Translations under genes and position numbers: made by a program
Part shown: positions 1 through 64,000 of the stretch, in pieces
Position numbering within the stretch: position 1 is the first letter of the stretch
Layout of the letters: each line of letters begins with the position of its first letter
DNA from: a virus
Length of the DNA: 64,000 nucleotides
IMG/VR virus record: IMGVR_UViG_3300027870_000002
Coordinates: 1 to 64,000 of that record
Reading direction: 5' to 3' (one strand)
The notes under the pieces: model-generated
Database searches by the model: none
Told to the model about the DNA's origin: nothing
Seen by the model: the letters and a program-made list of their open reading frames with translations, nothing else

Positions 1-2
1 TC

Positions 3-203
3 ACGCTGACTGTCCCGCCGAATAGCTCGGTCGCATTCCCCATCGGAGCAGTGATACTGATCTCGCAGGGATCGACCGGCACCGTCTCCATCGTCGGCGG
101 ATCGGGTGTGACCCTGCGCGCGGCCAACGGATCGACGACGACGGCCATCTACGATGCGCGCGGGCTTGAGCAGACCGACACCGATGTGTGGAGAATCTGG
201 TGA
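3..203 (+). CDS. Tail-fibre-associated protein, 3' fragment
   Basis: Open from the window edge (frame starting at base 3) to TGA 201-203; 66 codons are visible. The residues are Thr/Ser/Gly/Val-rich, of the beta-type seen in short phage tail-fibre accessory proteins, and end in DVWRIW. It is probably the C-terminal end of the gene that starts at 63759 and leaves the window at base 64000, if the genome is circular. That join cannot be seen here. GC content is clearly higher than in the backbone. It overlaps the next gene (GTG at 188 or 200). Confidence 0.7.
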   Translation, partial: TLTVPPNSSVAFPIGAVILISQGSTGTVSIVGGSGVTLRAANGSTTTAIYDARGLEQTDTDVWRIW

Positions 204-814
204 GTCTGCTTCTTTTGGCGAGGGCCGCCGCCAATCACCGGAAGACGACGTGGAGCACGACAAACGTCGCAGCCGGCATCACGCTATCCAATGGCAACCT
301 GACCGCCACACGCACCGGCATCTCCAGTTTCTTCGAGTCGGTGAAGGCAACGCTCGGCATTGATTCCAGCAGTCCGGGCGGACGGATGTTTGAAATCTAC
401 ATTGACGAAGCCACAACGTCTCCCTTCTGTACCATCGGCGTCGCCACATCCGCCGCTCCTGTTTCCGCGAATGCGTGCGGCCAAGACTCCGAGGGCTGGG
501 CGTACTACCAGCAAACCGGCCAGTCCTACCACAGCAATTCGCTGGCGAGCTACGGAACGGCCTACGCGACCGGCGACCGGATCGCCGTTTTCCTGCGTGC
601 CGGGAAACTGTGGTTTGCGAAAAACGGTACGTGGCAGAACAGCGGCGATCCGAACTCGAACACGGGCGAGGCGTTCAGCGGGATTTCCGGAATCGTGTTC
701 CCGATGATCTCGCTGTACAGCGTCAGTCCGCCTCCGCATCAGATGACCGGGCGGTTCTCGGCGACAGACATTGTTACCACGATCCCGACGGGTGGGGCGC
801 CTTGGGGAGTGTGA
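200..814 (+). CDS. SPRY-like domain tail protein
   Basis: About 204 residues. The segment GWAYYQQTGQSYHSN, then YATGDRIAVFL and KLWFAKNGTWQNSGD, is the SPRY/concanavalin-like signature found in some phage fibre proteins and eukaryotic SPRY proteins, so a binding role at the virion tip is likely (inference). The start is uncertain: GTG at 200 overlaps the previous stop as GTGA; GTG at 188 would add four residues. GC-rich, like the preceding fragment. The frame stays open for 31 further codons after the TGA (see the 866-910 entry). Confidence 0.65.
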   Translation: MSLLLLARAAANHRKTTWSTTNVAAGITLSNGNLTATRTGISSFFESVKATLGIDSSSPGGRMFEIYIDEATTSPFCTIGVATSAAPVSANACGQDSEGWAYYQQTGQSYHSNSLASYGTAYATGDRIAVFLRAGKLWFAKNGTWQNSGDPNSNTGEAFSGISGIVFPMISLYSVSPPPHQMTGRFSATDIVTTIPTGGAPWGV

Positions 815-865
815 CTTAGCGCATCGGCGCACCCTCCGCCAGCAGTGGTCGGAGGAACACCCCTG

Positions 866-910
866 ATGTTCATTTACGACACTCCACCTAGCGGGTTCAA
901 GTACTGGTGA
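866..910 (+). CDS. Possible 14-residue peptide
   Basis: ATG at 866, preceded by GGAGG at 851-855, encodes MFIYDTPPSGFKYW and a TGA at 908-910. It lies in the same frame as the SPRY-like ORF, so it could also be a readthrough tail of that protein or the remnant of a longer C-terminus. No function can be proposed. Confidence 0.25.
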   Translation: MFIYDTPPSGFKYW

Positions 911-913
911 TTT

Positions 914-1267
914 ATGCTAGAAATAATCAAGACGTATGTTTTACAATTCAAGCTATATATATATGTAGCGTTAGCTGCTTTTGTTGTTACTGCGTGGCTT
1001 TTTGACAGGCACGCGCAATACAATGCGGGTGTCGCTCATTGCACTGAGCAGCAGCACGAAGCTGAAACCAAGTACGAGCAGGGGCAGAAAACAAAGCAAG
1101 AGAGCGAAAAACAAGCAGCAGTGAAGAAAGCCGATCAAGCGGCTAAACAAACTAGTGATATGGCCCATGAGAAAGATGTCCTTATTCAAAGCATTGATAG
1201 CAAGTGTGTTCTTAGCGACGATGAGCGGGTGCGATTTAATGAGGCCCTCGATCGTTTACAAAAGTGA
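914..1267 (+). CDS. Rz: Rz-like inner-membrane spanin (i-spanin)
   Basis: 117 residues with one N-terminal membrane segment (about residues 12-28, YVALAAFVVTAWLF), then a charged Lys/Glu/Gln-rich coiled coil. This is the i-spanin architecture: anchored in the inner membrane and spanning the periplasm to meet an outer-membrane partner, so that the outer membrane is disrupted after endolysin action. The partner is the overlapping gene at 1167. The lysis pair sits at the end of the tail-fibre module, about 25 kb from the endolysin if the genome is circular. Confidence 0.8.
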   Translation: MLEIIKTYVLQFKLYIYVALAAFVVTAWLFDRHAQYNAGVAHCTEQQHEAETKYEQGQKTKQESEKQAAVKKADQAAKQTSDMAHEKDVLIQSIDSKCVLSDDERVRFNEALDRLQK

Positions 1268-1448
1268 GAGCGTGCAAATAACATGCCCACCGGCATACTT
1301 AGAGCCATCGCCAAAACTCGCGCATATTGGCGCTGACGAAAACTATAAAGCATACTCGATGGGCATTGTCATTGACTACCTAATCCTGAGCAATAAGCAC
1401 AAAGGACTAGTGGACTGTATCGACGAATTTAATTCTGCTCACAAGTAG
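1167..1448 (+). CDS. Rz1: Rz1-like outer-membrane lipoprotein (o-spanin)
   Basis: 93 residues from ATG 1167 (an upstream GTG at 1155 is possible). MRK, a hydrophobic stretch (SLFKALIASVFLATM) and SGC form a type II lipoprotein signal, with the lipidated Cys at about residue 22. The gene starts inside Rz in another frame, the classic embedded Rz/Rz1 arrangement. The mature part is longer and less Pro-rich than lambda Rz1. Its 3' end overlaps the 3' end of the convergent leftward gene (1439) by 10 bases. Confidence 0.8.
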   Translation: MRKMSLFKALIASVFLATMSGCDLMRPSIVYKSESVQITCPPAYLEPSPKLAHIGADENYKAYSMGIVIDYLILSNKHKGLVDCIDEFNSAHK

Positions 1449-1705
1449 AACGGCTTGCCCTCCGGGGTATGCAAAATGTGGTAGTAGGCAACACTAGCAT
1501 GCTCCTCAATACCAACAGCATCAAGTGTCATATAGGCCTGCAGCTTTTCTGAGTAGTAGCCTACATCAATAGCCGGCGTGTCCTCCTCTGTGGACACGCT
1601 CATAATAACAAGAAGCACGCCCGGTGGAGCATTTCCCTCGGGCGTTTTTTCTATCCAATCCGTGGGGATTGGGGAAGCTTTACGCGTCTTCGTCGTCTTC
1701 GACAT
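1439..1705 (-). CDS. Hypothetical protein, last gene of the leftward array
   Basis: 88 residues from ATG 1705; an in-frame GTG at 1720 would add five. No family recognised. It begins MSKTTKTRKASP and has a mixed central region (VLLVIMSVSTEED). It overlaps the tail of the acidic gene 1680-1853 upstream and the tail of Rz1 downstream on the opposite strand. Confidence 0.6.
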   Translation of the reverse strand: MSKTTKTRKASPIPTDWIEKTPEGNAPPGVLLVIMSVSTEEDTPAIDVGYYSEKLQAYMTLDAVGIEEHASVAYYHILHTPEGKPFYL

Positions 1706-1853
1706 CGACACTCTCTTCACTCATTTCCTGAAGGATTTCCATTGTCTGAACTAATTTGTCCATGACAATTATGGACCCGTCTTCAATACCAAGCTGTTGG
1801 TAGCATTCTTCAATTAGATTAAATGCGGCCTTTACGTCTTCTCGTTCAATCAC
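1680..1853 (-). CDS. Small acidic protein
   Basis: 57 residues from GTG 1853 with AGGA seven bases upstream. It reads VIEREDVKAAFNLIEECY, then MDKLVQTMEILQEM, and ends in an acidic tail (SEESVDVEDDEDA). The GTGA overlap with the preceding gene's stop indicates translational coupling. The helical, Glu/Asp-rich make-up would suit an interaction protein. Function unknown. Confidence 0.6.
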   Translation of the reverse strand: MIEREDVKAAFNLIEECYQQLGIEDGSIIVMDKLVQTMEILQEMSEESVDVEDDEDA

Positions 1854-2071
1854 TTCTTTTTCCTACTGTTGATTTCCGCGTTAATTAGGCGAAGGAGCGC
1901 ACTACTGAACATCTCCTTAGCAAAGCTATTGGCTACCTCCCAGCCGTAGGCCTTGTGCTTCTCTACGCATATGTCAGCCCAACGCTGCACAAACTTCTTG
2001 TCGTATTTCACTTCTTCGCTTTGGGCATCTTCAGGAATAGGCTTCGTCATTCCGAGGGTTTGCAGGTCCAT
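1850..2071 (-). CDS. Hypothetical protein
   Basis: 73 residues from ATG 2071, which overlaps the preceding stop as TAATG. Predicted mostly helical, ending in a basic tail (INSRKKK). Contains FVQRWADICVEKHKAYGWEVANSFAKEMF. No family recognised. Coupled at both ends to its neighbours. Confidence 0.6.
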   Translation of the reverse strand: MDLQTLGMTKPIPEDAQSEEVKYDKKFVQRWADICVEKHKAYGWEVANSFAKEMFSSALLRLINAEINSRKKK

Positions 2072-2424
2072 TATGAGTTTAGAAATTTCCTTCTAGCATC
2101 GCGGAGTCTCTGCTGTTCTCTAAGCTGACTTTCAGATTTCATCCTAGCATATAGAGTATTAAAAAGATCATCCAGTCCTGTACAAATTATATAGCCACAC
2201 ATACCAACATCGCCGGATGCATATAAAGCTACGCCACTATCGTGCTTAAAATAATATGGCGTCTGTATGCGCCACTCATGTAGTGGGATTGCTCTAACCT
2301 TGGCCTGTACTTCGGCCATTTCAGCATCAGTTACATCAGCGCTACAGACGTTAGAACATTCTTCGCTTCGCTCTTTTCCACTTCTGTGTAGCGAGTTCTT
2401 GACCAAGTTCCACAATCGAGACAT
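2071..2424 (-). CDS. Hypothetical protein overlapping the exonuclease 3' end
   Basis: 117 residues from ATG 2424, chosen because AGAGGA lies four to five bases upstream. This start sits 94 bases inside the exonuclease gene. The alternative, ATG 2319, has no visible ribosome-binding site. The C-terminal half is charged (QLREQQRLRDARRKFLNS). The long overlap in a different frame is unusual but the Shine-Dalgarno is clear. Function unknown. Confidence 0.5.
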   Translation of the reverse strand: MSRLWNLVKNSLHRSGKERSEECSNVCSADVTDAEMAEVQAKVRAIPLHEWRIQTPYYFKHDSGVALYASGDVGMCGYIICTGLDDLFNTLYARMKSESQLREQQRLRDARRKFLNS

Positions 2425-3077
2425 GCAATCCTCTTATAGATTCCTGTTTGGGTTTTGTAATAGCCGCGCTGCTGGATGTGCTTGCTGCCACACGTCGGAC
2501 ACACACCCTTATTGCCATACAGATTGTGATTGGGGTGGTTGGCAATCCAAGGCTTGAGCTTCTCGTAAAGCTTCTCTAGAAGCTTGACGTCTTGCATGTT
2601 ATACTTCTTCATCTGGGCCCATGCCTTCTCATTTCCCTGAAGACAATCCACCCACATCTGAAAGCCTTCGTGTTCAAGCTTCTGTCCAATTCCAAGTTCA
2701 TCAGATACATGCTGAAGCTTGTTAGAGGGAAACTTGAATGCGCGCTTTGCCGTCTCTAGCAAGTCAATCTGTTTGTATGGACTCGGAGGAGACATGCCTT
2801 CTTTCAGAAACTCTCTGTTCAAGAGAGGAATGTCATGGCGCTTTCCGTTGTAGCTAACAACGGCATCGGCTTCGTCTAGCAGTGCATGGATAGAGGGTAG
2901 GAAGTGGTTATCGTCATAACGCGCGAATAACATATCCTTCTTACCATACCACTTAGCACTCCAGCACAATACCTTCCCATGATCTAGAAGCTGATCTAGG
3001 CTGAGCGTTTGGTTCCACATTCCCCATACGCCCCCAAGCAAGTACGAGTTTTCAATATCGAGCATTAAGATGTTGAT
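2331..3077 (-). CDS. DEDD-type 3'-5' exonuclease with C-terminal zinc ribbon, likely AUC start
   Basis: 248 residues if translation begins at ATC 3077-3075. The first catalytic motif is LDIE (residues 6-9), followed by NGKRHDIPLLN and a later YNMQDVKLLEKLY, as in RNase H-fold 3'-5' exonucleases of the YprB type. Two CxxC pairs (CPTCGS and CLDCG, about residues 195-225) form an IS1-type zinc ribbon. The only ATG (3065) would leave just two residues before the catalytic Asp and lies 19 bases from the Shine-Dalgarno. ATC at 3077 lies seven bases after AAGGA and gives MNILMLDIE, the usual N-terminus for such enzymes. Likely role: degrading DNA or processing ends during replication. Confidence 0.75.
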   Translation of the reverse strand: MNILMLDIENSYLLGGVWGMWNQTLSLDQLLDHGKVLCWSAKWYGKKDMLFARYDDNHFLPSIHALLDEADAVVSYNGKRHDIPLLNREFLKEGMSPPSPYKQIDLLETAKRAFKFPSNKLQHVSDELGIGQKLEHEGFQMWVDCLQGNEKAWAQMKKYNMQDVKLLEKLYEKLKPWIANHPNHNLYGNKGVCPTCGSKHIQQRGYYKTQTGIYKRIACLDCGTWSRTRYTEVEKSEAKNVLTSVALM

Positions 3078-3080
3078 AGA

Positions 3081-3269
3081 TTAGTCCTTATTGTTATTGA
3101 TTTGTTGGTCCAATATGTCTGCCCACTCTTCTAGCTCTAGCTCCTCTTCGCTATATTCTCTGTCGCAATCGTTGTTATACGATTGCTCCTCATAGAGGAG
3201 GGCCTCCACAAGCCGGTGCTGCTCCAAGAGCTCGCGCCGCGAACGTGGTAGTTGCTTGCCCAAGGGCAT
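3081..3269 (-). CDS. Hypothetical acidic protein
   Basis: 62 residues from ATG 3269, six bases after AGGAGA. Basic N-terminus (KQLPRSRRELLEQHRLVEALLYE), then a very acidic stretch (EYSEEELELEEWADILDQQ). It starts inside the DUF3310 gene in another frame; the overlap is 80 bases. Function unknown. Confidence 0.55.
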   Translation of the reverse strand: MPLGKQLPRSRRELLEQHRLVEALLYEEQSYNNDCDREYSEEELELEEWADILDQQINNNKD

Positions 3270-3486
3270 CAGCCTTCTCCTTATCAATTAGCATTTGAAT
3301 GTAATGAATAGCCTTTTCCAAGTCTTCAATACCGCCCTTATTTCTATGACGGCATATGTACTTGATAGCATTGCCTTCTTCAAAGCCCAGATTGTTGGCC
3401 TGAATAAATTCAATGGGCTGTATCTTCATCTGCTTATAATGTGTACCTCCCACTTGCCGATTTAGCGAGTCCATATTATCGGGCAT
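3190..3486 (-). CDS. DUF3310 family protein
   Basis: 98 residues from ATG 3486 (alternative ATG 3474). The core RQVGGTHYKQM, IQPIEFI, NAIKYICRHRNKGGIEDLEKAIHYI is the DUF3310 signature, common in phages and sometimes annotated as nucleotide-kinase-like without firm biochemistry. The last 27 residues overlap the next gene and look unstructured (Ala/Pro/Gly-rich). It directly follows a MazG-like gene, an association seen in other phages. Confidence 0.8.
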   Translation of the reverse strand: MPDNMDSLNRQVGGTHYKQMKIQPIEFIQANNLGFEEGNAIKYICRHRNKGGIEDLEKAIHYIQMLIDKEKADALGQATTTFAARALGAAPACGGPPL

Positions 3487-3811
3487 CACCCTCACCCTGA
3501 AGACGTCCCCTAGACTTTCTATTCTCCAACTTCCCAATGTTCATCTCCATCAATGCGCCAATAGAGGTGCCGGTTTCATTGCAATACTGGCTAATCATCC
3601 ATAGGCAATCGCCCATTTCTTTATCCACGCCTTCCTGCCAAGCCGTCATGTCTGTACCAGCATAGTCCCCCCGTACAAGCTTAGCTAACTTGCCCGCTAC
3701 CTCGCCGGCCTCGCTGGCTAGCCCGAGGATAAGATACACCATCGCATCCCCCTCTTCGGTGGAGTAGATGGCAAAGTCTTTAGTGCGCTTCTGATATTCT
3801 TCGTTAGTCAA
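3476..3811 (-). CDS. MazG-like nucleotide pyrophosphohydrolase
   Basis: About 111 residues from TTG 3811, whose TTGACTAA overlaps the previous stop; an in-frame GTG at 3868 would add 19. The central motif LGLASEAGEVAGKLAKLVRG with the later KEMGDCLWMISQYC matches the four-helix MazG fold, where Glu and Asp residues (EAGE, EMGD) bind Mg2+. Such enzymes hydrolyse NTPs or dNTPs; phage versions have been proposed to adjust nucleotide or alarmone pools. Confidence 0.75.
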   Translation of the reverse strand: MTNEEYQKRTKDFAIYSTEEGDAMVYLILGLASEAGEVAGKLAKLVRGDYAGTDMTAWQEGVDKEMGDCLWMISQYCNETGTSIGALMEMNIGKLENRKSRGRLQGEGDAR

Positions 3812-4022
3812 TTGAGCAATACCTCGCTTCAGCGCGCACCCACTGCCCGTGGGCATATACAGTCTCACTTCTCAGGCCGCCCTCTGCCCAGTACGATACA
3901 CCAAGACTTCCTCCAAAGCGTTGATCCAAAACATACTTTCCGTCGGTCTCTTTGGTAGTGGTGAAATCTTCATACCTATCAGTGCCGGTTTGCACTCTTA
4001 CGTAGATACATTTAGTTTTCAA
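3804..4022 (-). CDS. Hypothetical protein
   Basis: About 72 residues from TTG 4022; ATG 4055 is the alternative and would overlap the HNH gene by 44 bases. Sequence such as KCIYVRVQTGTDRYEDF and DGKYVLDQRFGGSLGVSYW suggests a small beta fold. No family recognised. Its stop overlaps the MazG-like start. Confidence 0.5.
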   Translation of the reverse strand: MKTKCIYVRVQTGTDRYEDFTTTKETDGKYVLDQRFGGSLGVSYWAEGGLRSETVYAHGQWVRAEARYCSID

Positions 4023-4398
4023 CTTTCTTTCTATCCTCTCGTGTCTTACCATCATGGCAGGGCTTACATAAAACTTGTAGGTTGTCTAGTTCACAGAACA
4101 ACGTCTTGACAAAATTAGGCAAGTCTTCCAATGTATTCAAACTACCGCAAGGTTTGATGTGATCTACTGTTACCTCACTATTCGCTTTCCACTTCTTGCA
4201 CTTGGCACATTGGTATTGCCATTTCAGACGCTTGTTCTTCTTGTCCTTGCTGGGGCGCTTGGCTGCATTCAGACAATCGTATATTGGCTTCCATCGCCTG
4301 CTTTTCTGGCGCAACGCCGCCCGAATAAAACTAAAAAACCCCGCCTTTGTCATTGTCCCTGAGGCGAATGGCCGCTCCACGTTGGCCCGTTTAGCCAT
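4012..4398 (-). CDS. HNH endonuclease
   Basis: 128 residues with the HNH arrangement: a CAKCKKW zinc knuckle, VDHIKPCG (the catalytic His), and LQVLCKPCHDGKT. A basic N-terminal third could bind DNA. Free-standing HNH proteins in phages act as homing endonucleases or packaging-associated nickases; nothing here separates these. It lies between a membrane protein and a hypothetical gene, away from the terminase, which favours a homing type. Confidence 0.85.
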   Translation of the reverse strand: MAKRANVERPFASGTMTKAGFFSFIRAALRQKSRRWKPIYDCLNAAKRPSKDKKNKRLKWQYQCAKCKKWKANSEVTVDHIKPCGSLNTLEDLPNFVKTLFCELDNLQVLCKPCHDGKTREDRKKVEN

Positions 4399-4673
4399 CA
4401 GATGTCAGGCGCCTCGTCGTAAGTGTGGCACATCATATCTAAGCTAGGTTGAAAATAATATCGCACTCCATTCCTAGCTACTGAACTATAACCATGTGGC
4501 TCTGTTTGCACGAGGTCCTCTGTGTGCAGCTTCACCGCGCTATTCAGCCCCTTGCACTCAATCACCTGTGGATGGTACACATGCGGCTTGGGCCATAGGG
4601 CCGCACCAATAACAAGCACGCCAAATCCAGCAAAGCCCAACATAATACTCTTACCGATCCATTTAAGTTTCAT
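4398..4673 (-). CDS. Small membrane-anchored protein
   Basis: 91 residues. One N-terminal hydrophobic segment (SIMLGFAGFGVLVIGAALW, about residues 9-27) follows a Lys-rich start. The remainder is polar and has three Cys residues, so probably extracytoplasmic. It overlaps the exonuclease stop by 11 bases. Function unknown. Confidence 0.6.
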   Translation of the reverse strand: MKLKWIGKSIMLGFAGFGVLVIGAALWPKPHVYHPQVIECKGLNSAVKLHTEDLVQTEPHGYSSVARNGVRYYFQPSLDMMCHTYDEAPDI

Positions 4674-5484
4674 TCCTGCTTCTCCTAATCCAGAGCAGTT
4701 TCTTAACTTCGTCTACAACATTATCAGTGGATATAACACTACCGTCTTCTGCAATATACCCACTTGGGTAGGCCTCTTTCCATGCGCGCCTAACAGCCTT
4801 ATCCATATCCCTAGCACCTTCCAGTAGCTTAGCTGCTGTAATGGGACCTACACCATCAATGCCGGGAATGTTATCTGTCCTGTCTCCCGTCAAGCATTGT
4901 ATGTAGTAGTTAAGCTCTGCCTGCTCATCATCAACTGTCTGCCATTCTTCCTTCTTCCAGTTGTAGTGGATTGATGGGATAGTGAGCAGGTCCTTGTCAA
5001 TGGACACGATAATACTATCATCGCCAGCCTGCTGAATCTCTGTGGCTCTGATGCCTATTTCGTCATCGGCTTCCTGCCCATCAACAACAATCCCCTTCCA
5101 TTTGTTCATGATGTATTGGCGAATAGCATCATAATGCACAGGCTTTGGTTGTACTCTATTAGCTTTGTAGCCGACGATGGTGGCAACATCTTTGCGGAAG
5201 TTGTCCACTCCAGATAGATATACTTCGTGCTTGTCGGCCTTAACACTATCCACAATCTTCAATAGCATTGTGTTGATAATGTGCAATGCGTTCTCTACTG
5301 GCTCTACCTCAATCTCTGTATACAAACATTTTGGATCGAGTCCATACTCAGAGCAGTACCACAAGGCGTCTGCTTTGGTGTTGAACACTGCCGTAGGGTC
5401 TGTCTCTAGCTTCCACTTGGATTTCTGTACAGCAAATCCCGCAGCATAGACGGGGCTATCTGCATCAATCAGCGCTATTCTCAT
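4663..5484 (-). CDS. 5'-3' exonuclease (FEN/PIN-like)
   Basis: 273 residues. LIDADSPVY at the N-terminus (first acidic pair), VDGQEADDEIG (about 131-141), VSIDKDLLTI, and GDRTDNIPGIDGVGPITAAKLL (helix-three-turn-helix) are in the order of the T4 RNase H/T5 D15 family. These metal-dependent nucleases remove RNA primers and 5' flaps during replication, which fits the family A polymerase, helicase and primase encoded in the same array. Confidence 0.9.
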   Translation of the reverse strand: MRIALIDADSPVYAAGFAVQKSKWKLETDPTAVFNTKADALWYCSEYGLDPKCLYTEIEVEPVENALHIINTMLLKIVDSVKADKHEVYLSGVDNFRKDVATIVGYKANRVQPKPVHYDAIRQYIMNKWKGIVVDGQEADDEIGIRATEIQQAGDDSIIVSIDKDLLTIPSIHYNWKKEEWQTVDDEQAELNYYIQCLTGDRTDNIPGIDGVGPITAAKLLEGARDMDKAVRRAWKEAYPSGYIAEDGSVISTDNVVDEVKKLLWIRRSRNET

Positions 5485-5602
5485 TAGCCATCCTGTAGCA
5501 CTTCACATAAATGCCGTAATGCTGGTAATACCAAAGCTTTGGATAGAGCGTAGGCGCATGCTTTTTTATCATCATCTGTTTCCACTCGTGGAAAGCTAAC
5601 AT
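5465..5602 (-). CDS. Small hypothetical protein
   Basis: 45 residues from ATG 5602, overlapping the previous stop as TGATG with AGG just upstream. Rich in Tyr/Trp/His and Lys (HAPTLYPKLWYYQHYGIY). Its end overlaps the start of the 5'-3' exonuclease, so the two are probably coupled. Function unknown. Confidence 0.5.
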   Translation of the reverse strand: MLAFHEWKQMMIKKHAPTLYPKLWYYQHYGIYVKCYRMANENSAD

Positions 5603-5790
5603 CAAAACCTCGCTACGCTCTTTTCTAAGACAGTGTTGCGAAACGCAAGTTCCCGAATAATGTAAATCAAATCGGTGCGTTCAAGGCTGTTAGCCTGCAC
5701 ACTATCAATCAGCTTCATGATTTGCTCGTTGGTGTAGTCAGCGAATTCGCAGGCCTTAGCAGCAGCACCTGAGGAGTATTTCATTCCCAT
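5602..5790 (-). CDS. Small hypothetical protein
   Basis: About 62 residues from ATG 5790 (AGGA four bases upstream; ATG 5784 is better spaced). Helical make-up, including YTNEQIMKLIDSVQANSLERTDLIYIIREL. Overlaps both neighbours by a few bases. No family recognised. Confidence 0.55.
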   Translation of the reverse strand: MGMKYSSGAAAKACEFADYTNEQIMKLIDSVQANSLERTDLIYIIRELAFRNTVLEKSVARF

Positions 5791-6053
5791 CACTTCCTAT
5801 CCTTCTTGTGTAGGTCTTTGTTCTCTTTGCTGTAAAACTTCGCGTTTGTATCCGCCACTGCCGGCATTAGTTCCTGTGGCGTTATAATTGCTGAGCAGAG
5901 CAGCACCTGCGTACCATCTAGGGCATACTTCTGATAGTAGGAACATGCGCTCACTACGTTGTTCTCTCCGTCAGAATAACCAAGCCGATAGAATCCAAAC
6001 ACAGACAGAAGTGTTAATGCTGATAGTAGGGCTCCTTGAAGAAATTGCTTCAC
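5790..6053 (-). CDS. Small membrane or exported protein
   Basis: 87 residues. Hydrophobic N-terminus (GALLSALTLLSVFGFYRLGY) acting as anchor or uncleaved signal, then a polar domain with two Cys and a Lys-rich C-terminus (SKENKDLHKKDRK). Function unknown. Confidence 0.55.
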   Translation of the reverse strand: MKQFLQGALLSALTLLSVFGFYRLGYSDGENNVVSACSYYQKYALDGTQVLLCSAIITPQELMPAVADTNAKFYSKENKDLHKKDRK

Positions 6054-6232
6054 CGCTCCTCCTTAGTCATTGCTAAGGCGTCCATTAGATAGCCAACTTC
6101 TGTCTGAAGATGGTCTGCCCAATCTACGCCACCGCCTAGCTGTATTTCTATACTAGCTGCTTTAAGCCTATCGGCTATTCTCCTAATAACAAGAGCTTGG
6201 CTTTTAGCGTATGATAAATCTAAACCGGTCAC
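6050..6232 (-). CDS. Small hypothetical protein
   Basis: 60 residues from GTG 6232, overlapping the previous stop as GTGA. Two likely helices (YAKSQALVIRRIADRLKAASIEI and HLQTEVGYLMDALAMTKEER). No family recognised. Confidence 0.5.
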   Translation of the reverse strand: MTGLDLSYAKSQALVIRRIADRLKAASIEIQLGGGVDWADHLQTEVGYLMDALAMTKEER

Positions 6233-6345
6233 TTATCTAGCCTCTCACATTGTTCACACCACGCCTTGAACCTATCTGAGGCAAGATATCTTTGCATGTC
6301 TAAGTGCATTACGTAGTTCTCGTCATAGTAATAACAATCGTAAAT
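6229..6345 (-). CDS. Small hypothetical protein, start uncertain (ATT 6345 or ATG 6309)
   Basis: From ATT 6345 the product would be 38 residues (Tyr-rich N-terminus, then HLDMQRYLASDRFKAWCEQC); from ATG 6309 only 26. The frame continues upstream into thyX without a plausible start, and the protein-like sequence begins just after the thyX stop. AGAAG precedes the ATT by four bases. It may be a further AUU-start gene, but with no known family this cannot be judged. Confidence 0.35.
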   Translation of the reverse strand: MYDCYYYDENYVMHLDMQRYLASDRFKAWCEQCERLDK

Positions 6346-6361
6346 ATATCTTCTACTATTA

Positions 6362-7081
6362 CTACTCAGTTGCGGAGATAAGGGCTTTGTAGCTGACTGG
6401 AAACAGCGGCTCAATAATTGCTGCACACATTTTAGCAATGTCTCTTACCTCCTTCTGCGCATGTGGATCAAGACGGAGCTTTAGGAAATGGGCCCAGTTG
6501 CGTAGATTGCCTGTCATGTAAAAGCTCGTGTACAGATTCTGCGGCAATATCATCCTTGCCTGCTCAGCACAGACACCATTATCGACCATACTCTTGTACA
6601 TTATCAAAACTTGCGATAACACTTCGTCCCTAATGTATTCGTCTACATTATCCCACATTTCGTTGCCACCAGAATACATGTATTCTGCAGCATCATCACT
6701 ACTGCCCTGCTTAACATTCTCAGCAGCCTTGCGCCATTTGTCTGGCCAATAGAATTCCAGATTGTCCTTGACGTAGCGCCTACTGATTTCATTGTAGCTA
6801 AACGTACGATGGCGATGAATCTGACTGCGAACGAATAGCGGCACCTTCAAACGTAGCGTCGCGCCCTGATGCTCGAAGCATGAGAAATGTTTGTTCTTGG
6901 CTAAGAAGCCAATGAGCTTTTCGTCTTTAGCATCTAGATGCTTCTCAAACCACGTGTCACTATCTTGCGTCGCGAGGGAACATTCGACGATTTTCCATTC
7001 GCTCTCTTTATCCATGGACACTCGCGCCGCGTTAACGGCGCTGAGGTCGGAGCCATAGTGAGTGATATACTCAGCCTTCAT
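6362..7081 (-). CDS. thyX: Flavin-dependent thymidylate synthase ThyX
   Basis: 239 residues, near the usual length. The ThyX motif RHRTFSYNEISRRY spans residues 90-103 and satisfies RHRxxSxxExSxRY. The enzyme methylates dUMP to dTMP using methylenetetrahydrofolate and reduced FAD. With the class II ribonucleotide reductase two genes upstream it supplies dTTP for phage replication without host ThyA. Confidence 0.95.
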   Translation of the reverse strand: MKAEYITHYGSDLSAVNAARVSMDKESEWKIVECSLATQDSDTWFEKHLDAKDEKLIGFLAKNKHFSCFEHQGATLRLKVPLFVRSQIHRHRTFSYNEISRRYVKDNLEFYWPDKWRKAAENVKQGSSDDAAEYMYSGGNEMWDNVDEYIRDEVLSQVLIMYKSMVDNGVCAEQARMILPQNLYTSFYMTGNLRNWAHFLKLRLDPHAQKEVRDIAKMCAAIIEPLFPVSYKALISATE

Positions 7082-7289
7082 TCTTCTTCCTGAAGCTGTC
7101 GTTCTTCAAAGCCCAGTCTAGTTTATCTTGCAATGTAAGTAGTGCGTCTTCCAATACCTTATCACCAAGCCCTTCTCGCACATTTATGCGATCTTCTATA
7201 AAGAATGCAGCTGCTACTTTAATTGCACGGCGCTTGCCCGGATTGCGGATAGAGAGTATGATGCTTATTTCGCCGGGAGTATCCGCCAT
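7071..7289 (-). CDS. Hypothetical protein between RNR and ThyX
   Basis: 72 residues from ATG 7289, overlapping the thyX start by 11 bases. Basic middle (RNPGKRRAIKVAAAFFIEDRINVREGLGDKVLED). No family recognised. Its position suggests co-expression with thyX. Confidence 0.55.
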   Translation of the reverse strand: MADTPGEISIILSIRNPGKRRAIKVAAAFFIEDRINVREGLGDKVLEDALLTLQDKLDWALKNDSFRKKNEG

Positions 7290-7957
7290 TAGTACACCAC
7301 TGAGGTCATGTTAAACTGCACAGTTTTGGGTGCCGGCTGTGGAACATGTAGGCGCACATTAAACACAACATGCTGACCTAGAGCAATGTAACAGCCCGGC
7401 TTAGTGGGATCAGTGGAGAGTTTTGGAAAGGATTCGCCCGGCCCGCGCGTTGCTGTGCAAGCGCCTGCTACATTGCCCTTCACATTACCACTAAAATCTC
7501 CCACCTGCGTAGACCATGCACCATCTAGAACAGCTCCGTTATAGCTTGAGATGTTCACCATCACCTGCGCCTTGACATTTGGCATAGCATCCAAGGCCAC
7601 ATAGCCGGGGCCAGTGAATTGCACAACGGCCGGCGAAGAGCCGTTAGCCCCCGGCCACGGCGTAATACCATCTATGCTATCACGATGGCCAAACAGATTG
7701 TCCCACCTGGTGATGTCAATTGTACGAACGCCGCTACCCGGAACATTGGGATATTTGATAGTGGCAGTGAGCTGCCGACCAGCTGGGTCGGGGGGCACTA
7801 CACCGCAAGACCCCGGAGACGCGTCACGCATACCGACAAAGGGCGGAGCAACTTCCAGCGTACCACAATAAACGCGTTCGTCAACAATGTGAGTTTGCTT
7901 GGCAGCAAGAGCCGTACCGGAGCCAAGGGCAAGCATTAAAGCTAGAGCAAGTTTCAT
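7289..7957 (-). CDS. Exported protein with cleavable signal peptide
   Basis: 222 residues from ATG 7957, preceded by AGGAGA. MKLALALMLALGSGTALA is a textbook Sec signal with cleavage after ALA (about residue 18). The mature part is beta-rich, with four or more Cys (VYCGTL, GSCGVV, GACTAT, GCYIAL) suited to disulphides in the periplasm. No family recognised. It lies between the RNR gene and thyX, an odd place for a secreted protein. Periplasmic action, for example superinfection exclusion, is a guess. Confidence 0.7.
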   Translation of the reverse strand: MKLALALMLALGSGTALAAKQTHIVDERVYCGTLEVAPPFVGMRDASPGSCGVVPPDPAGRQLTATIKYPNVPGSGVRTIDITRWDNLFGHRDSIDGITPWPGANGSSPAVVQFTGPGYVALDAMPNVKAQVMVNISSYNGAVLDGAWSTQVGDFSGNVKGNVAGACTATRGPGESFPKLSTDPTKPGCYIALGQHVVFNVRLHVPQPAPKTVQFNMTSVVY

Positions 7958-7968
7958 AAATTCTCCTG

Positions 7969-9900
7969 TCATTTAATTGGGCAAACGCCGCTAGCGCATT
8001 CATCGTCACTATCGAAGTTTGCATCATCTACGCGTGTAATAATTTTCGTCTTCTTTACAAGCTTGTTGTATTCCTCTTCCGAGATTTCTTCCAACGGAGC
8101 TTGGTCAAAGCCGTGTTCAGAGTGAAGTAGGAACGATAGGCTCTTGAAGTGCTTGTTGTAGTATTTGCTTAGATACTCCTTGATAGCTGGCAGCTCTTCC
8201 TTCTTGTAATACACCGTACAGCTTACTGCGTTGTCACTCCATTCGGCCTGAAGTCGTCGAACAACTTCGAGCTGGTCGAGCGCCGACATGTCTCTAGCCA
8301 ACGTCGTATGTTCGGGATAGGAGAATGGGAACTCGGCAACCAAAGTTGTACGGTCGACTGATCCATCGAAAGCACGCACAGGTTCAATTCTGAATCCGTG
8401 GTCTTTGATAACCTGCACGAGGGGACTATCAGCAGACAGTCTAATCCGTCTAAGCATGAACCTGGCATACGCAGGATGACAGCCGGGTGTAACACCGGGC
8501 AGAAGGCTGAGGGTTCCTGACGGTTTAACAGTAGTGAGCTTAATGCTCGCAGGCCAGCCTCGTTCCCTCGAATAACTAGCGTCGAATTCTCTAAGCCGTA
8601 CATAAACTCCTGCAAGCCAGCTCCTCTGCTCTTCGGTTGCTTGAAGATAGCCTGTAATTCCAATACCCATTCGCTGGTTGGCATGGACAATTGCTTCCGT
8701 TTCCTTGTTGTGGCACGGCAGGTTTAAGCTGTGCTTGCATACGCGGTACAGTAGTGTGGCTACATCCAGAAGGTCGTCTTCACTTCGGATGTTGGGAAGG
8801 AAGATTTCAGCAAGGCAGCAAGTTTCGTAATTAGCAAGCGATTGTTCGGCGCACGGATTGAATCCAATAACTTCTTTATCAGCGTACTGACGCTCGCCTG
8901 TTCTGCCGATTGCTCGGGCCAGCTTGAGATTGATGAGTCCGAAAGGTTCACCGTTACCAGTATAACCCTTCCAGATTTCGTCGGGAAGTAATCCAAAGTC
9001 GTTACAGACCACTGAGTTGTTGCTGTTGCTTCGCCAGTTTGGAATTCCACCCAAATCCCATCGCTTGCTTCGGAGATATTGAAAATCATCTGCGTCTCCT
9101 ATTGCTATCTCAGCACTGCGTCGCACATTACCAGCTACGACAATAGCACCGATGATGTTCATAATGTCTAGACAGTCGATGGGACGGAGCTGTTTTCCTT
9201 TGCGTCCTGCAAGAATTGCAGAAATGTTTCCAATTCCTTCACACAAGATTTCAGGTCCGCTAGCTGTTCCTCCAAATCCTCTAATAGGAGCGCCTGCCCC
9301 TCGGACAAGTTGCGTAGAGTACGTAAAACTCGTTTTTGCTCCTTTGTCGAAAGCTGCGCGAAGGGTGTACTCCAGCAGTTTAACCCAGCCCTCCCTACTA
9401 TCCGGGACAATGAAGTCCGCAGAAGCCGAGTCGAGACGTACAGGTCGGGAAAACGATTCCGAAACCTTTGGTAGTTTGTAGACATACTCTCTCTGAATGT
9501 TAAAGCCCACACCACAACCTAGCATTAGCATGTCCATCGTCCATGTGAATGGACGGATGGGCTCGTCTACACAGACGCATGCGCAGTTTTGGAGGCTGGC
9601 TAATCCAAGTCGGTCAACAGTAGATGTCCCGAGTTGCCAGAGGAATCTCCCTGCAACGGCCCCCCTAAGCTGCGCCAAATGATCTGCGAGCCGTTCTTGT
9701 TCTGATACTGTAAGGCCACATCCAAGCTGGTCATTAGCCGCGGTGACAACTCGATAAATAGTGTCTGCCCACTCTTCAGTCGGACTGTCAGGGTCGGATT
9801 CTTTGAGTCGTCTTGCATATGTCCTCTTGAATGTTAGGTAGCCCACAGATGACCACGGTGTTGCAACACTTCGTGTCGTTTGCTGTTCTTCCATGAACAT
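7969..9900 (-). CDS. nrdJ: Class II (adenosylcobalamin-dependent) ribonucleotide reductase
   Basis: 643 residues. FNPCAEQS (348-354) holds the radical Cys350 and Glu352; Cys361 lies 11 residues on, the same spacing as Cys408/Cys419 in the Lactobacillus monomeric enzyme; NCACV near 106-110 provides the partner Cys. The C-terminal CASGVC (CxxxxC) is the re-reduction pair. No NrdB-like partner is present, as expected for class II. It reduces ribonucleoside triphosphates to deoxynucleotides and needs B12 from the host or medium. Confidence 0.93.
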   Translation of the reverse strand: MFMEEQQTTRSVATPWSSVGYLTFKRTYARRLKESDPDSPTEEWADTIYRVVTAANDQLGCGLTVSEQERLADHLAQLRGAVAGRFLWQLGTSTVDRLGLASLQNCACVCVDEPIRPFTWTMDMLMLGCGVGFNIQREYVYKLPKVSESFSRPVRLDSASADFIVPDSREGWVKLLEYTLRAAFDKGAKTSFTYSTQLVRGAGAPIRGFGGTASGPEILCEGIGNISAILAGRKGKQLRPIDCLDIMNIIGAIVVAGNVRRSAEIAIGDADDFQYLRSKRWDLGGIPNWRSNSNNSVVCNDFGLLPDEIWKGYTGNGEPFGLINLKLARAIGRTGERQYADKEVIGFNPCAEQSLANYETCCLAEIFLPNIRSEDDLLDVATLLYRVCKHSLNLPCHNKETEAIVHANQRMGIGITGYLQATEEQRSWLAGVYVRLREFDASYSRERGWPASIKLTTVKPSGTLSLLPGVTPGCHPAYARFMLRRIRLSADSPLVQVIKDHGFRIEPVRAFDGSVDRTTLVAEFPFSYPEHTTLARDMSALDQLEVVRRLQAEWSDNAVSCTVYYKKEELPAIKEYLSKYYNKHFKSLSFLLHSEHGFDQAPLEEISEEEYNKLVKKTKIITRVDDANFDSDDECASGVCPIK

Positions 9901-9904
9901 TCCT

Positions 9905-10156
9905 TTAGTTTGGACGCGCTAGTTCTGCGCCGTCCCAATTAGCTAGCTCTTTGTTCTCCACTTCCTTGAGGAAGTCTTCACAATTGCGACATGTTTGAAT
10001 AGCATGGAACAGCAACGTCGTAGATGATTCCGTCACCCCCGTGTCCCTGTTGATAATGCCGTAGCCCTTAACAGCTACACCATCCTCCATGTGATCGTCA
10101 ACAATACAAACATCAAAACGGCCGTATGTAAATAGGCTCTTATTGTTCTCTGTCAT
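9905..10156 (-). CDS. Hypothetical protein
   Basis: 83 residues. YGRFDVCIVDDHMEDGVAVKGYGIINRDTGVTE suggests a small beta-sheet fold. Ends four bases before the RNR start codon region, so probably co-transcribed. No family recognised. Confidence 0.6.
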   Translation of the reverse strand: MTENNKSLFTYGRFDVCIVDDHMEDGVAVKGYGIINRDTGVTESSTTLLFHAIQTCRNCEDFLKEVENKELANWDGAELARPN

Positions 10157-10164
10157 TACATTCC

Positions 10165-10518
10165 TTAGGAATTAAGCATGTCCGTAAATTTCTGCAGCAC
10201 AGCTAGGGCATCTTCACTATCGCCTAGCTCAATAGCATCTGTAGCGGTAATGAGAATATCATACTGTGCTCTGGCGTAAGCATCGTGCTTCGCTTGGAAA
10301 GCCACTTCTTCTTTAGAACGTACATGAGAAGCAATACTGTTCCACGAATTATTGCCCCATATGTTAGACGCTGCTACAAATCCAGCTTTCTCCAATACCT
10401 GCTGGATTTTGACGGCTTTGTCTGGAGAGACTGGTTTGGTGTTATGATGAGCCGCTACGTTGGCTCGTACAATATTGGCCAACTTCTCCTTCAAATACTT
10501 CTTCTGTTCTTTGTTCAC
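10165..10518 (-). CDS. Hypothetical protein
   Basis: 117 residues from ATG 10518. Strongly helical, basic N-terminus (NKEQKKYLKEKLANIVRANVAAHHN). First gene after the terminator-like hairpin at 10531-10556. Function unknown. Confidence 0.6.
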   Translation of the reverse strand: MNKEQKKYLKEKLANIVRANVAAHHNTKPVSPDKAVKIQQVLEKAGFVAASNIWGNNSWNSIASHVRSKEEVAFQAKHDAYARAQYDILITATDAIELGDSEDALAVLQKFTDMLNS

Positions 10519-10530
10519 TTTAGGTCCTCA

Positions 10531-10556
10531 GAAAGAGAAGGGAGCTTGCGCTCCCC
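10531..10556 (-). terminator. Rho-independent terminator-like hairpin
   Basis: Read on the minus strand: GGGAGC, loop GCAA, GCTCCC, then TTCTCTTTC. Six strong pairs with a tetraloop and a pyrimidine-rich tail fit an intrinsic terminator or attenuator between the 10562 and 10518 genes, splitting the leftward array. Confidence 0.6.
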
Positions 10557-10561
10557 TCAGA

Positions 10562-10861
10562 TTAAACAGACAATTCCTTTTCTTGCAATTCTAGCAGAGC
10601 GTTGATAACATCGGGGATGGTGAGTGCAGATGTTTCATAAACCATACCCCCGCCCATCTGCACAAATTCAATGCCCGGATATTCCGTATAGCATGTGTCG
10701 CAAAATCCCTCGACGATGGTAGTGGCCTCTACTCGAATAGGCTTTGGGCTAGCAAGTGCCCTATCAATCTTAACCTTTTCGCTTTTTCTCCAGTCTTGGC
10801 TTTGTTCAGTAAGCCATTGGCGTGCCCACTTATCCATCAACGCTTCATACTTGCTTGCCAC
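10562..10861 (-). CDS. Hypothetical protein
   Basis: 99 residues. Lys/Trp/Gln-rich N-terminus (DKWARQWLTEQSQDWRKSEKVK), one FCDTC pair, and a helical C-terminus (IPDVINALLELQEKELSV). No family recognised. Follows the SSB-like gene and precedes a terminator-like hairpin. Confidence 0.55.
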   Translation of the reverse strand: MASKYEALMDKWARQWLTEQSQDWRKSEKVKIDRALASPKPIRVEATTIVEGFCDTCYTEYPGIEFVQMGGGMVYETSALTIPDVINALLELQEKELSV

Positions 10862-10870
10862 AAATTCTCC

Positions 10871-11458
10871 TTAAGGAATATCAGCGTCTTCAAAGTCGTC
10901 ATGCTCTGGCATAACAGGCGCCTTACGTGCCGGCTTGGCCAGTGCCTGCGCTTCTTCAGGAGCGGTTGCCACAACAGGGCTCTTGTGCGCAGGAGGCGCA
11001 AGGCGCTTGGCGTCGTCGAACAAGCGCGTAGTGTAATGGTCGACATACACTTCGTACATCTCAATCTTTTGTGCGCCCTTGGCTTTGCCGAAATCAATCA
11101 TGTCCTTGGCTAGAAGCGCGTTAACCATTTCGATAGCGTCCTTACGGCTACTCTGGTAGATAATACTATCTTGACGATCAGGCCCTGCTGGAAGCTGACC
11201 ACTCGACCGGGACTGTTTGGTGTTGTCGGGAGCAGCCACTTCTTTGACGGTAGCAGGATCGGCATTCCAATATTCACCATTCTGCGTCGCCTCGAATTCC
11301 ACATACTTACCTTCCAGCTTGGAGAAGTCTTTGCCCTTGGTGCTGTAACGTGTACCGTCTACATACATCGAATACATAAACTTCGGTTCGCCATTCGGCC
11401 ACTTGTACTTGGTCTGAATAGGTGCCGGACAATTTTCAATAAACCCTTTAACCTGCAT
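10871..11458 (-). CDS. Single-stranded DNA-binding protein-like
   Basis: 195 residues from ATG 11458 (TGATG overlap with the NADAR stop). The N-terminal half has an OB-fold-like pattern of short beta segments (FMYSMYVDGTRYST, KYVEFEATQNGEYW), the middle is low complexity, and the tail DDFEDADIP is the acidic C-terminal tip typical of phage SSBs such as T7 gp2.5 or bacterial SSB. Its place next to DNA polymerase supports this. It would coat single strands at the fork and recruit partners through the tail. Confidence 0.65.
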   Translation of the reverse strand: MQVKGFIENCPAPIQTKYKWPNGEPKFMYSMYVDGTRYSTKGKDFSKLEGKYVEFEATQNGEYWNADPATVKEVAAPDNTKQSRSSGQLPAGPDRQDSIIYQSSRKDAIEMVNALLAKDMIDFGKAKGAQKIEMYEVYVDHYTTRLFDDAKRLAPPAHKSPVVATAPEEAQALAKPARKAPVMPEHDDFEDADIP

Positions 11459-11889
11459 CAATAGTATTCCTCTCGTAGATGTTCTCTAATCATCATCAAT
11501 AGTTGCCCTAAATGATTGAAACCCTTACCTTCACACACGCCCCAATAGGTGTCGTGCCAAGTGTTGCCTTCAATCAATAGGACGTCACCAGTAGCCATAA
11601 GCTTTTGAGCATATTCATCTATGTGAAATTTCTGCAGTAGCAAATCGCACATCACAGACAGCTTAACTTGCTCCCAATCTTTACGAAGCGTTAGCCTATA
11701 TCCCTGAGCCTTGGCTCCATTAGGACTCACCTCCGCCTGCACACGCAGGCGTTCTTCTTTGTCCAACGTCTTCGCTGCCTGATATGCGTGCTCAATAGTC
11801 GGATATTTAACACCGTCTAATTGCACTACGGATGGAGCGAAGTTGGACAGCCATCTATACTCTCCTCCGAAGTAGGTTATGTCTGCCAA
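11458..11889 (-). CDS. NADAR-domain protein
   Basis: 143 residues from TTG 11889, eight bases after GGGAG. YFGGEYRWLSNFAP, YPTIEHAYQAAKTLD, the central Arg/Trp/Lys helix, and EGNTWHDTYWGVCEG match the NADAR/YbiA family in order and length. NADAR proteins hydrolyse N-glycosidic bonds; several remove ADP-ribose from guanine in DNA and counter DarT-type toxins. A counter-defence role in this phage is therefore reasonable but not shown. The start overlaps the end of the DNA polymerase gene by 13 bases. Confidence 0.88.
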   Translation of the reverse strand: MADITYFGGEYRWLSNFAPSVVQLDGVKYPTIEHAYQAAKTLDKEERLRVQAEVSPNGAKAQGYRLTLRKDWEQVKLSVMCDLLLQKFHIDEYAQKLMATGDVLLIEGNTWHDTYWGVCEGKGFNHLGQLLMMIREHLREEYY

Positions 11890-13727
11890 ACTAGTGTCTC
11901 CCTTTCATCTGGAAATGCCTTCACTTTATATCCCTTACCACTACCCCACTTATCCCCCCACTTAATCTCCGCTCCTAGCGGGACAGTGAATTCGTAGCCA
12001 TACACTTCTTCAAGAAAGTTGTACACGTCTGTTGTGAATGCGTGTGCAATAATCTCCTTGAGCCTGTCCATGTCTGCGTCTTCTCTCACTTCCATGATGA
12101 TAGAGTCATGCACTGTAAGGATGATACGCACAGGCCAATCCTTAAGCTTGCGCCACAAACTTACGAGAACGATGGGGATGATTTCTCCTGTAGCAAATCC
12201 CTGAATGGGATAGTTGAAGATGGAGGTGGTGTTAGTGATGAAGCCGCTCTTCGTCACCGTCGTGTCGGGCCAATAGAAGATGAGCCCGTACGGTGTACGT
12301 AGCTCCTTGTCTCTCAGAACATCATACGTCCAACTGGTTTGTGTCTGATAGATGCCCGAGTATTTCTTCTGGAAGAATTCGCAGTATTTCTTTTCTGCTG
12401 GATGCTGACCTCTGCCTCCGTACAACGGCTTGAATGTTTGAGGTTTGGCTGGCTGTCGCGCAGCCTTAGCATCAAGTCCCTTAAAATCTGGGTGCGTTCC
12501 ATCGTCTAGAAAAACTGCTGCTGTTGCGGAGTGGATGTCTGCGTCATTACAAATTTCTTCGTATGCCACATCATCGTGCCCCATGTCAGCTGCGACACGG
12601 AATTCAATTTGACTCCCGTCTGCCTCTAACATCACCCACCCGCTCTCCCGAGGAGTGACGAGTCTCTTATACTCGCGGGGCATGTTCTGCAACTGTGCTG
12701 TCAGCTCGTCTCCATTCTCGTCGATGAGCTTTCTTCCGCTACTGCTAAGTCTGTGTGTGCCTGTGCTTCCCTGATTGAACGCTCCGTGGAAAATACCATT
12801 ATGCTGGTCGCACACATGCTTGAAAAACTTAAGCGTCTTACTTAGCTTAGTGGCCAGTTTAGCCAGTTTAGAATACGTTGAAATAAAGTGGCGTTGTTCT
12901 TTCGTAGCGGCACGGAGCTGGGCGATAGTGCCTGCGGAAGCAGAACGGGCGCCGCCTGCTGTACGCACTGGGTTGCCGCGGCGGTCTTTGACTTCTTCAA
13001 ACCCGAGCGTGTCGTAGAGGAGGCTCGCGACTTGTTGCTTCGAGTTGTAGTTGATGGGCGCGATGCTTTCGAGTTCACGTTTCGTGTCTTCGTGTTCCTT
13101 GACGACTTGGTAGTATTCTTCTTCGACGGCTTGCTTGTCAAGATGGATTCCTTGTTTTTCAATGTCCGTTAGGACAGGGGTTAGTAGGCAACGAGCATAA
13201 ACTAGGTGAAGCTGTTCTCTCTCTACAATCTCCTCTCTTTGACAACGGAATAGCTCTAAAGTTCCCCGAACATCCTCATAACAATACGCATGTAACATGC
13301 TGCGAGGAATGTTGGCAGGATCGATGCCGAGCTTAATCATCCCACCTACTACATCTTCCTTGCCCTGCAGGCCCCTGCGCACGAGCATGGAATTCAAATC
13401 CTTTAAGAGCCGGCGATTTCCGGCGATGACCCACTCAGCTAACATCGTGTCCCACACGAGAACATCGTGTAGGTCGAGGCCTATACGGTCTAGCCAGCCA
13501 AGCTCAAACTTGGCGTTCTGTGCTACGATGAAGTCTACTTCCTGTACAGCCTTGAGCAATTCCTGCTGCTCGTATTCCTGTCCGAAGCAGCTGTGATATT
13601 TGTTGTCTCTGCTGTCATACCAGACAGCTAGGACAAGTTGGTTGGCGAGATTGAGAGGGCTTCCGAATTCAAGTGTGGTCGTTTCAAAGTCGATGACGAG
13701 GTATGTGCCTGTTAAGTATTTGTCGAT
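11877..13727 (-). CDS. Family A DNA polymerase with 3'-5' exonuclease domain, likely AUC start
   Basis: 616 residues if started at ATC 13727. Exonuclease motif I is IDFET (residues 12-16). Polymerase motif A is ADGSQIEFR (about 369-377), motif B runs from R424 through K428 to LYGG, and motif C is TVHDS (about 538-542). STGTHRLSS is the family TGRLSS loop. The first ATG/GTG/TTG in frame is TTG 13559, which would delete the exonuclease motif. Between the exonuclease motif and the upstream gene there is no conventional start; ATC 13727 lies five bases after a purine-rich AGGGG. A frameshift from the upstream gene is the alternative. Confidence 0.88.
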   Translation of the reverse strand: MDKYLTGTYLVIDFETTTLEFGSPLNLANQLVLAVWYDSRDNKYHSCFGQEYEQQELLKAVQEVDFIVAQNAKFELGWLDRIGLDLHDVLVWDTMLAEWVIAGNRRLLKDLNSMLVRRGLQGKEDVVGGMIKLGIDPANIPRSMLHAYCYEDVRGTLELFRCQREEIVEREQLHLVYARCLLTPVLTDIEKQGIHLDKQAVEEEYYQVVKEHEDTKRELESIAPINYNSKQQVASLLYDTLGFEEVKDRRGNPVRTAGGARSASAGTIAQLRAATKEQRHFISTYSKLAKLATKLSKTLKFFKHVCDQHNGIFHGAFNQGSTGTHRLSSSGRKLIDENGDELTAQLQNMPREYKRLVTPRESGWVMLEADGSQIEFRVAADMGHDDVAYEEICNDADIHSATAAVFLDDGTHPDFKGLDAKAARQPAKPQTFKPLYGGRGQHPAEKKYCEFFQKKYSGIYQTQTSWTYDVLRDKELRTPYGLIFYWPDTTVTKSGFITNTTSIFNYPIQGFATGEIIPIVLVSLWRKLKDWPVRIILTVHDSIIMEVREDADMDRLKEIIAHAFTTDVYNFLEEVYGYEFTVPLGAEIKWGDKWGSGKGYKVKAFPDERETLVWQT

Positions 13728-13888
13728 AGCGCCCCCTGTACTTCGAATTCTTCTATCAATGAATATTCTCCATTTCCCACTTCTAGTTGGACTTCTGCTA
13801 CCGAAGCATCTTCGTAGGTGGCGAAGACACCAACAACAGTGCTGCCCTCATAATCAAGTCCGTGCTGTAGAACATATACTTTGTTCAT
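13712..13888 (-). CDS. DUF7336-like small protein
   Basis: 58 residues from ATG 13888 (ATGA overlap with the preceding stop). MNKVYVLQHGLDYEGS, VVGVFATYEDASVAEVQLE, YSLIEEFEV resembles small phage and bacterial proteins of the VYVLxH/GVYSTxExA type; the family name is from memory. It overlaps the inferred start of the DNA polymerase by 16 bases and could be coupled to it. Confidence 0.6.
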   Translation of the reverse strand: MNKVYVLQHGLDYEGSTVVGVFATYEDASVAEVQLEVGNGEYSLIEEFEVQGALSTNT

Positions 13889-14079
13889 CCCCAAAATCCC
13901 ATGTCCTGTGTTTCCCCGAACGACAAATCGCTATCGTCTGGCTCGCCTTCGTATGGGGGGTCATACACTTGGCTTTCAAGGAACAAAGCCTCGCCGTTTT
14001 TATTCTTCCCAACACACCGCTCGCCCTTTCCGACACGATAGCCGAGAGCATTCCATTCTTTTAGTGTAAGTCTCTTCAT
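13885..14079 (-). CDS. Small hypothetical protein
   Basis: 64 residues from ATG 14079 (alternative ATG 14097). MKRLTLKEWNALGYRVGKGERC, then an acidic C-terminal half (YEGEPDDSDLSFGETQDMGFWG). First gene after the 14098-14349 gap, so it may head a transcription unit that includes DNA polymerase. Confidence 0.55.
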   Translation of the reverse strand: MKRLTLKEWNALGYRVGKGERCVGKNKNGEALFLESQVYDPPYEGEPDDSDLSFGETQDMGFWG

Positions 14080-14097
14080 TTGAATTGTCTTCCTCAT

Positions 14098-14349
14098 TTG
14101 AATATGTCCATGTAGAACAGAATAGCAAACAGCGTTAAAGCAAAGGCTTTGTAAAAGCTTGTTATTGTTTTTATGTTCTTAGCCTATGAATATGGAACAA
14201 AAAGAAATAGAGAAAACTAGAAACCAACACCCCCCCTCCCCCTCACGCTTTGTGAAGAGTTTCTCCACTTAAGGAGCCCCCGTTAGGGGAGAACGAAAGA
14301 CAAAAAGAGACAAAGAAAAAGATTTGTAACAGGCTTAGACAGCCTTGTC
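14098..14349. other. Non-coding gap with G-run and weak hairpin
   Basis: About 250 bases with no convincing ORF on either strand. It holds a minus-strand G-rich run (five G, A, seven G, near 14230-14243), a small CCCC/GGGG hairpin near 14276-14289, and an AT-rich stretch just upstream of the 14079 start. A promoter or transcript boundary is likely here, but no clear -10/-35 pair could be fixed. Confidence 0.45.
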
Positions 14350-14511
14350 TCAAGAAAGTTCAATCTCCCCTTCATGTGAGAAGCTAAGTGTCTTATCTTC
14401 GTTGATTTGCTCCAAACATCGGCGATCTTCGTTCATCCTGTGCCAGCCATGCGCAGGGCCTTCTCCTAGGTATAGCCTGCCAAATTGGTCTGTAAATACG
14501 TTGTACTTCAT
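14350..14511 (-). CDS. Small hypothetical protein
   Basis: 53 residues from ATG 14511, which overlaps the DUF3307 stop. MKYNVFTDQFGRLYLGEG, then an acidic tail. No family recognised. Last gene before the non-coding gap. Confidence 0.5.
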   Translation of the reverse strand: MKYNVFTDQFGRLYLGEGPAHGWHRMNEDRRCLEQINEDKTLSFSHEGEIELS

Positions 14512-14858
14512 ACAAGACTCGCTATTCCTAGATAGGTGAGGGTGTGCAGGTATTGATCCGCACCAAGCAGCCACCAAAACTTCTCGCTGCTCTCGGCCTT
14601 CCAGCCGTAGTGCTTGTTGACGTTCATCTTAGCCCAATCAATGTGGTAGTGGACAACGCCATCCAGCAGCCCAACTGCCAGCGCAGCGGGCAGGCCCAAG
14701 CCCAGCAGGGCTACGATGAAGGCTGTCGCTGCGGCGTGTAGGCCAGCATGCTCAAGACCTCCGGGATGGCCATAAGTTCCCTTGTTCATCCATTGGTAGG
14801 GGCGCTGTAGAAAGAAATCTACAATCAGATGTTTGGTGAATAACCAGAACAGTAGCAT
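14508..14858 (-). CDS. DUF3307-like membrane protein
   Basis: 116 residues. FTKHLIVDFFLQRPYQWMNKG, GLEHAGLHAAATAFIV, LDGVVHYHIDWAKMNVNKHYGW and ADQYLHTLTYLGIA follow the DUF3307 pattern: conserved His/Asp within three to four membrane segments. The molecular role of the family is unknown. Start overlaps the upstream stop. Confidence 0.75.
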   Translation of the reverse strand: MLLFWLFTKHLIVDFFLQRPYQWMNKGTYGHPGGLEHAGLHAAATAFIVALLGLGLPAALAVGLLDGVVHYHIDWAKMNVNKHYGWKAESSEKFWWLLGADQYLHTLTYLGIASLV

Positions 14859-15220
14859 TAGTAGGTCTCCGCGTGCCTTTCTAGCAGGTCCGCAATTTCT
14901 GGAAAAGATAGGTTTAATTCATCATTGCAATATGCAGCACTACACCAGTTCCCACCACAAAACAAAAACGGATTGAAACAGCTACCCTTTACAGGTTCCG
15001 TAATACCTTTAGAAGCGCCCCATTTCGGTGAGGGCACTTCCATATTAGCTTCTACAACACCATCAAGTGCGTGCTGTAAAACCCCCAAACAACAATAGCT
15101 ATCTGTCTTAGCATCAAACATAGTGTGCTTTCCTTGCTGATATTCCCCACTGCGCAAAGCCGCTGTCCACTTCTTCAACAGAAGTTTGGGGATTCTGAAT
15201 ATCTTCTCAACGCTTTCCAT
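14858..15220 (-). CDS. Hypothetical phage protein (YCCLGVL type)
   Basis: 120 residues. LLKKWTAALRSGEYQQGK, then SYCCLGVLQHALDG and a C-terminal NDELNLSFPEIADLLE, a combination common in phage hypothetical proteins. No biochemical role known. Overlaps the phosphoesterase stop by 14 bases. Confidence 0.7.
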   Translation of the reverse strand: MESVEKIFRIPKLLLKKWTAALRSGEYQQGKHTMFDAKTDSYCCLGVLQHALDGVVEANMEVPSPKWGASKGITEPVKGSCFNPFLFCGGNWCSAAYCNDELNLSFPEIADLLERHAETY

Positions 15221-15755
15221 TTAACACCTCGTCTAATAGAATGGGACGAAAGTTGGTCTGTTCTACGGACACACAGACGTAACGCTCGTCCCTCACAAAT
15301 TCTGATATGACGCCAATGCCTGTCATAGTTTCTATTTCTTCGAGGACACTGGTAGCATGCAGATGCCCGTGCACGTTAACAGCCCATCGGTTTAGCTGAG
15401 ATGGATGGACAGGGATGTGCGTGAGAATAGCCTTGCCATGCTGAGAACATCCTCGAACGTCGTCGAAATACTCTGCATATTCGCCTAATGCGCCGGTATC
15501 GTGGTTGCCCTTAACGAGAATTTTACGTCCATTCAATTCCCTCGCAAGCCAAATGTATTTCTTGTTGACAGCGAAATCACCAAGCACATATACCATGTCG
15601 TGGTCATGTACAACAGCGTTCCAATTTTCAATCAGTGCCTTGTTCATATCGTCTGCATTGTCCCAAGGCCGCAGCTTAGTGCCGTCGGCCTTGAGAAATT
15701 CGCATACACCTTGGTGTCCGAAGTGTAGGTCGGCTGTTACAAACGTCTTAGCCAT
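15207..15755 (-). CDS. Calcineurin-like metallophosphoesterase
   Basis: 182 residues. ADLHFGH (DxH), VLGDFAV (GDx), VKGNHDTG (GNHD), LTHIPVHP and NVHGHLHA (GHxH) supply all metal ligands of the metallophosphatase fold in order. Likely a small-substrate or nucleic-acid phosphoesterase; the substrate cannot be read from the sequence. Confidence 0.9.
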   Translation of the reverse strand: MAKTFVTADLHFGHQGVCEFLKADGTKLRPWDNADDMNKALIENWNAVVHDHDMVYVLGDFAVNKKYIWLARELNGRKILVKGNHDTGALGEYAEYFDDVRGCSQHGKAILTHIPVHPSQLNRWAVNVHGHLHATSVLEEIETMTGIGVISEFVRDERYVCVSVEQTNFRPILLDEVLNGKR

Positions 15756-15758
15756 ATT

Positions 15759-15995
15759 CTACCCAATCTCCAAGCCCTGTTTGACGGGCGTTCCGTAATC
15801 GGCGCTTTTCTTGGTAAGTTTATTGTATCTAGTTATCAATTCTTGCGCGGCGGCGTACGAAGGCAGCTTTGCATATCTTACGTAAGAGAAAGGCCACCAC
15901 ATGGCATCTCTATAAAGGTCGCTATCCAGATAGGTGTATAAAAGCCAGCCACGACGAACAGCGTATGTCCCGTCTTCAAACTTCACAATTTTCAT
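15759..15995 (-). CDS. Hypothetical protein
   Basis: 78 residues from ATG 15995, with GGAG eight bases upstream and TGATGA overlap with the helicase stop. KIVKFEDGTYAVRRGWLLYTYLD then a helical C-terminus. No family recognised. Confidence 0.6.
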   Translation of the reverse strand: MKIVKFEDGTYAVRRGWLLYTYLDSDLYRDAMWWPFSYVRYAKLPSYAAAQELITRYNKLTKKSADYGTPVKQGLEIG

Positions 15996-17197
15996 CACAT
16001 GTTCTCCACTCTGGAAATGAATTGGTGCATCTTCACTAGGAATTGCTGATGCAATCCCCCCACCTTATTCTTAGGCAGGCTAATACCGCGGATGCTCTGG
16101 CTCTCGTATTGCTTGGTGACGCCTACACCAATCATCACATCTACAGCAGCAGGAATGCCTGTGTTGCTGAAGTCTACGTCTCCCATGTCCAAGAATATCT
16201 TCTCGTCAGCACTGTCTCCTGCCTGTGTCACACTGATAGCCAAAGCATTGTGCTTCTTAGCCAGATTGCGCATGCCTGTAGCCGCAGCTTCCAGCTGATT
16301 GACACGGGTGTCAGCCTTAACATGTAGGTTGCGTATCTGATCGACGATGAAACAGTCGGGGCGATACTTTGACAGGATGCGGTCGATGAATTGAGGACTG
16401 CCCGGATTGATGGGAATAAAGCGCAAGTTCGCCCATCCTCGCTCATCTAGCAGCTTCTGCGCAGCTTCTGGGTTGGTCTTGATTTGCTCCTCTGTCATGC
16501 CCGTGAAGCAGCATTGCGCTCTGAGGATGGTGTCCTCGACAGGCTCTTCATTTCCGAAGATGATGACGGACAGTCCCTGATAGGCTAGACCATAGGCCAT
16601 CGTAAGGGTGATGGCCGTCTTACCCGTTTCTGGCCGTGCATATACGAGGAAGTGGTGGCCTCGTCTAGTCTTGCCGCGTAGCGCGTCATTCAGTGCCTTG
16701 GGCAGCATCTTGATACGAGCACCAATATCTGATAGCTCTTCGATTACAGAAGCAATGGATACGTTGTGGTATTCTTCTTCATCATCTTCCTCCGCTGTCT
16801 CAGCGATGTTGTCGTATTCAGCACGCAGGTCTTCGATAGCCTTCTCGTCTCCGTTCAGGAGCGCTTCAGCTAAGCGATTGCCTACGTCTTTCTTACGCCC
16901 ATCCAACACAAGATGGGCTACATTCTCAGCCGACACATCCATTGCTGCGCATTCACGCAGGTAGTTGACATAGACGTTGCTGCTCTTGTCTGGCAAATCG
17001 TTTCGGATTTGCTGTTCGATAATATCTACATCAACTTTCTCCGCCTTTATGTCCCGTTCATACCACTTGTTGAACATGCCCAGAAGCAGTGTGGTGTACG
17101 GGCTATACCCGTCTTTGATGTCAGAGCTACCAGCAATCTTGGAGAATGCACTCCTAGATTTGATGGCAGCTGCGACAATTTTCTTTTCGATGCTCAT
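15995..17197 (-). CDS. DnaB-like replicative helicase
   Basis: 400 residues. RecA-type P-loop ARPETGKTA at 187-195, then SVIIFGNEEPVEDTILRAQC (the NEE acidic motif), DCFIVDQI (Walker B), AISVTQAGDSA (sensor) and NTGIPAAVDVMIGV. The N-terminal 150 residues replace the usual DnaB N-domain. It would unwind the fork with the primase encoded immediately upstream; the two genes overlap as ATGA. Confidence 0.9.
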   Translation of the reverse strand: MSIEKKIVAAAIKSRSAFSKIAGSSDIKDGYSPYTTLLLGMFNKWYERDIKAEKVDVDIIEQQIRNDLPDKSSNVYVNYLRECAAMDVSAENVAHLVLDGRKKDVGNRLAEALLNGDEKAIEDLRAEYDNIAETAEEDDEEEYHNVSIASVIEELSDIGARIKMLPKALNDALRGKTRRGHHFLVYARPETGKTAITLTMAYGLAYQGLSVIIFGNEEPVEDTILRAQCCFTGMTEEQIKTNPEAAQKLLDERGWANLRFIPINPGSPQFIDRILSKYRPDCFIVDQIRNLHVKADTRVNQLEAAATGMRNLAKKHNALAISVTQAGDSADEKIFLDMGDVDFSNTGIPAAVDVMIGVGVTKQYESQSIRGISLPKNKVGGLHQQFLVKMHQFISRVENM

Positions 17198-18018
17198 GCA
17201 AACATCCTAGCGATCTCTTCTGAAGGCGTATCCTTCAAGTCTTTCTTCAAGGGCATGAAAGACACGTTGTCAATGATGCCCTGTAGCTGGCGCACATACT
17301 TAGCGCCAATTTCTTTAGCATCCTCGTCCAAAGCAAATATCAAACGCTTAGGTTTGAAGCGCACAAGTTCATCAATCTTTCCATTGGAAAGTTGCGTAGA
17401 CAGCAGTGCGCAGCAATCCACCTTGGCAAACCTAGCCGTCTTTATAGCAGACAACTGATCTTCCACAACCACCAGTGCCGTTGCTAGGTTAGACTGTGAA
17501 ACATACAGGCGGTTCCCTCCCATGAAGTGGAAGGACATGCATGCGGCAGCGCTATCGCTTAGGTAGGTGAGGGCCTTTGGCGTCTCGCCAGAGAGGCTCC
17601 GCAGCGTATACCCTACGCACCTACAGAGGCGGTCTTTGATGGGCATAGCGAGCCTGCCACGACCGCTGGGCACCCATCTAAATCCCTCCCAATTGATGTC
17701 AGCATTAGTGAGTTCATACTTATCCTTCAACACCTCCCTCACACCTGTGGGGATGTCCTCAAAGGGAACCAGTAGCTTCTCATGGGCTACGGTTTTTCGT
17801 GGTACGTTAGAAACAGCGCCTGTATTCATGGCGAGGCTCCCTTTAAATCCGCACTTTGCCCTAAAGCAAATCCACTGTATCTTGGCAGGAGATACATTGA
17901 TAGACAACGACTGGTCATGGTTAAGACCACCCTTGCACGAGGGGCATCTCAGTTTGCTGTGCTGTCCCTGCCCCAACTGCAGGGCTATCAACTTTACTTG
18001 GCTCCTTAAATCTATCAT
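17194..18018 (-). CDS. DNA primase, zinc finger plus TOPRIM
   Basis: 274 residues. Zinc ligands C25, C28, C51 and C56 (CPSC and CFRAKCGFKG), a central WVPSGRGRLAMPIKDR segment, VVVEDQLSAIKTAR (TOPRIM Glu) and LIFALDEDAKEIG (TOPRIM DxD). A compact phage primase that lays down RNA primers. The start ATG 18018 follows GGTGA; the first 98 bases overlap the upstream gene in another frame. Confidence 0.9.
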   Translation of the reverse strand: MIDLRSQVKLIALQLGQGQHSKLRCPSCKGGLNHDQSLSINVSPAKIQWICFRAKCGFKGSLAMNTGAVSNVPRKTVAHEKLLVPFEDIPTGVREVLKDKYELTNADINWEGFRWVPSGRGRLAMPIKDRLCRCVGYTLRSLSGETPKALTYLSDSAAACMSFHFMGGNRLYVSQSNLATALVVVEDQLSAIKTARFAKVDCCALLSTQLSNGKIDELVRFKPKRLIFALDEDAKEIGAKYVRQLQGIIDNVSFMPLKKDLKDTPSEEIARMFA

Positions 18019-18580
18019 CGATATTCACCCGAAGCCTACTAAATCGCGTCTTGACTTGTTTAATTGCATTTGCAAAAGTACGCTTGGTCCAACTGAGGGT
18101 AGGCGGCGTAATGGGCATGTTCCTAAGAATATGTGTACTGTGCAGATATCTGGAGTTGGTGATAAGAAGCATCACCATTAGCAAACTGGAGCCCGGATGT
18201 ACAGGGTTCTCAAATAAAGGGGAGCACATGTATGTCCATTTTTTCCCGGCCACAATGGCCGCCATAATGTCCCCCGTACAGGCGGTAATGGCGGTTTCCT
18301 TAACTATGGCGTTTCCACGTAAAGGCGACAGATCGAGATGCCGCTCCAGACTGCTTGTGTTATTCAAATTGTCTGAAAGGATAACACTACTATTTCCAAA
18401 TTTCGCTATGAATGCCTTCATAAACGCGTCAGAATTTACAACCGCCGTGAGATGCTCCTTTGAAGTGAGGGGCCCTACAACCTTCAAGAAAGCAATATCA
18501 TTAAGCCCGCAGTTGCTTGAGCACTGCTTCGCGTACCCTCCAATACTAAACTTCTTATCTTCAAAATAAAATTCAGACAT
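17921..18580 (-). CDS. Hypothetical protein overlapping the primase
   Basis: 219 residues. N-terminal half with several Gly/Cys (SIGGYAKQCSSNCGLNDIAF), a central stretch TACTGDIMAAIVAGKKWTYM, and a Thr/Ser/Lys-rich C-terminus which overlaps the primase by 98 bases. No family recognised. It lies between the amidotransferase and the primase, so could serve either process. Confidence 0.55.
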   Translation of the reverse strand: MSEFYFEDKKFSIGGYAKQCSSNCGLNDIAFLKVVGPLTSKEHLTAVVNSDAFMKAFIAKFGNSSVILSDNLNNTSSLERHLDLSPLRGNAIVKETAITACTGDIMAAIVAGKKWTYMCSPLFENPVHPGSSLLMVMLLITNSRYLHSTHILRNMPITPPTLSWTKRTFANAIKQVKTRFSRLRVNIDDRFKEPSKVDSPAVGAGTAQQTEMPLVQGWS

Positions 18581-20019
18581 TACACATTACCCATTAGAGC
18601 CGGATCACGACAGCATGTTGCACAAATCGGATAGGCGCCTGCGCCTGACGTGTGCCACCCTAGATGAGGAGCATCGGCCAAACTAATGTTGCAGGTGCAG
18701 TTGCTACACCCATCCTTTACCAAGCTGAGAAATTCACCGACAGTCACAAGCTTACCTCGTGGCCCTTTAACACCGGCCGCCCAAGGAATGTCATCTAAGT
18801 CATCTAAATCTGCAAGCGTTGGCGGCTCTTCTGTTTTAGATTCCTTGCGCTCACGCTCTTCATTTGTAAAGAAAGACACGTCAGGAGGAGACAGGATGAT
18901 TACAGACTGGCATATCCCCGTCTTCTTGTCGATGATGTTTCGCATACCGATGACATTGCACAGAACGCGGTCTGCATCACGCACATTTTCCATCACTGTT
19001 TGAGACATGCTGCGAATCACCGCGTCCTTGATGATTGCAGCCTCATCATCGACCTCAGTGATTAGTTCGCCACGCAAGTCCCAGCGCTGTTGATTAGTGG
19101 TGCCAACAGATTCTCTTGCAATCTCTGCCCGCGAGAAAAAGAATTCTACCTTCTCCATGTGCTTAAACCCACTCTTGTTCAGAGCTGTGGGGGTATAGAG
19201 GTCTTCCACTAGAAGGTTGGCGTTGTCAGTTACCAGTCGCGAAGACCCGCTAGGCCGAAGATGCTCCCGTGGAGCGTGGGCAGTTGCAACGGCGCGCTTG
19301 GGTTCTGGTACAGCTTCCACAGCATACTGTCGCAAATCTCCTCGCGGATCAAACGTATAGATTTGCCCCTTCTCTGGGTAAACTGGGCGCTCGATAGCCA
19401 AGCCATTGCGGGAAGCCAGAGCATACAACATCTGGGCTTCTGATGCAATCAGCATCTGGTTCTTGCCATCAACGTATGCCCAGTGAATGGGGCGGCCACC
19501 ATTAGCAGCGATATGAATGCGGTTGTCTGGAGTGCTAGCCCAAACAAGGGCGTAGGCACCATGCAGATGATTAGCCATAGCATCCAGTGCGCCGTGTTTG
19601 GCAATCTTGTAGTAGAGCCAGTCACTGTCAACCTCGAAGCTGACATTATCCTCTTTGCGCATCCATGTATTCAACGTGCCGTTGTGCACGCCGATAATCA
19701 TACCGTCATCAGTGTAGTGCTCAAACGGATGAGCATTCTCTTGAGAGACAGTACCATGTGTTGCAGCACGATGGTGCATGATGGTGGCAAGGCTAGTGTC
19801 TGCATCCTTGAAGAAATCTTGTGCCCGCTTGTTGCGAGCAAAGTGGTAACCATCCACGTCAAGCTTGTGGTGGCGAATGTTCCATCCCTTATTCACCTGA
19901 AACACGCCAGTGCTGTCGTCGCCTCTCACCAAGCCCCAGATGGAGCCCTGAAGCATGTATTGTTGAAGCCCTTGGTTGTAGCCAGTGTCGCCGTTAATGA
20001 TGCCAAGAATTCCGCAAAT
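18580..20019 (-). CDS. Class II glutamine amidotransferase, AUU start
   Basis: 479 residues from ATT 20019. The class II (Ntn) glutaminase signature begins MCGILG, so Cys2 becomes the N-terminal nucleophile after Met removal; further motifs are HHRAATHG, ENAHPF and GVHNGTLN. Between the in-frame stop 20034-20032 and the Cys codon the only codons are GGA GAA AGC GTC ATT, and AAGGAG lies eight bases before ATT. It would supply ammonia from glutamine. The C-terminal half has no recognised synthetase and ends in Cys clusters (CSNCTC, CATCC). Adjacent amidoligase and GGCT genes point to an amide-bond pathway of the phiEco32 type. Confidence 0.88.
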   Translation of the reverse strand: MCGILGIINGDTGYNQGLQQYMLQGSIWGLVRGDDSTGVFQVNKGWNIRHHKLDVDGYHFARNKRAQDFFKDADTSLATIMHHRAATHGTVSQENAHPFEHYTDDGMIIGVHNGTLNTWMRKEDNVSFEVDSDWLYYKIAKHGALDAMANHLHGAYALVWASTPDNRIHIAANGGRPIHWAYVDGKNQMLIASEAQMLYALASRNGLAIERPVYPEKGQIYTFDPRGDLRQYAVEAVPEPKRAVATAHAPREHLRPSGSSRLVTDNANLLVEDLYTPTALNKSGFKHMEKVEFFFSRAEIARESVGTTNQQRWDLRGELITEVDDEAAIIKDAVIRSMSQTVMENVRDADRVLCNVIGMRNIIDKKTGICQSVIILSPPDVSFFTNEERERKESKTEEPPTLADLDDLDDIPWAAGVKGPRGKLVTVGEFLSLVKDGCSNCTCNISLADAPHLGWHTSGAGAYPICATCCRDPALMGNV

Positions 20020-20031
20020 GACGCTTTCTCC

Positions 20032-21201
20032 TTAAATGTTGTAGTCTTCGTCAAACACATCATGAAATTCGTCCACAACCGCTTCGCGCATCTCAGGCTC
20101 TGGCGCTCGGTCTTGCAACAAAACTTGGTTGTCGCGTCTTACCATTACACGCTGTGCATTCCTCATAGCATCTATGGCCCGCTGCACCGGGTCGCCTTCA
20201 AATATGTCTACACCTACACGCCCACCTCTCAGGGGAATGCCTTGCGGACGGGCTGGTTCTGCCACCGCCTCTTTCGTCTTTACCTTAGCCGGCTTAGCCA
20301 CACGCCCGCGCTTGCTTAGCAAGAACGGATTGTCCGGCTCGTTCCACATATAGGCAGGGACTGGCTTCTTGCTGTGAAGAATGCGCAGGTGTCGTGCATC
20401 TGCAATGGCTGACATCACATCTTCTTTCCGCACGTATGGCAAAATTGCCTTGCTCGCCGTAGTAAAAACCACATCAACTAAAGCACCCAGCCCATTGGCA
20501 TTTAGATAGTCGACAGGATCGACATTAACTTCCTTGCCAAACTTGCGAAAGCTGGTGCAGATGTTTACCCAGTCGAGGATGCGCTGCTTGTCAAACGTCG
20601 TCGGCAGATGCCGAAACTCTAGGGTCCCCTGTGTGTACAGAGGGATGAAGTTGATTGCCTGATACTTTGAGAACGCCCGATCGCGGGGTAAATTGTTCTT
20701 AGCCCATCCGTAAAGCAGCTGTGAAATGCCGCCAAAATCTCGCTGGCTAAGACAGATGGGGTCGCAGAAGCCGCAGGCTTCGCGCCATTCACCAGCGAAA
20801 CGAAACAATGCCTTCTCAAAAAGAATGTAAGAGAGGACACAGTTCAAGAATTCTGTGTTGTTATTCTCATTCATGTCAGTCATATCAACATGAAGGTGGA
20901 TGCCGGCACGGGGGTAGCCAACATCGAAGTTGTTTTTGATTGCGAAGTCACAGAACGTGTTAATAGCCTCACGTATCTGGCTCCCAACCATCCCACCGTT
21001 GGTGGTGAATTCCATTCCATTGTTGCGCAGACTATCGTCTCTGTGGGGGGTCCAGTCTGAAATAGAATTCTTCGTCACTGGAATGTTGCACGCCTCCACC
21101 TCTACTTCAATACCCACCTTGCAGAATGGATCGACAAGAGAGGTGTCTTGCGCGGGCACCTTATGCACCTTGTGACCAAACACATTTCCTAATGCACTCA
21201 T
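20032..21201 (-). CDS. Amidoligase (Amidoligase_2-type COOH-NH2 ligase)
   Basis: 389 residues. GIEVEVEACN near residue 31, a central SLRNNGMEFTTNGG, GIHLHVDM and GTLEFRHLP are the glutamine-synthetase-like Glu/His/Arg motifs of the amidoligase family. These enzymes join a carboxylate to an amine with ATP. The last 100 residues are a basic/Pro linker with an acidic end (DEFHDVFDEDYNI). The TAA is followed directly by the Shine-Dalgarno of the amidotransferase. Confidence 0.85.
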   Translation of the reverse strand: MSALGNVFGHKVHKVPAQDTSLVDPFCKVGIEVEVEACNIPVTKNSISDWTPHRDDSLRNNGMEFTTNGGMVGSQIREAINTFCDFAIKNNFDVGYPRAGIHLHVDMTDMNENNNTEFLNCVLSYILFEKALFRFAGEWREACGFCDPICLSQRDFGGISQLLYGWAKNNLPRDRAFSKYQAINFIPLYTQGTLEFRHLPTTFDKQRILDWVNICTSFRKFGKEVNVDPVDYLNANGLGALVDVVFTTASKAILPYVRKEDVMSAIADARHLRILHSKKPVPAYMWNEPDNPFLLSKRGRVAKPAKVKTKEAVAEPARPQGIPLRGGRVGVDIFEGDPVQRAIDAMRNAQRVMVRRDNQVLLQDRAPEPEMREAVVDEFHDVFDEDYNI

Positions 21202-21560
21202 TGCTTACTCCAGTCGCCGCTTGTCACAACCTTGTGTAGAGAAAGCGTATCATCGTGGTCCATAGTGTACACCCACGCGGGGCCGCCAGACGTTTCCACC
21301 TTCTGGCGCTGATAGAAGTGGGGATGGCCTTCCAGTCCGTCCAGATTGCGCAGTGTTGGCGCATCCACTTGATACAACTCCAAATGTAGGTCGGTATTAC
21401 CGTGCACACTGATGGCAGGAAAGGGTCCAAGAGAGTACATCGTGCCACGCAACTTGGCGTTACCCAAAAACTCTGATGATTCAAGCAGACGGTGATTACC
21501 GTAGCCCTTGCGCAGTGTGCCATACACTCCAACAACAGCAGGGAACATTACATCATTCAT
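21198..21560 (-). CDS. Gamma-glutamylcyclotransferase (GGCT/AIG2-like)
   Basis: 120 residues. VYGTLRKGYGNHRLL (YGxLR), GPFPAISVHG, and LDGLEGHPHFYQRQKVE with the catalytic Glu define the GGCT fold. The family cyclises gamma-glutamyl groups and releases amines, so in this cluster it could trim or reverse an amide product. ATGA overlaps on both sides show tight coupling. Confidence 0.88.
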   Translation of the reverse strand: MNDVMFPAVVGVYGTLRKGYGNHRLLESSEFLGNAKLRGTMYSLGPFPAISVHGNTDLHLELYQVDAPTLRNLDGLEGHPHFYQRQKVETSGGPAWVYTMDHDDTLSLHKVVTSGDWSKQ

Positions 21561-22168
21561 GAAAGCTCCTCATTAAAAAGCGCGGCTGCATCTTTGTTAT
21601 CCCACACCCACTTAACACCGTCCTTGCTGTAAGCTACACGTTCGTTCTTAAACATGATAATGAACGGAGCTTCCTTATGCTGGCCCAGACACACGGCCCA
21701 GTTGTGGGACAGGGCAAATCCAACAGACGATGGCTCATCAATCAGGCGCTTTACGGCGTCGCTAAGGCGCATGAATGACGGAGCAAATATCTGTTTAGCC
21801 ACCTGAGAGTTTAGCTGTGCATTGTGCAACACCTCTTGCCGCACACCCAGCACGTCGTACACACCGAGAATTTCTGAAGGGACGGACACAACAATCGCAG
21901 GCGGAATCACACCCTTCTCGCGCCGACGGCCAGCATGGCGTTCGATGTAAAACAAATGCGCGCCATTGTTGATAGAGCGAAAGCCGAGCTTGGGGGTTTG
22001 GACGTGCTTCCAGTCAAGCTCCTCCAAAGGAATAGAGGATTTGTCTGACAAGTTGATGCAACTGCCTTGGCCATTACCAATCACCTGCACCACGTCCCCT
22101 GTGTGAGGATGCAGTATCCACGCCCCAGTATAATACCCTAAAAAATCTGCTTTTGCATATCGGTGCAT
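21557..22168 (-). CDS. Hypothetical protein of the amidoligase cluster
   Basis: 203 residues from ATG 22168. Sequence begins YAKADFLGYYTGAWILHPHTGDVVQV and ends in a Trp/Asp-rich tail. No family recognised. It is sandwiched and coupled between GGCT and the type-2 ligase, making it a candidate substrate carrier or accessory factor (inference). Confidence 0.6.
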   Translation of the reverse strand: MHRYAKADFLGYYTGAWILHPHTGDVVQVIGNGQGSCINLSDKSSIPLEELDWKHVQTPKLGFRSINNGAHLFYIERHAGRRREKGVIPPAIVVSVPSEILGVYDVLGVRQEVLHNAQLNSQVAKQIFAPSFMRLSDAVKRLIDEPSSVGFALSHNWAVCLGQHKEAPFIIMFKNERVAYSKDGVKWVWDNKDAAALFNEELS

Positions 22169-23004
22169 TACACTTCCTCTGGTAGTTCACAAAAATCGTG
22201 CCACTGCTGCGAGATGTTATCGTACTGGTTTCCAGCAATGCGCGACGTGTTAACTGCCTGCTGAATCGTTGCCCAGTCCACCTCTTGGTGGAATCTGCGG
22301 AATTCGTTCGGCCTGCTAACAATCGTCTGAGCTGCTAGGATGATGCGCTCTGCCCTCACTAGGTTGTTCATCCAATACGCCGACGGCGTGCGGTATTCCA
22401 CACCGTAAGGCTTGGAACGATAGAGGCCCGCTAGCCCATAAAACTGGCGCCGCAGGGGCTGGGGATCGGCACCATCCATGACGTCAAACATGTACGTCAA
22501 ATCGAGGCCCTTGATGAGAGCCCATTCTGGTATGAAGCCGTCTTCGCCCGGCTCTTTCTTTTCATATCCAATGTGGATGTGCCCACCAAAGAAGCGCGAC
22601 ATGCCGAACTTCTTGGGGTCGGGAGGGAGGCGCCGTGCCCCACGCTCATATGCCAAGTAATCGGGGTCACAGCCGAAGGTGTTGGCCTTTGGGTGCTGCA
22701 GCTGGGCTGCCTCAAAGGTGGCGCCGTCTGTCACGTAGTAGGAATGTCCGACTCCGAAGTATTTCCCCACCACTGGCTGTAACTCTTTCATGGCAGTAGC
22801 CATGGCGTTGCGGAACTTCTTCGGTTCAACGGGGGCGATATTGAACTCAAGAGCAACACCGTCTTCTTGAATTTTAAGTCCCACTTTTGAACCTTCAACA
22901 GCAAAGGGCTCTTGCTTTGTGCCCGGCACCACGTCAACGCATGGAACAAAACGCGAGCCACTAATGATTGCCAGCTCTGGATCGCAGCCGCAAGTAATCT
23001 TCAT
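22168..23004 (-). CDS. phiEco32-like COOH-NH2 ligase type 2
   Basis: 278 residues from ATG 23004. MKITCGCDPELAII (the GxDPE opening), EDGVALEFNIAP, GGHIHIGYEKKE and GVEYRTPSAYW are the conserved blocks of the phage ligase family named after phiEco32. ATP-dependent amide-bond formation is predicted from the glutamine-synthetase-like fold; the substrate is unknown. Confidence 0.88.
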   Translation of the reverse strand: MKITCGCDPELAIISGSRFVPCVDVVPGTKQEPFAVEGSKVGLKIQEDGVALEFNIAPVEPKKFRNAMATAMKELQPVVGKYFGVGHSYYVTDGATFEAAQLQHPKANTFGCDPDYLAYERGARRLPPDPKKFGMSRFFGGHIHIGYEKKEPGEDGFIPEWALIKGLDLTYMFDVMDGADPQPLRRQFYGLAGLYRSKPYGVEYRTPSAYWMNNLVRAERIILAAQTIVSRPNEFRRFHQEVDWATIQQAVNTSRIAGNQYDNISQQWHDFCELPEEV

Positions 23005-23005
23005 A

Positions 23006-23413
23006 CTAAGCACTCTCCTTTGGAGTTAAGGAAGCAGGTTGTGGAATCCACGGATGCCATTCTTTCTTTTCCTTGGCAGGATGTATCACCTTGTTAATAG
23101 CGGCGGCAATCTGCTTGCGCAAAGTGCGGCGCTCTTTCTTTGAAGGCTTGCGCAAAAACTGCTCACGCAATGTGGCGGCCATGTCGAGGTTGGGGCCTTC
23201 TTTATCAATACTACTATCACCAATCACCAGCTTGTATTGACTTGGGTCTTTGCGCCAGTCGGCCGTCCACACGCCCGTCAAGATTTCTCCTGTTTGCAGG
23301 GCGCCGCGGCATCTTGCCATGGCCTCTTCTTCTTTTTTAATCCACGCATACCCAAAACGCTTTCCTCCTTTGGGCGTTGTGACACGCATGATTGCGACAA
23401 GAGGCTCGCTCAT
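23006..23413 (-). CDS. Hypothetical protein of the amidoligase cluster
   Basis: 135 residues. VAIMRVTTPKGGKRFGYAW, then a basic C-terminal half rich in Lys/Arg (KPSKKERRTLRKQIAAAINK) ending with several Trp/Pro. No family recognised. Coupled to the RNA ligase stop by an ATGA-type overlap and to the type-2 ligase start. Confidence 0.6.
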   Translation of the reverse strand: MSEPLVAIMRVTTPKGGKRFGYAWIKKEEEAMARCRGALQTGEILTGVWTADWRKDPSQYKLVIGDSSIDKEGPNLDMAATLREQFLRKPSKKERRTLRKQIAAAINKVIHPAKEKKEWHPWIPQPASLTPKESA

Positions 23414-24318
23414 TCTTTCTTCTCCAAGAGAAGCTGCTGCTTATACCATTCGGGAAATCCCGCCTGTGCTCTGGATGCCCAACGTTTCTTGAACATGACG
23501 AACAATTCCTCCTTGAAATTGTCCTTCTCTTCTTCCACCATGTCACGCCAGATTTCAGCCATGAGAATGCCAATGTCCTTTGGCTCTCCTACTAGCTTAC
23601 CATCATCACGCAGGTGCTGCACAGCCTTGTGCCAGCGCGCTTCAGTTTTGTACTTGTCGAATAGAAGTTCGAGTGCGTCCTTCTTACCCATCCAATCTGG
23701 GTTGTTGGCGTGTTTCTCCTTGAATTGCTCACTCACATACTTGAGGACAGTGAGAGGATAAATCATCCCCGCAAAGTCCATTGGGCGAGTGTAGTCCTTG
23801 ATGACGATGCCTTCAATATCAGCACCACCAAGCTGACTCTTACCAGCCGCCTTCATCATGTCTGCAAATTCCTGCAAACTTCCGAAGGTGACATTACCTA
23901 GGAGTCGTACGCACTCCACACCAAGCAAATCAGCAGTGCGCTGCACAGTGTCATAATCACTGCCTCTGGTACGGTCAAAATCAAAAACACCAAACAGCGC
24001 AATGTGGTTAAGAGGAATCCTATCGTACGCGAGCGTATTGTGACGAGGAGTTTTAAGAGTTTCTCCATAATATGATGTGCCTTTTGCGAGCTTGTGTTGA
24101 ATAGAACGCACATACTCTACAGCAGGGCGGAACATATCGTTTGGGTATTCAGGGTCGATAGCCTGCCCCTTACTACGGCAATGCAGCTTGCCATTTTCAT
24201 CGAGTCCGAATGCAAACATGGACCCATCCACCTTCTCTGTCACTTCAACAGGCCGACCAATAACAAGGTCGGAATATTTCCCCACAAGGGGGAGAATCTT
24301 GGGATAGCTCTTAATCAT
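23410..24318 (-). CDS. RNA ligase (Rnl2-like)
   Basis: 302 residues. Nucleotidyltransferase motif I EKVDGS with adenylated Lys29, RSKG (48-51), YGET near 84-87, EGIVIK (169-174) and LKY after it. These make a complete ligase active site. Phage RNA ligases of this family seal breaks in RNA, for example tRNAs cut by host anticodon nucleases. A polynucleotide kinase is encoded at 30491, and tRNA genes lie nearby. Confidence 0.85.
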   Translation of the reverse strand: MIKSYPKILPLVGKYSDLVIGRPVEVTEKVDGSMFAFGLDENGKLHCRSKGQAIDPEYPNDMFRPAVEYVRSIQHKLAKGTSYYGETLKTPRHNTLAYDRIPLNHIALFGVFDFDRTRGSDYDTVQRTADLLGVECVRLLGNVTFGSLQEFADMMKAAGKSQLGGADIEGIVIKDYTRPMDFAGMIYPLTVLKYVSEQFKEKHANNPDWMGKKDALELLFDKYKTEARWHKAVQHLRDDGKLVGEPKDIGILMAEIWRDMVEEEKDNFKEELFVMFKKRWASRAQAGFPEWYKQQLLLEKKE

Positions 24319-24620
24319 TATTCGATTTCCTCTACAAGCCTCTTGATTACGAATGAGTTGATGTCACTCCACCTCTGGTACTCTTTCACCCAGCGCTCGG
24401 CCTCCATTTTGGAATCCATGCTGGTGAAATACGTAGTGCCCTTATAAACACCCCACCTAACCTCAGGCTCGCGCTTGATTCGATAGTCCTCAGGATTTTG
24501 CAGGAACGAGGGGTCGTTGTTTACTGACCAAATTCCAGCCATGTTTTTTATTTCAATATCAGTACCTTCTGAGAAGGCTTTGATAATGGGTAACATCTTT
24601 GCCCAATGTACTCTATTCAT
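24318..24620 (-). CDS. Hypothetical protein
   Basis: 100 residues. WAKMLPIIKAFSEGTDIEIKN, then PEVRWGVYKGTTYFTSMDSKMEAERWVKEYQRW. It has the look of a small phage beta-alpha domain. No family recognised. Lies between the broken NAMPT gene and the RNA ligase. Confidence 0.6.
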   Translation of the reverse strand: MNRVHWAKMLPIIKAFSEGTDIEIKNMAGIWSVNNDPSFLQNPEDYRIKREPEVRWGVYKGTTYFTSMDSKMEAERWVKEYQRWSDINSFVIKRLVEEIE

Positions 24621-25229
24621 TACAAGCTCTCCGTAATACGCTGACGAATGTCAGCAAGGGTTTCAAATCTAAGCGTAGCACCGTAAGAAAACACAGGCTC
24701 CAAGAAGCCTTCGGCCGACGCATCATCCAGAGAGGCCTCGTCTCTGTATGTGTACTTCCCATCCTCATCAATCTCTACAACAACGCCGCCCTTCTGGCTC
24801 TTTTTAACGCCGTCGTCTGTCTTCGGGTCTTTGAAAATGTGGCGCTCTTGTCCGTCAACCACACACAGGGTGGACTTGAGAGCGAAGCCGAAGGTATCGC
24901 GCGTGTTGTACTGGTAGGTAAAGGAACCAATACCAAACACGACGTTGATGGAGGCAAAGCCCTTCTGCTTGAGCCCCTCGCAAATATCCTTGGCGCGCTG
25001 TAGCGTAATGCTATCGCCATAGATGCAGCCGATGTGGCTGTCTAGGAGCTTATATCCCTTTGCTGTTTCTGTTCCTCCAAACAACTCCCACAGTATTTGC
25101 ACGACACCTTTGTGTTCAGGAGTGCCAGCAGGCGCAGATACTATACACCACCTGCGTCTTGTCTGGGTATTGCAGACGGTGGGACAGCTTGTAGAAGTCG
25201 GCCAACAACATTGCTTGCAAACCCTTCAT
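24620..25229 (-). pseudogene. NAMPT/Namat-family gene with large internal deletion
   Basis: ATG 25229 with AGGAGA six bases upstream begins MKGLQAMLLADFYKLSHRLQ, the NAMPT N-terminus, and reads about 30 matching codons to VVYS, then hits TGA at 25116. In another frame from about 25125 to 24620 the NAMPT C-terminal region resumes: TPEHKGVVQILWELFGG, DSHIGCIYGDSITLQRAKDICEGL, VVFGIGSFTYQYNTRD. Family members have about 450-490 residues, so roughly 250-300 residues, including the phosphoribosyl-site His and Asp, are absent. It would have made NMN from nicotinamide and PRPP, or NAD from ADP-ribose pyrophosphate in the NARP1 pathway. An assembly error cannot be excluded. Confidence 0.82.
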
Positions 25230-25696
25230 GCGTCTTCTCCTGTGTACACATGGAACGTGGCGTCTGGGAATTCGTTCAATACAGCTTCTGTCAGTTCCCA
25301 AGGAACGCCAAACTTGCCGCTATTAATCTTCGGCATTGTCAAATCAACCCCGTATCGTACTGCCTTGGCGATAGCCCTACGTGTGCTATCCACAATAGTG
25401 GGCACATCATCAACGTCGGGACCGTAACCTTCTGACGTGAACAGACACACGACTGCCCCGTCGTCCCCTACCATGTAGGACGCATCTCCGCGTGTGGGCT
25501 TGGCTCCAATAGTTCCTAGCACTGGTCGCCGCGGAGCTTGACGACATAGCGTTTCATACACACTAAAAGCGCCGGGAAAGCGCTCCTTGAATTCAACAGC
25601 AATACCACTGCCCCAAACACCCTTACAATTGCAAGCATGAGCAAACACGCTGTCTTTTGGAGCGTCCCACAGGCTGCCCTTGTGATAAACAATCAT
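25226..25696 (-). CDS. Macro-domain ADP-ribose-binding protein
   Basis: 156 residues from ATG 25696 (ATGA overlap). HACNCKGVWGSGIAVEFKERFPGAFSVY is the first macro-domain loop; VVCLFTSEGYG, then LTMPKINSGKFGVPW, form the rest of the ADP-ribose pocket, as in ADP-ribose-1''-phosphate phosphatases. It binds or processes ADP-ribose derivatives. Placed between the PRPP-synthetase family gene and the NAMPT remnant, it belongs to an NAD/ADP-ribose module. Confidence 0.88.
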   Translation of the reverse strand: MIVYHKGSLWDAPKDSVFAHACNCKGVWGSGIAVEFKERFPGAFSVYETLCRQAPRRPVLGTIGAKPTRGDASYMVGDDGAVVCLFTSEGYGPDVDDVPTIVDSTRRAIAKAVRYGVDLTMPKINSGKFGVPWELTEAVLNEFPDATFHVYTGEDA

Positions 25697-26463
25697 GTGA
25701 ACACTTCCACACCGCCAGCAAATATCTGCTTGATGCCTGCGTCCCTTAGCACTTGTGTGCCTTTGCTGAAGATACCGTGGGATACATAGAGAATGATCCA
25801 TGCTTTGGAGCACTTCTCTCGGATCAGCTTCGCCAGCGCGATGAAGGTTGCTCCCCCATCACATATGTCGTCCACGATAAGGATGCGTGTATCCAAGGTA
25901 GGATGTTCTTTGATATCAGGAATCTTCATACCAACAATACGCCCTGTTGCAGGGTCTCTTTCTTTTGTAGCAGATATAATCGCCTCTGGATTGAACGCGG
26001 CGCCGTAGCGTCGATAGGCACCCTCATCCGGGAAAAGGACAAAATCTATGCATTCTTCAAATGCGAACATATCCATGGCATCTCGGTCGAGGGCCAAGTT
26101 TTTAAATCCCGGCAGGAGTTCTGAAACAAGCGCTGGATTGTGAACATCGTAGGAAATTACTTTGCTGAATTTCAAGGCATTGAGCAGCTTGAGGAACGCG
26201 CGCAGGGCGAATGTCGTGTCGTTGCTAATCTCCTTGTCCTGTCGTGCATATGGCATATACGGCATGTGCAATGTCGTGTCCATACGCCCACCATCCACAA
26301 GCATCTTCAGCTGAGCAACGTGCATGAATTCTGCCTCGTTCTCAAACTTCCAATGAATGCAATTGTCGCTCTTGAGAATGGCCTTTTCAGGCACATGCCA
26401 CACCTGTGATGTTTTGTCAGGGAACATCGTTGGTGTGATGAGATAGTTGTTGAGAAGTATCAT
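25693..26463 (-). CDS. PRPP-synthetase family protein (Prs or Adps)
   Basis: 256 residues from ATG 26463, slightly shorter than host Prs (about 310). MPYARQDKE (the ATP/Mg loop), YDVHNP, and ILIVDDICDGGATF (PRPP-binding loop) are intact. Host Prs makes PRPP from ribose-5-phosphate; the phage NARP1 homologue Adps makes ADP-ribose pyrophosphate. Sequence alone does not separate the two, but the NAMPT-family remnant and macro gene beside it fit a phage NAD-restoring operon that has lost its second enzyme. Confidence 0.88.
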   Translation of the reverse strand: MILLNNYLITPTMFPDKTSQVWHVPEKAILKSDNCIHWKFENEAEFMHVAQLKMLVDGGRMDTTLHMPYMPYARQDKEISNDTTFALRAFLKLLNALKFSKVISYDVHNPALVSELLPGFKNLALDRDAMDMFAFEECIDFVLFPDEGAYRRYGAAFNPEAIISATKERDPATGRIVGMKIPDIKEHPTLDTRILIVDDICDGGATFIALAKLIREKCSKAWIILYVSHGIFSKGTQVLRDAGIKQIFAGGVEVFT

Positions 26464-26846
26464 TCCTCTTCTTCCCATTCGATTTCGTGATAGCTGAGAG
26501 CGCCTGGGTATAACATTTTCGCCTCTTCTTCAGTAGCTTTCACATAACGTCCCACAATCATGAGATTTTCTACAAAGCTGCTGGTTTGACGAGCAATCCA
26601 GCCCTTCTTCTTCACTGTATTGGGAAGCAACTTGCGTGTAGTGCCTCCGCCGGTGTCGTCTAGGCACACACCATCTGGCCCAAACACACGATAGAGAGTT
26701 TGCCCCGGCCGGGAGTGCATGGCTACAAAACACTCCCCAGCAATTTCACTAAGAACACACCACGTTTCCCACATAAAACCGTCGCCGCCGGGAAGCGTTT
26801 GCTGCGCGACATTTGAGCGATAGGCTTTGCCTACTTCAAGCTTCAT
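26460..26846 (-). CDS. Hypothetical protein
   Basis: 128 residues. Opens KLEVGKAYRSNVAQ, a GKxY start shared in style with the 29867-30199 protein (PIEVGKTYKNGYGQ), suggesting a common small SH3-like beta domain. Acidic C-terminus (YHEIEWEEEE). Function unknown. Confidence 0.6.
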   Translation of the reverse strand: MKLEVGKAYRSNVAQQTLPGGDGFMWETWCVLSEIAGECFVAMHSRPGQTLYRVFGPDGVCLDDTGGGTTRKLLPNTVKKKGWIARQTSSFVENLMIVGRYVKATEEEAKMLYPGALSYHEIEWEEEE

Positions 26847-27145
26847 ACAATTTCCTCAAGGCCAAATTCCTTGCGTTCCAGCTGCATAACATCAACAGCG
26901 TCTTCGTACGAAGGCCTCTCAACGCTGAAGCCATAATTGGCGTCACGGAATTGGAAATAACGACGCCGAGCCACCTGTCTACCAGTTCGGCGGCAGAATT
27001 GGTCGTCTGGATTGCGCAATGCTGCGCAGCCATACCAAACGCCGTCGTTCTCCTTGCGGAAGAAGACAGATGCTACATCGTCAATGTGGAAGTACAGCTC
27101 TTCATGCGTGGTAGATTTGTGCGGATGTGCAATCTTCGTGTTCAT
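26843..27145 (-). CDS. Hypothetical protein
   Basis: 100 residues from ATG 27145, which follows AAGGAGAGGAC. HIDDVASVFFRKENDGVWYGCAALRNPDDQFCRRTG suggests a beta-sheet domain. No family recognised. Overlaps the ATP-grasp stop. Confidence 0.6.
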   Translation of the reverse strand: MNTKIAHPHKSTTHEELYFHIDDVASVFFRKENDGVWYGCAALRNPDDQFCRRTGRQVARRRYFQFRDANYGFSVERPSYEDAVDVMQLERKEFGLEEIV

Positions 27146-27966
27146 GTCCTCTCCTTTAGCCAAGAAACAAATGCGTTCGTATACGCTTCTTTCGTACTAC
27201 CTGCTTCAATGCCCGGCGCACTGTTAATTTCACACACCACTTCTACACCAGAAGTGTGATTGGCGAGAATATCCACAGCGCAATGCTGTGCTCCTACCGC
27301 ATCAGCAGCGGCAAGAGCAAGAGCACTGAGACGCTCACGATAATTACGCTCGTCACAAGAGAGAGCTTGTGTTGTGAACACCCATCCATTTCCATGAACG
27401 CGGATGAGAGCTTGGTCTTCAGATTGTTCAAACCCATTACGTTTCCTTTTCTGTTGGATTAAAACGACGTTACCAAAAGCCACGTGAACGCGATACTCAG
27501 CATGCTTGCGAAAATAGCGCGTGTATAGAGGCGCAGCCGGAATGTTTCCTCCACGACGCACAACGACAATACCACTACCACTGTGACCAGTAGTTGTGAG
27601 ACGAGCGATAATTTTCCCATCTTCTTCGAGCCACCCTTTGACCGTCTGTTCGTGAGCCAGTGTCCGCTCTGCGTCCAAGGCAAACTGCAAGTGGGGAACA
27701 TTTTTGCCCATCAGCTCCACAAGCGTCTTGCGCTTGTCCTGACAATTGGCCACACTTTCGGCGCTGTTCGACGACGTTAGCCGACGTTGCCGGAAGAAGC
27801 GGGGAGTTTGCGACACGCCCCAATTGAGGACAATTCTGTCTCCTCGCGTCCTGCGCTCGCTATCAACAGACGCAAGGCCTACAGGCACGCCCATAGCAGC
27901 GCTTATAGCTGTGGCCAAGACACGGGCTCCTTGAGAGCCCGGATTGCGCAGCATTGTAATTGTCAC
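27142..27966 (-). CDS. ATP-grasp ligase
   Basis: 274 residues from GTG 27966, seven bases after AGGAGGAGG, overlapping the previous stop as GTGA. HSGSGIVVVRRG (the ATP-grasp lid), EYRVHVAFGNVVLIQQKRK, and VCEINSAPGIE (metal-binding EIN) are diagnostic; residues CAVDIL precede the latter. Such enzymes activate a carboxylate as acyl phosphate for peptide or amide ligation. PhiEco32-like clusters pair an ATP-grasp enzyme with COOH-NH2 ligases, GGCT and a glutaminase, all of which are present here. Confidence 0.85.
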   Translation of the reverse strand: MTITMLRNPGSQGARVLATAISAAMGVPVGLASVDSERRTRGDRIVLNWGVSQTPRFFRQRRLTSSNSAESVANCQDKRKTLVELMGKNVPHLQFALDAERTLAHEQTVKGWLEEDGKIIARLTTTGHSGSGIVVVRRGGNIPAAPLYTRYFRKHAEYRVHVAFGNVVLIQQKRKRNGFEQSEDQALIRVHGNGWVFTTQALSCDERNYRERLSALALAAADAVGAQHCAVDILANHTSGVEVVCEINSAPGIEAGSTKEAYTNAFVSWLKERT

Positions 27967-28415
27967 TTAGATGCCTCCTCCTTCCTGCTCACAGAGAACA
28001 GCAGTGTGCGGACGGGACTTCCGTGGCTGCCCGGATACCACGGAGACATGGTGAGGACAGCCTTGTTACGCTCGCCCGACACGTTCTTCAAGCGCTGAAT
28101 ATGCTTCAAGACGTACTTGTCTGCACAGCCGTCTTTAACATCAGCGATGAGGTAGGTATGGCGTGCGGCGCATGTGTCGATGAGACTGCGGAAAATGTTT
28201 GCACCAGTAGGGGCCCTGTCTCGCTCTGCTTTCCATTCATTTTCTTCTAGTGGCTCGCACTCGCTATCGCCCCACCCATCATTAAAGTCGTCGCCTTTGT
28301 ATTTTCCAACCTTGTCCACCCGCCAATCACACAATACCGTTTGGGCGCAGCAATAGGGAAACTCTTCACATTCCCACCGTAAATCAAGAAGCTCCTTTCC
28401 TACGCGTATAAACAT
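27963..28415 (-). CDS. Hypothetical Cys-containing protein
   Basis: 150 residues from ATG 28415, six bases after GGAG. MFIRVGKELLDLRWECEEFPYCCAQTVLCDW, then IADVKDGCADKYVLKHIQRLKNVSGERN. Cys-rich N-terminus. No family recognised. Directly upstream of, and coupled to, the ATP-grasp gene. Confidence 0.6.
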   Translation of the reverse strand: MFIRVGKELLDLRWECEEFPYCCAQTVLCDWRVDKVGKYKGDDFNDGWGDSECEPLEENEWKAERDRAPTGANIFRSLIDTCAARHTYLIADVKDGCADKYVLKHIQRLKNVSGERNKAVLTMSPWYPGSHGSPVRTLLFSVSRKEEASK

Positions 28416-28417
28416 TG

Positions 28418-28825
28418 TTAGCTCCGCAAAATCCACAGGAAAATTTTGTTTCCAGAATTCTTGTTGACATTCTCCCACACAAGCTCAAGCTTGTCTTCTC
28501 CAAACACCCAACGAGCCAGCCCAATTAGCAGGCCGTTCTGTACATCAGCGAACAGAGAGCTCCGCACACCATCACAAAGGTAGCTTGACAAACTGTCTTT
28601 GAGTGAGGCCGGGTCGGGATAGATGATGTATCCGTGCCGCTCTTGGAGCGGCTTTGAGGTTGTCCATGCAGTACCTCCGTAGCAGACATTTAATCCGCAA
28701 CATCCACGATACTCTCCTTTATACACTCCCACACCGAGCCATGCAAAACCTGCAGCCTTAAATGTCTGCATCCATGCCGGAAGTGCATCAAACTCTTCTT
28801 GCGTAATTGGGCAGGCAAGCATCAT
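28418..28825 (-). CDS. Hypothetical protein
   Basis: 135 residues from ATG 28825, eight bases after GGGAG. CPITQEEFDALPAWMQTFKAAGF, then GEYRGCCGLNVCYGG and a C-terminal ADVQNGLLIGLARWVF. No family recognised. Confidence 0.55.
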   Translation of the reverse strand: MMLACPITQEEFDALPAWMQTFKAAGFAWLGVGVYKGEYRGCCGLNVCYGGTAWTTSKPLQERHGYIIYPDPASLKDSLSSYLCDGVRSSLFADVQNGLLIGLARWVFGEDKLELVWENVNKNSGNKIFLWILRS

Positions 28826-28826
28826 G

Positions 28827-29078
28827 TCAGTGACTCCCCTTAGCACACACTTGATAAGATTCGTATTCGGCATAGTTGATGCGCGCCTTTGTCTGCACTG
28901 GGCGCACGCTCATGTCCAAATCGAACACACAATCCTTTGGCGGATTGCTGTGCAAATCGACAGAGACGTTGTGCCCCACCTTCAAATACAAGCTGTTGTT
29001 CTTCACTGTCACAACACCAATGGTGTCATCGGACAGGGCGCGAAAAAGGGAGCCAATAGCCAGCTGATTGAATTTCAT
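28827..29078 (-). CDS. Small hypothetical protein
   Basis: 83 residues from ATG 29078, eight bases after AGGA (ATG 29084 is too close). KFNQLAIGSLFRALSDDTIGVVTVKNNSLYLKVGH suggests a small beta barrel. First gene after the hairpin and palindrome at 29096-29139, so it may begin a transcription unit. Confidence 0.6.
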   Translation of the reverse strand: MKFNQLAIGSLFRALSDDTIGVVTVKNNSLYLKVGHNVSVDLHSNPPKDCVFDLDMSVRPVQTKARINYAEYESYQVCAKGSH

Positions 29079-29095
29079 GTTCATATTCCTGCAAG

Positions 29096-29111
29096 CGTAG
29101 CACGTGCTACG
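29096..29111. promoter_or_regulatory. Perfect 16-bp palindrome upstream of 29078
   Basis: CGTAGCACGTGCTACG is its own reverse complement. It lies between the terminator-like hairpin and the Shine-Dalgarno of the 28827-29078 gene. It could be an operator for a dimeric regulator or a 5' RNA hairpin. Confidence 0.45.
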
Positions 29112-29113
29112 AC

Positions 29114-29139
29114 AAAGGGCCCTGTTTCCAAGGCCCTTT
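29114..29139 (-). terminator. Terminator-like hairpin after 29146-29556
   Basis: Eight perfect pairs, AAAGGGCC and GGCCCTTT, with a ten-base loop, a few bases after the stop codon of the minus-strand gene at 29146. The 3' side ends in TTT on the minus strand but there is no long U-run. Confidence 0.55.
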
Positions 29140-29145
29140 AACGTA

Positions 29146-29556
29146 TCAGCCGTGTTTTACAAGAGAGGCGGCATATTCAAGCAGCCACACCTTTGGGGCA
29201 ATCCAAAGCTTGATAAGCTCAAAAATATTGCCCAAAGAAGCTGTAAGCGTAAGAATACTTATAATTGCGGCCGCAGCACACGACGCCCCGCGCGACATCT
29301 CAGCTTCGTCTGTCAATTTGCCGGCGGGCCAGCGCCACTTGTCCGTTATGTTCCAAATCTTTTTGGAAGCAACACAAACGCCAACAAGCACAGACAATTC
29401 CACACCGGCATATAGGCCAGCTTCGGCCATGTGCCATTTAATAAGCTGCTGTACTACATCTGGCGCTTGGTCTTTCAGAAATTCAGCGCCCGCTGTTGCT
29501 GCATCAATTGCGTTCTTGAGAATTTCATTGACGGTGTTTTGCAATTGCTCGTTCAT
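29146..29556 (-). CDS. Membrane protein, possibly holin-like
   Basis: 136 residues. Amphipathic N-terminal half, then two hydrophobic stretches (GVELSVLVGVCVA near residue 52; CAAAAIISILTLTASLGNIF near 93) and a third weak one (LWIAPKVWLLEYA). Topology resembles small phage membrane proteins; a lysis or superinfection role is only a possibility, since a better holin candidate lies at 39197. Confidence 0.6.
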   Translation of the reverse strand: MNEQLQNTVNEILKNAIDAATAGAEFLKDQAPDVVQQLIKWHMAEAGLYAGVELSVLVGVCVASKKIWNITDKWRWPAGKLTDEAEMSRGASCAAAAIISILTLTASLGNIFELIKLWIAPKVWLLEYAASLVKHG

Positions 29557-29870
29557 GTGTGTACAACCCTCTTGACGTTAAATGCTTTTATTGCTAATTG
29601 ACATCCCTTGCATGGCTTTGCACACAAAGGCGCGCCCTGCGCCCCATAACGCTCAATTACAAGCTTATGTGGAATGCCTCGTTTGCTAGCCTTGATGAGT
29701 GCAGCTAGCTCGGCGTGGAGATAAATGCGTTCTGCATTTCCAGAGAGAGAAGCAAAATGTGCTTGAAGTCGATGTGTCTTTGAGTAAGAATTCTCTTCTT
29801 CAGCAAGTAGCCTCCCTCTCTTGTCATACACAGCGGCAATAACGCGCTGTCTAGCTGTCCTTATGCTCAC
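29553..29870 (-). CDS. Cytidine-deaminase-fold protein
   Basis: 105 residues. LHAELAALIKA supplies the zinc His and catalytic Glu (HAE), and PLCAKPCKGCQLAIKAF supplies PCxxC. This is a minimal deaminase fold. Substrate could be a nucleotide (dCMP), a free base or RNA; the thymidylate-producing genes of this phage favour a pyrimidine nucleotide, but the order and length are not those of classical dCMP deaminases. Confidence 0.75.
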   Translation of the reverse strand: MSIRTARQRVIAAVYDKRGRLLAEEENSYSKTHRLQAHFASLSGNAERIYLHAELAALIKASKRGIPHKLVIERYGAQGAPLCAKPCKGCQLAIKAFNVKRVVHT

Positions 29871-30199
29871 ATTTCGTATTCAACTTCCTTGATTACAAAA
29901 GCACCATTCTTAGCGATTTGTTTTGCATTGGCCTCGTCCATACAAACGGTGTGGGTCAAACCACTGATTTCCCACACAACCAGATAGGCCTTCCTAATGT
30001 CCTTCTCAGGAATCAAATCCTTCATGCACGAGGTCGGCGCGTACCGTCCGTTAGGAAGATATGTGTGAACCATCTCAATACCGTTATTCAAAACCAAGCC
30101 CACAACACTGCGCTCGTGTTTCATATCTACAGCTACGACACGAACATCTTGTCCGTAGCCATTCTTATACGTCTTTCCCACTTCAATTGGCTTAGCCAC
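29867..30199 (-). CDS. Hypothetical protein
   Basis: 110 residues. PIEVGKTYKNGYGQDVRVVAVD at the N-terminus (SH3-like look), VVWEISGLTHTVCMDEANAKQIAKNG in the C-terminal half. No family recognised. First protein gene downstream of the tRNA-Arg gene. Confidence 0.6.
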   Translation of the reverse strand: MAKPIEVGKTYKNGYGQDVRVVAVDMKHERSVVGLVLNNGIEMVHTYLPNGRYAPTSCMKDLIPEKDIRKAYLVVWEISGLTHTVCMDEANAKQIAKNGAFVIKEVEYEM

Positions 30200-30216
30200 T
30201 TTAGTTCTCCTTTAGT

Positions 30217-30293
30217 TGGCGCGCCTAGAGGAATTCGAATCCCCAACCTGCTACTTAGAAAGAAGCTGCTCTATCCAGTTGAGCTATAGGCGC
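30217..30293 (-). tRNA. tRNA-Arg(TCT)
   Basis: Full cloverleaf on the minus strand with 7-bp acceptor GCGCCTA/TAGGCGC, discriminator G and an encoded CCA end. Anticodon loop TTTCTAA gives anticodon TCT, reading AGA/AGG. One T-T mismatch in the anticodon stem. AGA/AGG are used more by the phage than by GC-rich hosts, a usual reason for carrying this tRNA. Confidence 0.9.
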
Positions 30294-30300
30294 AAATGAT

Positions 30301-30483
30301 TTAGCTCAAGCTGCCGAGCCAGTTCCAGAACGCATAGAGCGCCCAAAAAACAAAAACAATGATATGGGAGACGATGACATACATCCATCCGGTGAGCCAC
30401 CAATTTTCCCACGGACGGGCGGAAAAGGCCCCCACCAAAAACATCACCACCAGTAGGGCCACGTAAGTTTGATAGCTGTTCAT
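30301..30483 (-). CDS. Small two-TM membrane protein
   Basis: 60 residues from ATG 30483. Two hydrophobic segments (VALLVVMFLVGAF and YVIVSHIIVFVFWALYAFW) separated by a Trp/Pro-containing loop. No family recognised. Confidence 0.6.
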   Translation of the reverse strand: MNSYQTYVALLVVMFLVGAFSARPWENWWLTGWMYVIVSHIIVFVFWALYAFWNWLGSLS

Positions 30484-30490
30484 GTCTTTA

Positions 30491-30928
30491 TCACAGAGAA
30501 ATAGCGAATTTGTTCTTGATGTTCTGCATCGTCTTGTCAGGGACGCCGTGAACACTGGCCTTCCCATGACGATTTTCAACAATGAGGCTGACAAACCTGT
30601 AGCCCGCCTCAACAGCGGGCTGCTGATAGGCCTCAATGTGTGCCGTTTCAGCAGACGTATTGCTGATGACAATATACGGCGTCTTATTTCTCAACGCCTT
30701 GTCAAACTCAGCACGGCAATGGGCATGCACGCCGTCAAGCTTGCGCCAGTCGAAGTCGTATTCACCCTTCTCATTCACCATCCACTTATCGGCTTCGATG
30801 TGAACGACAGGAATGTTGTCCTCAGGAAATTCGTCAACACGACGAGACAAGTTGATGAGCTGAATGAGTTCTTCAGCCAACGATGTTTTGCCGCTGCCCG
30901 GCAAGCCTCTCAAGAAAATAACAAGCAT
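30491..30928 (-). CDS. P-loop polynucleotide kinase-like protein
   Basis: 145 residues from ATG 30928. MLVIFLRGLPGSGKTSLAEE (P-loop residues 8-15), VVHIEADKWM (substrate Asp), and KTPYIVISNTSAETAHIEAY fit the T4 Pnk/N4BP2-like kinase domain. No phosphatase domain. It would 5'-phosphorylate RNA or DNA ends, which together with the RNA ligase at 23410 forms a break-repair pair. Confidence 0.75.
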   Translation of the reverse strand: MLVIFLRGLPGSGKTSLAEELIQLINLSRRVDEFPEDNIPVVHIEADKWMVNEKGEYDFDWRKLDGVHAHCRAEFDKALRNKTPYIVISNTSAETAHIEAYQQPAVEAGYRFVSLIVENRHGKASVHGVPDKTMQNIKNKFAISL

Positions 30929-31041
30929 CAAATCTCTCCCGGTTTTGCGTCGCGCTCCGGCATGTAGACGGGCGTATAGATGTATGTTCCATCACGATGC
31001 CGCCCAGTGATGGTGAGAAGCCAACAAGCTGGAATTCTCAT
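30928..31041 (-). CDS. 37-residue protein
   Basis: ATG 31041 lies four bases after a strong AGGAGG. MRIPACWLLTITGRHRDG, then YIYTPVYMPERDAKPGEI. Its stop overlaps the kinase start as TGATG. The clear ribosome-binding site and coupling make it a likely real small gene. Function unknown. Confidence 0.6.
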   Translation of the reverse strand: MRIPACWLLTITGRHRDGTYIYTPVYMPERDAKPGEI

Positions 31042-31226
31042 TTCGCCTCCTGTTTCTCTCGCCATTTTATGTAGGCGCCAATCGTAGGATTGGTTATGGC
31101 GTTATAAAGATGCATGGCGCAGTGAGCGTAACCCTGATTTCCACATTTCGTAGCTCGCTCATATTCCGCAACTAAGAAATCTCGTTCTTTTTCCGCTGTG
31201 CTTGGCTCCTGCGCGGGTGGATGCCC
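31038..31226 (-). pseudogene. N-terminally truncated gene at recombination junction
   Basis: An open frame bounded by TGA 31227-31229 and ending at TGA 31038-31040 encodes STAEKERDFLVAEYERATKC and YNAITNPTIGAYIKWREKQEAK, good protein-like sequence, but has no ATG/GTG/TTG before the Met about 25 residues from the end. The GC-rich block starts at this point. It appears to be a backbone gene that lost its 5' end when the block at 31.2-32.7 kb was inserted. Confidence 0.5.
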
Positions 31227-31383
31227 TCACGCGTGTGAGTGCCGCGTTCCACCCTTCATGTCGTGCATCTTCCTCGCCAGTGCATAGGATTGCTTCTCCG
31301 ATACAGTTGATGACGTACCACGCTGGCAACACCGCTCCCGCCGCTGCCGAGCTTTCACTGGTTGGGGGTTTGGTCATCACCAT
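31159..31383 (-). CDS. Hypothetical protein of GC-rich block, chimeric C-terminus
   Basis: About 74 residues from ATG 31383 (or 31377). PAWYVINCIGEAILCTGEEDARHEGWNAALTRVRA resembles short accessory proteins of GC-rich phages. After about RAST the frame runs into the backbone DNA and becomes a basic tail (GKRTRFLSCGI) that is out of register with the truncated gene there. So the real C-terminus was probably lost at the junction. Confidence 0.5.
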   Translation of the reverse strand: MVMTKPPTSESSAAAGAVLPAWYVINCIGEAILCTGEEDARHEGWNAALTRVRASTRAGAKHSGKRTRFLSCGI

Positions 31384-31577
31384 AGCTCCCTGTTTCCGGC
31401 TGCGATATCCCACCCGATTTGCCAATGCTCAATGTCACCATTGAGGTACACAAGATCGGCCTCGTAGGAATGACTGTCTCGCGCCCTACCTTCGCGCTGC
31501 GCTTCGTAGCCTCGCTTCCGATACGACTTCTCGCACGCGTACATGTAAGCCTGCTCACCAGCGTGTTGCTGACACAT
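31377..31577 (-). CDS. Small hypothetical protein of GC-rich block
   Basis: 66 residues from ATG 31577 (TGATG overlap, GGGGGAG upstream). YMYACEKSYRKRGYEAQREGRARDSHSYEADLVYLNGDIEHWQIGW. Charged, likely helical. No family recognised. Confidence 0.55.
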   Translation of the reverse strand: MCQQHAGEQAYMYACEKSYRKRGYEAQREGRARDSHSYEADLVYLNGDIEHWQIGWDIAAGNRELW

Positions 31578-32506
31578 CACTCCCCCTTCCGCTGCGCGGC
31601 GATTGTTCGCAACTGGCGTTGCTCCTCGATGGCTGCGTCGATGCGATCAGCCCATGCCTCAAGCGTCTGCGACGTGTGTTTGCCGTTGTTGACCAAGCGC
31701 GTCCGCATTTCAAGCGCGATAGCGTTCAACGCATCTCTCGCATCCGCGAGACTTGTCGAGCTACTCGACGTTTCGCTGGCGCTCGGTTGGGGGCGGAGGT
31801 AGAGGGGTGTCGTATGCCACGCCAATTGCGCGGTCCCCGGCCATGAAAACGCACGGCTCGCGCGCGGATCAGTCGGATCGCAATAGGCTGCCGGAGTTAC
31901 CTCCGCCTGCGCTTCCGGGGCGGGGTGGGCATGGAAGTCGGCCGTTGTCGCCTTGGACCATTTCGAGTACCGAAGTGCATCAGCGATCAGCGTTTCGCGC
32001 AGCGGTTCGTGCGCGCCCATACCGAGCGCGAAACGCAACGGCTGACCGATCGGGCTATTGCCGCCCTGGTGGTGATACAGCACCCACGCGATTGCGCCAC
32101 GTGCCGAGTCGGTGAACTCCGGCGACATTTCCACCGGCTCACCACTCCCAACGCCGCGCGGGAATGCGGATTGGATCAGGTCCGCGGCACGTTCCATGTT
32201 GTCGGCGATCTCATCGTAGGCGCCGTCTTTGCTCAATCCGCGCAGGTGCGCGGCGTCGTCACCAAGGCATGCCGCGATGCTTTCGGAGTCTTCCGGCTCG
32301 CTCTGCTCGTGTTTGCGCTCAAATTCACAAGCCTCAGTAGCGAGGAACGCGGCGCACCCATGGAAGGCGAAAGCGTCATGGGACTCTGCCTTATCAAGAT
32401 CGCTCATAAACTTATCGTAGGCCCGAGCTTTTGCCCAATCACTCGGCTTGCCTTCGCCGCTGTGGGCGTATTTCTCGTTGGCACTCGTTGGGGTGGGGGT
32501 GTTCAT
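31577..32506 (-). CDS. Phage accessory protein with TTPLY motif
   Basis: 309 residues from ATG 32506, GC-rich unlike the backbone. Acidic helical N-terminal half (AYDKFMSDLDKAESHDAFAF; DEIADNMERAADLIQ), a Gly/His-rich middle, and a C-terminal AWHTTPLYLRPQP segment that many lambdoid and Burkholderia accessory proteins share, followed by a helix (LADARDALNAIALEMRTRLV). Role unknown. Coupled by ATGA to the preceding small gene. Confidence 0.6.
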   Translation of the reverse strand: MNTPTPTSANEKYAHSGEGKPSDWAKARAYDKFMSDLDKAESHDAFAFHGCAAFLATEACEFERKHEQSEPEDSESIAACLGDDAAHLRGLSKDGAYDEIADNMERAADLIQSAFPRGVGSGEPVEMSPEFTDSARGAIAWVLYHHQGGNSPIGQPLRFALGMGAHEPLRETLIADALRYSKWSKATTADFHAHPAPEAQAEVTPAAYCDPTDPRASRAFSWPGTAQLAWHTTPLYLRPQPSASETSSSSTSLADARDALNAIALEMRTRLVNNGKHTSQTLEAWADRIDAAIEEQRQLRTIAAQRKGE

Positions 32507-32664
32507 GGTTGTGCTCTGAGGTAGTGGAACGACACGCAACCGGTTCCAAGGTTGCGCGACATGTACATGGTCCAAAGCGCGGCGATCAGGCTCGCGCCCA
32601 CGTAAACGCATCTGTGCCGATTGGCGTCGGCGTCCCAAAATGAAATCTCGTATCGCGATCCCAT
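32503..32664 (-). CDS. 53-residue protein of GC-rich block
   Basis: ATG 32664 lies eight to nine bases after GAGGA. MGSRYEISFWDADANRHRC, then a hydrophobic VYVGASLIAALWTMYMSRN. It may be membrane-associated. It is coupled at both ends: TAATG with the 18-residue ORF and ATGA with the 309-residue gene. Confidence 0.6.
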   Translation of the reverse strand: MGSRYEISFWDADANRHRCVYVGASLIAALWTMYMSRNLGTGCVSFHYLRAQP

Positions 32665-32720
32665 TACGGCATTTCCTCGCGTTTGGGTTTTTCGCCATAT
32701 GCTATGGCTCGGGGGTTCAT
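32664..32720 (-). CDS. 18-residue microprotein
   Basis: MNPRAIAYGEKPKREEMP from ATG 32720. It overlaps the upstream stop as ATGA and the downstream start as TAATG. The double coupling, exact fit between neighbours and charged sequence favour a translated leader or microprotein over chance. Confidence 0.45.
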   Translation of the reverse strand: MNPRAIAYGEKPKREEMP

Positions 32721-32917
32721 GTGTCTATTCCTGCAACATACGGCACTTTATTGCTGTCATCGAGCACATATACGGGAATCTTTGTCTTGTTTCTGCGCTG
32801 CTCCCTGTCAGCCTTGCGTTTGGCAATAGCAAGATTTAGCAACGCCTTACCTTGGCGCAGGTGGTGGAGAAAACGGCCAGAGGCCGGGTCGAGAATTGGC
32901 ACCATTACTCTAAACAT
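32717..32917 (-). CDS. Small basic protein
   Basis: 66 residues from ATG 32917, seven bases after GGAGA. Basic, helical middle (FLHHLRQGKALLNLAIAKRKADREQRRNKTK), so possibly nucleic-acid binding. Next to the tRNA genes. No family recognised. Confidence 0.55.
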   Translation of the reverse strand: MFRVMVPILDPASGRFLHHLRQGKALLNLAIAKRKADREQRRNKTKIPVYVLDDSNKVPYVAGIDT

Positions 32918-32935
32918 GTTGCATTCTCCAAAAAT

Positions 32936-32992
32936 TGGTGGGCCCTATGGGGATCGAACCCATCTTTCGCGACTTCTCCTTTGAAAGGGCCC
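32936..32992 (-). ncRNA. 57-nt tRNA-like element without anticodon arm
   Basis: On the minus strand: GGGCCCT acceptor strand, a 22-nt middle, a T-arm ATGGG/CCCAT with loop TTCGATC, AGGGCCC, discriminator A and CCA. Acceptor and T-arm are perfect, but D- and anticodon arms are missing. The middle can form TTTC/GAAA around an AAGGAG-containing loop. It follows tRNA-Met by eight bases and would share its transcript. It may be a tRNA deletion remnant or a functional minihelix. Confidence 0.6.
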
Positions 32993-33000
32993 ATTGAATT

Positions 33001-33077
33001 TGGTGGGCGCGGCTGGGCTCGAACCAGCGACCAAGCGATTATGAGTCGCCTGCTCTAACCAACTGAGCTACACGCCC
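33001..33077 (-). tRNA. tRNA-Met(CAT)
   Basis: Standard cloverleaf on the minus strand, acceptor GGGCGTG/CGCGCCC with one G-G or wobble position, D-loop AGTTGGTTA, anticodon loop CTCATAA, T-loop GTTCGAG, encoded CCA. CAT could be elongator Met or a lysidine-modified Ile2 tRNA; the sequence does not decide. Confidence 0.9.
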
Positions 33078-33109
33078 GACGATTTAATTGTGCACCACCC
33101 TCGCTCGTG

Positions 33110-33376
33110 CTACTTGCGACGAATAAGGGCGGCCGCCAACCGTAGCAAAACGTGTACGGCTGGACCCTCTGTTTTGCACGAACACTTCGCGGATTGCGAT
33201 ATGCGGGCTGCAGGGGATGCAGCCTTTATTTTTTTGTTGTTCTCGTGCAGCCATCGACGCGCTTTGTGTTGAGTATACGTCACGTCTATCTCCCGATAGT
33301 AGTTGGAGACGTCTCTCGATTTCTTTGACTGTTTGAATATTGTTGCGTCTAAGCAGCTTGCTCTGTAGATGCTTAT
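33110..33376 (-). CDS. 88-residue basic protein, no canonical start (AUA 33376 candidate)
   Basis: Between TGA 33379-33377 and TAG 33112-33110 an open frame encodes protein-like sequence: SIYRASCLDATIFKQSKKSRD, YYREIDVTYTQHKARRWLHENNKK, and a Cys pair CSC. There is no ATG/GTG/TTG in the first third. ATA 33376 lies nine bases after AGAGGA, and ATC 33370 is a second choice. It overlaps the stop of the zinc-ribbon gene by four bases, as coupled genes do. It may be a further unusual-start gene. Confidence 0.4.
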   Translation of the reverse strand: MSIYRASCLDATIFKQSKKSRDVSNYYREIDVTYTQHKARRWLHENNKKIKAASPAARISQSAKCSCKTEGPAVHVLLRLAAALIRRK

Positions 33377-33513
33377 TCAAAATATTCCTCTTGCTCTTTG
33401 TCTTTGCGGAGCATCTCACGACACTCCAGCTCGTAACAATCTTCGCACAGACACTTCGTGCCGGACGTGTAAACAGCAAACGCACGCCCACATTCAGAGC
33501 ATGGCACGTTCAT
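33373..33513 (-). CDS. 46-residue zinc-ribbon protein
   Basis: ATG 33513. MNVPCSECGRAFAVYTSGTK, CLCEDCYELECRE. Two CxxC pairs give a compact zinc ribbon, then a charged tail (KDKEQEEYFE). Such small proteins often bind nucleic acid or a host RNA polymerase. Function unknown. Confidence 0.65.
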   Translation of the reverse strand: MNVPCSECGRAFAVYTSGTKCLCEDCYELECREMLRKDKEQEEYFE

Positions 33514-33515
33514 AG

Positions 33516-33701
33516 CTACTTCTTGACGCGCGCCGCGCGCTTAATGGCGTTGCTGCCAATGTCGTAGCTTTGTCCACACATCTGGTCGCGGCTCTTCGGA
33601 ATGCCGTTGTCATGCAACGGCTTGGGAGTGCTGATATGCACCCAATTCTCGGAAGCGGTGCGAAAAGCGCGGCGGGAGGCGGTGGTAGATTTGGTGTACA
33701 T
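33516..33701 (-). CDS. Small basic hypothetical protein
   Basis: 61 residues from ATG 33701, five bases after AAGGAA. MYTKSTTASRRAFRTASENWVH, then a Lys/Arg-rich end (NAIKRAARVKK). No family recognised. Confidence 0.6.
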   Translation of the reverse strand: MYTKSTTASRRAFRTASENWVHISTPKPLHDNGIPKSRDQMCGQSYDIGSNAIKRAARVKK

Positions 33702-33734
33702 GGCATTTCCTTGCATTCGTGCCAATTGCACGAC

Positions 33735-33762
33735 ACAACGGCCTTAGCAACAAAGCCGTTGT
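33735..33762 (-). terminator. Hairpin after 33772-33969
   Basis: ACAACGGC and GCCGTTGT form eight perfect pairs around a 12-base loop, directly after a minus-strand stop codon. No U-run follows, so it may be an attenuator or RNA processing site rather than a strong terminator. Confidence 0.45.
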
Positions 33763-33771
33763 AGCGAACAA

Positions 33772-33969
33772 TTATCTCTTTTCTTGTTCAAAGCGCTTTT
33801 GCGCTATGTGTAATTCATGCAGTGCATCTCGTGCGTCATCGTACATGCCCATGTCATAGAACATGTTAAAGACCGCCTTGTCTCTCTTGGCCAAAGAAAC
33901 AGAAAATGCAGCATTTGCATGCTGCTTCTCTTGTTGCCTCATTTTATCAATAACAGCTAAGGCGTTCAT
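33772..33969 (-). CDS. Small helical protein
   Basis: 65 residues. ALAVIDKMRQQEKQHANAAF, then MYDDARDALHELHIAQKRFEQEKR. Mostly helical and charged. No family recognised. Confidence 0.55.
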   Translation of the reverse strand: MNALAVIDKMRQQEKQHANAAFSVSLAKRDKAVFNMFYDMGMYDDARDALHELHIAQKRFEQEKR

Positions 33970-34004
33970 GCACCTATTCCTAGGCCAACAGGCTGCGTAT
34001 TCAT

Positions 34005-34370
34005 TTATTTCAATCCCTTGGGTGGCTGCAAACTGAATCTGTTACACAAGTCGAGCACGTCCCGCTTGAAGAGATTGATAAAAGCAGGCCCGGCGTACCC
34101 GCTGTTGGCGTCGTGGCAGATTTGCAAATGGTGCACAAAAGCTGCTTCATGCGAGCTAACACGCCCTTCATTAACAAGAAAAAGCCAACTTCCTGTGAGA
34201 GTTTCTCTTCCAGATGGTTTAAGAAAAGGAGCGGCAGCGCATCCAATACCTGCGTAGGAGCAATTGCCATTCCGCATAGAAGGCTCGCCATTCTTGAGAA
34301 CATGCGCAACAGACATGTTCAACAATTCTTGTTTGGACAAGTTTTTAAATCCCGGAATTGTGTGTTTCAT
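34005..34370 (-). CDS. Hypothetical protein
   Basis: 121 residues from ATG 34370, seven bases after GGAGA. KHTIPGFKNLSKQELLNMSVAHVLKNG, a central GIGCAAAPFLKPSGRE, and a helical His-rich stretch (HEAAFVHHLQICHDANSGYA). No family recognised. ATGA overlap with the membrane microprotein. Confidence 0.6.
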   Translation of the reverse strand: MKHTIPGFKNLSKQELLNMSVAHVLKNGEPSMRNGNCSYAGIGCAAAPFLKPSGRETLTGSWLFLVNEGRVSSHEAAFVHHLQICHDANSGYAGPAFINLFKRDVLDLCNRFSLQPPKGLK

Positions 34371-34543
34371 GTGAACATTCTCCAAAGCAAATAGAGAGAA
34401 GAAGCAACAAGAACAACATTCCACACAACAAAGCCCTTGCTCTGCTTGTGTGGCTTATTGCTCACCTGAAAAGAGAAAGCAGTGAATTGCGGATAGGTCG
34501 CACGCAATGCTTTGCGTTGCTCCCGTGTGCTTGGATAGTTCAT
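34367..34543 (-). CDS. 58-residue membrane protein
   Basis: ATG 34543. Polar N-terminal half (STREQRKALRATYPQFTAF) and a single C-terminal hydrophobic segment (FVVWNVVLVASSLYLLWRMF). Tail-anchored topology. Coupled to genes on both sides. Confidence 0.55.
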   Translation of the reverse strand: MNYPSTREQRKALRATYPQFTAFSFQVSNKPHKQSKGFVVWNVVLVASSLYLLWRMFT

Positions 34544-34929
34544 TTCTTATTTCCCATCATTGAATTTACCCAAGCAGCATTAATTTCCGCCTGCTTGGCA
34601 TACATTTCTGCCTGTATTTGCGACGGTAGCTTGTTTGCGCCTCCCTGCTTATGCAGGGACGGAGAATCTTCTGTCCTGTACGTTCTGCACCAAATACAAC
34701 GAAACACATCAGGCCCATGCGTAGCCTTACAGCCCTTGCATTGCCATCCACATGCCTGCGGCTTTGCAGGAGCGCGTTCGAATTTGGGCTCCATGCTGTC
34801 CAACATTTTTGCTACCGCATGGATACCAATACGCCCTCCCTGATTGTAGCGTGCTGGTGGAGGAGGCGGGGGAGGGTCGGGCGGCTCTGGCGCCCTAAAT
34901 TTCTGGTAGCTAAACATAGTCCAGCCCAT
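34540..34929 (-). CDS. Zinc-finger protein carrying a capsid-arm-like segment
   Basis: 129 residues from ATG 34929 (TAATG overlap; ATG 34917 also possible). A Pro-rich run (about residues 15-25) is followed by RIGIHAVAKMLDSMEP (about 33-48), nearly identical to RVGIHAVAKMLDRIEP in the major capsid protein (residues about 12-27). Next comes a RanBP2-like zinc finger (WQCKGC and CIWC), then a helical C-terminus (QIQAEMYAKQAEINAAW). The shared segment is also near identical in DNA (19 bases exact). The fold suggests a small adaptor; its role is unknown. Confidence 0.65.
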   Translation of the reverse strand: MGWTMFSYQKFRAPEPPDPPPPPPPARYNQGGRIGIHAVAKMLDSMEPKFERAPAKPQACGWQCKGCKATHGPDVFRCIWCRTYRTEDSPSLHKQGGANKLPSQIQAEMYAKQAEINAAWVNSMMGNKK

Positions 34930-35129
34930 TACAGAAGGCCCATTTCAGCAAGCTTGACATTATGTGCACGAATATCCTGTGCGTAGAGACTTTTACTACT
35001 TTCTCGGCGCCATTTGTGCCGCTCGCGGACGGAATAGTCGTCCACCATAATACCGTCGCGCCTCATGGACACAACCACTTTCTCACAAACGTCTTCTTCA
35101 AACAGTGCTGTATTGTAGACAGTGCGCAT
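34929..35129 (-). CDS. Small hypothetical protein
   Basis: 66 residues from ATG 35129, six bases after GGAGA. MRTVYNTALFEEDVCEKVVV, then a basic stretch (RERHKWRRESSKSLYAQDIRAH). No family recognised. Confidence 0.55.
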   Translation of the reverse strand: MRTVYNTALFEEDVCEKVVVSMRRDGIMVDDYSVRERHKWRRESSKSLYAQDIRAHNVKLAEMGLL

Positions 35130-35344
35130 TACAATTCTCCAAGCAATTCTTTCCAAAACGCAGGAATCCGCTCGTCCCTATAGAACGGGTCGGCTGGTGT
35201 GGCCCTTATAATGTCTGCAAGCTCTGCGTCAAACCAATACAGAGCATTAAACAAACATTGCCCTTTGCGCCATGCACCTCGGCTCTCGCGGAGCATAGAG
35301 TCCGCGCGCCTACTAATAGCGGCAGCGAAGTCTTGTTTGTTCAT
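35129..35344 (-). CDS. Small helical protein
   Basis: 71 residues. MNKQDFAAAISRRADSMLRESR, YWFDAELADIIRATPADPFYRDE. Coupled by TAATG downstream and ATGA upstream. No family recognised. Confidence 0.55.
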   Translation of the reverse strand: MNKQDFAAAISRRADSMLRESRGAWRKGQCLFNALYWFDAELADIIRATPADPFYRDERIPAFWKELLGEL

Positions 35345-35436
35345 TCCAGTGGCTCCTTATCAATCCAGCACCAGAGAATTGCGGCAATAGAGCCCGCAAT
35401 AATGATGATATAAGCAATGCAGAGCCAATCCCTCAC
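35341..35436 (-). CDS. 31-residue single-TM microprotein
   Basis: GTG 35436 lies six bases after AGGGA and overlaps the preceding stop (GTGTGAGG). RDWLCIAYIIIIAGSIAAIL spans a membrane, followed by a short charged tail (CWIDKEPLE). The couplings at both ends support translation. Confidence 0.5.
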   Translation of the reverse strand: MRDWLCIAYIIIIAGSIAAILWCWIDKEPLE

Positions 35437-35615
35437 ACTTTTCCCTTTGTTTTGTTTGCTTTGTCCCAAGATGGGTTGGCAAACTTCAAGAGGTCACGTC
35501 GGCGTATTAGAGACGCCACGGCCGGATCATTTACACTTTTGCAGTTGGCCACCACCTCATGAGTGATTTGGCTGTCCAAATCCCTTATGCGCTGTCTTAC
35601 TTCGGTAATTTTCAT
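35433..35615 (-). CDS. Small coiled-coil-like protein, first gene of the leftward array
   Basis: 60 residues from ATG 35615, four bases after AGGAGG. MKITEVRQRIRDLDSQITHE, then SLIRRRDLLKFANPSWDKANK. It is the most upstream leftward gene, so its 5' region (35616-35780) should hold the main promoter of the array. Confidence 0.6.
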   Translation of the reverse strand: MKITEVRQRIRDLDSQITHEVVANCKSVNDPAVASLIRRRDLLKFANPSWDKANKTKGKV

Positions 35616-35794
35616 ACACCCTCCTTATAAACAAGGCATTGTCAATCATGCTGCAACGCTATTAGCGCGAACATGCTTGAAAATGCGTTATTCACCAATT
35701 GCACACCCCTAATTGCGATTATCTGATATGCGAATGATTCTCATTACCTATCGCTAATGATTCTCATTTGAGGCTAAAACCCAGACACGACAAT
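35616..35794 (-). promoter_or_regulatory. Upstream region of the leftward array with two Fur-box-like sites
   Basis: No gene. Contains AATGATTCTCATT cores at about 35733-35745 and 35757-35769, each an AATGA/TCATT inverted repeat close to the proteobacterial Fur consensus. The first is part of a 21-bp repeat (35725-35745) present again at 36780-36800. A minus-strand TTGACA lies near 35636, but no well-spaced -10 was found. It likely includes the array's promoter. Confidence 0.45.
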
Positions 35795-35821
35795 GCCCCT
35801 AGGGAATGAATCCCTAGGGGC
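35795..35821. terminator. Strong terminator hairpin
   Basis: GCCCCTAGGGA, loop ATGAA, TCCCTAGGGGC: 11 perfect pairs, followed on the plus strand by GTTTCTTT. On the minus strand it comes just after the 35842-36687 gene, so it probably stops that gene's transcript and separates it from the leftward array. Confidence 0.75.
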
Positions 35822-35841
35822 GTTTCTTTATGCTTTATTGC

Positions 35842-36687
35842 TTACGCGGCAACCCTCGCCGGCTCCGCGTCCATGTTTGCAAGGCTTTCGCCTTCACCCT
35901 CGCTTGCGCCTTCCGTAGGCGTTTCCGACCCCTGCGCGGCCTTCCGCGCCGTATCAAACTTGGCGGCCCATGGGCCAATTGCTTGGATGAAACCGTCCTG
36001 CAATGCCTCATCGGCCGAATCTGCCGATACAATGATCGTTGTGAGAAGTTCCGCGATCATAGCTACCGCGGGATTGTCATTGCCCAAAATGGCCTTCTTG
36101 AACTCATCGGCCATTGCCGCCGCATTCTTGACGCCTTCCGCCTTCGCGATTCGTTCCGCCTTCACGTCTTCGGGCAGCGCTTCGATTTCCGCTTTGATGC
36201 GCGCCTCGTCCAGCTGCCGTTGCGTCATGGACGCTTCAAGCTCCACGCCGGCCCGAATCGCATTGGCGATACGTGACCGGTAGTTTTCCGCCGTGTCCAG
36301 CGCCGCCTTTACCTGCCGATCCAGACGGAACTTGCTTCCGTACAGGTGTGCCAAGCGCTTTTCCACTTTCACGGGAACCGCTTGTTTCCCATCGTCTACC
36401 TGGACGATTTGTGACAGTCCGCCCATGCCGGCGTCATCCAGCGCGCGAAGAATGGACGCGCTTTGCAATTCGCGCTTTACATCGGCGAAGGCGCGATTTA
36501 CCGCATCTTCCGCTTCCGTGCCAGTCTTCTCGCCGATGGCATGAATCGCCAGCGTTACGCTGTCTTTCCATGCGTTGGACGTGACGTTGCGTGAGATTGC
36601 CGTAGTCAGCTTGTTTTGCAGCAAGCCGAACGCTACCAGAGCCGCGCCGGAAAGGCCGTTTTTGTGGGTTGTGATGCCGATAGTCAT
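35842..36687 (-). CDS. GC-rich moron-like gene, function unknown
   Basis: 281 residues from ATG 36687, eight bases after GGAG. Helical, Ala/Glu/Lys-rich (LDTAENYRSRIANAIRAG; LDEARIKAEIEALPEDVKAERI), with an acidic C-terminal tail. GC content is far above the flanks. It has its own strong terminator, an upstream inverted-repeat region and flanking 21-bp direct repeats, the layout of a moron cassette. No family recognised. Confidence 0.7.
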   Translation of the reverse strand: MTIGITTHKNGLSGAALVAFGLLQNKLTTAISRNVTSNAWKDSVTLAIHAIGEKTGTEAEDAVNRAFADVKRELQSASILRALDDAGMGGLSQIVQVDDGKQAVPVKVEKRLAHLYGSKFRLDRQVKAALDTAENYRSRIANAIRAGVELEASMTQRQLDEARIKAEIEALPEDVKAERIAKAEGVKNAAAMADEFKKAILGNDNPAVAMIAELLTTIIVSADSADEALQDGFIQAIGPWAAKFDTARKAAQGSETPTEGASEGEGESLANMDAEPARVAA

Positions 36688-36711
36688 GGTAAAATCTCCG
36701 TTAGGTTGTCT

Positions 36712-36739
36712 ATGGCATAACGTGCGTTATTGCACGCTA
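36712..36739. promoter_or_regulatory. Inverted repeat upstream of the moron gene
   Basis: GCATAACGTGC and GCACGCTATGC (10 of 11 complementary) around a short loop, about 25 bases before ATG 36687. A second inverted pair, CGCTATGCGCCTA at about 36734-36746 and TAGGCGCATAGCG at about 36807-36819, encloses the next Fur-like site. Likely operator DNA for this gene. Confidence 0.5.
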
Positions 36740-36779
36740 TGCGCCTAATATACTGGGAACAAGCGCCTACCCATTATCG

Positions 36780-36800
36780 GATATGCGAATGATTCTCATT
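36780..36800. repeat. 21-bp direct repeat with Fur-box-like core (second copy)
   Basis: Exact copy of 35725-35745 (ATATGCGAATGATTCTCATT preceded by G). The two copies lie 1055 bp apart and bracket the moron gene and its terminator. A divergent, inverted relative (GATATGCGAATG then CGAATCATTCG) lies at 36978-37000. Confidence 0.7.
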
Positions 36801-36933
36801 TACACTAGGCGCATAGCGCGCAAGCGAGGGGATTTTCAAAGAACAAGCCGCGTCCGCCAGCCGTCCCGTTTCGGGATAGCCGCCGCCGCCCGGACACAGG
36901 TCCAGTCGGCAAGCCTAGTATGCACCAGGAAAC

Positions 36934-36971
36934 GTAAAGATGGTGTAAAGGAGATGTAAAGAGATGTAAAG
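36934..36971. promoter_or_regulatory. Four phased GTAAAG repeats
   Basis: GTAAAG starts at 36934, 36945, 36956 and 36966, spacing 11, 11 and 10, so all lie on one DNA face. GTAAA-N5/6-GTAAA resembles CpxR/OmpR-type response-regulator sites; iterons of an origin are the other possibility. Confidence 0.5.
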
Positions 36972-37461
36972 ACTTGTGAATGCAAATACGAATGATTCGC
37001 ATTCGCATATCACATAAGCCACATTGTATACATATGTACAGGCGGAGCCGCTAGCATGTACATACATACTATCCCCCATTGTATACATTGTGTTCGCTGT
37101 TGCCAATTGTTCGCTTCGCTCCTTCTGCCACATATTGCATATGTTGCCGATGCTTAGAAGTATAGGGCTACCTCTCTCCACCTTTCTCTATGTCCCCATT
37201 GCTATTAGTATACTTGTACGCACGTACGCTCTGCTGCCCGCACACGCTGCGCTGCACAGATGGAGAAAGGGAAAGGTATACGGGCAGGCAGGAGCCGTCC
37301 AGCCTAGGGAAAGAAAAAAGAAGCAGCAGCCACAACCCCCCGCCGTAGCAGCTTCGCTTTGATGGGACCCGTTGTGGTGGAGTGGTACCTAAACTCTCTC
37401 TGTAGAGAGCGTCCGGGAAATGACAGAAAATAGCCGAACATAACAGAAGATGGGGAATTTA
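36972..37461. other. Non-coding divergence region, repeat-rich
   Basis: No convincing ORF. Holds a Fur-box-like inverted repeat (36978-37000), two copies of CATTGTATACAT (37022-37033 and 37077-37088), an inverted repeat ATGTAC/GTACAT at 37034-37063, and a CTCTCT/AGAGAG hairpin near 37395. It separates the leftward array from the rightward late genes and is the best place for divergent promoters or an origin. Confidence 0.5.
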
Positions 37462-37536
37462 ATGGCAGAAATATTGTCTAAACAAATAATGAATAATGAA
37501 TTTAATACAAGGATGCTATGGATATTGAGGAATTGA
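37462..37536 (+). CDS. Possible 24-residue leader peptide
   Basis: ATG 37462 with GGGG seven bases upstream encodes MAEILSKQIMNNEFNTRML and stops at 37534-37536, overlapping the next gene's start by 19 bases. It may be a translated leader; coding status is uncertain. Confidence 0.3.
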   Translation: MAEILSKQIMNNEFNTRMLWILRN

Positions 37537-37967
37537 TAAGGAACGTAAAGGACAGCGGACGTATCGTACGCGACCCCACTAGGGTGCGCAGGAAGCCCAA
37601 GGAGAGGCGACGAGGCAAAGGGAGATGGGCAGATAGCCCTGAAGGCAGAGCGAGCCTCAGAGAGGCTGACAGGAGGTATTGGCGCAGTGTGTCAGGGCGC
37701 TGGAGACAGCTGAAGAAGGAATACGAAAGAAGAGGACAGGAATGGAACATCAGCCTGAGCCAATGGAAATGGCTGTGGGAAGAAGCGGGGGTGGCTCAAG
37801 TTGGAGAAAAAAGGATGTTAGTGTTTCAGCTGAGGGGGCGGGGGAAGGGAGATGCTAGGCTGTACAGGATAAACCAAGAAGATGGGTGGAACATAAATAA
37901 CGTAGTAGTGTTGTACAAAGGAGAGGTAGTGGCCAACGGAAGGAAGTGGAAGGGTGGAGACATCTAA
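37518..37967 (+). CDS. Basic DNA-binding-like protein
   Basis: 149 residues from ATG 37518 (AAGGA upstream). A strongly basic N-terminal half (TRVRRKPKERRRGKGRW), then WNISLSQWKWLWEEAGV and ARLYRINQEDGWNINNVVVLYKGE, which resembles the DNA-recognition part of phage HNH/AP2-type homing enzymes; no HNH core is present. First gene of the rightward unit, so perhaps a regulator. Confidence 0.6.
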   Translation: MDIEELIRNVKDSGRIVRDPTRVRRKPKERRRGKGRWADSPEGRASLREADRRYWRSVSGRWRQLKKEYERRGQEWNISLSQWKWLWEEAGVAQVGEKRMLVFQLRGRGKGDARLYRINQEDGWNINNVVVLYKGEVVANGRKWKGGDI

Positions 37968-38154
37968 GCAGCGCAGGGAACGGTATTTGAGGAGACAGCT
38001 TAAAGGCCTATCAGAGCCAGAGAAGGCTGAGAAGCTTAAGCACCTTATAGAGCAGGAGACGCTAGACAAGTGGCGGGAGATGGGACTAAAGGCATGGGCT
38101 GATTGGCACAGGAGTAAGGAGCCGGGAACTTTTGACGGGGGCACGGATGTCTAA
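37954..38154 (+). CDS. Small basic helical protein
   Basis: 66 residues from GTG 37954, overlapping the previous gene by 14 bases. SKQRRERYLRRQLKGLSEPEKAEKLKHLIEQETLDKW. Coiled-coil or nucleic-acid-binding look. No family recognised. Confidence 0.55.
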   Translation: METSKQRRERYLRRQLKGLSEPEKAEKLKHLIEQETLDKWREMGLKAWADWHRSKEPGTFDGGTDV

Positions 38155-38316
38155 GGACCGCACAGCTGGCTTTACAGCGCCTAGATGTTCGACGGCCCGG
38201 AGCGGCCGGTCGCTAGGAGAGCCGAGGAAGCGCTGGCATAGCACAATGCGTCGAGGGCACATTCGCCTGCGAGCTACTTGATAAGTCTATGTGTGGAGCA
38301 GGGACGCTCCTTTCTT
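38155..38316 (+). ncRNA. Structured non-coding segment upstream of the tRNAs
   Basis: No ORF. Nested helices can be drawn: CAGCGC/GCGCTG enclosing CCTAG/CTAGG, CGAC/GTCG and GGCC/GGCC, then AATG/CATT and ACTT/AAGT hairpins. It ends with GGAGC-AGGGAC-GCTCC-TTTCTT (38295-38316), a possible weak terminator. It may be the 5' part of a longer RNA that includes the tRNAs. Confidence 0.45.
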
Positions 38317-38393
38317 CTGAACTTAACTCAGTCTGGTAGAGAGCTCGCTTTGGAAGCGAGAAGTCGTAGGTTCAAATCCTACAGTTCAGACCA
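38317..38393 (+). tRNA. tRNA-Pro(TGG)
   Basis: Acceptor CTGAACT/AGTTCAG, discriminator A, encoded CCA. Anticodon stem CTCGC/GCGAG with loop TTTGGAA gives TGG, reading CCA and other CCN codons. T-loop GTTCAAAT is normal. Confidence 0.9.
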
Positions 38394-38398
38394 ACAAT

Positions 38399-38473
38399 AG
38401 ATTGCTAGTTTAAAGGCAAAACGACAGTCTCCAAAACTGTTAGATGTGGGTTCGAGTCCTACGCAATCTGCCA
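38399..38473 (+). tRNA. tRNA-Trp(CCA)
   Basis: Acceptor AGATTGC/GCAATCT, discriminator G, encoded CCA. Anticodon stem ACAGT/ACTGT with loop CTCCAAA gives CCA. D-arm is short and A-rich. It follows tRNA-Pro by five bases. Confidence 0.88.
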
Positions 38474-38479
38474 ATATGC

Positions 38480-38770
38480 CTGATGTGAGGCTTTAAGAGT
38501 AGACGGCCAGAAGCCAAAGCTCACACATCTTACGTCTACATAGGTTGGGCCCTACCAGAGAGGGGGCCTATTGAAACAGACCTCCGGCGAGAGCCGGCTT
38601 GAAAAATAAAGATGGTAGTGGCGTCCTACCTGCGCAGCTGGTCTGCGAAGCAGCAACGGCGTGGTCTGATAATTCAATCTGTGTAGATGAGACAATGGGC
38701 TGCAAAGCCTCATGAACAGCACAGCGTAAAGAGAAAGGATTGAATGTATAATTCAAGCCCACCTCTCTAG
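38480..38770 (+). ncRNA. Helix-rich non-coding RNA candidate with pseudoknot
   Basis: About 290 bases without an ORF but with many long-range pairings. First an H-type pseudoknot (see findings); then ATAGG/CCTAT enclosing CCCT/AGGG; then a three-way junction CAGACC/GGTCTG with CCGGC-GAGA-GCCGG and GGTAG/CTACC arms; then ATTCAATC/GATTGAAT enclosing CTGTG/CACAG and GGCT-GCAA-AGCC. GNRA loops and nested stems suggest a folded RNA. No known class recognised; not tmRNA or RNase P by eye. Confidence 0.5.
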
Positions 38771-38784
38771 TGATGTTATTTAGG

Positions 38785-38812
38785 ATATACTAGCTTCTTC
38801 TTTTTAGTATAT
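38785..38812. promoter_or_regulatory. Inverted repeat before the lysis/late genes
   Basis: ATATACTA and TAGTATAT, eight perfect pairs with a T-rich 12-base loop, about 100 bases upstream of the 38912 start. It may be a promoter-associated operator or a terminator of the structured RNA, since the loop and 3' arm are T-rich. Confidence 0.45.
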
Positions 38813-38911
38813 ACGTAATAACAGAGCGTGTCAAAGCGTAAGCGTCATAAGACATAATTGCGCCTGTAGTAAACGTAAGACAATTGTAACACTACAAATA
38901 GGACTACTGAC

Positions 38912-39196
38912 ATGGCATATCGTGAACACATCCACAAGAATGGTAGCTTTGAGCTGAGCGAGAAGGGCACCCTCATTAAGTGCTTTGATGAAATCTCTGC
39001 TGGCACTATCACTCCTCAGTCAGCGCCGGGCGCACTTACTGACAGTTCTGGCGGTACTCCCGGTACTACGCTTGCGGCTGTTGTAGGCACCACCTACTCC
39101 ACTGACATCCCAGCTATTCGTAATTGGATTGCTTCGCTGAACGACGCTATCAATGACCTTAAGGCAGCCCTAGTTGCAGCCGGTGTCCTTGAGTAA
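38912..39196 (+). CDS. Hypothetical structural-type protein
   Basis: 94 residues from ATG 38912, with AGGA eight bases before it. Polar N-terminus (REHIHKNGSFELSEKGTLIK), a Gly/Ser/Thr linker, and a C-terminal helix (IRNWIASLNDAINDLKAALVAAG) typical of small trimeric virion proteins. First gene of the lysis/packaging segment. Confidence 0.55.
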   Translation: MAYREHIHKNGSFELSEKGTLIKCFDEISAGTITPQSAPGALTDSSGGTPGTTLAAVVGTTYSTDIPAIRNWIASLNDAINDLKAALVAAGVLE

Positions 39197-39442
39197 GTGT
39201 GGCAAGTAATAAAGAAATGGCTATCCAGCTCTAAGTTTGTTCTTACAGCTGGAAGCCTTATAGCCACATTCGCGTTAGTGGCAATTGGTAGAGACGTTAG
39301 GCAGCTGGAGCTAATTGTTCCAGCCATATTAGCATTCTACAACGCAGCCAACATAGCCGGCGATATGGCTAGACGCAAGCTCGGAGAATTCAAAGATGGC
39401 ACAGTCGACAGCGATAGCAGCAACAACAGCAGCGGGGGATAG
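39197..39442 (+). CDS. Holin-like two-TM protein
   Basis: 81 residues from GTG 39197. Basic start (KKWLSSSK), two hydrophobic segments (FVLTAGSLIATFALVAIG; LELIVPAILAFYNAANIAG) and a hydrophilic Ser/Asn/Asp tail, as in class II holins. The endolysin lies two genes downstream and has no signal peptide, so it needs such a pore. Confidence 0.7.
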   Translation: MWQVIKKWLSSSKFVLTAGSLIATFALVAIGRDVRQLELIVPAILAFYNAANIAGDMARRKLGEFKDGTVDSDSSNNSSGG

Positions 39443-39704
39443 TAGCGACATCACTGTCACCACCACGCCTATACAGCTCACCATGTATAGTGGTGAAACT
39501 GATGGCTCTTTTGGTAGAGCCAAAATCAAAATCCTCAAGAAGGTGGGTACAGGATACCAGCCTCTACAAGAGGGTAATGTGACAAAGAGGAACAAAGACT
39601 GCTTTCTATTCAACACAATGCGAGGGTATACACTTACAGCCCCCGGCGTTTATTTGGTTAGGAAAGAAGCAACAGCAAAGAGTGTTGGCGTATATCAGGA
39701 CTAA
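39396..39704 (+). CDS. Hypothetical protein
   Basis: 102 residues from ATG 39396 (GGAG nine bases upstream), overlapping the holin-like gene by 47 bases. Ala/Thr/Ser-rich N-terminus, then a beta-type domain (GRAKIKILKKVGTGYQPLQEGNVTKRN; GVYLVRKEA). May be a small capsid or decoration protein. No family recognised. Confidence 0.55.
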   Translation: MAQSTAIAATTAAGDSSDITVTTTPIQLTMYSGETDGSFGRAKIKILKKVGTGYQPLQEGNVTKRNKDCFLFNTMRGYTLTAPGVYLVRKEATAKSVGVYQD

Positions 39705-39709
39705 TTTGT

Positions 39710-40165
39710 ATGTCCGCATGGCAGGAAATGGAGAAGGAAGAGATTAAGGCCGATGAGGGCCTTAGGCTCACAGCATACCCAGACCCACTTACTAAGGCAG
39801 AGCCTTACACTATTGGATATGGGCATACAGGAAAAGACGTCAAGCCGGGCTTAGTGATTACTAAGGAACAGGCAGACGAATTGTTTGAAACGGATTTTGA
39901 AGAGGCAGTGACAGAAGCAGCACAGGCAGTTCCATTCTTTTCAGCCCTTGACGGGGCGCGAAAGGGGGCACTAGTAAATCTAGCCTTTAACCTTGGGGGC
40001 AAGAAGCTTGCAGAGTTTCATGGCACGCTAGCAGCTTTAGACAGTGGCGACTACACAAGCGCCGCTTTGCATTTGATGAACAGTAGATATGCACGGCAGG
40101 TTAGGGGCAGGGCTGTTAGGCTTGCTTACCGCCTCCGTACTGGTGAATACGCACTACGAACCTAA
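39710..40165 (+). CDS. Endolysin, T4-lysozyme-like (GH24)
   Basis: 151 residues. IKADEGLRLTAYPDPLT places the catalytic Glu16 and Asp25 in GH24 register, followed by YTIGYGHTGKD and the C-terminal domain ALVNLAFNLGG. It cleaves peptidoglycan between MurNAc and GlcNAc. No signal peptide or SAR segment, so release through the holin-like protein at 39197 is expected. Confidence 0.9.
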   Translation: MSAWQEMEKEEIKADEGLRLTAYPDPLTKAEPYTIGYGHTGKDVKPGLVITKEQADELFETDFEEAVTEAAQAVPFFSALDGARKGALVNLAFNLGGKKLAEFHGTLAALDSGDYTSAALHLMNSRYARQVRGRAVRLAYRLRTGEYALRT

Positions 40166-40175
40166 AGAGGAACCT

Positions 40176-40598
40176 GTGGCTAAGACGCCTAGCAAGAGCG
40201 ACACATCTGAAATCCCTGTGATGATTTTGACCAATGAGCGAACACCGTTTAAAGCTCAGCAGATATTGATGTTATATAAGGCTGCAAGTATGGCGCAGCT
40301 AGCATACATGGATGGTATGCACCCAGAGACGGGTGAGATTGTTCCTCTTCTGGTGGGTTTAGAGCCCACAGAAAATGCAACACAGTTTAAGGTGTATCCA
40401 CTAGCTACGCTTATTGACAAGCTAAGTGATATACCACAATACCTAGTTCCAGACGGCCAAGGCGGCTATATGGACTACCGAGTTAAGGAAGCAACAGATG
40501 AACTCCCACAACCCTTTGGAGACGAAGGAACCGAAAAAGAGGGGCCGGCCCCGGAAGGACAAGGCAGCTCTGACGGAGACGGGGGAACATTGGGCTGA
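40176..40598 (+). CDS. Hypothetical protein before terminase small subunit
   Basis: 140 residues from GTG 40176, four bases after AAAGAGGA; the ATG at 40089 lies inside the endolysin gene and is less likely. SEIPVMILTNERTPFKAQQILML, VPLLVGLEPTENATQFKVYPLATLI, QYLVPDGQGGYMDY. C-terminus acidic and Gly-rich. No family recognised; position suggests a packaging accessory role. Confidence 0.55.
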   Translation: MAKTPSKSDTSEIPVMILTNERTPFKAQQILMLYKAASMAQLAYMDGMHPETGEIVPLLVGLEPTENATQFKVYPLATLIDKLSDIPQYLVPDGQGGYMDYRVKEATDELPQPFGDEGTEKEGPAPEGQGSSDGDGGTLG

Positions 40599-40995
40599 CG
40601 CCCTACTCCGCATCTACTCTGAGGGCGGTACAGATATAGAAGTTTGTAAAGCCCTTAAGATGAGCAGAAAGAGTTTTGATAGACGAGAGCGGGACGATCC
40701 CGCTTTCGCCGATCTAGTTGAACATGGCCGCCTGTGTTCTCAGGCGTGGTGGTTGGAACTAGGTCGTAAATGCGCCAAGGCAGGAGCACCAGCGCAGGCC
40801 TTCTCCTTCTGGGACAAGTGGATGAAAAATCGTTATGGCTGGGCCGATAAGGTGGAAACATCTGATGGCAAGCAGATTAACGAGATGAGTAGCGACGAGA
40901 TTGCTGCACGTATTAAGCAGCTCAATGCAAAGATTGAAAAGAAGCCCGCCAACATTGAGATACAAAATCTCATGGCCGGAACAAAGGTGAATTAA
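40498..40995 (+). CDS. terS: Terminase small subunit-like protein
   Basis: 165 residues from ATG 40498 (AAGGA upstream). AT-hook-like KKRGRPRKD, a helix-turn-helix (GGTDIEVCKALKMSRKSFDRRE), then FSFWDKWMKNRYGWADK, typical of small terminases that recognise packaging sites. It overlaps the terminase large subunit by one base. Confidence 0.78.
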   Translation: MNSHNPLETKEPKKRGRPRKDKAALTETGEHWADALLRIYSEGGTDIEVCKALKMSRKSFDRRERDDPAFADLVEHGRLCSQAWWLELGRKCAKAGAPAQAFSFWDKWMKNRYGWADKVETSDGKQINEMSSDEIAARIKQLNAKIEKKPANIEIQNLMAGTKVN

Positions 40996-42626
40996 TGGAT
41001 TCTGAGTTGGAAGCTAGGGTAACAACTCTAATTTCAAAATCGAAAGAGTCGTCTGTTTCTAACTCGGACTTATATGAGCTTCTCCAGCTCATCGAGGAAA
41101 TGGAGAAGCGCGAAGAATACAGTGGATTGGCAAAGCGCTTTAAGCCGGACACTCCGTATTCAATTGTCAATCTTCCAAAGCACAAGGCTTTCTTTGATGC
41201 CACCAAGTGGTATCGAGAGATTCTTCTGCTTGGAGGCAACCGTAGTGGTAAGACCCAGAGTGGGGCATACATCCTCGCTGCGGCAGCTACTGGACTCTAT
41301 CCCGATTGGTGGGATGGTGTAAGATTTGACGGCCCTATCAATGCATGGGCTGTAGGAAAGACAGGACAGACAACTCGCGACACAGTACAAGAGGCTCTTA
41401 TGGGGCCTGTTGGCGCAGAAGGCACTGGCCTAATTCCTCTGCATTGCATTGGCAAGAAGGTGAGGCTGCCGGGTACACCAAATGCCTATGACACAGTGGA
41501 AGTATTGCACACGTCAGGTAAGTGGTCAACCATCGGCTTCAAGAGCTACAAGCAAGATACTCCGAGCTTCTACGGAACCGCGCGACATCTTGTGTGGCTG
41601 GATGAGCCTGCTCCTGAGGATATTTATAATGAGTGCTTGATTCGTACATCTGTTCTGCCGGGAGGCGGAGAGGGTCGCATCATTCACACCATCACACCTA
41701 AGGAAGGTTTGACGCGCCTACTGGCTGACTTCCTATCCAAATGTGATTTGCTAGCCGGTACGGAAAAGATTCAAGGTATTGATAAGGCAGCAGCCATGAT
41801 GGCGCTGGAGGGCGGTAGTAGCAAAGACGCCCTAACTATTTTGTATGGAGACGAAGCCAAGGGCGTAAAGACGGCACACCACAGAGCAGCTATTGCTATT
41901 GGGTGGGACGATATTCCTTGGATGAGCGATGACGCTAAGCGGGAAATCCTAGACTCTACGCCCCCACATCTGCGGGCTACGGTTAGTCAGGGTATTCCAA
42001 CAGTTGGTGATGGCGCTGTATACCGCATTCCTTTGGAGATGGTTGTTCTCAATCAAAACCAGACGTTTGTTATACCTCCACATTACAAAAAGATTTATGG
42101 TATGGATGTAGGCTGGAATCGCACTGCCGCCGTGTTTGGGGCACTTGATCCAGACACAGACACTCTCTACATCTATGCTGAGCACTACGTAGAGCACCAG
42201 CCACCAGAAGTACACGCAGCCCGCATTAAAGGAATTGCACAAGACTGGATGCCGGGAGCTATTGACCCAGCTGCGGGTAAGAGCAAGGACGCCTATGGCG
42301 ATGACCTGCTCAAGATGTACCAGAAGCTTGGGCTCCGAGTAAGGGCAGCAAACAATAGCGTAGAGTCTGGGATTATGAAAGTTAGCAGCATGCTCACGCA
42401 GGGCAAGCTGAAGTTCTTTCCCAATACTTACAACCTACAGAATGAATACCTCACCTATCATCGCGATGATGGAAACATTGTAAAAGAAAACGATCACGCA
42501 TTAGATGCACTTCGGTATTTGGTAGTCAGTCTGCCTTGGGCAAAGCCCACACCAGCTTCTACTGCCATAAGTGCACAGACAAGATTTAAAGCTCCACAAG
42601 CCAATAGGTATAGATATAGTGTCTAA
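40995..42626 (+). CDS. terL: Terminase large subunit
   Basis: 543 residues. ATPase P-loop LLGGNRSGKT (78-87), Walker B LVWLDEPAPED, and nuclease motifs YGMDVGWNRT and NDHALDALRYLV. ATP-driven DNA packaging motor and headful or site-specific cutter. The start overlaps the preceding stop. Confidence 0.93.
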   Translation: MDSELEARVTTLISKSKESSVSNSDLYELLQLIEEMEKREEYSGLAKRFKPDTPYSIVNLPKHKAFFDATKWYREILLLGGNRSGKTQSGAYILAAAATGLYPDWWDGVRFDGPINAWAVGKTGQTTRDTVQEALMGPVGAEGTGLIPLHCIGKKVRLPGTPNAYDTVEVLHTSGKWSTIGFKSYKQDTPSFYGTARHLVWLDEPAPEDIYNECLIRTSVLPGGGEGRIIHTITPKEGLTRLLADFLSKCDLLAGTEKIQGIDKAAAMMALEGGSSKDALTILYGDEAKGVKTAHHRAAIAIGWDDIPWMSDDAKREILDSTPPHLRATVSQGIPTVGDGAVYRIPLEMVVLNQNQTFVIPPHYKKIYGMDVGWNRTAAVFGALDPDTDTLYIYAEHYVEHQPPEVHAARIKGIAQDWMPGAIDPAAGKSKDAYGDDLLKMYQKLGLRVRAANNSVESGIMKVSSMLTQGKLKFFPNTYNLQNEYLTYHRDDGNIVKENDHALDALRYLVVSLPWAKPTPASTAISAQTRFKAPQANRYRYSV

Positions 42627-44907
42627 GCAAACAGAACAGACAGATTCCGCCGCCGAAGAGCTTATAGATCAACTAGCTGAACAGCTAGCGCACGAGCTTA
42701 CTCAACAGGCTGCCGTTAAGGAGGAGATTAATGCCAACTTAGCGAAGGATATTGAGGGTAAGCTGTCTGCTCGTATGGCCACACGTAAGGTGAAGGAGAA
42801 CCAGTGGCTCGAAAGCCTGCGTCTCTACCTCGGCTCTCTGTCCACTTACAATACTGTCACAGGTGACTACCCGTTTGGCACAGCCAATGATAGAACTCTT
42901 CTGCATCGGCCGGAAGTAAATATTGTTAGAGAAAAATGTGAAACCGCCGTTGCACAGACAATGGCGTTTCAGTTTGCTGCCGGTGACAAGAATTGGAGTT
43001 TGCGCCCACCACAGATGGCGGAGCTAGACGAAGATGACATGCGCCAAATTATGGAGATGCAGCCGCAGGGCGCGCCTCCTCTAACGCCGGAAGAAGTATT
43101 GGCAGCTCGCATCGATTTGATGGAGCGCCAGATGATGACAGATTTGGAAAATTGTAACTACGGAGCAGAGGCTCGCAAGGCGGGCAATGACCGAGTAGTT
43201 ATGGGCACGGGTATCATGAAGTTGCCCACCAACAGCACACAGGTTAAAAAAACCTACATAAAGCAGCCTGATAGTCAGGGCCGCCCACAGCGTATCCCCA
43301 AGCTAGTTGCAGAACTAGTTCCTTCCGTCTATCGTGTAAACCCTTGGTACTTCTTCCCAGATAATGCTGTCGCTGACATCAATGATGCAGAAGACAGTAT
43401 TGAAGTGCACCCTATGAGTAAGACTCAGCTCCGAGAGCTGTGCCACAATCCGGGCTTTGATAAAGACGTGATTGAAGAGTGCATCAAAGAAGAGCCCAAG
43501 AACTACATCAATAGCCCCTTCAATGATCCTGCCTATTTAACGCAAGGCATCAATCTGCTCAAGAATAGGTTCTTGGTACTAGAGTACCATGGCCCTATGA
43601 AGCGAGAAGATTTGGAAAAGTTGGGCAAGGCCTCCGCCGTAGAAAATCCATGTGATGAGTATTACATGGAAATCTGGGTGTGCAACAGCCGTGTTATTCG
43701 TATGGAGTTTTCCAATCTGGAAGGATGCCAGCGCGTACCTTATGTTGTGTGCCCGTGGGAACCAGACCCAGCTACAGTGTTTGGATTTGGTGTACCAATG
43801 CTCGTGCGTGATAGACAGCGTACGGTAAACGAATGCAATAAGATGATGCTGGACAATGCAGGTATTTCTGCTGGTCCTCAGACAATTGTTGACACCACAC
43901 TAATCAACCCTGCTGATGGCGTCCTTGAATGCACGCCTTGGAAGGTTTGGTATGTTAATGAATTTGGCGCAGACACAACCAAGGCTATTCAGTTCTTTAT
44001 GCCGCCCAATGCCTTTGAAGGCTTGTCGGCTTTGTTCTCTCTCAATCTAGGTTTGGCGGATAAGGAAAGCTCGATCCCCAACCTGTCTATGAATATGAAC
44101 AATCCTACTGGCGCACAGGATAGCGCTACGGGTATGGCTATTGCTCAGGCTAATGCCCAGAGCCCGCTCTTCTACAAGAGTGAGCAGTGGGACGATTGTA
44201 TCACTAAGCCTCTTATCAAGGCTATGTACGAATGGGAAATGCAGTACAACCCTAATGATGCTATTAAGGGTACGTACGATATTGATGTCAAGACGTCCAC
44301 AGCAATGCTACAGAATAGCATCAATCAGCAGAAGCTTGAGAAGCTTATGATGATGATGAGCCAGCCAAACAATCCGGTTAGTGAATGGATTGAGATCGAT
44401 GGGCTTGCTTCCGCATTCTTGAACGGTATGCACCTGCCAAGCGCGGGCATTGTTAAGAGCCCACAAAAGGTACAGGCAGAAAGAGCGCAGCGCCCACCGC
44501 CGCCGCCCGACCCGAATATGCTTAAGGCTCAGGCTGAAATGTCTAAGGTGGAAGTTGACAAACAGCGCCTTGCCCTCGAAGCACAGAAGCTGCAGCTTGA
44601 GGCTAATCAGAAGCACATGGAAGCGCAGATGGAATATGATGCGCAGCTCCGTACTGATGCTGTACGAGACAAAGAAGCTACTGCCAGCGTAATGAAGGCG
44701 CGCTACGACTACCTCGCTCAGATGGCCAATCTGGCATCGAAGGACGAACAAGAGCGCACCAAGATTGTCGCTGATATGAATATGCATTCCTTGGAACAGG
44801 AAACACAGAGGTTCCTTGGGGGCGCTGAAATTGCTATGCGAGCTAGAGATCAAAAGCTCAAAGAGCAAGAGCTGGAAGTAAAACGTAAAACCGGAACTGG
44901 TATTTAA
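42619..44907 (+). CDS. Portal protein
   Basis: 762 residues from GTG 42619, overlapping the terL stop; ATG 42571 would add 16. Large portal of the podovirus kind, with a conserved central region (PSVYRVNPWYFFPDNAVADINDAE; GVPMLVRDRQRTVNECNKMMLDNA) and a long Gln/Glu-rich C-terminal coiled coil (about residues 630-760). Forms the dodecameric DNA gate. Confidence 0.85.
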   Translation: MSKQTEQTDSAAEELIDQLAEQLAHELTQQAAVKEEINANLAKDIEGKLSARMATRKVKENQWLESLRLYLGSLSTYNTVTGDYPFGTANDRTLLHRPEVNIVREKCETAVAQTMAFQFAAGDKNWSLRPPQMAELDEDDMRQIMEMQPQGAPPLTPEEVLAARIDLMERQMMTDLENCNYGAEARKAGNDRVVMGTGIMKLPTNSTQVKKTYIKQPDSQGRPQRIPKLVAELVPSVYRVNPWYFFPDNAVADINDAEDSIEVHPMSKTQLRELCHNPGFDKDVIEECIKEEPKNYINSPFNDPAYLTQGINLLKNRFLVLEYHGPMKREDLEKLGKASAVENPCDEYYMEIWVCNSRVIRMEFSNLEGCQRVPYVVCPWEPDPATVFGFGVPMLVRDRQRTVNECNKMMLDNAGISAGPQTIVDTTLINPADGVLECTPWKVWYVNEFGADTTKAIQFFMPPNAFEGLSALFSLNLGLADKESSIPNLSMNMNNPTGAQDSATGMAIAQANAQSPLFYKSEQWDDCITKPLIKAMYEWEMQYNPNDAIKGTYDIDVKTSTAMLQNSINQQKLEKLMMMMSQPNNPVSEWIEIDGLASAFLNGMHLPSAGIVKSPQKVQAERAQRPPPPPDPNMLKAQAEMSKVEVDKQRLALEAQKLQLEANQKHMEAQMEYDAQLRTDAVRDKEATASVMKARYDYLAQMANLASKDEQERTKIVADMNMHSLEQETQRFLGGAEIAMRARDQKLKEQELEVKRKTGTGI

Positions 44908-44920
44908 CTCGGGAGATTCT

Positions 44921-45124
44921 GTGGCTGTTTCTTTTACAAATGAGACATGGGCGTATATTGAGGCGCAGATAGATACTGTTATAAAAAACAAGGTCGCCAT
45001 CTGTACCAACTCTCAATCTTCGTACAAGGACTTGCTGCTAGCTCAAGGAGCTATTGCCGCGCTTAAAACGATAAAAACTCTGCCGCTCGCTGCACAGCGT
45101 GCCGCTAACACAAGAGAGACATAA
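44921..45124 (+). CDS. Small hypothetical protein
   Basis: 67 residues from GTG 44921, four bases after GGGAG. NETWAYIEAQIDTVIKNKVAIC, then a helical C-terminus. Stop overlaps the next start as TAATG. It sits between portal and scaffold, where podoviruses often have a small adaptor gene. No family recognised. Confidence 0.6.
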   Translation: MAVSFTNETWAYIEAQIDTVIKNKVAICTNSQSSYKDLLLAQGAIAALKTIKTLPLAAQRAANTRET

Positions 45125-46182
45125 TGGAACCGGAAAACATTTCTGTAGATGATGCACAGAAACTCCTAGAAGAAAGTTTTGCCTCCTTCCAAAAGGACGC
45201 ACCTCCGCTACAAATTGCACCACAAGAGCCAGAGCCCGCCGCCACACCTGAGCCGGCCGAGGTAGTTGATACAGCAACGGAGCCTGTTGAAAAGGCTCCT
45301 ACCAAAGAGGAACCTGAAGCAACTACTCCTACTGAAGAGCCTCCGGCTAAGCCCGAGAAATCAGCAGATAAGTATGCTTGGGTAGAGAAAGTGCCCGAAG
45401 ACGTGCGGGCACACGTACTGGAAGAGATTAACCAGCGAGCAGCTGCATATCAGCAGTGGGCTAGTAACAATGGTCGAATCAGTTCCATGCAGAAGAAGAT
45501 TCTCGAATTAACACGAGAATTGACAAGTCGAACGCCGGCTGAAACGCCCGCACCAGCACGACCAGCCCCTACTACTCCTGAGGGCTGGGCCACTCTGAAC
45601 AAAGACGACCCTGAACTCGCTAGCGCGGTGGAGGCTCGGATTAAGGCAGAAGTAGAGGCTGCTGTAGGTCCCCTAAAGGACGCACTACAGGAGGTCCGAA
45701 AGTCTGGTGATGCTCTGTATGAGTATAATCATCAGCAATATGTAGAGGAACAAAGAGCGGCGCTTAGTGCGCAGGTTAGCAACTATGAAGAAGTGGTGAC
45801 GAGTGATTCTTTCAAGCATTGGGTGATGAACATTGCCCCCGAAGCTATTAGAAACACAGCCCTTCATTCAGTAGAGGCAAAGGACGCTATCGGTGTACTG
45901 CGGTATTATGCAGACGATATGATCCGCCTTGGGTATGCTCAGCCTAGTACACAACAGCCCCCAACTCAGGCTTCCGCTGCATCTTCGCTTGCACCAACAC
46001 CCAGTTCTTCCACAGTTGATAAGATTGTCGAAGAGCGTGGTAGAAAGGCAGGCGCTCCTACGGTTGTAAAGTCTCCGCCAGCTCTTTCAGCACGAGGCCC
46101 TATTGATCCAAAGGGTCCGGTACGGAAAGAAGATGCGGATGCAATCTTCCTAGAAGCATGGAAATCACTACATAAAACTTAA
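45124..46182 (+). CDS. Scaffolding protein-like
   Basis: 352 residues. Very acidic, Pro/Ala/Thr/Glu-rich N-terminal third (SVDDAQKLLEESF; EPAATPEPAEV), a helical middle (LKDALQEVRKSGDALYEYNHQQYVEEQRAAL) and a positively charged end (EAWKSLHKT). Position between portal and capsid genes and the low-complexity, helical make-up are those of scaffold proteins. Confidence 0.75.
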   Translation: MEPENISVDDAQKLLEESFASFQKDAPPLQIAPQEPEPAATPEPAEVVDTATEPVEKAPTKEEPEATTPTEEPPAKPEKSADKYAWVEKVPEDVRAHVLEEINQRAAAYQQWASNNGRISSMQKKILELTRELTSRTPAETPAPARPAPTTPEGWATLNKDDPELASAVEARIKAEVEAAVGPLKDALQEVRKSGDALYEYNHQQYVEEQRAALSAQVSNYEEVVTSDSFKHWVMNIAPEAIRNTALHSVEAKDAIGVLRYYADDMIRLGYAQPSTQQPPTQASAASSLAPTPSSSTVDKIVEERGRKAGAPTVVKSPPALSARGPIDPKGPVRKEDADAIFLEAWKSLHKT

Positions 46183-46203
46183 CCCTAGTAAAGGAAATAT
46201 CTA

Positions 46204-47205
46204 ATGGACACTTTTGTCACTTATGGTGATATTTCTCCTCGCGTTGGTATCCATGCGGTAGCTAAAATGCTAGACCGCATCGAGCCGATTCTCGTTCTGG
46301 AGAAGTATGCTCTTGTCACTCCGCTGCCTAAGAATGTGGGCGAAGTGATTAAATGGCGCCGTGTGCGTCCGCTTGTTGTTTCGACCCAGACCATCACCGA
46401 AGGTGTTACTCCGCCACCGGAGCAGCTGGTTTATGAAGACGTCACCACTGTCATTGCGCAGTTTGGTGGATGGATTCAGTACACTGATAAGATTGCAGAC
46501 TTGCATGAAGATAAGGTGCTGGACGATTGCATGACCGTTCTTGCGGATCAGGCTGCGTCCACTAAGGAAGCTATCCTCTGGGGTATTCTCCGTGGCGGCA
46601 CCAACGTCTACTACGCAAACGGCATTGCGCGTACGGATGTGAATACCCCGATTGACCTAGACTTGGTTAATGCGGCGGTTAATTTCCTGAAGCGCAATCA
46701 TGGCAAGAAGATCACCACGCGTCTTGCGGCTGGTCCGAATATTGCCACTGAGCCTGTCAATTCGAGCTATGTGGGCTTCTCGCACATCGACCTCGAAACT
46801 GACATCCGCAACATGGATAGCTTTGTCCCTGTCGAGAAGTATGGCAGCGGCACTCCTATTGATGGCGAGTGGGAAATTGGCAAGGTGAATGAAGTTCGCT
46901 TCATCCTGTCGCCGCAGCTGTCTGCCTTCGCAGATGCTGGTGGTACTGCAGGCTCAATGCGCTCTACTTCCGGCACCAGCGCCGACGTCTACCCTGTCGT
47001 AATCGTTGCCAAGAACGCGTACGGTACTGTTCCTCTGAAGGGTGTGTCCGCAGTCGAAATGGCTGTGACCAATCCTAAGATGGGCACGCCGGGCGATGCC
47101 ATGGGCCAGCGCGGCAGTGTTTCGTGGAAGATTTACTATCAGGCTGTTCGCCTTGCGGAACAGTGGATGGTTCGTCTCGAAGTTGCAGCAACGGCACTTG
47201 GCTAA
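46204..47205 (+). CDS. Major capsid protein, N4-gp56 type
   Basis: 333 residues from ATG 46204 with AAGGA upstream. ISPRVGIHAVAKMLDRIEPI at the N-arm, WRRVRPLVVSTQTITEGVTPP, AAGPNIATEPVNSSYVGFSH and the C-terminal WKIYYQAVRLAEQWMVRLE follow the N4-gp56 family layout. It builds the icosahedral shell. The N-arm sequence has a partial copy in the 34540-34929 protein. Confidence 0.9.
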   Translation: MDTFVTYGDISPRVGIHAVAKMLDRIEPILVLEKYALVTPLPKNVGEVIKWRRVRPLVVSTQTITEGVTPPPEQLVYEDVTTVIAQFGGWIQYTDKIADLHEDKVLDDCMTVLADQAASTKEAILWGILRGGTNVYYANGIARTDVNTPIDLDLVNAAVNFLKRNHGKKITTRLAAGPNIATEPVNSSYVGFSHIDLETDIRNMDSFVPVEKYGSGTPIDGEWEIGKVNEVRFILSPQLSAFADAGGTAGSMRSTSGTSADVYPVVIVAKNAYGTVPLKGVSAVEMAVTNPKMGTPGDAMGQRGSVSWKIYYQAVRLAEQWMVRLEVAATALG

Positions 47206-47219
47206 TATAGGAGAATCAA

Positions 47220-47804
47220 ATGGCTAAGAACTTCAAAACTCGTACTTATCTTGCAAACTCACGCCTTCGTCCAGCGGAACAGAACGAAGCTGCAGAATGC
47301 ACGCTGACCTATACGTTCAAGGATGGTGTTAATCCGACTAGTGGAGATAAAATCTACTTTGGTAAGATTGGCGAGAACGTCGTTATTACGCAGTTCCAGC
47401 TCACGCTGGACAAGTTTGACTCGAACGCCTCAGCGGCGCTCGCGGGCAAGCTTGGCACTACGGCAAGCGATGCTTGTCTGCTTGCGGCTGCGACAGTGCT
47501 TCAGACCAACACCACGGGCGCAAAGAACTTTGCTCGTGTTGATGGAGAGGCGACGGCAATTGACAGCTTTGCTGTTACGCCGTATGCTCCACAGTCCACG
47601 GTGCAGGACCTCATCCTGACGTTCTCCGCTAACGCGGGAACGGCGTATACTACGGGCAACCGCAGTATTTCGCTCCGCGTGAAGTACCAGTATGCGTATC
47701 CGGGTACCACTCTGCTTGGTGTGTCTGCTTCCAACTATCCGTTCTCGGGTAGCAAGGTTGAAGGCGAGCCGGTCATTGAGGATTACAACGGTAACGCGCC
47801 GTAA
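47220..47804 (+). CDS. Head decoration-like protein
   Basis: 194 residues, ATG 47220, five bases after AGGAGA. RTYLANSRLRPAEQNEAAECTLTYTFKDG and a beta-rich rest. Immediately follows the capsid gene, the usual place for head-stabilising or decoration proteins. No signature motif, so the role is by position. Confidence 0.6.
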   Translation: MAKNFKTRTYLANSRLRPAEQNEAAECTLTYTFKDGVNPTSGDKIYFGKIGENVVITQFQLTLDKFDSNASAALAGKLGTTASDACLLAAATVLQTNTTGAKNFARVDGEATAIDSFAVTPYAPQSTVQDLILTFSANAGTAYTTGNRSISLRVKYQYAYPGTTLLGVSASNYPFSGSKVEGEPVIEDYNGNAP

Positions 47805-47841
47805 GGCAAATGCAAGGCAATTAGCAACAATCACCAAGGAA

Positions 47842-47865
47842 AGGGCTCTCAGCAATGGGAGCCCT
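47842..47865 (+). terminator. Terminator-like hairpin after capsid genes
   Basis: AGGGCTC and GAGCCCT, seven pairs around a ten-base loop, 38 bases after the decoration-gene stop and upstream of ATG 47888, followed by CTTCCC. May end the abundant capsid message or act as partial attenuator. Confidence 0.55.
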
Positions 47866-47887
47866 CTTCCCGAAGAAGAGGCTAAAC

Positions 47888-48499
47888 ATGAGTGTTATTT
47901 TAAAAGAACTGCGTGAACAGCTTGAAATTCTCCCCATTGGAGAATTGCGTCAGAAGGCAAGTAAGCATTTTGGTATGCGCCTATCGCGTGATGATACTAA
48001 AGAAGACATTATCAATCGCATAGTTGGTGCAGCATCAAAGCAGAACTTCGCCCGAGAAGTGGCTTCGGCAGATGTTTTGCCTGAGCCGGGTTGGACACGT
48101 ATTCGAGTGCACCCTGTTCCACAGCGATCTACTTTCCCGTTCTTCGCTGCTATCAATGGCGTTTCCATCTTCATTCCTTTCAGTGTCGATGTAGACGTCC
48201 CCACTAAGTTTATTGCCATGCTCCGTAACGCTCAGGAAATGGGCATCAGTACGGACGACTTTGGTAATAAGACGGAACAGCTGCAGGATAGTTATCCATT
48301 CTCTCTAATCCATACGACGCCGGGACCTGACCCGCGGCCGGGTGGCGAAAAGCAGAGAGAACGAAAGATTGCTGCTAAGAAGCTATTTGAGGAAGAGCAC
48401 GGCTATTGGCCGAAGGACTCCGAAGTTAAGGAACTCCGCCAAGAGATTGCGCGAGCCAAGCTTCTAAAGAGCATCATGCAGACCGAGGATGGGGCGTAA
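47888..48499 (+). CDS. Hypothetical virion-region protein
   Basis: 203 residues from ATG 47888, six bases after GAGG. A short SAP-like N-terminal helix pair (LPIGELRQKASKHFGM; TKEDIINRIVGAAS), a beta-rich centre and a basic C-terminus (RKIAAKKLFEEEHGY). No family recognised; position suggests a head or connector component. Confidence 0.6.
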   Translation: MSVILKELREQLEILPIGELRQKASKHFGMRLSRDDTKEDIINRIVGAASKQNFAREVASADVLPEPGWTRIRVHPVPQRSTFPFFAAINGVSIFIPFSVDVDVPTKFIAMLRNAQEMGISTDDFGNKTEQLQDSYPFSLIHTTPGPDPRPGGEKQRERKIAAKKLFEEEHGYWPKDSEVKELRQEIARAKLLKSIMQTEDGA

Positions 48500-48513
48500 G
48501 CCCCGTTCTTCTT
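48491..48513 (+). terminator. Compact terminator at gene end
   Basis: GGGGC, loop GTAA, GCCCC, then GTTCTTCTT. The stem overlaps the stop codon of the 48499 gene. Strong short stem with a U-rich tail. Confidence 0.6.
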
Positions 48514-48526
48514 ACAGGAATAAAGA

Positions 48527-50350
48527 ATGGCCCAGACTACCAAAACATATCTAGAACTAGTCAATGACACTATCGACGAATCTGGAGAAGAACTAACTCT
48601 CTTCCGGGAAGATGGGTCAGACTTTGCTACTAATAGCGAAGCTATGAAAAACCGCTTTAAGAAGTGGGTTAAGCGCGCGTGGCTTGATATTCAGGAAGAC
48701 GCTAATGATTGGCAGTGGCTTAACGAAACTGCCGTTGTTAACATCACTCCGGGGATCATGTTCTATTCACCTTCCCCTATTACTGCGGGCACTGCTAATA
48801 TAAACCCTGCGGCGCTGATTGACGTTGATGACTCCACACAAGTGAGCGGTCTTAATGTCAGTAGCGTACAGGTCGTTAGTTCCCAATATCCCAATGAGCA
48901 GTTTACTGGACAGCGTGGGCATTACTTGGGTTATATGGATTTGCTTTATGATGATTATAGCTACACCAACCAGCATGTGCTGGACTTCGGCCTTAAGGCT
49001 GGCGGTGAGCGCCTGACACGCGAAGGTAATGGTCGCGTAAGTTTTATTGTAACCACGTCTAGCAGCGCTGCTCATACAGCAGCCGGCTTTATGGACGTAG
49101 GCGATGTTGTGAGCTCTGTCACTATAACCAACAACCAGACTACTGTGAGCAACACGTACACACTTATTAGCGGCAGAATTGATAGCAAGGAAGTTACTGA
49201 CGAGGGATTTGTCACCTTAAAAGTTTCTTACGCCAGTGTATTTGGCAGCTTCTTCGCCAAGCTTATTGAGCATGCTGAAGCGTCCGTATCAGAATTTGAT
49301 GTGTCATTTAGTCTGGACGTCGCCACTTCTGAAGGCTCAAAAACTATATCTGGTACCATCCGCTTTGATGACATTGGCAATCAGTTTGTGACGACAGGTT
49401 CTATCACCCCTGTAGATTACAAGGTAGACTTCAGTGGCTTTATCACTGCAGGCAACGGCGTGTCTATTGGGGATAGTTTGGTGGACATACGCTACTCCAC
49501 TACACATCTGGGTGATACAATCTCTGTCAATACGGCATCGGTAATGGTAGTTACGGATATGTTTCCGAGCACTACTAGTGGAGCCCTGTCTCTGAGTGTT
49601 ATCGAGGATTCTGGTATCGGCACACAAATTAACGCAGACAATAGTGAAACTACTAAGTGCTGGTCACTATGGTCGGCACTGCTATGTGCGGCTGCACCTG
49701 TTTGCCAAGCGAATCTTCCGGGTATACTGGCTTATAAAGATGCCACGGCTGGTGTAACTATTGGCCTGTATAATGTAGCAACGTCCACTGTCTTAACTAC
49801 GTTCTCTTTTACCTATCAGACGCCATACAACTACATCAATTATGTGCACAGTTGGAAGAGCTACGATTGGTCAGAAGAGACGGCCACGGATGATTTTGTC
49901 AAGTCCATACGCCAGATAGACCAGTCTACTTTCCGTATTATTAACCACGAAGACCCTACTCCTCCGGGTGAGCGTGCGCTTTCATATGTACCGTGGGGCG
50001 TGTTCCAGTCGCGTTACGACTACGCAAGCGCTATTCCAAACAGGCCGCGCATTATAACGGAAGACAACATGGGGCGCTGGAGATTTTATCCTCCTGTTGA
50101 TAAGCCTTATACGATTGAATTTAACTACATACGTGGCAGCCAGAAGTTGGAAAATGCCAATGATGTTCCGAGAGGAATGCCTGATGAGTATGTAGACATG
50201 ATTATGTGGAAGGCTCTGACATACTATGGTGAGTATGATGAGCAGCCCGCGGTTGCTTCGCGTGCCAACAAAAACTACAAGAACATCTTGCTAACTATTC
50301 AGCAAGAACTTCGCAATCCCTTTTACTTCCGTCCGGCACCTCTGTACTGA
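48527..50350 (+). CDS. Tail/head-completion protein
   Basis: 607 residues from ATG 48527. The N-terminal (SEAMKNRFKKWVKRAWLDIQ) and C-terminal (PNRPRIITEDNMGRWRFYPPVDKPYTIEFNYI) parts resemble podovirus adaptor or tail-tube A proteins, with a large Thr/Ser/Val-rich insert of about 300 residues in the middle. The insert may form a decoration domain. Assigned by position and the C-terminal match. Confidence 0.65.
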   Translation: MAQTTKTYLELVNDTIDESGEELTLFREDGSDFATNSEAMKNRFKKWVKRAWLDIQEDANDWQWLNETAVVNITPGIMFYSPSPITAGTANINPAALIDVDDSTQVSGLNVSSVQVVSSQYPNEQFTGQRGHYLGYMDLLYDDYSYTNQHVLDFGLKAGGERLTREGNGRVSFIVTTSSSAAHTAAGFMDVGDVVSSVTITNNQTTVSNTYTLISGRIDSKEVTDEGFVTLKVSYASVFGSFFAKLIEHAEASVSEFDVSFSLDVATSEGSKTISGTIRFDDIGNQFVTTGSITPVDYKVDFSGFITAGNGVSIGDSLVDIRYSTTHLGDTISVNTASVMVVTDMFPSTTSGALSLSVIEDSGIGTQINADNSETTKCWSLWSALLCAAAPVCQANLPGILAYKDATAGVTIGLYNVATSTVLTTFSFTYQTPYNYINYVHSWKSYDWSEETATDDFVKSIRQIDQSTFRIINHEDPTPPGERALSYVPWGVFQSRYDYASAIPNRPRIITEDNMGRWRFYPPVDKPYTIEFNYIRGSQKLENANDVPRGMPDEYVDMIMWKALTYYGEYDEQPAVASRANKNYKNILLTIQQELRNPFYFRPAPLY

Positions 50351-53300
50351 TGACGACATATAGCCAATACCAGCCCACAGCTATCGCCCTAGACAGTGGA
50401 CTAGATTTCATTACGCCTAAGGTTGTAGTTAATGGCGGAAGTCTCAGTGGCTGTTTTAATTTTGAGCGTACGGATAGGAATGGGTACTCTCGCATTTACG
50501 GATATGAGCCATATGATGGGAGTGCTAATGCATCTCTAGCATACACCAACTCTGTGTACTTAACACACGCAGTTCCTACGCACGCGCCTCTAGCATTGGA
50601 GGCGTTGCGCATTGCTGGACGTGAAAAGATTTTAGGTATTGTAGTTAGCACGACTTCTACTAAATCGCTAATCATCGTGTATGATTTTGACGAGTGGAGA
50701 CTAGTGCTGACAGCCGTTAACGCTGGTAACACTATTTCACTGGAAGTTCCGAGCACCAATAGAGCAATCACTGTTTCTGCTATCGTGTCCTTTGAAGAAG
50801 GCTATACACCCACTGGTGATGCCAAGGCGCTGACACTCGCAAAAAATACCTACTACAAACAGATGGCCGCGAACGTCACTTATCCCGGCGCTGCTATCAA
50901 TCCGATTATTGGCCTTCACGGCTTTAAGGACGATTTGTATGCTGTCAAAGATTTGCAGATGGTATATTTCAATTCTAGCACAACAGATCAAATTTATCCA
51001 AATGTTTATACTACTAGCCTAGACCCTGCGAACGAGCCTTTTTACATTGCTAATGTGCGCTTGCTACATGGTGACTGGGCTACTTCGGATGCTGAAGGCA
51101 TCTTGGAGATTATTACACTAGCGGGCATACTCCCATCTAATGGCGCATATAGCGCGGATGGCGCAGCTTTCACTTTAGTAGATATGCCTGCGGATCAGCA
51201 TGTAACAAATGCTGGCTTGTGGAAAACTACGTCTTTCCTAGACACTCCCTATACTGGAGGCTGGGAAGATGTGCATTTGGGGTTTGAAATTAATTTTGAA
51301 GACGGCACTGCATATGGCCCGTTTCGGGCCGCTCGTCGTGGAAAGTTTTCCAACTTTACCACAGACGTAGCTACAGCGGATGGTCACGGAACCACAGGCT
51401 CCACAACTAATGCCTCTGGCACTGGCGGGCAAGTTACTGGCACATGGTCCATCACTCCTGCTGGTAATGTCCCTGCGTCTGTAAACAATGAGACTGGCAC
51501 TGTCAATCGTGCTAAGTGCACTCTCACAGGCACTGTTGCTCCTGTAAATATTCCACACATTGATTTAGGTGCATTAGATATTCCTGACATCTCCAGCATA
51601 GCTGGAGCAGAAGTCAGGGGCGTAGAGGTTGTTATACGCCGCGTCAATCGAGCCGTGCCCAGCTTTTCTGGATACTTGTCTGTTGCAGCTCATTTGCAAA
51701 CAAGTGGTACAGACATTACAGGCGCGTCAGTGTACGAACTTGAAATTCCTCCAAACGATTTTAATGGCACCACTGTATTTGGTGGTCCAGAGGATTTGTG
51801 GGGGCTTGATGCTGCGGGCATGAAGGCGGTTCTCGATCCTAGTACGCTAGGTTTACGCATGGATGTCACTATGCAGCCGTCTAGCAGCGGTAGTTCCAAC
51901 ACCAATGTGCTGGAGTTATATGACGTTAAAGTGCGTGTATACTTCACACAGCAGGTTACGCAATACTACTTCTATGACGGAGTGGATGACGTCACCGCTG
52001 ATGTAACCTACGCTTTTGTCACCAGCACAGATGACAATGCTTGGGAAGAAGGTGCATCAGGTACGTTGCAAGTAACAAACATACAGCCTCATGGTGCAGC
52101 AACACGCACTTACATTAAGGACGGCGATCAGGTGTGGACGGGTCCTCTGGGCACCGGATTGCAAATTGCCACAATGTCGTCTGAGATGGTTTACAATGGC
52201 CTAGATACACTAGCAGAGCTAGAGGAAGCTTCCAGCCGTTATTCTTTCATCAACTCCAATTTCTTTGCTGATGAGGATTTTGAGGGGATGTACGGCGTGT
52301 CGGGAGCTGGCAGAGCCTTTGCTTATGACGGCTTCTATTTCACTCGTATATTCACACAGTCGGATGCTACTAAAGATAAGCCTAGGCATATAGCAAGTCA
52401 CCAGTTTCATCTGGCTCTTGGCTATAGAGCTGGTGCAGTGTTACTCTCTGTAACTGGTAATCCACTAGATTTTCTCGGGCTAGACGGTGGTGTAGAGATT
52501 GACACAGGCGATCCTGTAACGGGCTTTGCCCGCATGCAGGGCACTACGCTGGGCATTTTTTGTAAAGATAGCATTCAGGGACTAGTGGGCACTAGTGCAG
52601 ATAACTTTGCACTTAACATGCTCAATCCGTACGAGGGGGCTATTGAATTTACTGTCGGCGATATTGGCCGACCTGTCTACTGTTCGTATAGAGGTATTTC
52701 CTTCTTCGAGCAGTCGGCTGCTTATGGCGACTTTGAGGGACAGCGCTTATCCTATATGATTAGTCCGTGGCTACTGCCGCGCCTATCCGGTGCTACCAAT
52801 CCTCTGGGAGTAGCAAATGCCACAGCAGGCCCAACTACGGCCTATGTGGTGCGCTCTAAGAATCAGTATCGTCTACAGTTTGGAGATGGTTACCGTCTGA
52901 CAATGACGCTGGTTGGACCAGAGCAGCAGCCTATGTTCACTATTCAAGCTGATAGCTTGTATGATGAGGATGGTCTGTTTTTGGGGTATTTCACGCCTAG
53001 AGCAGAGACCAGCTTTGTGGACAGCGTTGGTAAAGAACATATCTACCTGTCACATTATTCCGAATCTGTACCGCTCGATGAGTATTACGCCTACGAAATG
53101 GAAAAGAGTTGGACATATAATGGTGTTGGTATTCCGGCGTACATCATCAGTAATGAGAACTTCTTGGGCACGCCTTACAACTACGACAATCCACGCAAGA
53201 TACGACTGCATGGGCTATCGTTAGGGTATGCGCCTATCAAGGTTAGAGTTGATAAAGACTACAATAAAAACAACCTACTTTACACGACAGATAGAGAGTC

Positions 53301-53535
53301 TGTTCCAACAAGTTTGCCCATTGAGCCAGCGGAAACGCTGTCTTACGACTATAACCCCGTAACTAGTATGGCGCAGATTGCTGCTAGAGGAAGAAGCTTC
53401 TCTATGCGATTTATGTCATACGATCCAGACAATCAGCCAGCATACATCACTGATCCTGTTTATGCTGACGTGTGCCCACCATTTGTGTTGCAGGCGTTAA
53501 TGCTTCAGTACACAGAGAATAAAGGAGACGAGTAA
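50350..53535 (+). CDS. Large tail tube/nozzle protein
   Basis: 1061 residues, start overlapping the previous stop as TGATG. Long beta-rich protein. GIVVSTTSTKSLIIVYDF near the N-terminus and VDLYxx-type blocks later (CSYRGISFFEQSAAYGDFEGQ, IKVRVDKDYN) are of the kind seen in podovirus tail nozzle proteins. About residues 340-540 form a Gly/Thr-rich insert. Role by position between the adaptor and internal virion proteins. Confidence 0.65.
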   Translation: MTTYSQYQPTAIALDSGLDFITPKVVVNGGSLSGCFNFERTDRNGYSRIYGYEPYDGSANASLAYTNSVYLTHAVPTHAPLALEALRIAGREKILGIVVSTTSTKSLIIVYDFDEWRLVLTAVNAGNTISLEVPSTNRAITVSAIVSFEEGYTPTGDAKALTLAKNTYYKQMAANVTYPGAAINPIIGLHGFKDDLYAVKDLQMVYFNSSTTDQIYPNVYTTSLDPANEPFYIANVRLLHGDWATSDAEGILEIITLAGILPSNGAYSADGAAFTLVDMPADQHVTNAGLWKTTSFLDTPYTGGWEDVHLGFEINFEDGTAYGPFRAARRGKFSNFTTDVATADGHGTTGSTTNASGTGGQVTGTWSITPAGNVPASVNNETGTVNRAKCTLTGTVAPVNIPHIDLGALDIPDISSIAGAEVRGVEVVIRRVNRAVPSFSGYLSVAAHLQTSGTDITGASVYELEIPPNDFNGTTVFGGPEDLWGLDAAGMKAVLDPSTLGLRMDVTMQPSSSGSSNTNVLELYDVKVRVYFTQQVTQYYFYDGVDDVTADVTYAFVTSTDDNAWEEGASGTLQVTNIQPHGAATRTYIKDGDQVWTGPLGTGLQIATMSSEMVYNGLDTLAELEEASSRYSFINSNFFADEDFEGMYGVSGAGRAFAYDGFYFTRIFTQSDATKDKPRHIASHQFHLALGYRAGAVLLSVTGNPLDFLGLDGGVEIDTGDPVTGFARMQGTTLGIFCKDSIQGLVGTSADNFALNMLNPYEGAIEFTVGDIGRPVYCSYRGISFFEQSAAYGDFEGQRLSYMISPWLLPRLSGATNPLGVANATAGPTTAYVVRSKNQYRLQFGDGYRLTMTLVGPEQQPMFTIQADSLYDEDGLFLGYFTPRAETSFVDSVGKEHIYLSHYSESVPLDEYYAYEMEKSWTYNGVGIPAYIISNENFLGTPYNYDNPRKIRLHGLSLGYAPIKVRVDKDYNKNNLLYTTDRESVPTSLPIEPAETLSYDYNPVTSMAQIAARGRSFSMRFMSYDPDNQPAYITDPVYADVCPPFVLQALMLQYTENKGDE

Positions 53536-54401
53536 TGCCTACTTCACCCCCAAATGATACCATTGGCCACGGTACGTACAACCAGTCGGGAACCTATTCC
53601 ACAGGCATAGGAAACTTCAACAACCTCCCGGCTGGCATTTCTAATGCTGGTGGTAACACTGGCAACAACGCATACACACGCGCTGTCATGCCGAACGAAC
53701 TTGTCAGCAATCAGCTAAATGGATTGCTAGCAGGCAATAGCGCCTACATGCAGAACGCTCGTCGTTCTGGTATGGACATGGCCAATTCTAGGGGCCTACT
53801 GAATAGTAGCATGGCTGCTGGTAATTCACAGCTGGCTGCCATTAATGCTGGTATGCCTATTGCTCAGGCAGACGCGGGAGCGTATGGCGCGGCTGCTGGC
53901 CAAAATCTCAGTGCCCTTAACACCATCCTAGCTAATAGCCAAGACAATGCCACATCGGAACGCAACGCAGCTCAGGCTGCTGGTGCTAGTATATACAATG
54001 CTGACCAAGACTACCGCTTAGGTATGAACACTCTTGGCTACAATGGACAGCAAGCTGGCCTCAATCGTGGCTTCCAAGACTACATGGCGCAGCAGGGATA
54101 TAGGCAGCAAAATCAGCGCGACGCCTTCAATCTTGGCGGTAGCCTGCTTCTTGGTGACCAGAGTTTTACACATGGTATGTATGCTAACAATGCAGACAAC
54201 CCGTTCGCTATCAATGATCCTGAGTCATTCCAAGGCTACATTGATTTTGCCAACCAGAACAGCGGATCATATTACGACAATCTATTCAATTACAGCACTA
54301 ACGGCGGACAGGCTGCTCCTAATTGGCAGGAGAATAGCCAATGGTATTCGTCTCCTAATTATCAACAGCAGCCCTATCCGGGCTATGGCGGAGGTCGCTA
54401 A
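53535..54401 (+). CDS. Internal virion protein-like, Asn/Ala/Gly-rich
   Basis: 288 residues from ATG 53535, six bases after GGAGACG. Asn, Ala, Gly and Gln make up most of the chain (NTGNNAYTRAVMPNELVSNQL; NSSMAAGNSQLAAINAG), with a Tyr/Gln/Pro-rich tail. Low complexity and position match the ejected internal core proteins of podoviruses. Confidence 0.55.
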   Translation: MPTSPPNDTIGHGTYNQSGTYSTGIGNFNNLPAGISNAGGNTGNNAYTRAVMPNELVSNQLNGLLAGNSAYMQNARRSGMDMANSRGLLNSSMAAGNSQLAAINAGMPIAQADAGAYGAAAGQNLSALNTILANSQDNATSERNAAQAAGASIYNADQDYRLGMNTLGYNGQQAGLNRGFQDYMAQQGYRQQNQRDAFNLGGSLLLGDQSFTHGMYANNADNPFAINDPESFQGYIDFANQNSGSYYDNLFNYSTNGGQAAPNWQENSQWYSSPNYQQQPYPGYGGGR

Positions 54402-54973
54402 TGGACGACTATGATTTCAGCTGGGGCACCAGTGACTATAGTGACAACTATAGCGACGACTACGGTAACTTTGGAGACGATAGCACATGGAATGCTTCTG
54501 ATCCATATGCCAATGCTGATTGGACGGGCTGGGATGGCAGTGATTATGGCGGCGATGCCTCGTCAGGCCCTACTGCAACTGGTTCTTCTAGCGGCGGGTT
54601 TGACTGGACCCGCTATCTGCTACAGGCAGGGGCGGGCTTTGCACAAGGCGCTATGGCCGGTAAGATGAGCAAAGAACAGATGCTCATGGCCGAGAAGCTT
54701 GCTGAGCAGCAATATGCATTTAAGAAAGCAGAAGATGAGAAGTATTATCAGGCTCATGGTAAGCAGCTCTCTGATGCTTATGGTAAATACAAGCAGTATT
54801 ACACTAAGCCGACAGATCATGGACCTAACAATCCTACCTCTCTATTTGGATTGCTAGCTCCAAAGACACCTGCTACGCAGGCTGTTAATGGTTATGCCTT
54901 CGATCCAGAAGGTGCCTATCCTAGTTCTTATGAAGGGCGCGGAGTTTTGGGAGTAAATCCATATGGCCGTTGA
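54401..54973 (+). CDS. Virion protein with acidic Asp/Tyr-rich N-terminus
   Basis: 190 residues. First 60 residues are Asp/Tyr/Ser/Trp-rich (YDFSWGTSDYSDNYSDDYG), then a Gly/Ala hydrophobic stretch (YLLQAGAGFAQGAMAG) and a Lys/Gln/Tyr-rich helix. The hydrophobic part could act in membrane contact during DNA delivery (inference). Confidence 0.5.
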   Translation: MDDYDFSWGTSDYSDNYSDDYGNFGDDSTWNASDPYANADWTGWDGSDYGGDASSGPTATGSSSGGFDWTRYLLQAGAGFAQGAMAGKMSKEQMLMAEKLAEQQYAFKKAEDEKYYQAHGKQLSDAYGKYKQYYTKPTDHGPNNPTSLFGLLAPKTPATQAVNGYAFDPEGAYPSSYEGRGVLGVNPYGR

Positions 54974-55418
54974 GCACGACATTGAACTAGCTAAAAACCT
55001 CGTACTAGCGCCTATCCTGCACCACAAAGAGCAACTTGATAGGCTGGCTAAGTCTATGAGGGCAGCGGGGCCACGCGCTCCGCTCGTACTGGCTAAGGCC
55101 CTGACACAGGACTTTCTTCATGCCAAAAAGGCCCTCATAAAGAACAAGCTTCCAGTAGACCCGAAGGCGTGGATAGCTGAAGGCGGTGTATTTGACCAAG
55201 TGATTAAGGAAGTTTGCGAACTCCTGTCGGCTAAATTGGGTCAAAGCATACTAGATGGGCGCTTTATGGTAGCTGTTAAGGGGGCCCTAGTAAAGGCGCT
55301 ACACGCCGATGAGATGGCCTCCAAGAAGTCACCAGCACCTGCCCCCGAGGCTATGCCTCCGGCAGCCCCTATGGGCCCACAGGGCGCTCCTATGCCAGCA
55401 TTTGAGGGTATGCAATGA
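54963..55418 (+). CDS. Hypothetical virion-region protein
   Basis: 151 residues, helical (EHDIELAKNLVLAPILHHKEQLDRLAKSM), with a Pro/Ala/Met-rich C-terminus. GGAG precedes ATG 54963 by eight to nine bases. No family recognised. Confidence 0.55.
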   Translation: MAVEHDIELAKNLVLAPILHHKEQLDRLAKSMRAAGPRAPLVLAKALTQDFLHAKKALIKNKLPVDPKAWIAEGGVFDQVIKEVCELLSAKLGQSILDGRFMVAVKGALVKALHADEMASKKSPAPAPEAMPPAAPMGPQGAPMPAFEGMQ

Positions 55419-56185
55419 ACATTGGACTATTAGGCGGATTGGCTGGAGCTTTCGGTTCCCTGAGCAAGGGGATTGACAGCTACTATGAGAAGAAGGACGA
55501 GCGCGAGGCTATGGAGCGTAAGCTCGAACTCACCAAGCGCCTACAGCTAGAAGTGTTGAAAGCTAAGCAGGAGTATGCCGAGAAGAATCCAGAATACAAG
55601 CACTTTGTGCAGACGCCTTCTGGTGACATTATGGGCTTCTCCGAGTCGGGCGCAAGCCAGCGCTATCCGGGCACGCCTGAAGATAAACAAATCAACGCTG
55701 ATAAGGTGTCAGGACTCAATGCCTATCGTGAGCATAAGGTGGCTGTCGATCAGGCTATGCTCGATCCGAAGATTGGCCTTCTTGGCGCACAGACAACCAA
55801 GGCCCAAGCAGAGGCCGAGAGGGCTCTTCATCCGCAGCCAAAGGGCAAGCCTGCGCCTCCGCCAAATCTAAAGACGCCAGCACAGCTGATGAAGATTAAG
55901 GCAGACATGACTAAGCAGATGTTTGGCGCAGACGCCATTACAGATGGTGAGATTGCAGACATTAGAAGTAAGCCTACGCAGACGCCAGCTGATGCCCAAA
56001 TCTTACAACAGTATCAGGCACAGCAAGCTTCTCTAGCTGAGAAGATGGCATTTTATAAGCAGATGACTGCTGATGATGCTACAAAGTATGCGACGCCCGG
56101 CCTGTTAGCCCCTGCGGCTGCGGCGGCTGGTGCACCTGAAGATGCAGAACCTGACGGCTTCGATGACTTGATTCCACATCAATGA
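55415..56185 (+). CDS. Hypothetical virion-region protein, coiled coil
   Basis: 256 residues. GLLGGLAGAFGSLSKGID start (hydrophobic Gly-rich), then a long coiled coil (KDEREAMERKLELTKRLQLEVLKAKQEY) and an Ala/Gln-rich C-terminal half. The layout resembles other small ejection proteins. Start and stop overlap neighbours by four bases. Confidence 0.55.
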   Translation: MNIGLLGGLAGAFGSLSKGIDSYYEKKDEREAMERKLELTKRLQLEVLKAKQEYAEKNPEYKHFVQTPSGDIMGFSESGASQRYPGTPEDKQINADKVSGLNAYREHKVAVDQAMLDPKIGLLGAQTTKAQAEAERALHPQPKGKPAPPPNLKTPAQLMKIKADMTKQMFGADAITDGEIADIRSKPTQTPADAQILQQYQAQQASLAEKMAFYKQMTADDATKYATPGLLAPAAAAAGAPEDAEPDGFDDLIPHQ

Positions 56186-59100
56186 CAGAATTTGAAATTC
56201 TCCAGCGTAAGGCACTAGACGCAATCAACCGCGGGGCTGATCCCGCGGCTGTTAACGCTCGTCTAAAATCTCTTGCTGTAAGCAAGGGCTTTGCTGACGA
56301 CAAGACGGAATTCAATCTACAGAAAGAGCCCACGTTTGACAATGTTAAGAGCGACTTCAATAATGTCCAGAGCGGTAGCTCCACTGACGCGTGGAAGAAT
56401 GTAGAAGCGGGCGCTGATACAAACGACTTTGCAAATGACAGCCCATATGTAGCACGTGCGAAAACCCTAGTTCGTAATGAAACTAAGGCTGGCGTTGGCC
56501 TAGCTCTAAAGGGCTTGGGCGGTGTGGCTGTTGCCGCAGGTGCTGTGCCAGAATTGCTGAAGCTGCCGTTTGGAGGACTAAACTCCCTTGGGGAGGGCAA
56601 TCCGGCGTTTGCTGCCGCTAAGGCGCTGAGTGAAACAGGCGATGAAATACGCTCTGGTGCACACGGACTAGGTGCTGACGCTGGTAATATTGCTGGCGGT
56701 ATTCTACCAACATCTATTGTTGGCCTTGCTCCTATGGAAGCAGCCGATGAGGCTACTGACGGCAAGAGTCTTTCCGATGCCTACAAAAATCTAGCCAAGG
56801 GCACGGCTATTACAGAAGCGCAGCTCGCTTCTGGCTTGCTATTCAGAGCAGCCCCCGGCTTGGGGGGCGTCCTTAAGCGCGCAGCTGTACAGATTCCTAG
56901 CAGCGTAGCTCTAACTGCTGCAGATAAGAAGCTGTCTGGTGAAGAGATTACAAAGAAGGATTTAGAAGTTGCTGCTGGTATGGGTGCATTTGGCTCTCTG
57001 TTTAAAGAGGCCCCTTCCACTAAGAAGGCAATGCCCGACTTAGCCAAGACAGGCGACGCAGCTATTGATGCTGGTATGGACTTCGCTGCTAAGGCAGCAG
57101 GAGAGAAGCCCGCTGCCTACGACTTTGAAGCAGCTGCTAAGCGCCAAGAAGATATTATCAAGCGCCGCACAGCTCCAGAACAAACAGATATGTTCACCAC
57201 GTCTGGTGAATCCGCGGTGCAGGGAGATATGTTTGGTAAGCCTGTGGACGCCTCTTTGGCGGAAGCTCGCCGTGCTGAGGACATACAATCTCCTGTCACG
57301 CGCAACCCAGATCAGCAGGCAGCTCTAGAGAAAAGCTATTTCCAGCAGCGCCAAGAGCGCCTACGCGCACAGCGCGAGGCTGCGGATGCTGCTACACGCG
57401 AACAAGGCCTACGCCAACTTGAGGAACAACATGCAGCTGGTGACAATCCTGAAGCTTCTTCTCCTCATCCCGATTTCTGGGATGTTGGTGTACCTCGCAA
57501 TGAGCAGCCTGTGGAATCTACTATCCAAGGGACGCCGGACAACCCCACTGGATATACAGAAGAGGCTCCTAACGAAGCAATGCGCCAAGCTTTTGCTGAC
57601 GCAGGAACAAGACGCGCGCTCGGACTGCAGAATGAAAACCTCTACCCAGACATTCGGCAAGAGCCGGCGCCAGAAGCACGGCCGCCAGTAGAAGACATTG
57701 CGCCTCCACAGCAAGACCTATTTCAGCCTACACAGCCAGAGGTTGTGGAGCAGGCTCAGACACAGCTGCCGTTTCCAGAGCAGCCTGACATGTTCAACAC
57801 TGGTGATACCCCTAACACATTCAAGCCTTACAGCAAAGAGCCTGTTACGACAGCGCCAGTACCTAACAAGCCGCGCTCTTTAGAAGAGAGTATTGCGGAG
57901 ATGAAATCTCGTCGCGCTGGTATAACAGCTGCGGCTCCTATGGGCTTTGATGAAATTAGGAATGCAGAAGGTGCTGGCGTGTTTGCCAAAAACCACAACA
58001 TTCCTGCTACTATGATGGACAAGCTGGCTTCCAATAAACTCCATGGTACAGACGTTGTTGAGGGTATTATCAACTCTGTGAATATTCCAGATGGGGAAGC
58101 GAAGCAGCATATCAGAGAACTGAAAACTGCTATGGGCCGCTTTGGTGGCGGTGAGGTTAAGGTTGAGATTAATGACGCCCACAATCCTGTGCACAAAGAG
58201 ATTGTAGACAGAGCTAATGCTCATGGCAATCTACCATTTGCGCAGAGCCGTGCGTTGTATGATCCAGTAACACATACCATCCTTCTGAACAAGAATGCTT
58301 CTCTAGCTACTTTAGCTCACGAGGTGGATCACGCTGTTACATATATGGCACTCGATCTTGGGGAACAGGGCAAGCTGCGTGGTACTGCACATCAGGCTTA
58401 CAAAGACCTAAATCAACTGCATGGCGCATTAGAGAAATATGTTACAGAAAATTCTGCTGAGATTGGTAGACGCGATTTAGCCAGTGGCAAGTCTAGGGAA
58501 GAGGCTAACGCTGGCCACGGCCGCCGTATTTACGGCATGTCCAATCTGAAAGAACTTAGTGCCGAACTGCGTTCCAATCAGGACTTCCGCAACTATCTGA
58601 AGACAATCAAACCCGCCGATTTGGATTTGGGCAAGATTAGAAATCATTACATTCGCAAAGCAAAGAGTGTATTTGATGCCTTTACAAAGGGCTTCAGCAA
58701 GCTGCTCGGCTTGTCAGATAAGGGCGACACTGCCTACGATATGCTCTACAAAGCGCATGACAAATTCTTCTCGTCTATTGACGAGAGGGACGCGTCAGCT
58801 ATGCGTGACATTAAACGCACACAGCGTTCTGGCGTAGACGCTCCCAATCTGGATTTCCTCGGAGAGCAGGCGATGCCGCGCTCTGTGGAGGATAGTCTTG
58901 TTGGCGCAAAGCGCCTAGGCAAAACTATACTTAGATCGAAGGGACTAGAGCCACTAGCTACTCAGGCGCGCAACGTGCGCGAGGGTATTTCTGCTGTGGG
59001 TGATGCGGAAGCAGCGCAGGCTGGTAATCGCCTGAAGGCTGTTGTTACGTCTGCCAATAGAGAGGCTGTAGGCAAGGCGCTTGCTGGTGACATTGATGCA

Positions 59101-61863
59101 CTGAAGAGCCTCGACCCAAAAGCCAAGGCTGTTGTCAAGCAGGAAATCCTTAACAACTACGACAACTCTGTAAAGATTGCAGAGCAGATTGTTGCTGATC
59201 CTAATAAGACGCCAGAGCATGAGGCTATCGCTCACAAAATAATTGAGAATGCTGGCCGCTACCAGACGCGCGTGTACGAGGCGGATTTGGGCACTAAGTA
59301 CATGAAGCAGAAGCTTCAGCTTGCCGACGATGCCCGTGCTAAGATCGCAGCTGGCCAAGAAATCTCTGATGTTGAGCTGCGCTCTCTAAAGGATGTGGAT
59401 GCTGCTAAGAAGTATTTGCAGAACCACTGGCTGCCTACGACGGATAAGCTTCCGTCTATGAAGAACGCAGACTTGGAGGAGCTGTACAAGTTTCATACCG
59501 GCCTTGCGCCGGATCAGCAATTTAAAGGCCTCGATCCTAAGGATCGAAAGCTCGCGATGGCTGGTGCCGTGGCTGAGAAGCTTCGTCAGATGACTGACCC
59601 AGAGAATACTCTCGACCAGATTGTCCGTAGCGTTGCTGGACTTGGTGAGAAGGGCAATACCAATCGCCAATACTACGCAGGCATGCGTAGAAGTGCGGAC
59701 GTGTATTCCCATCTGCAACATGTGCCAGAAGAGCTGCGCAATTTCTGGGGAGAGGTGACAGAACCAATTGCACGGCAAGTGGCGACCATTCGTGCCCAGT
59801 ATAATTACATGTCCAACTTGGCTTCGCAGAATCACCTGCGTGAGACTGGTCTTACTTCTGGCCTGTTCTCTAACAATCGCACCAAGGAGCATTCTGAAGT
59901 ATTGACTGGCGAGAAGATGGGCCCTCTGCAGGGAATGTTCGTCTCCCCCGATACCAAGAAGGCTGTGGACAGCGTGTTCACTATGAACAGTGCTGTAGGC
60001 GATTTGCTGGACAGTGCTCTGGCAGACAGGTCTGGCGCTTCACTGATGGTCAATGCTGCTGCTAAAGTGGGTAAGGGCATCACGCAAGTGGCGGGTATTA
60101 CCAAGCTCGCGTCTGTCTTAGGCAATGTTGGTAATCTCGCGAACAACTTCATTGGCTCACATCTGCAGCTACTCTCTAATGGAAACATCAATCCAGTGAT
60201 GTGGAGTAAGGGCGCGAAGACGATGCTTGATAGCATGCTTATTGAGCGCCGCAGCTCTATGACGCCTGACGTCAAGGATGCTCTGCGCTATAAGCTGTTG
60301 GAATTTTCCCACATCCAAGAGCTGCAAAAGAACAACGCCAAGAGTCGTATGGCCGAGTACATCAAGACCGCCTCTGACCAGCCAGACCCTCTCATGTATT
60401 TGAAGAAGGCTTTGGACGCAGGCAAGATTCCTCTGGAAACATATAAAGAGGTCTATGGGGCTATGGACCTTTGGACCAAGCTTGCCAACTGGCATAATGA
60501 AGCGGATTTCTGGAAGCAGCACAATGAGAAGTATAATCTGGGCCTATCTGAAGATCAGATTAAACAGTCTGTTGCAGATAGAATTAATGACACTAACATC
60601 ACTCCGTCCTTAGCGCCACAGCTTATCAAGGGATTGGAACGTTATGGCATTACGCGCTTCGCAACTTACTACGCAGAGGTTGCGCGTACGTCCAAGAATA
60701 ACGCCCTTATTGGCGTTAAGGATATGGCGGATAGTGTTAAAGGCGATTTCAAACCTGACTTGTTCTGGCATGGCTTTAAGCGCCTCGCGGGAACTTCGGC
60801 CAGTGTTGCGGCACAGAACAAGCAGATTGCTATGCTGGCAGCAGGCATTGCTGGAGCTATGGGCCTTGCCACTGAGCAGATGAGTGAAGACGATCCTCGT
60901 CGCAAGTATATGAAGAAGGACGACTTCCTCAAGAACACTGATCCTTTGATTGTCAAAGACCCCTTACATCCAGAAGCTGGCGAATACTCATTTGACTTGA
61001 GTCGGCCTGATCCATACGGTCCTATCTCTATGCCTGCCCGCAACTTCATAGAAGCCGCTACTAAGGCAGCTAAAGGAGACAAGGAAGGCGCTATGGAAAG
61101 TCTAAAGCTCGGTGCTGATAATGTTAGCAGCCTATGGGCGCCTAATACAATGTGGAAGGCTATTGCAAATATTGCAGCTGCCAAGGCTCCGGGAATCAAG
61201 CACACAGCTCCCGAATTCTACAACAGCAGTATGGAGACATTGACAGGCTTGGGACTAACCACTAAGGCTGCAGACAGATTGCTCACAGCAATTCAGCCTG
61301 TAGAACCAAAGACAATTCTTAATATTCTAGCTTCTAAGGAAGTAAAAAGTCCGGGGCTTGCTGGTGCTGTGGCGTCTGGTCTAGGTGTAAATGAATTCAA
61401 TGTCGGTAAGGATATTGGTGCTTACCTTGGTGCTAAAGCCAAGAATGACATCAATGACGCCAAGAGTGAATACCTGTCCTTGCTAAAGCAGGATTTCCAG
61501 AGTAGTCCTGAAAGAATTGAGAAGGCCTTCGTGTCCAGCCTAAAGCAGGCAGCTGGGCCTTACAATAAGCTAGCATCTGCTGTAGAAGCAGCAAAGGCGC
61601 AGGGCACTAGCCGCAGTGATTTGGTAAAACTCCTTAAGGCCTCTGGCGTTAGTGATGACATGTCCAGAGCTTTGATTAGAGGTAAGTCGCTGCAAGCTAA
61701 AGACATTTCTGGAGATTTGAGTAAAGATTTGCAAGGCGACCTGATAGAGAGTATCAGCGACCCTACTAAGAAACGCGAAGCCAATCGTAGATTTAGACAA
61801 AACGAGCGGGAAATCAATGCGCTCATTCGTAAATACAGAAACGTAGACCTCTCTACACTATAA
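56182..61863 (+). CDS. Giant internal virion protein with HExxH zinc-protease motif
   Basis: 1893 residues, the largest gene. Long Ala/Glu/Gln-rich helical stretches with a possible early hydrophobic segment (GVGLALKGLGGVAVAAGAV, about 110-130). ILLNKNASLATLAHEVDHAV holds HEVDH at 713-717, a zinc-metallopeptidase motif following a beta strand as in that fold; a third ligand was not assigned. Position and size match podovirus ejection proteins that carry enzymatic domains. The protease could process host or phage proteins at entry (inference). Confidence 0.75.
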   Translation: MTEFEILQRKALDAINRGADPAAVNARLKSLAVSKGFADDKTEFNLQKEPTFDNVKSDFNNVQSGSSTDAWKNVEAGADTNDFANDSPYVARAKTLVRNETKAGVGLALKGLGGVAVAAGAVPELLKLPFGGLNSLGEGNPAFAAAKALSETGDEIRSGAHGLGADAGNIAGGILPTSIVGLAPMEAADEATDGKSLSDAYKNLAKGTAITEAQLASGLLFRAAPGLGGVLKRAAVQIPSSVALTAADKKLSGEEITKKDLEVAAGMGAFGSLFKEAPSTKKAMPDLAKTGDAAIDAGMDFAAKAAGEKPAAYDFEAAAKRQEDIIKRRTAPEQTDMFTTSGESAVQGDMFGKPVDASLAEARRAEDIQSPVTRNPDQQAALEKSYFQQRQERLRAQREAADAATREQGLRQLEEQHAAGDNPEASSPHPDFWDVGVPRNEQPVESTIQGTPDNPTGYTEEAPNEAMRQAFADAGTRRALGLQNENLYPDIRQEPAPEARPPVEDIAPPQQDLFQPTQPEVVEQAQTQLPFPEQPDMFNTGDTPNTFKPYSKEPVTTAPVPNKPRSLEESIAEMKSRRAGITAAAPMGFDEIRNAEGAGVFAKNHNIPATMMDKLASNKLHGTDVVEGIINSVNIPDGEAKQHIRELKTAMGRFGGGEVKVEINDAHNPVHKEIVDRANAHGNLPFAQSRALYDPVTHTILLNKNASLATLAHEVDHAVTYMALDLGEQGKLRGTAHQAYKDLNQLHGALEKYVTENSAEIGRRDLASGKSREEANAGHGRRIYGMSNLKELSAELRSNQDFRNYLKTIKPADLDLGKIRNHYIRKAKSVFDAFTKGFSKLLGLSDKGDTAYDMLYKAHDKFFSSIDERDASAMRDIKRTQRSGVDAPNLDFLGEQAMPRSVEDSLVGAKRLGKTILRSKGLEPLATQARNVREGISAVGDAEAAQAGNRLKAVVTSANREAVGKALAGDIDALKSLDPKAKAVVKQEILNNYDNSVKIAEQIVADPNKTPEHEAIAHKIIENAGRYQTRVYEADLGTKYMKQKLQLADDARAKIAAGQEISDVELRSLKDVDAAKKYLQNHWLPTTDKLPSMKNADLEELYKFHTGLAPDQQFKGLDPKDRKLAMAGAVAEKLRQMTDPENTLDQIVRSVAGLGEKGNTNRQYYAGMRRSADVYSHLQHVPEELRNFWGEVTEPIARQVATIRAQYNYMSNLASQNHLRETGLTSGLFSNNRTKEHSEVLTGEKMGPLQGMFVSPDTKKAVDSVFTMNSAVGDLLDSALADRSGASLMVNAAAKVGKGITQVAGITKLASVLGNVGNLANNFIGSHLQLLSNGNINPVMWSKGAKTMLDSMLIERRSSMTPDVKDALRYKLLEFSHIQELQKNNAKSRMAEYIKTASDQPDPLMYLKKALDAGKIPLETYKEVYGAMDLWTKLANWHNEADFWKQHNEKYNLGLSEDQIKQSVADRINDTNITPSLAPQLIKGLERYGITRFATYYAEVARTSKNNALIGVKDMADSVKGDFKPDLFWHGFKRLAGTSASVAAQNKQIAMLAAGIAGAMGLATEQMSEDDPRRKYMKKDDFLKNTDPLIVKDPLHPEAGEYSFDLSRPDPYGPISMPARNFIEAATKAAKGDKEGAMESLKLGADNVSSLWAPNTMWKAIANIAAAKAPGIKHTAPEFYNSSMETLTGLGLTTKAADRLLTAIQPVEPKTILNILASKEVKSPGLAGAVASGLGVNEFNVGKDIGAYLGAKAKNDINDAKSEYLSLLKQDFQSSPERIEKAFVSSLKQAAGPYNKLASAVEAAKAQGTSRSDLVKLLKASGVSDDMSRALIRGKSLQAKDISGDLSKDLQGDLIESISDPTKKREANRRFRQNEREINALIRKYRNVDLSTL

Positions 61864-61873
61864 GGAAATAGAT

Positions 61874-62335
61874 ATGTTCACTCCACAATCGGCATTATAT
61901 GGTATGCGTGGTATGTATGGCGATGGTGCTCCCTATCGCAATAGGAGCGCTGAGCAACTCCGCGGCTACACTGGTGGCAATCCCAACCTTCCAATGCACA
62001 ACCGTGCTGCTATGCCGCAGTTTGCGAGTGGTAGCGGTCTTTATGACCGGCCCAATCCGGGGGCTGCGATGGGCACAGGCGTTAACGCCAGTGTAGGTCA
62101 GCTTATGGGAATGCAACAAGGGCCTGTAATGCCACAAATGCCGGCCAGCGCGCCGGGCGCGCAGGTGGCTTCTATGCCTGCACAGCAGATGCCAATTCCT
62201 ACTGGCAGGCCACAGGTTCCCGGCTACGGCCAAATGGGGGCTCAGGGATCACTACCATCCAAGCCTATGATGATTCGTAATGGGCAGCAGCGGCGCACTG
62301 TAATGCCTATCATGGGGCCGAGAAATGCCTACTGA
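61874..62335 (+). CDS. Met/Pro/Gly/Gln-rich virion-region protein
   Basis: 153 residues from ATG 61874 with AAGGAAA upstream. Low complexity throughout (MQQGPVMPQMPASAPGAQ; QQMPIPTGRPQVPGYG), with basic residues at both ends. Unfolded by composition. No family recognised. Confidence 0.5.
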   Translation: MFTPQSALYGMRGMYGDGAPYRNRSAEQLRGYTGGNPNLPMHNRAAMPQFASGSGLYDRPNPGAAMGTGVNASVGQLMGMQQGPVMPQMPASAPGAQVASMPAQQMPIPTGRPQVPGYGQMGAQGSLPSKPMMIRNGQQRRTVMPIMGPRNAY

Positions 62336-63092
62336 TGTAGGGCGCCAACTTACTGGCACTGCCGTCGGTATGGGAATAGGAAGGGGTTTAGGAGAGCTAG
62401 GTATACGCTCGCCTGTACCTCTGCCCAGCTTCTACAATGCCGGCAGTGATCATCCGTGGAGGGACAGTCAGGCACGTAGGATGCTGCAGGGGGATCGTCG
62501 CGCGTGGGCGGGATATGGTAGAGGAGTTGCTGATAGAGCCATTGGTGGCGCTATAGCGGGCCCAATCGGCGCCATGGTTGCGCCGTGGGTAGATAGGCAC
62601 ATTGTCATGCCAGCGTGGCAAGGCATCAAGGACATATTCCATAGAGACGCGCCCACAGGCACAGTCACTGTTGGTGACTTGAATGACACCTCTGGATTTG
62701 ATAACCAGCAAATTGATCCATGGACTGGTGAGCGTGTGACAATGCCGTCCTTCTCCAACTATGGCCCATATGCTTCTGGTTATCAGGGACTAGGTGGAGA
62801 TAGTCATCAGAACGAGTACCCGGAATTTACTGACTATTCTTCAGATAGCGGCCCCGAATATGAAGGCCCGTATAGCCCAGAGCATTATGGACTAGAGGCT
62901 CCTATGCCATCATTTGGAGCAGGTAATCACTTCAGCTATAGCCAAGCAGGCGGCGGTAGCGGCGCTGGTTTATGGGATGGTGGAGGTGGAATGCGCTCTT
63001 TTGTTGTGAACACAGGCAGTTTGAATTCTTCTAATTACAGTGGTATTGATTCAGGTCAAGGCCGCAAGAAGGGCACTTCTCCTAGAAACTAA
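62325..63092 (+). CDS. Gly-rich virion-region protein
   Basis: 255 residues from ATG 62325, overlapping the previous gene by 11 bases. N-terminal part has Gly/Ala motifs (GTAVGMGIGRGLGELG; AIGGAIAGPIGAMVAP) that could pack in a membrane, the rest is Ser/Tyr/Gly-rich with an acidic middle. Position suggests an ejected or tail-associated component. Confidence 0.5.
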   Translation: MPTDVGRQLTGTAVGMGIGRGLGELGIRSPVPLPSFYNAGSDHPWRDSQARRMLQGDRRAWAGYGRGVADRAIGGAIAGPIGAMVAPWVDRHIVMPAWQGIKDIFHRDAPTGTVTVGDLNDTSGFDNQQIDPWTGERVTMPSFSNYGPYASGYQGLGGDSHQNEYPEFTDYSSDSGPEYEGPYSPEHYGLEAPMPSFGAGNHFSYSQAGGGSGAGLWDGGGGMRSFVVNTGSLNSSNYSGIDSGQGRKKGTSPRN

Positions 63093-63106
63093 CACTGGAC
63101 CATACT

Positions 63107-63352
63107 ATGCTTAATATAAACGAACGCTTGGCTATTGTAGAAACGCAAATAGAAACCATGGCTGAGCATGCGGAACAACGCGCAGAAAAGCAAGATGAGA
63201 TTTTGGAACTACTGTCTTCTATCCAAGAAGAGATAACACGCTACAAAGGTTTTCTAGGCGGCATAGTTTTTGTGCTGTCTTGCATGGGCGCGTTTCTATA
63301 CAAGTTTGGAGCACCCATAATCAAAGCCTTGTCTATTAAAACTGGTGGATAA
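63107..63352 (+). CDS. Coiled-coil plus single-TM protein
   Basis: 81 residues. NERLAIVETQIETMAEHAEQRAEKQDEILELL forms a coiled coil, then a hydrophobic segment (FLGGIVFVLSCMGAFLYKFG). This XhlA/holin-accessory-like layout often occurs in lysis or tail modules. ATG 63107 has only a weak Shine-Dalgarno. Confidence 0.6.
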   Translation: MLNINERLAIVETQIETMAEHAEQRAEKQDEILELLSSIQEEITRYKGFLGGIVFVLSCMGAFLYKFGAPIIKALSIKTGG

Positions 63353-63759
63353 TGCCAAAGCCAATTGACCTTTCTAACTTTACTGTTGTAAAATTTGGTA
63401 ATGCGGACATTGAGCGCAACTACATCAATGATATTCTGCATGCATTAGCTGCCAAAGATGAGCAGCTTGCCGCTGAGTTGGTAAATATTTCTAACGGCGG
63501 CGGTACATTTTCAATTGCATGGGGGACCATTGAAGGCACACTTTCATCACAGGTAGACCTGCAAGACGCGCTTAATGCTAAGGCCAATCTATCAGGCGCC
63601 ACTTTCACTGGCCCAGTAAGTGCAGCTACGCTATCCAGTACAACACAATCACCCGGCGACAACTCGACGAAAGTTGCGACGACAGCCTTCGTTGCTGCCG
63701 CTACTTCGGGCGGCTCCAGCACGACGGCCCGTCGAATTGTGCTATTGGAGGCGTACTGA
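63352..63759 (+). CDS. Tail fibre N-terminal/attachment protein
   Basis: 135 residues. NFTVVKFGNADIERNYINDILHALAAKDEQ (helical base), then ANLSGATFTGPVSAATLSSTTQSPGDNST, a repeat style common in phage tail fibres, and KVATTAFVAAA. GC content rises in the last 100 bases, the point where the host-range module begins. Confidence 0.7.
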   Translation: MPKPIDLSNFTVVKFGNADIERNYINDILHALAAKDEQLAAELVNISNGGGTFSIAWGTIEGTLSSQVDLQDALNAKANLSGATFTGPVSAATLSSTTQSPGDNSTKVATTAFVAAATSGGSSTTARRIVLLEAY

Positions 63760-64000
63760 TGTTGCTCGACACAACCAGCAAGACAGTCGAGGTAGTTCTC
63801 GGCGGCGCCGTCACTACGAATCAGCTCGACATCACGTTCGATGTAACCGAAACGGTTGACATTGATGCGGTATCGCTGCTGAGCGTGACGAACAACACGA
63901 CAGCAGTGACGGCCGTCAGCGCCCCGGCAAGCGGCAAGGTCAACAAGGTGGTTGGCGGTAGGATCGTCAATCGCGACACAGTTTCTGCGCGCGTGATTGT
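63759..64000 (+). CDS. Tail-fibre accessory protein, 5' fragment
   Basis: 81 codons to the window edge from ATG 63759, which has GGAGG upstream and overlaps the previous stop as TGATG. LLDTTSKTVEVVLGGAVTTNQLDIT, NNTTAVTAVSAPASGKVNKVVGG resembles short structural proteins in fibre modules. GC-rich. Probably continues in the fragment at 3-203. Confidence 0.7.
   Translation, partial: MLLDTTSKTVEVVLGGAVTTNQLDITFDVTETVDIDAVSLLSVTNNTTAVTAVSAPASGKVNKVVGGRIVNRDTVSARVI

Follow-up and report, generated by a model that had tools for sequence, protein, structure and literature searches.

A probable AUU start codon on a phage class II glutamine amidotransferase and the recurrence of AUU and AUC starts in its family

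The class II glutamine amidotransferase (GATase) encoded in the window, i.e. the whole 64,000-nt stretch analysed here (positions 1 to 64,000 of IMG/VR record IMGVR_UViG_3300027870_000002), very probably starts at the AUU at 20019-20017, directly ahead of its catalytic cysteine. The phage assignment is correct, as the window forms part of a virus record with 65,201 bases. The fuller explanation can be held with good confidence as well: the AUU would be a real start belonging to a recurrent class of AUU and AUC starts, which in several relatives would have arisen by insertion of an HNH endonuclease gene. All evidence comes from sequence, and the family survey consists mostly of metagenome contigs. 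The bare observation of an AUU start is not wholly new, since the GATase of phage phiEco32 is already annotated from ATT. What is new is the recurrence of AUU and AUC, the hairpin and the link to homing.

Start region and gene in the window

Table 1. Features of the predicted GATase start region and the neighbouring genes in the window
Feature	Position	Strand	Basis or remark
Class II glutamine amidotransferase (GATase)	18580..20019	-	479 codons, AUU to stop; Pfam, PHROG, alignment
Predicted AUU start codon	20017..20019	-	Sequence, family survey, sister L135
TGC, codon of the nucleophile Cys2	20014..20016	-	C2 invariant in alignment
Shine-Dalgarno sequence AAGGAG	20028..20033	-	8 nt ahead of AUU; register 7
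TAA in frame with the GATase, stop of the upstream amidoligase gene	20032..20034	-	
First in-frame ATG, likely choice of a gene caller	19954..19956	-	Predicted to be wrong; loses Cys2
Amidoligase (Amidoligase_2)	20032..21201	-	Pfam E 1.5e-5; PHROG 7469 E 6e-34
Gamma-glutamyl cyclotransferase, AIG2-like (GGACT)	21198..21560	-	Pfam E 4e-21
Small conserved cluster protein	21557..22168	-	PHROG 11055 E 3e-4
phiEco32-like COOH-NH2 ligase	22168..23013	-	Pfam E 3e-8; PHROG 3815 E 6e-42

The minus-strand frame reads TAA(20034) GGA GAA AGC GTC ATT(20019) TGC(20016) GGA ATT CTT and continues without interruption from ATT to the stop at 18580. As stated in the original prediction, AAGGAG lies eight bases before ATT and not a single ATG, GTG, TTG or CTG is present between the in-frame TAA and the Cys codon; both points were confirmed in the window sequence. 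The earliest ATG, GTG or TTG in this frame is the ATG at 19956, and starting there drops 21 residues including the Cys. The register of the Shine-Dalgarno (SD) sequence is shared with most relatives that start at AUU or AUC.

Based on its sequence, the product belongs to Pfam GATase_6 (E 6e-12), with a match to PHROG 18128 that begins at profile position 1 and one to PHROG 4736 that begins at position 2. The class II glutaminase motifs RG, H.R.AT.G, AHPF, HNG and DS are all present, in alignment columns that are invariant or nearly so. TGC follows immediately 3' of AUU, and the Cys it encodes is invariant in the family. With COOH-NH2 ligase, amidoligase and GGACT genes as neighbours, the gene is a member of a phiEco32-type amidoligase/GATase cluster. 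During translation, the initiator tRNA would read AUU with the help of the strong SD. Removal of fMet would then leave Cys2 as the N-terminal nucleophile, as in established class II biochemistry.

Two other genes of the window may be mentioned here. A free-standing HNH endonuclease gene is located at 4012-4398 (minus strand). The DNA polymerase gene (11877-13760, minus strand) shows no ATG, GTG or TTG ahead of exonuclease motif I (YLVIDFETT), and this motif is lost if the gene is started at the first TTG (13559). Candidate starts are ATT 13760-13758, with GGAG 7 nt upstream, and ATC 13727-13725, with AGGGGG just upstream. In the homologous polymerase frame of StenR_269, GAGGAGGACTA-ATT is found upstream of the annotated ATG.

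AUU and AUC starts across the family

Homologues were drawn from IMG/VR and GenBank phages using scans with sub-alignments, the alignment of all 11 homologues being too diverse, and the codon ahead of the Cys was read in 174 non-identical loci. In proportions carrying a small bias from one gathering scan, whose pattern contained [IM]CGI, this codon is ATG in 121 loci, ATT in 33, TTG in 9, ATC in 7, GTG in 2 and another codon in two. ATA and CTG never occur. A chance ATT ahead of the Cys is excluded because the codon is limited to start-type codons in 172 of the 174 homologues. The alignment of 11 distant phage homologues shows a common first residue; Cys2 is invariant, as are 25 further columns. 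Clustering at 75% protein identity gives 29 lineages with ATT or ATC and 111 with ATG, and AUU/AUC starts account for roughly a fifth of the lineages in this phage gene family. A tree of 148 members places L135 as the sister of the window (99% support), and L135 also has ATT. The proposal that AUU initiates the GATase directly ahead of the Cys is thus supported by the invariant Cys2, the survey and the sister lineage.

A sequencing or assembly error, with the window truly having ATG, would agree with a single metagenome record and with the ATG of most relatives. However, it is extremely unlikely, because L135 also has ATT, and ATT or ATC is found in 27 other lineages as well, including isolated, independently sequenced phages. 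Since no close DNA relative of the window was found, a single-base error at this very position is excluded by the sister lineage only. A comparison of the upstream codon in related phages had been put forward together with the original prediction, and it gave ATT or ATC in 29 lineages, including the sister of the window. ATG relatives combined with a sequencing error had been named as the outcome that would overturn it; many relatives do have ATG, yet this objection falls with the 29 AUU/AUC lineages.

Another possibility might be a propeptide. Readthrough of the TAA from the amidoligase, or a start further upstream, would produce a longer N-terminus which is cut autocatalytically to expose the Cys. 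Such processing occurs in some class II enzymes, e.g., Bacillus PurF, and the window, Vibrio phage 275E43-1 and the phiEco32 group all have the upstream stop in frame. However, the residue before the Cys would then vary freely, whereas the codons found are ATG, ATT, ATC, TTG and GTG, and an Ile at this site would also use the absent ATA. The strong SD at a fixed distance likewise argues against processing, as do the many AUU loci in which a stop precedes the AUU by one to seven codons with no intervening start codon. A propeptide is therefore most unlikely, and initiation at AUU is the preferred reading.

It was also predicted that a gene caller would remove the nucleophile, and this is what is seen in the annotations of several named phages. 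The GATase is annotated 174 nt downstream of the Cys-proximal start in EP335, 30 nt downstream in 275E43-1, about 111 nt downstream in O4 and 342 nt downstream in WFI101126.

The phiEco32 group belongs to the AUU set, with TAG AAA ATT TGT in every member examined, and the depositors of phiEco32, LAMP, Bas90 and SU10 set the GATase start at that ATT. For the GATase protein of Kuravirus SU10, mass spectrometry detected 9 peptides (PMC4281155). Among three genera of the group, the 48 nt ahead of AUU are 98-100% identical, compared to 72-77% for the coding region. The 80-nt spacer separating genes 84 and 83 (L012 2482-2562) contains a 9-codon mini-ORF with its own SD, ATG AAA GGG TTT ACC CTT CAG GTG GAT TAG, which ends three bases before AUU and does not differ among the three genera; upstream there is a second GC-rich hairpin. 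No discussion of the AUU start of the phiEco32-group GATase was found in open-access papers, which is weak evidence of novelty.

Spacing and hairpin set the AUU/AUC starts apart. The SD register is 7-8 in 26 of the 29 AUU/AUC lineages and ranges from 3 to 11 in ATG lineages. A short hairpin, its 3' arm closing immediately upstream of the SD at -14 to -17, is found in 16/29 AUU/AUC lineages versus 1/111 ATG lineages under a strict criterion (score of at least 6, register -14 to -17). Using 200 dinucleotide shuffles as the null, 1.3 lineages are expected by chance, and the shuffles never gave more than 5. All four Watson-Crick pairs are found at stem positions 1-5, indicating covariation. With 16-19 of the 29 AUU/AUC lineages carrying a hairpin that ends at about -15, the feature is common, not universal. 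The window, with a score of 2.2 before the GATase SD, is among the ten hairpin-less members.

In phiEco32, O4 and 275E43-1, the module of hairpin, SD and AUU or AUC, heading a long frame whose N-terminus is conserved, is found at a single place per genome, always the GATase gene. It was therefore rejected as a genome-wide feature. A DNA-only scan for AGGAGATGAGAAAATNTG gave four hairpin-bearing sites, all of them GATase starts with ATT or ATC, including a previously unseen GATase locus (L300). A search of bacterial genomes for AGGAGGATAGTCCCATT yielded no convincing coding start.

In 15/29 AUU/AUC lineages versus 3/111 ATG lineages, one of the three stop codons is found at -7, which hints at a possible coupling of termination and reinitiation. 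Reinitiation after a leader ORF was rejected as a general rule, a start codon in the frame ending at -7 being present in only some AUU loci. An N4-type promoter hairpin was rejected as well, as the transcript would begin within the SD. Ribosome bypass of the T4 gene 60 type, to which the GGA-UAG motif and the neighbouring endonuclease had pointed, was also discarded, as its product would be without the N-terminal Cys.

Probable homing endonuclease insertions and similar sites on other genes

On the tree, the AUU/AUC trait requires 27 changes. An HNH_3 domain is encoded by the gene directly upstream in 8 of 27 AUU/AUC loci, compared with none of 118 others, and an independent profile search gave comparable values (8/29 versus 0/119). 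The remaining 21 of the 29 AUU/AUC lineages have no adjacent endonuclease, so insertion may account for only part of the class.

Three pairs of near-identical proteins differ in their starts, namely L036 (ATG) and L037 (ATT), L104 (ATG) and L103 (ATC), and PA11 (TTG) and O4 (ATC). The inserts at the start measure about 548, about 542 and 228 nt, respectively. In each pair the insert is carried by the AUU/AUC allele, while the allele with ATG or TTG is empty. L037 and L103 keep the native SD and ATG, followed by the insert of roughly 540 nt ending in SD-AT[TC] and then by the Cys codon. Between nt 120 and 1200, the coding DNA of L103 and L104 shows 100% identity, against 77, 93, 97 and 93% in the first four 30-base blocks. 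This gradient is the pattern that would be expected of co-conversion around a homing site. Homing insertion is thus probably one cause of the AUU/AUC class in these relatives.

An insert at the ATG/Cys boundary with an HNH gene and a fairly constant 3' end is also typical of intron homing. In that case a self-splicing intron would be removed from the RNA, joining the native ATG to the Cys, and AUU would be the last codon of the intron. However, no match to a group I or II intron in Rfam was obtained in the insert loci of 20 relatives, and 228 nt (O4) or about 30 nt (phiEco32) leave little or no space for a ribozyme. In addition, the inserts share no common 5' end, an SD stands 8 nt ahead of AUU, and the window carries no insert whatever. 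An intron is accordingly regarded as very unlikely.

The AUU or AUC together with the hairpin might instead be a regulatory start which is selected for itself (with infC-like translation that is low or IF3-sensitive, or based on termination-reinitiation from the upstream gene), the HNH genes being later passengers. The phiEco32 group retains hairpin and AUU without any endonuclease, and the excess of stops at -7 suggests coupling. According to PMC2268962, non-canonical starts, and reinitiation without an SD, are inhibited when IF3 is raised, which would also suit such a start. However, the AUU/AUC alleles are the occupied ones in all three pairs, and HNH genes adjoin no canonical start. A regulatory origin is therefore considered rather unlikely, and insertion remains the preferred origin in several relatives.

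The insertion route could proceed as follows. An HNH homing endonuclease gene would insert between the native ATG and the Cys codon, with the native SD and ATG remaining upstream of the insert. The 3' end of the insert would provide a new site for initiation, with SD, 8-nt spacer and AUU or AUC, in many cases headed by a hairpin, and thereby restore the enzyme. The AUU or AUC may shield the occupied allele, since the target of the endonuclease, ATG-TGY, would be re-created if the 3' junction carried ATG. Alternatively, AUU might persist as a weak, IF3-sensitive start which is tolerated or even useful. The strong SD at a fixed distance, in many cases with the flanking hairpin, may offset rejection by IF3.

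For the window itself, the AUU may be the scar of an insertion or an independent switch. No HNH gene adjoins its GATase, the upstream neighbour being the amidoligase. A search of viral contigs by exact peptides gave neither a close relative of the window protein nor a close allele for comparison. The sister L135 has AUU and a hairpin, also with no endonuclease, and is the main point in favour of a scar left by an HNH insertion. Because the window is without both hairpin and endonuclease, this reading is put forward tentatively, as somewhat less probable than its converse.

Similar arrangements were observed on other genes. A scan for GGAGGATAGTCCNATT also matched a csrA homologue on a viral contig (L110), with AUU (3069-3067, minus strand) on its normal first codon, preceded by a hairpin and SD. 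The directly upstream ORF is an HNH_3 gene ending in GGA GGA TAG four bases ahead of AUU. Given the alternative TTG start one codon after AUU, this case is suggestive only. AUU starts with GGAGGATAG-N4-ATT were seen on a tail-fibre-like (L109), a DNA-ejection-like (L117) and an RNase H-like gene (L413). The L109 arrangement resembles that of csrA, with an upstream HNH-like ORF (recognised by eye and motif only, with no Pfam score) which ends four bases before AUU. A hairpin and AUU are also present at L117, from a DNA ejection family, and at L413, judged RNase H-like by eye, with no HNH gene at either. The ORFs upstream of L109 and L413 end in Gly-Gly-stop, and GGA GGA TAG provides both the SD and the stop at -7.

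It is conceivable, at slightly below even chances, that a mobile cassette of HNH gene, hairpin, SD and AUU/AUC inserts precisely after phage start codons and is not confined to one gene. Such a cassette would use the native ribosome site for the inserted frame, and the invaded gene would receive a non-AUG start. If this reading is true, AUU/AUC starts in phages are a common and systematically missed footprint of homing.

As Cys2 must be the N-terminus, start codons in the GATase family can be read from sequence alone. AUU and AUC starts do not appear to be freak events, being present in about a fifth of the lineages for one phage gene. The survey also exposes a systematic annotation error which deletes the catalytic residue in several named phages. 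The family offers natural AUU initiation sites for studying how discrimination by IF3 is overcome, and suggests a route by which a gene could be interrupted by selfish endonucleases right at the first codon and yet survive.

Comparison with known systems

E. coli infC (and pcnB) has an AUU start with an SD, as in the window, and the layout of infC, GGAGG-N8-AUU, equals that of the AUU/AUC class. The AUU of infC serves the autoregulation of IF3, whereas the GATase is a phage amidotransferase for which control by IF3 is putative. Unlike the GATase relatives, infC has no hairpin ending at -15 beside the SD and no mobile element. phiEco32 gp83 and its relatives share the gene family and the AUU-Cys start with the window, but have a conserved hairpin and the 9-codon mini-ORF before AUU, neither of which is present in the window.

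In Borrelia pncA (BBE22), a catalytic N-terminal residue missing from database entries is regained by starting at AUU (PMC13398362), as is proposed here for the GATase. Unlike the GATase class, this is a single bacterial gene, with neither recurrence as a class nor a hairpin or endonuclease.

Free-standing homing endonucleases of T4-like phages (mobA/gene 60, mobE of Aeh1 and seg43 of Aeromonas phage 25) insert into coding sequence of critical function, exploit expression signals upstream and leave tracts of co-conversion behind (PMC2988022). For seg43, a stable hairpin is located immediately upstream of the ribosome site and does not hide that site (PMC2988022). The invasion of critical sequence, the use of upstream signals and co-conversion appear to be shared with the GATase inserts. 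In the known T4-like cases, however, the gene is split internally into two polypeptides, whereas the GATase insert lies at codons 1-2, so that the protein would stay whole and gain a new non-AUG start.
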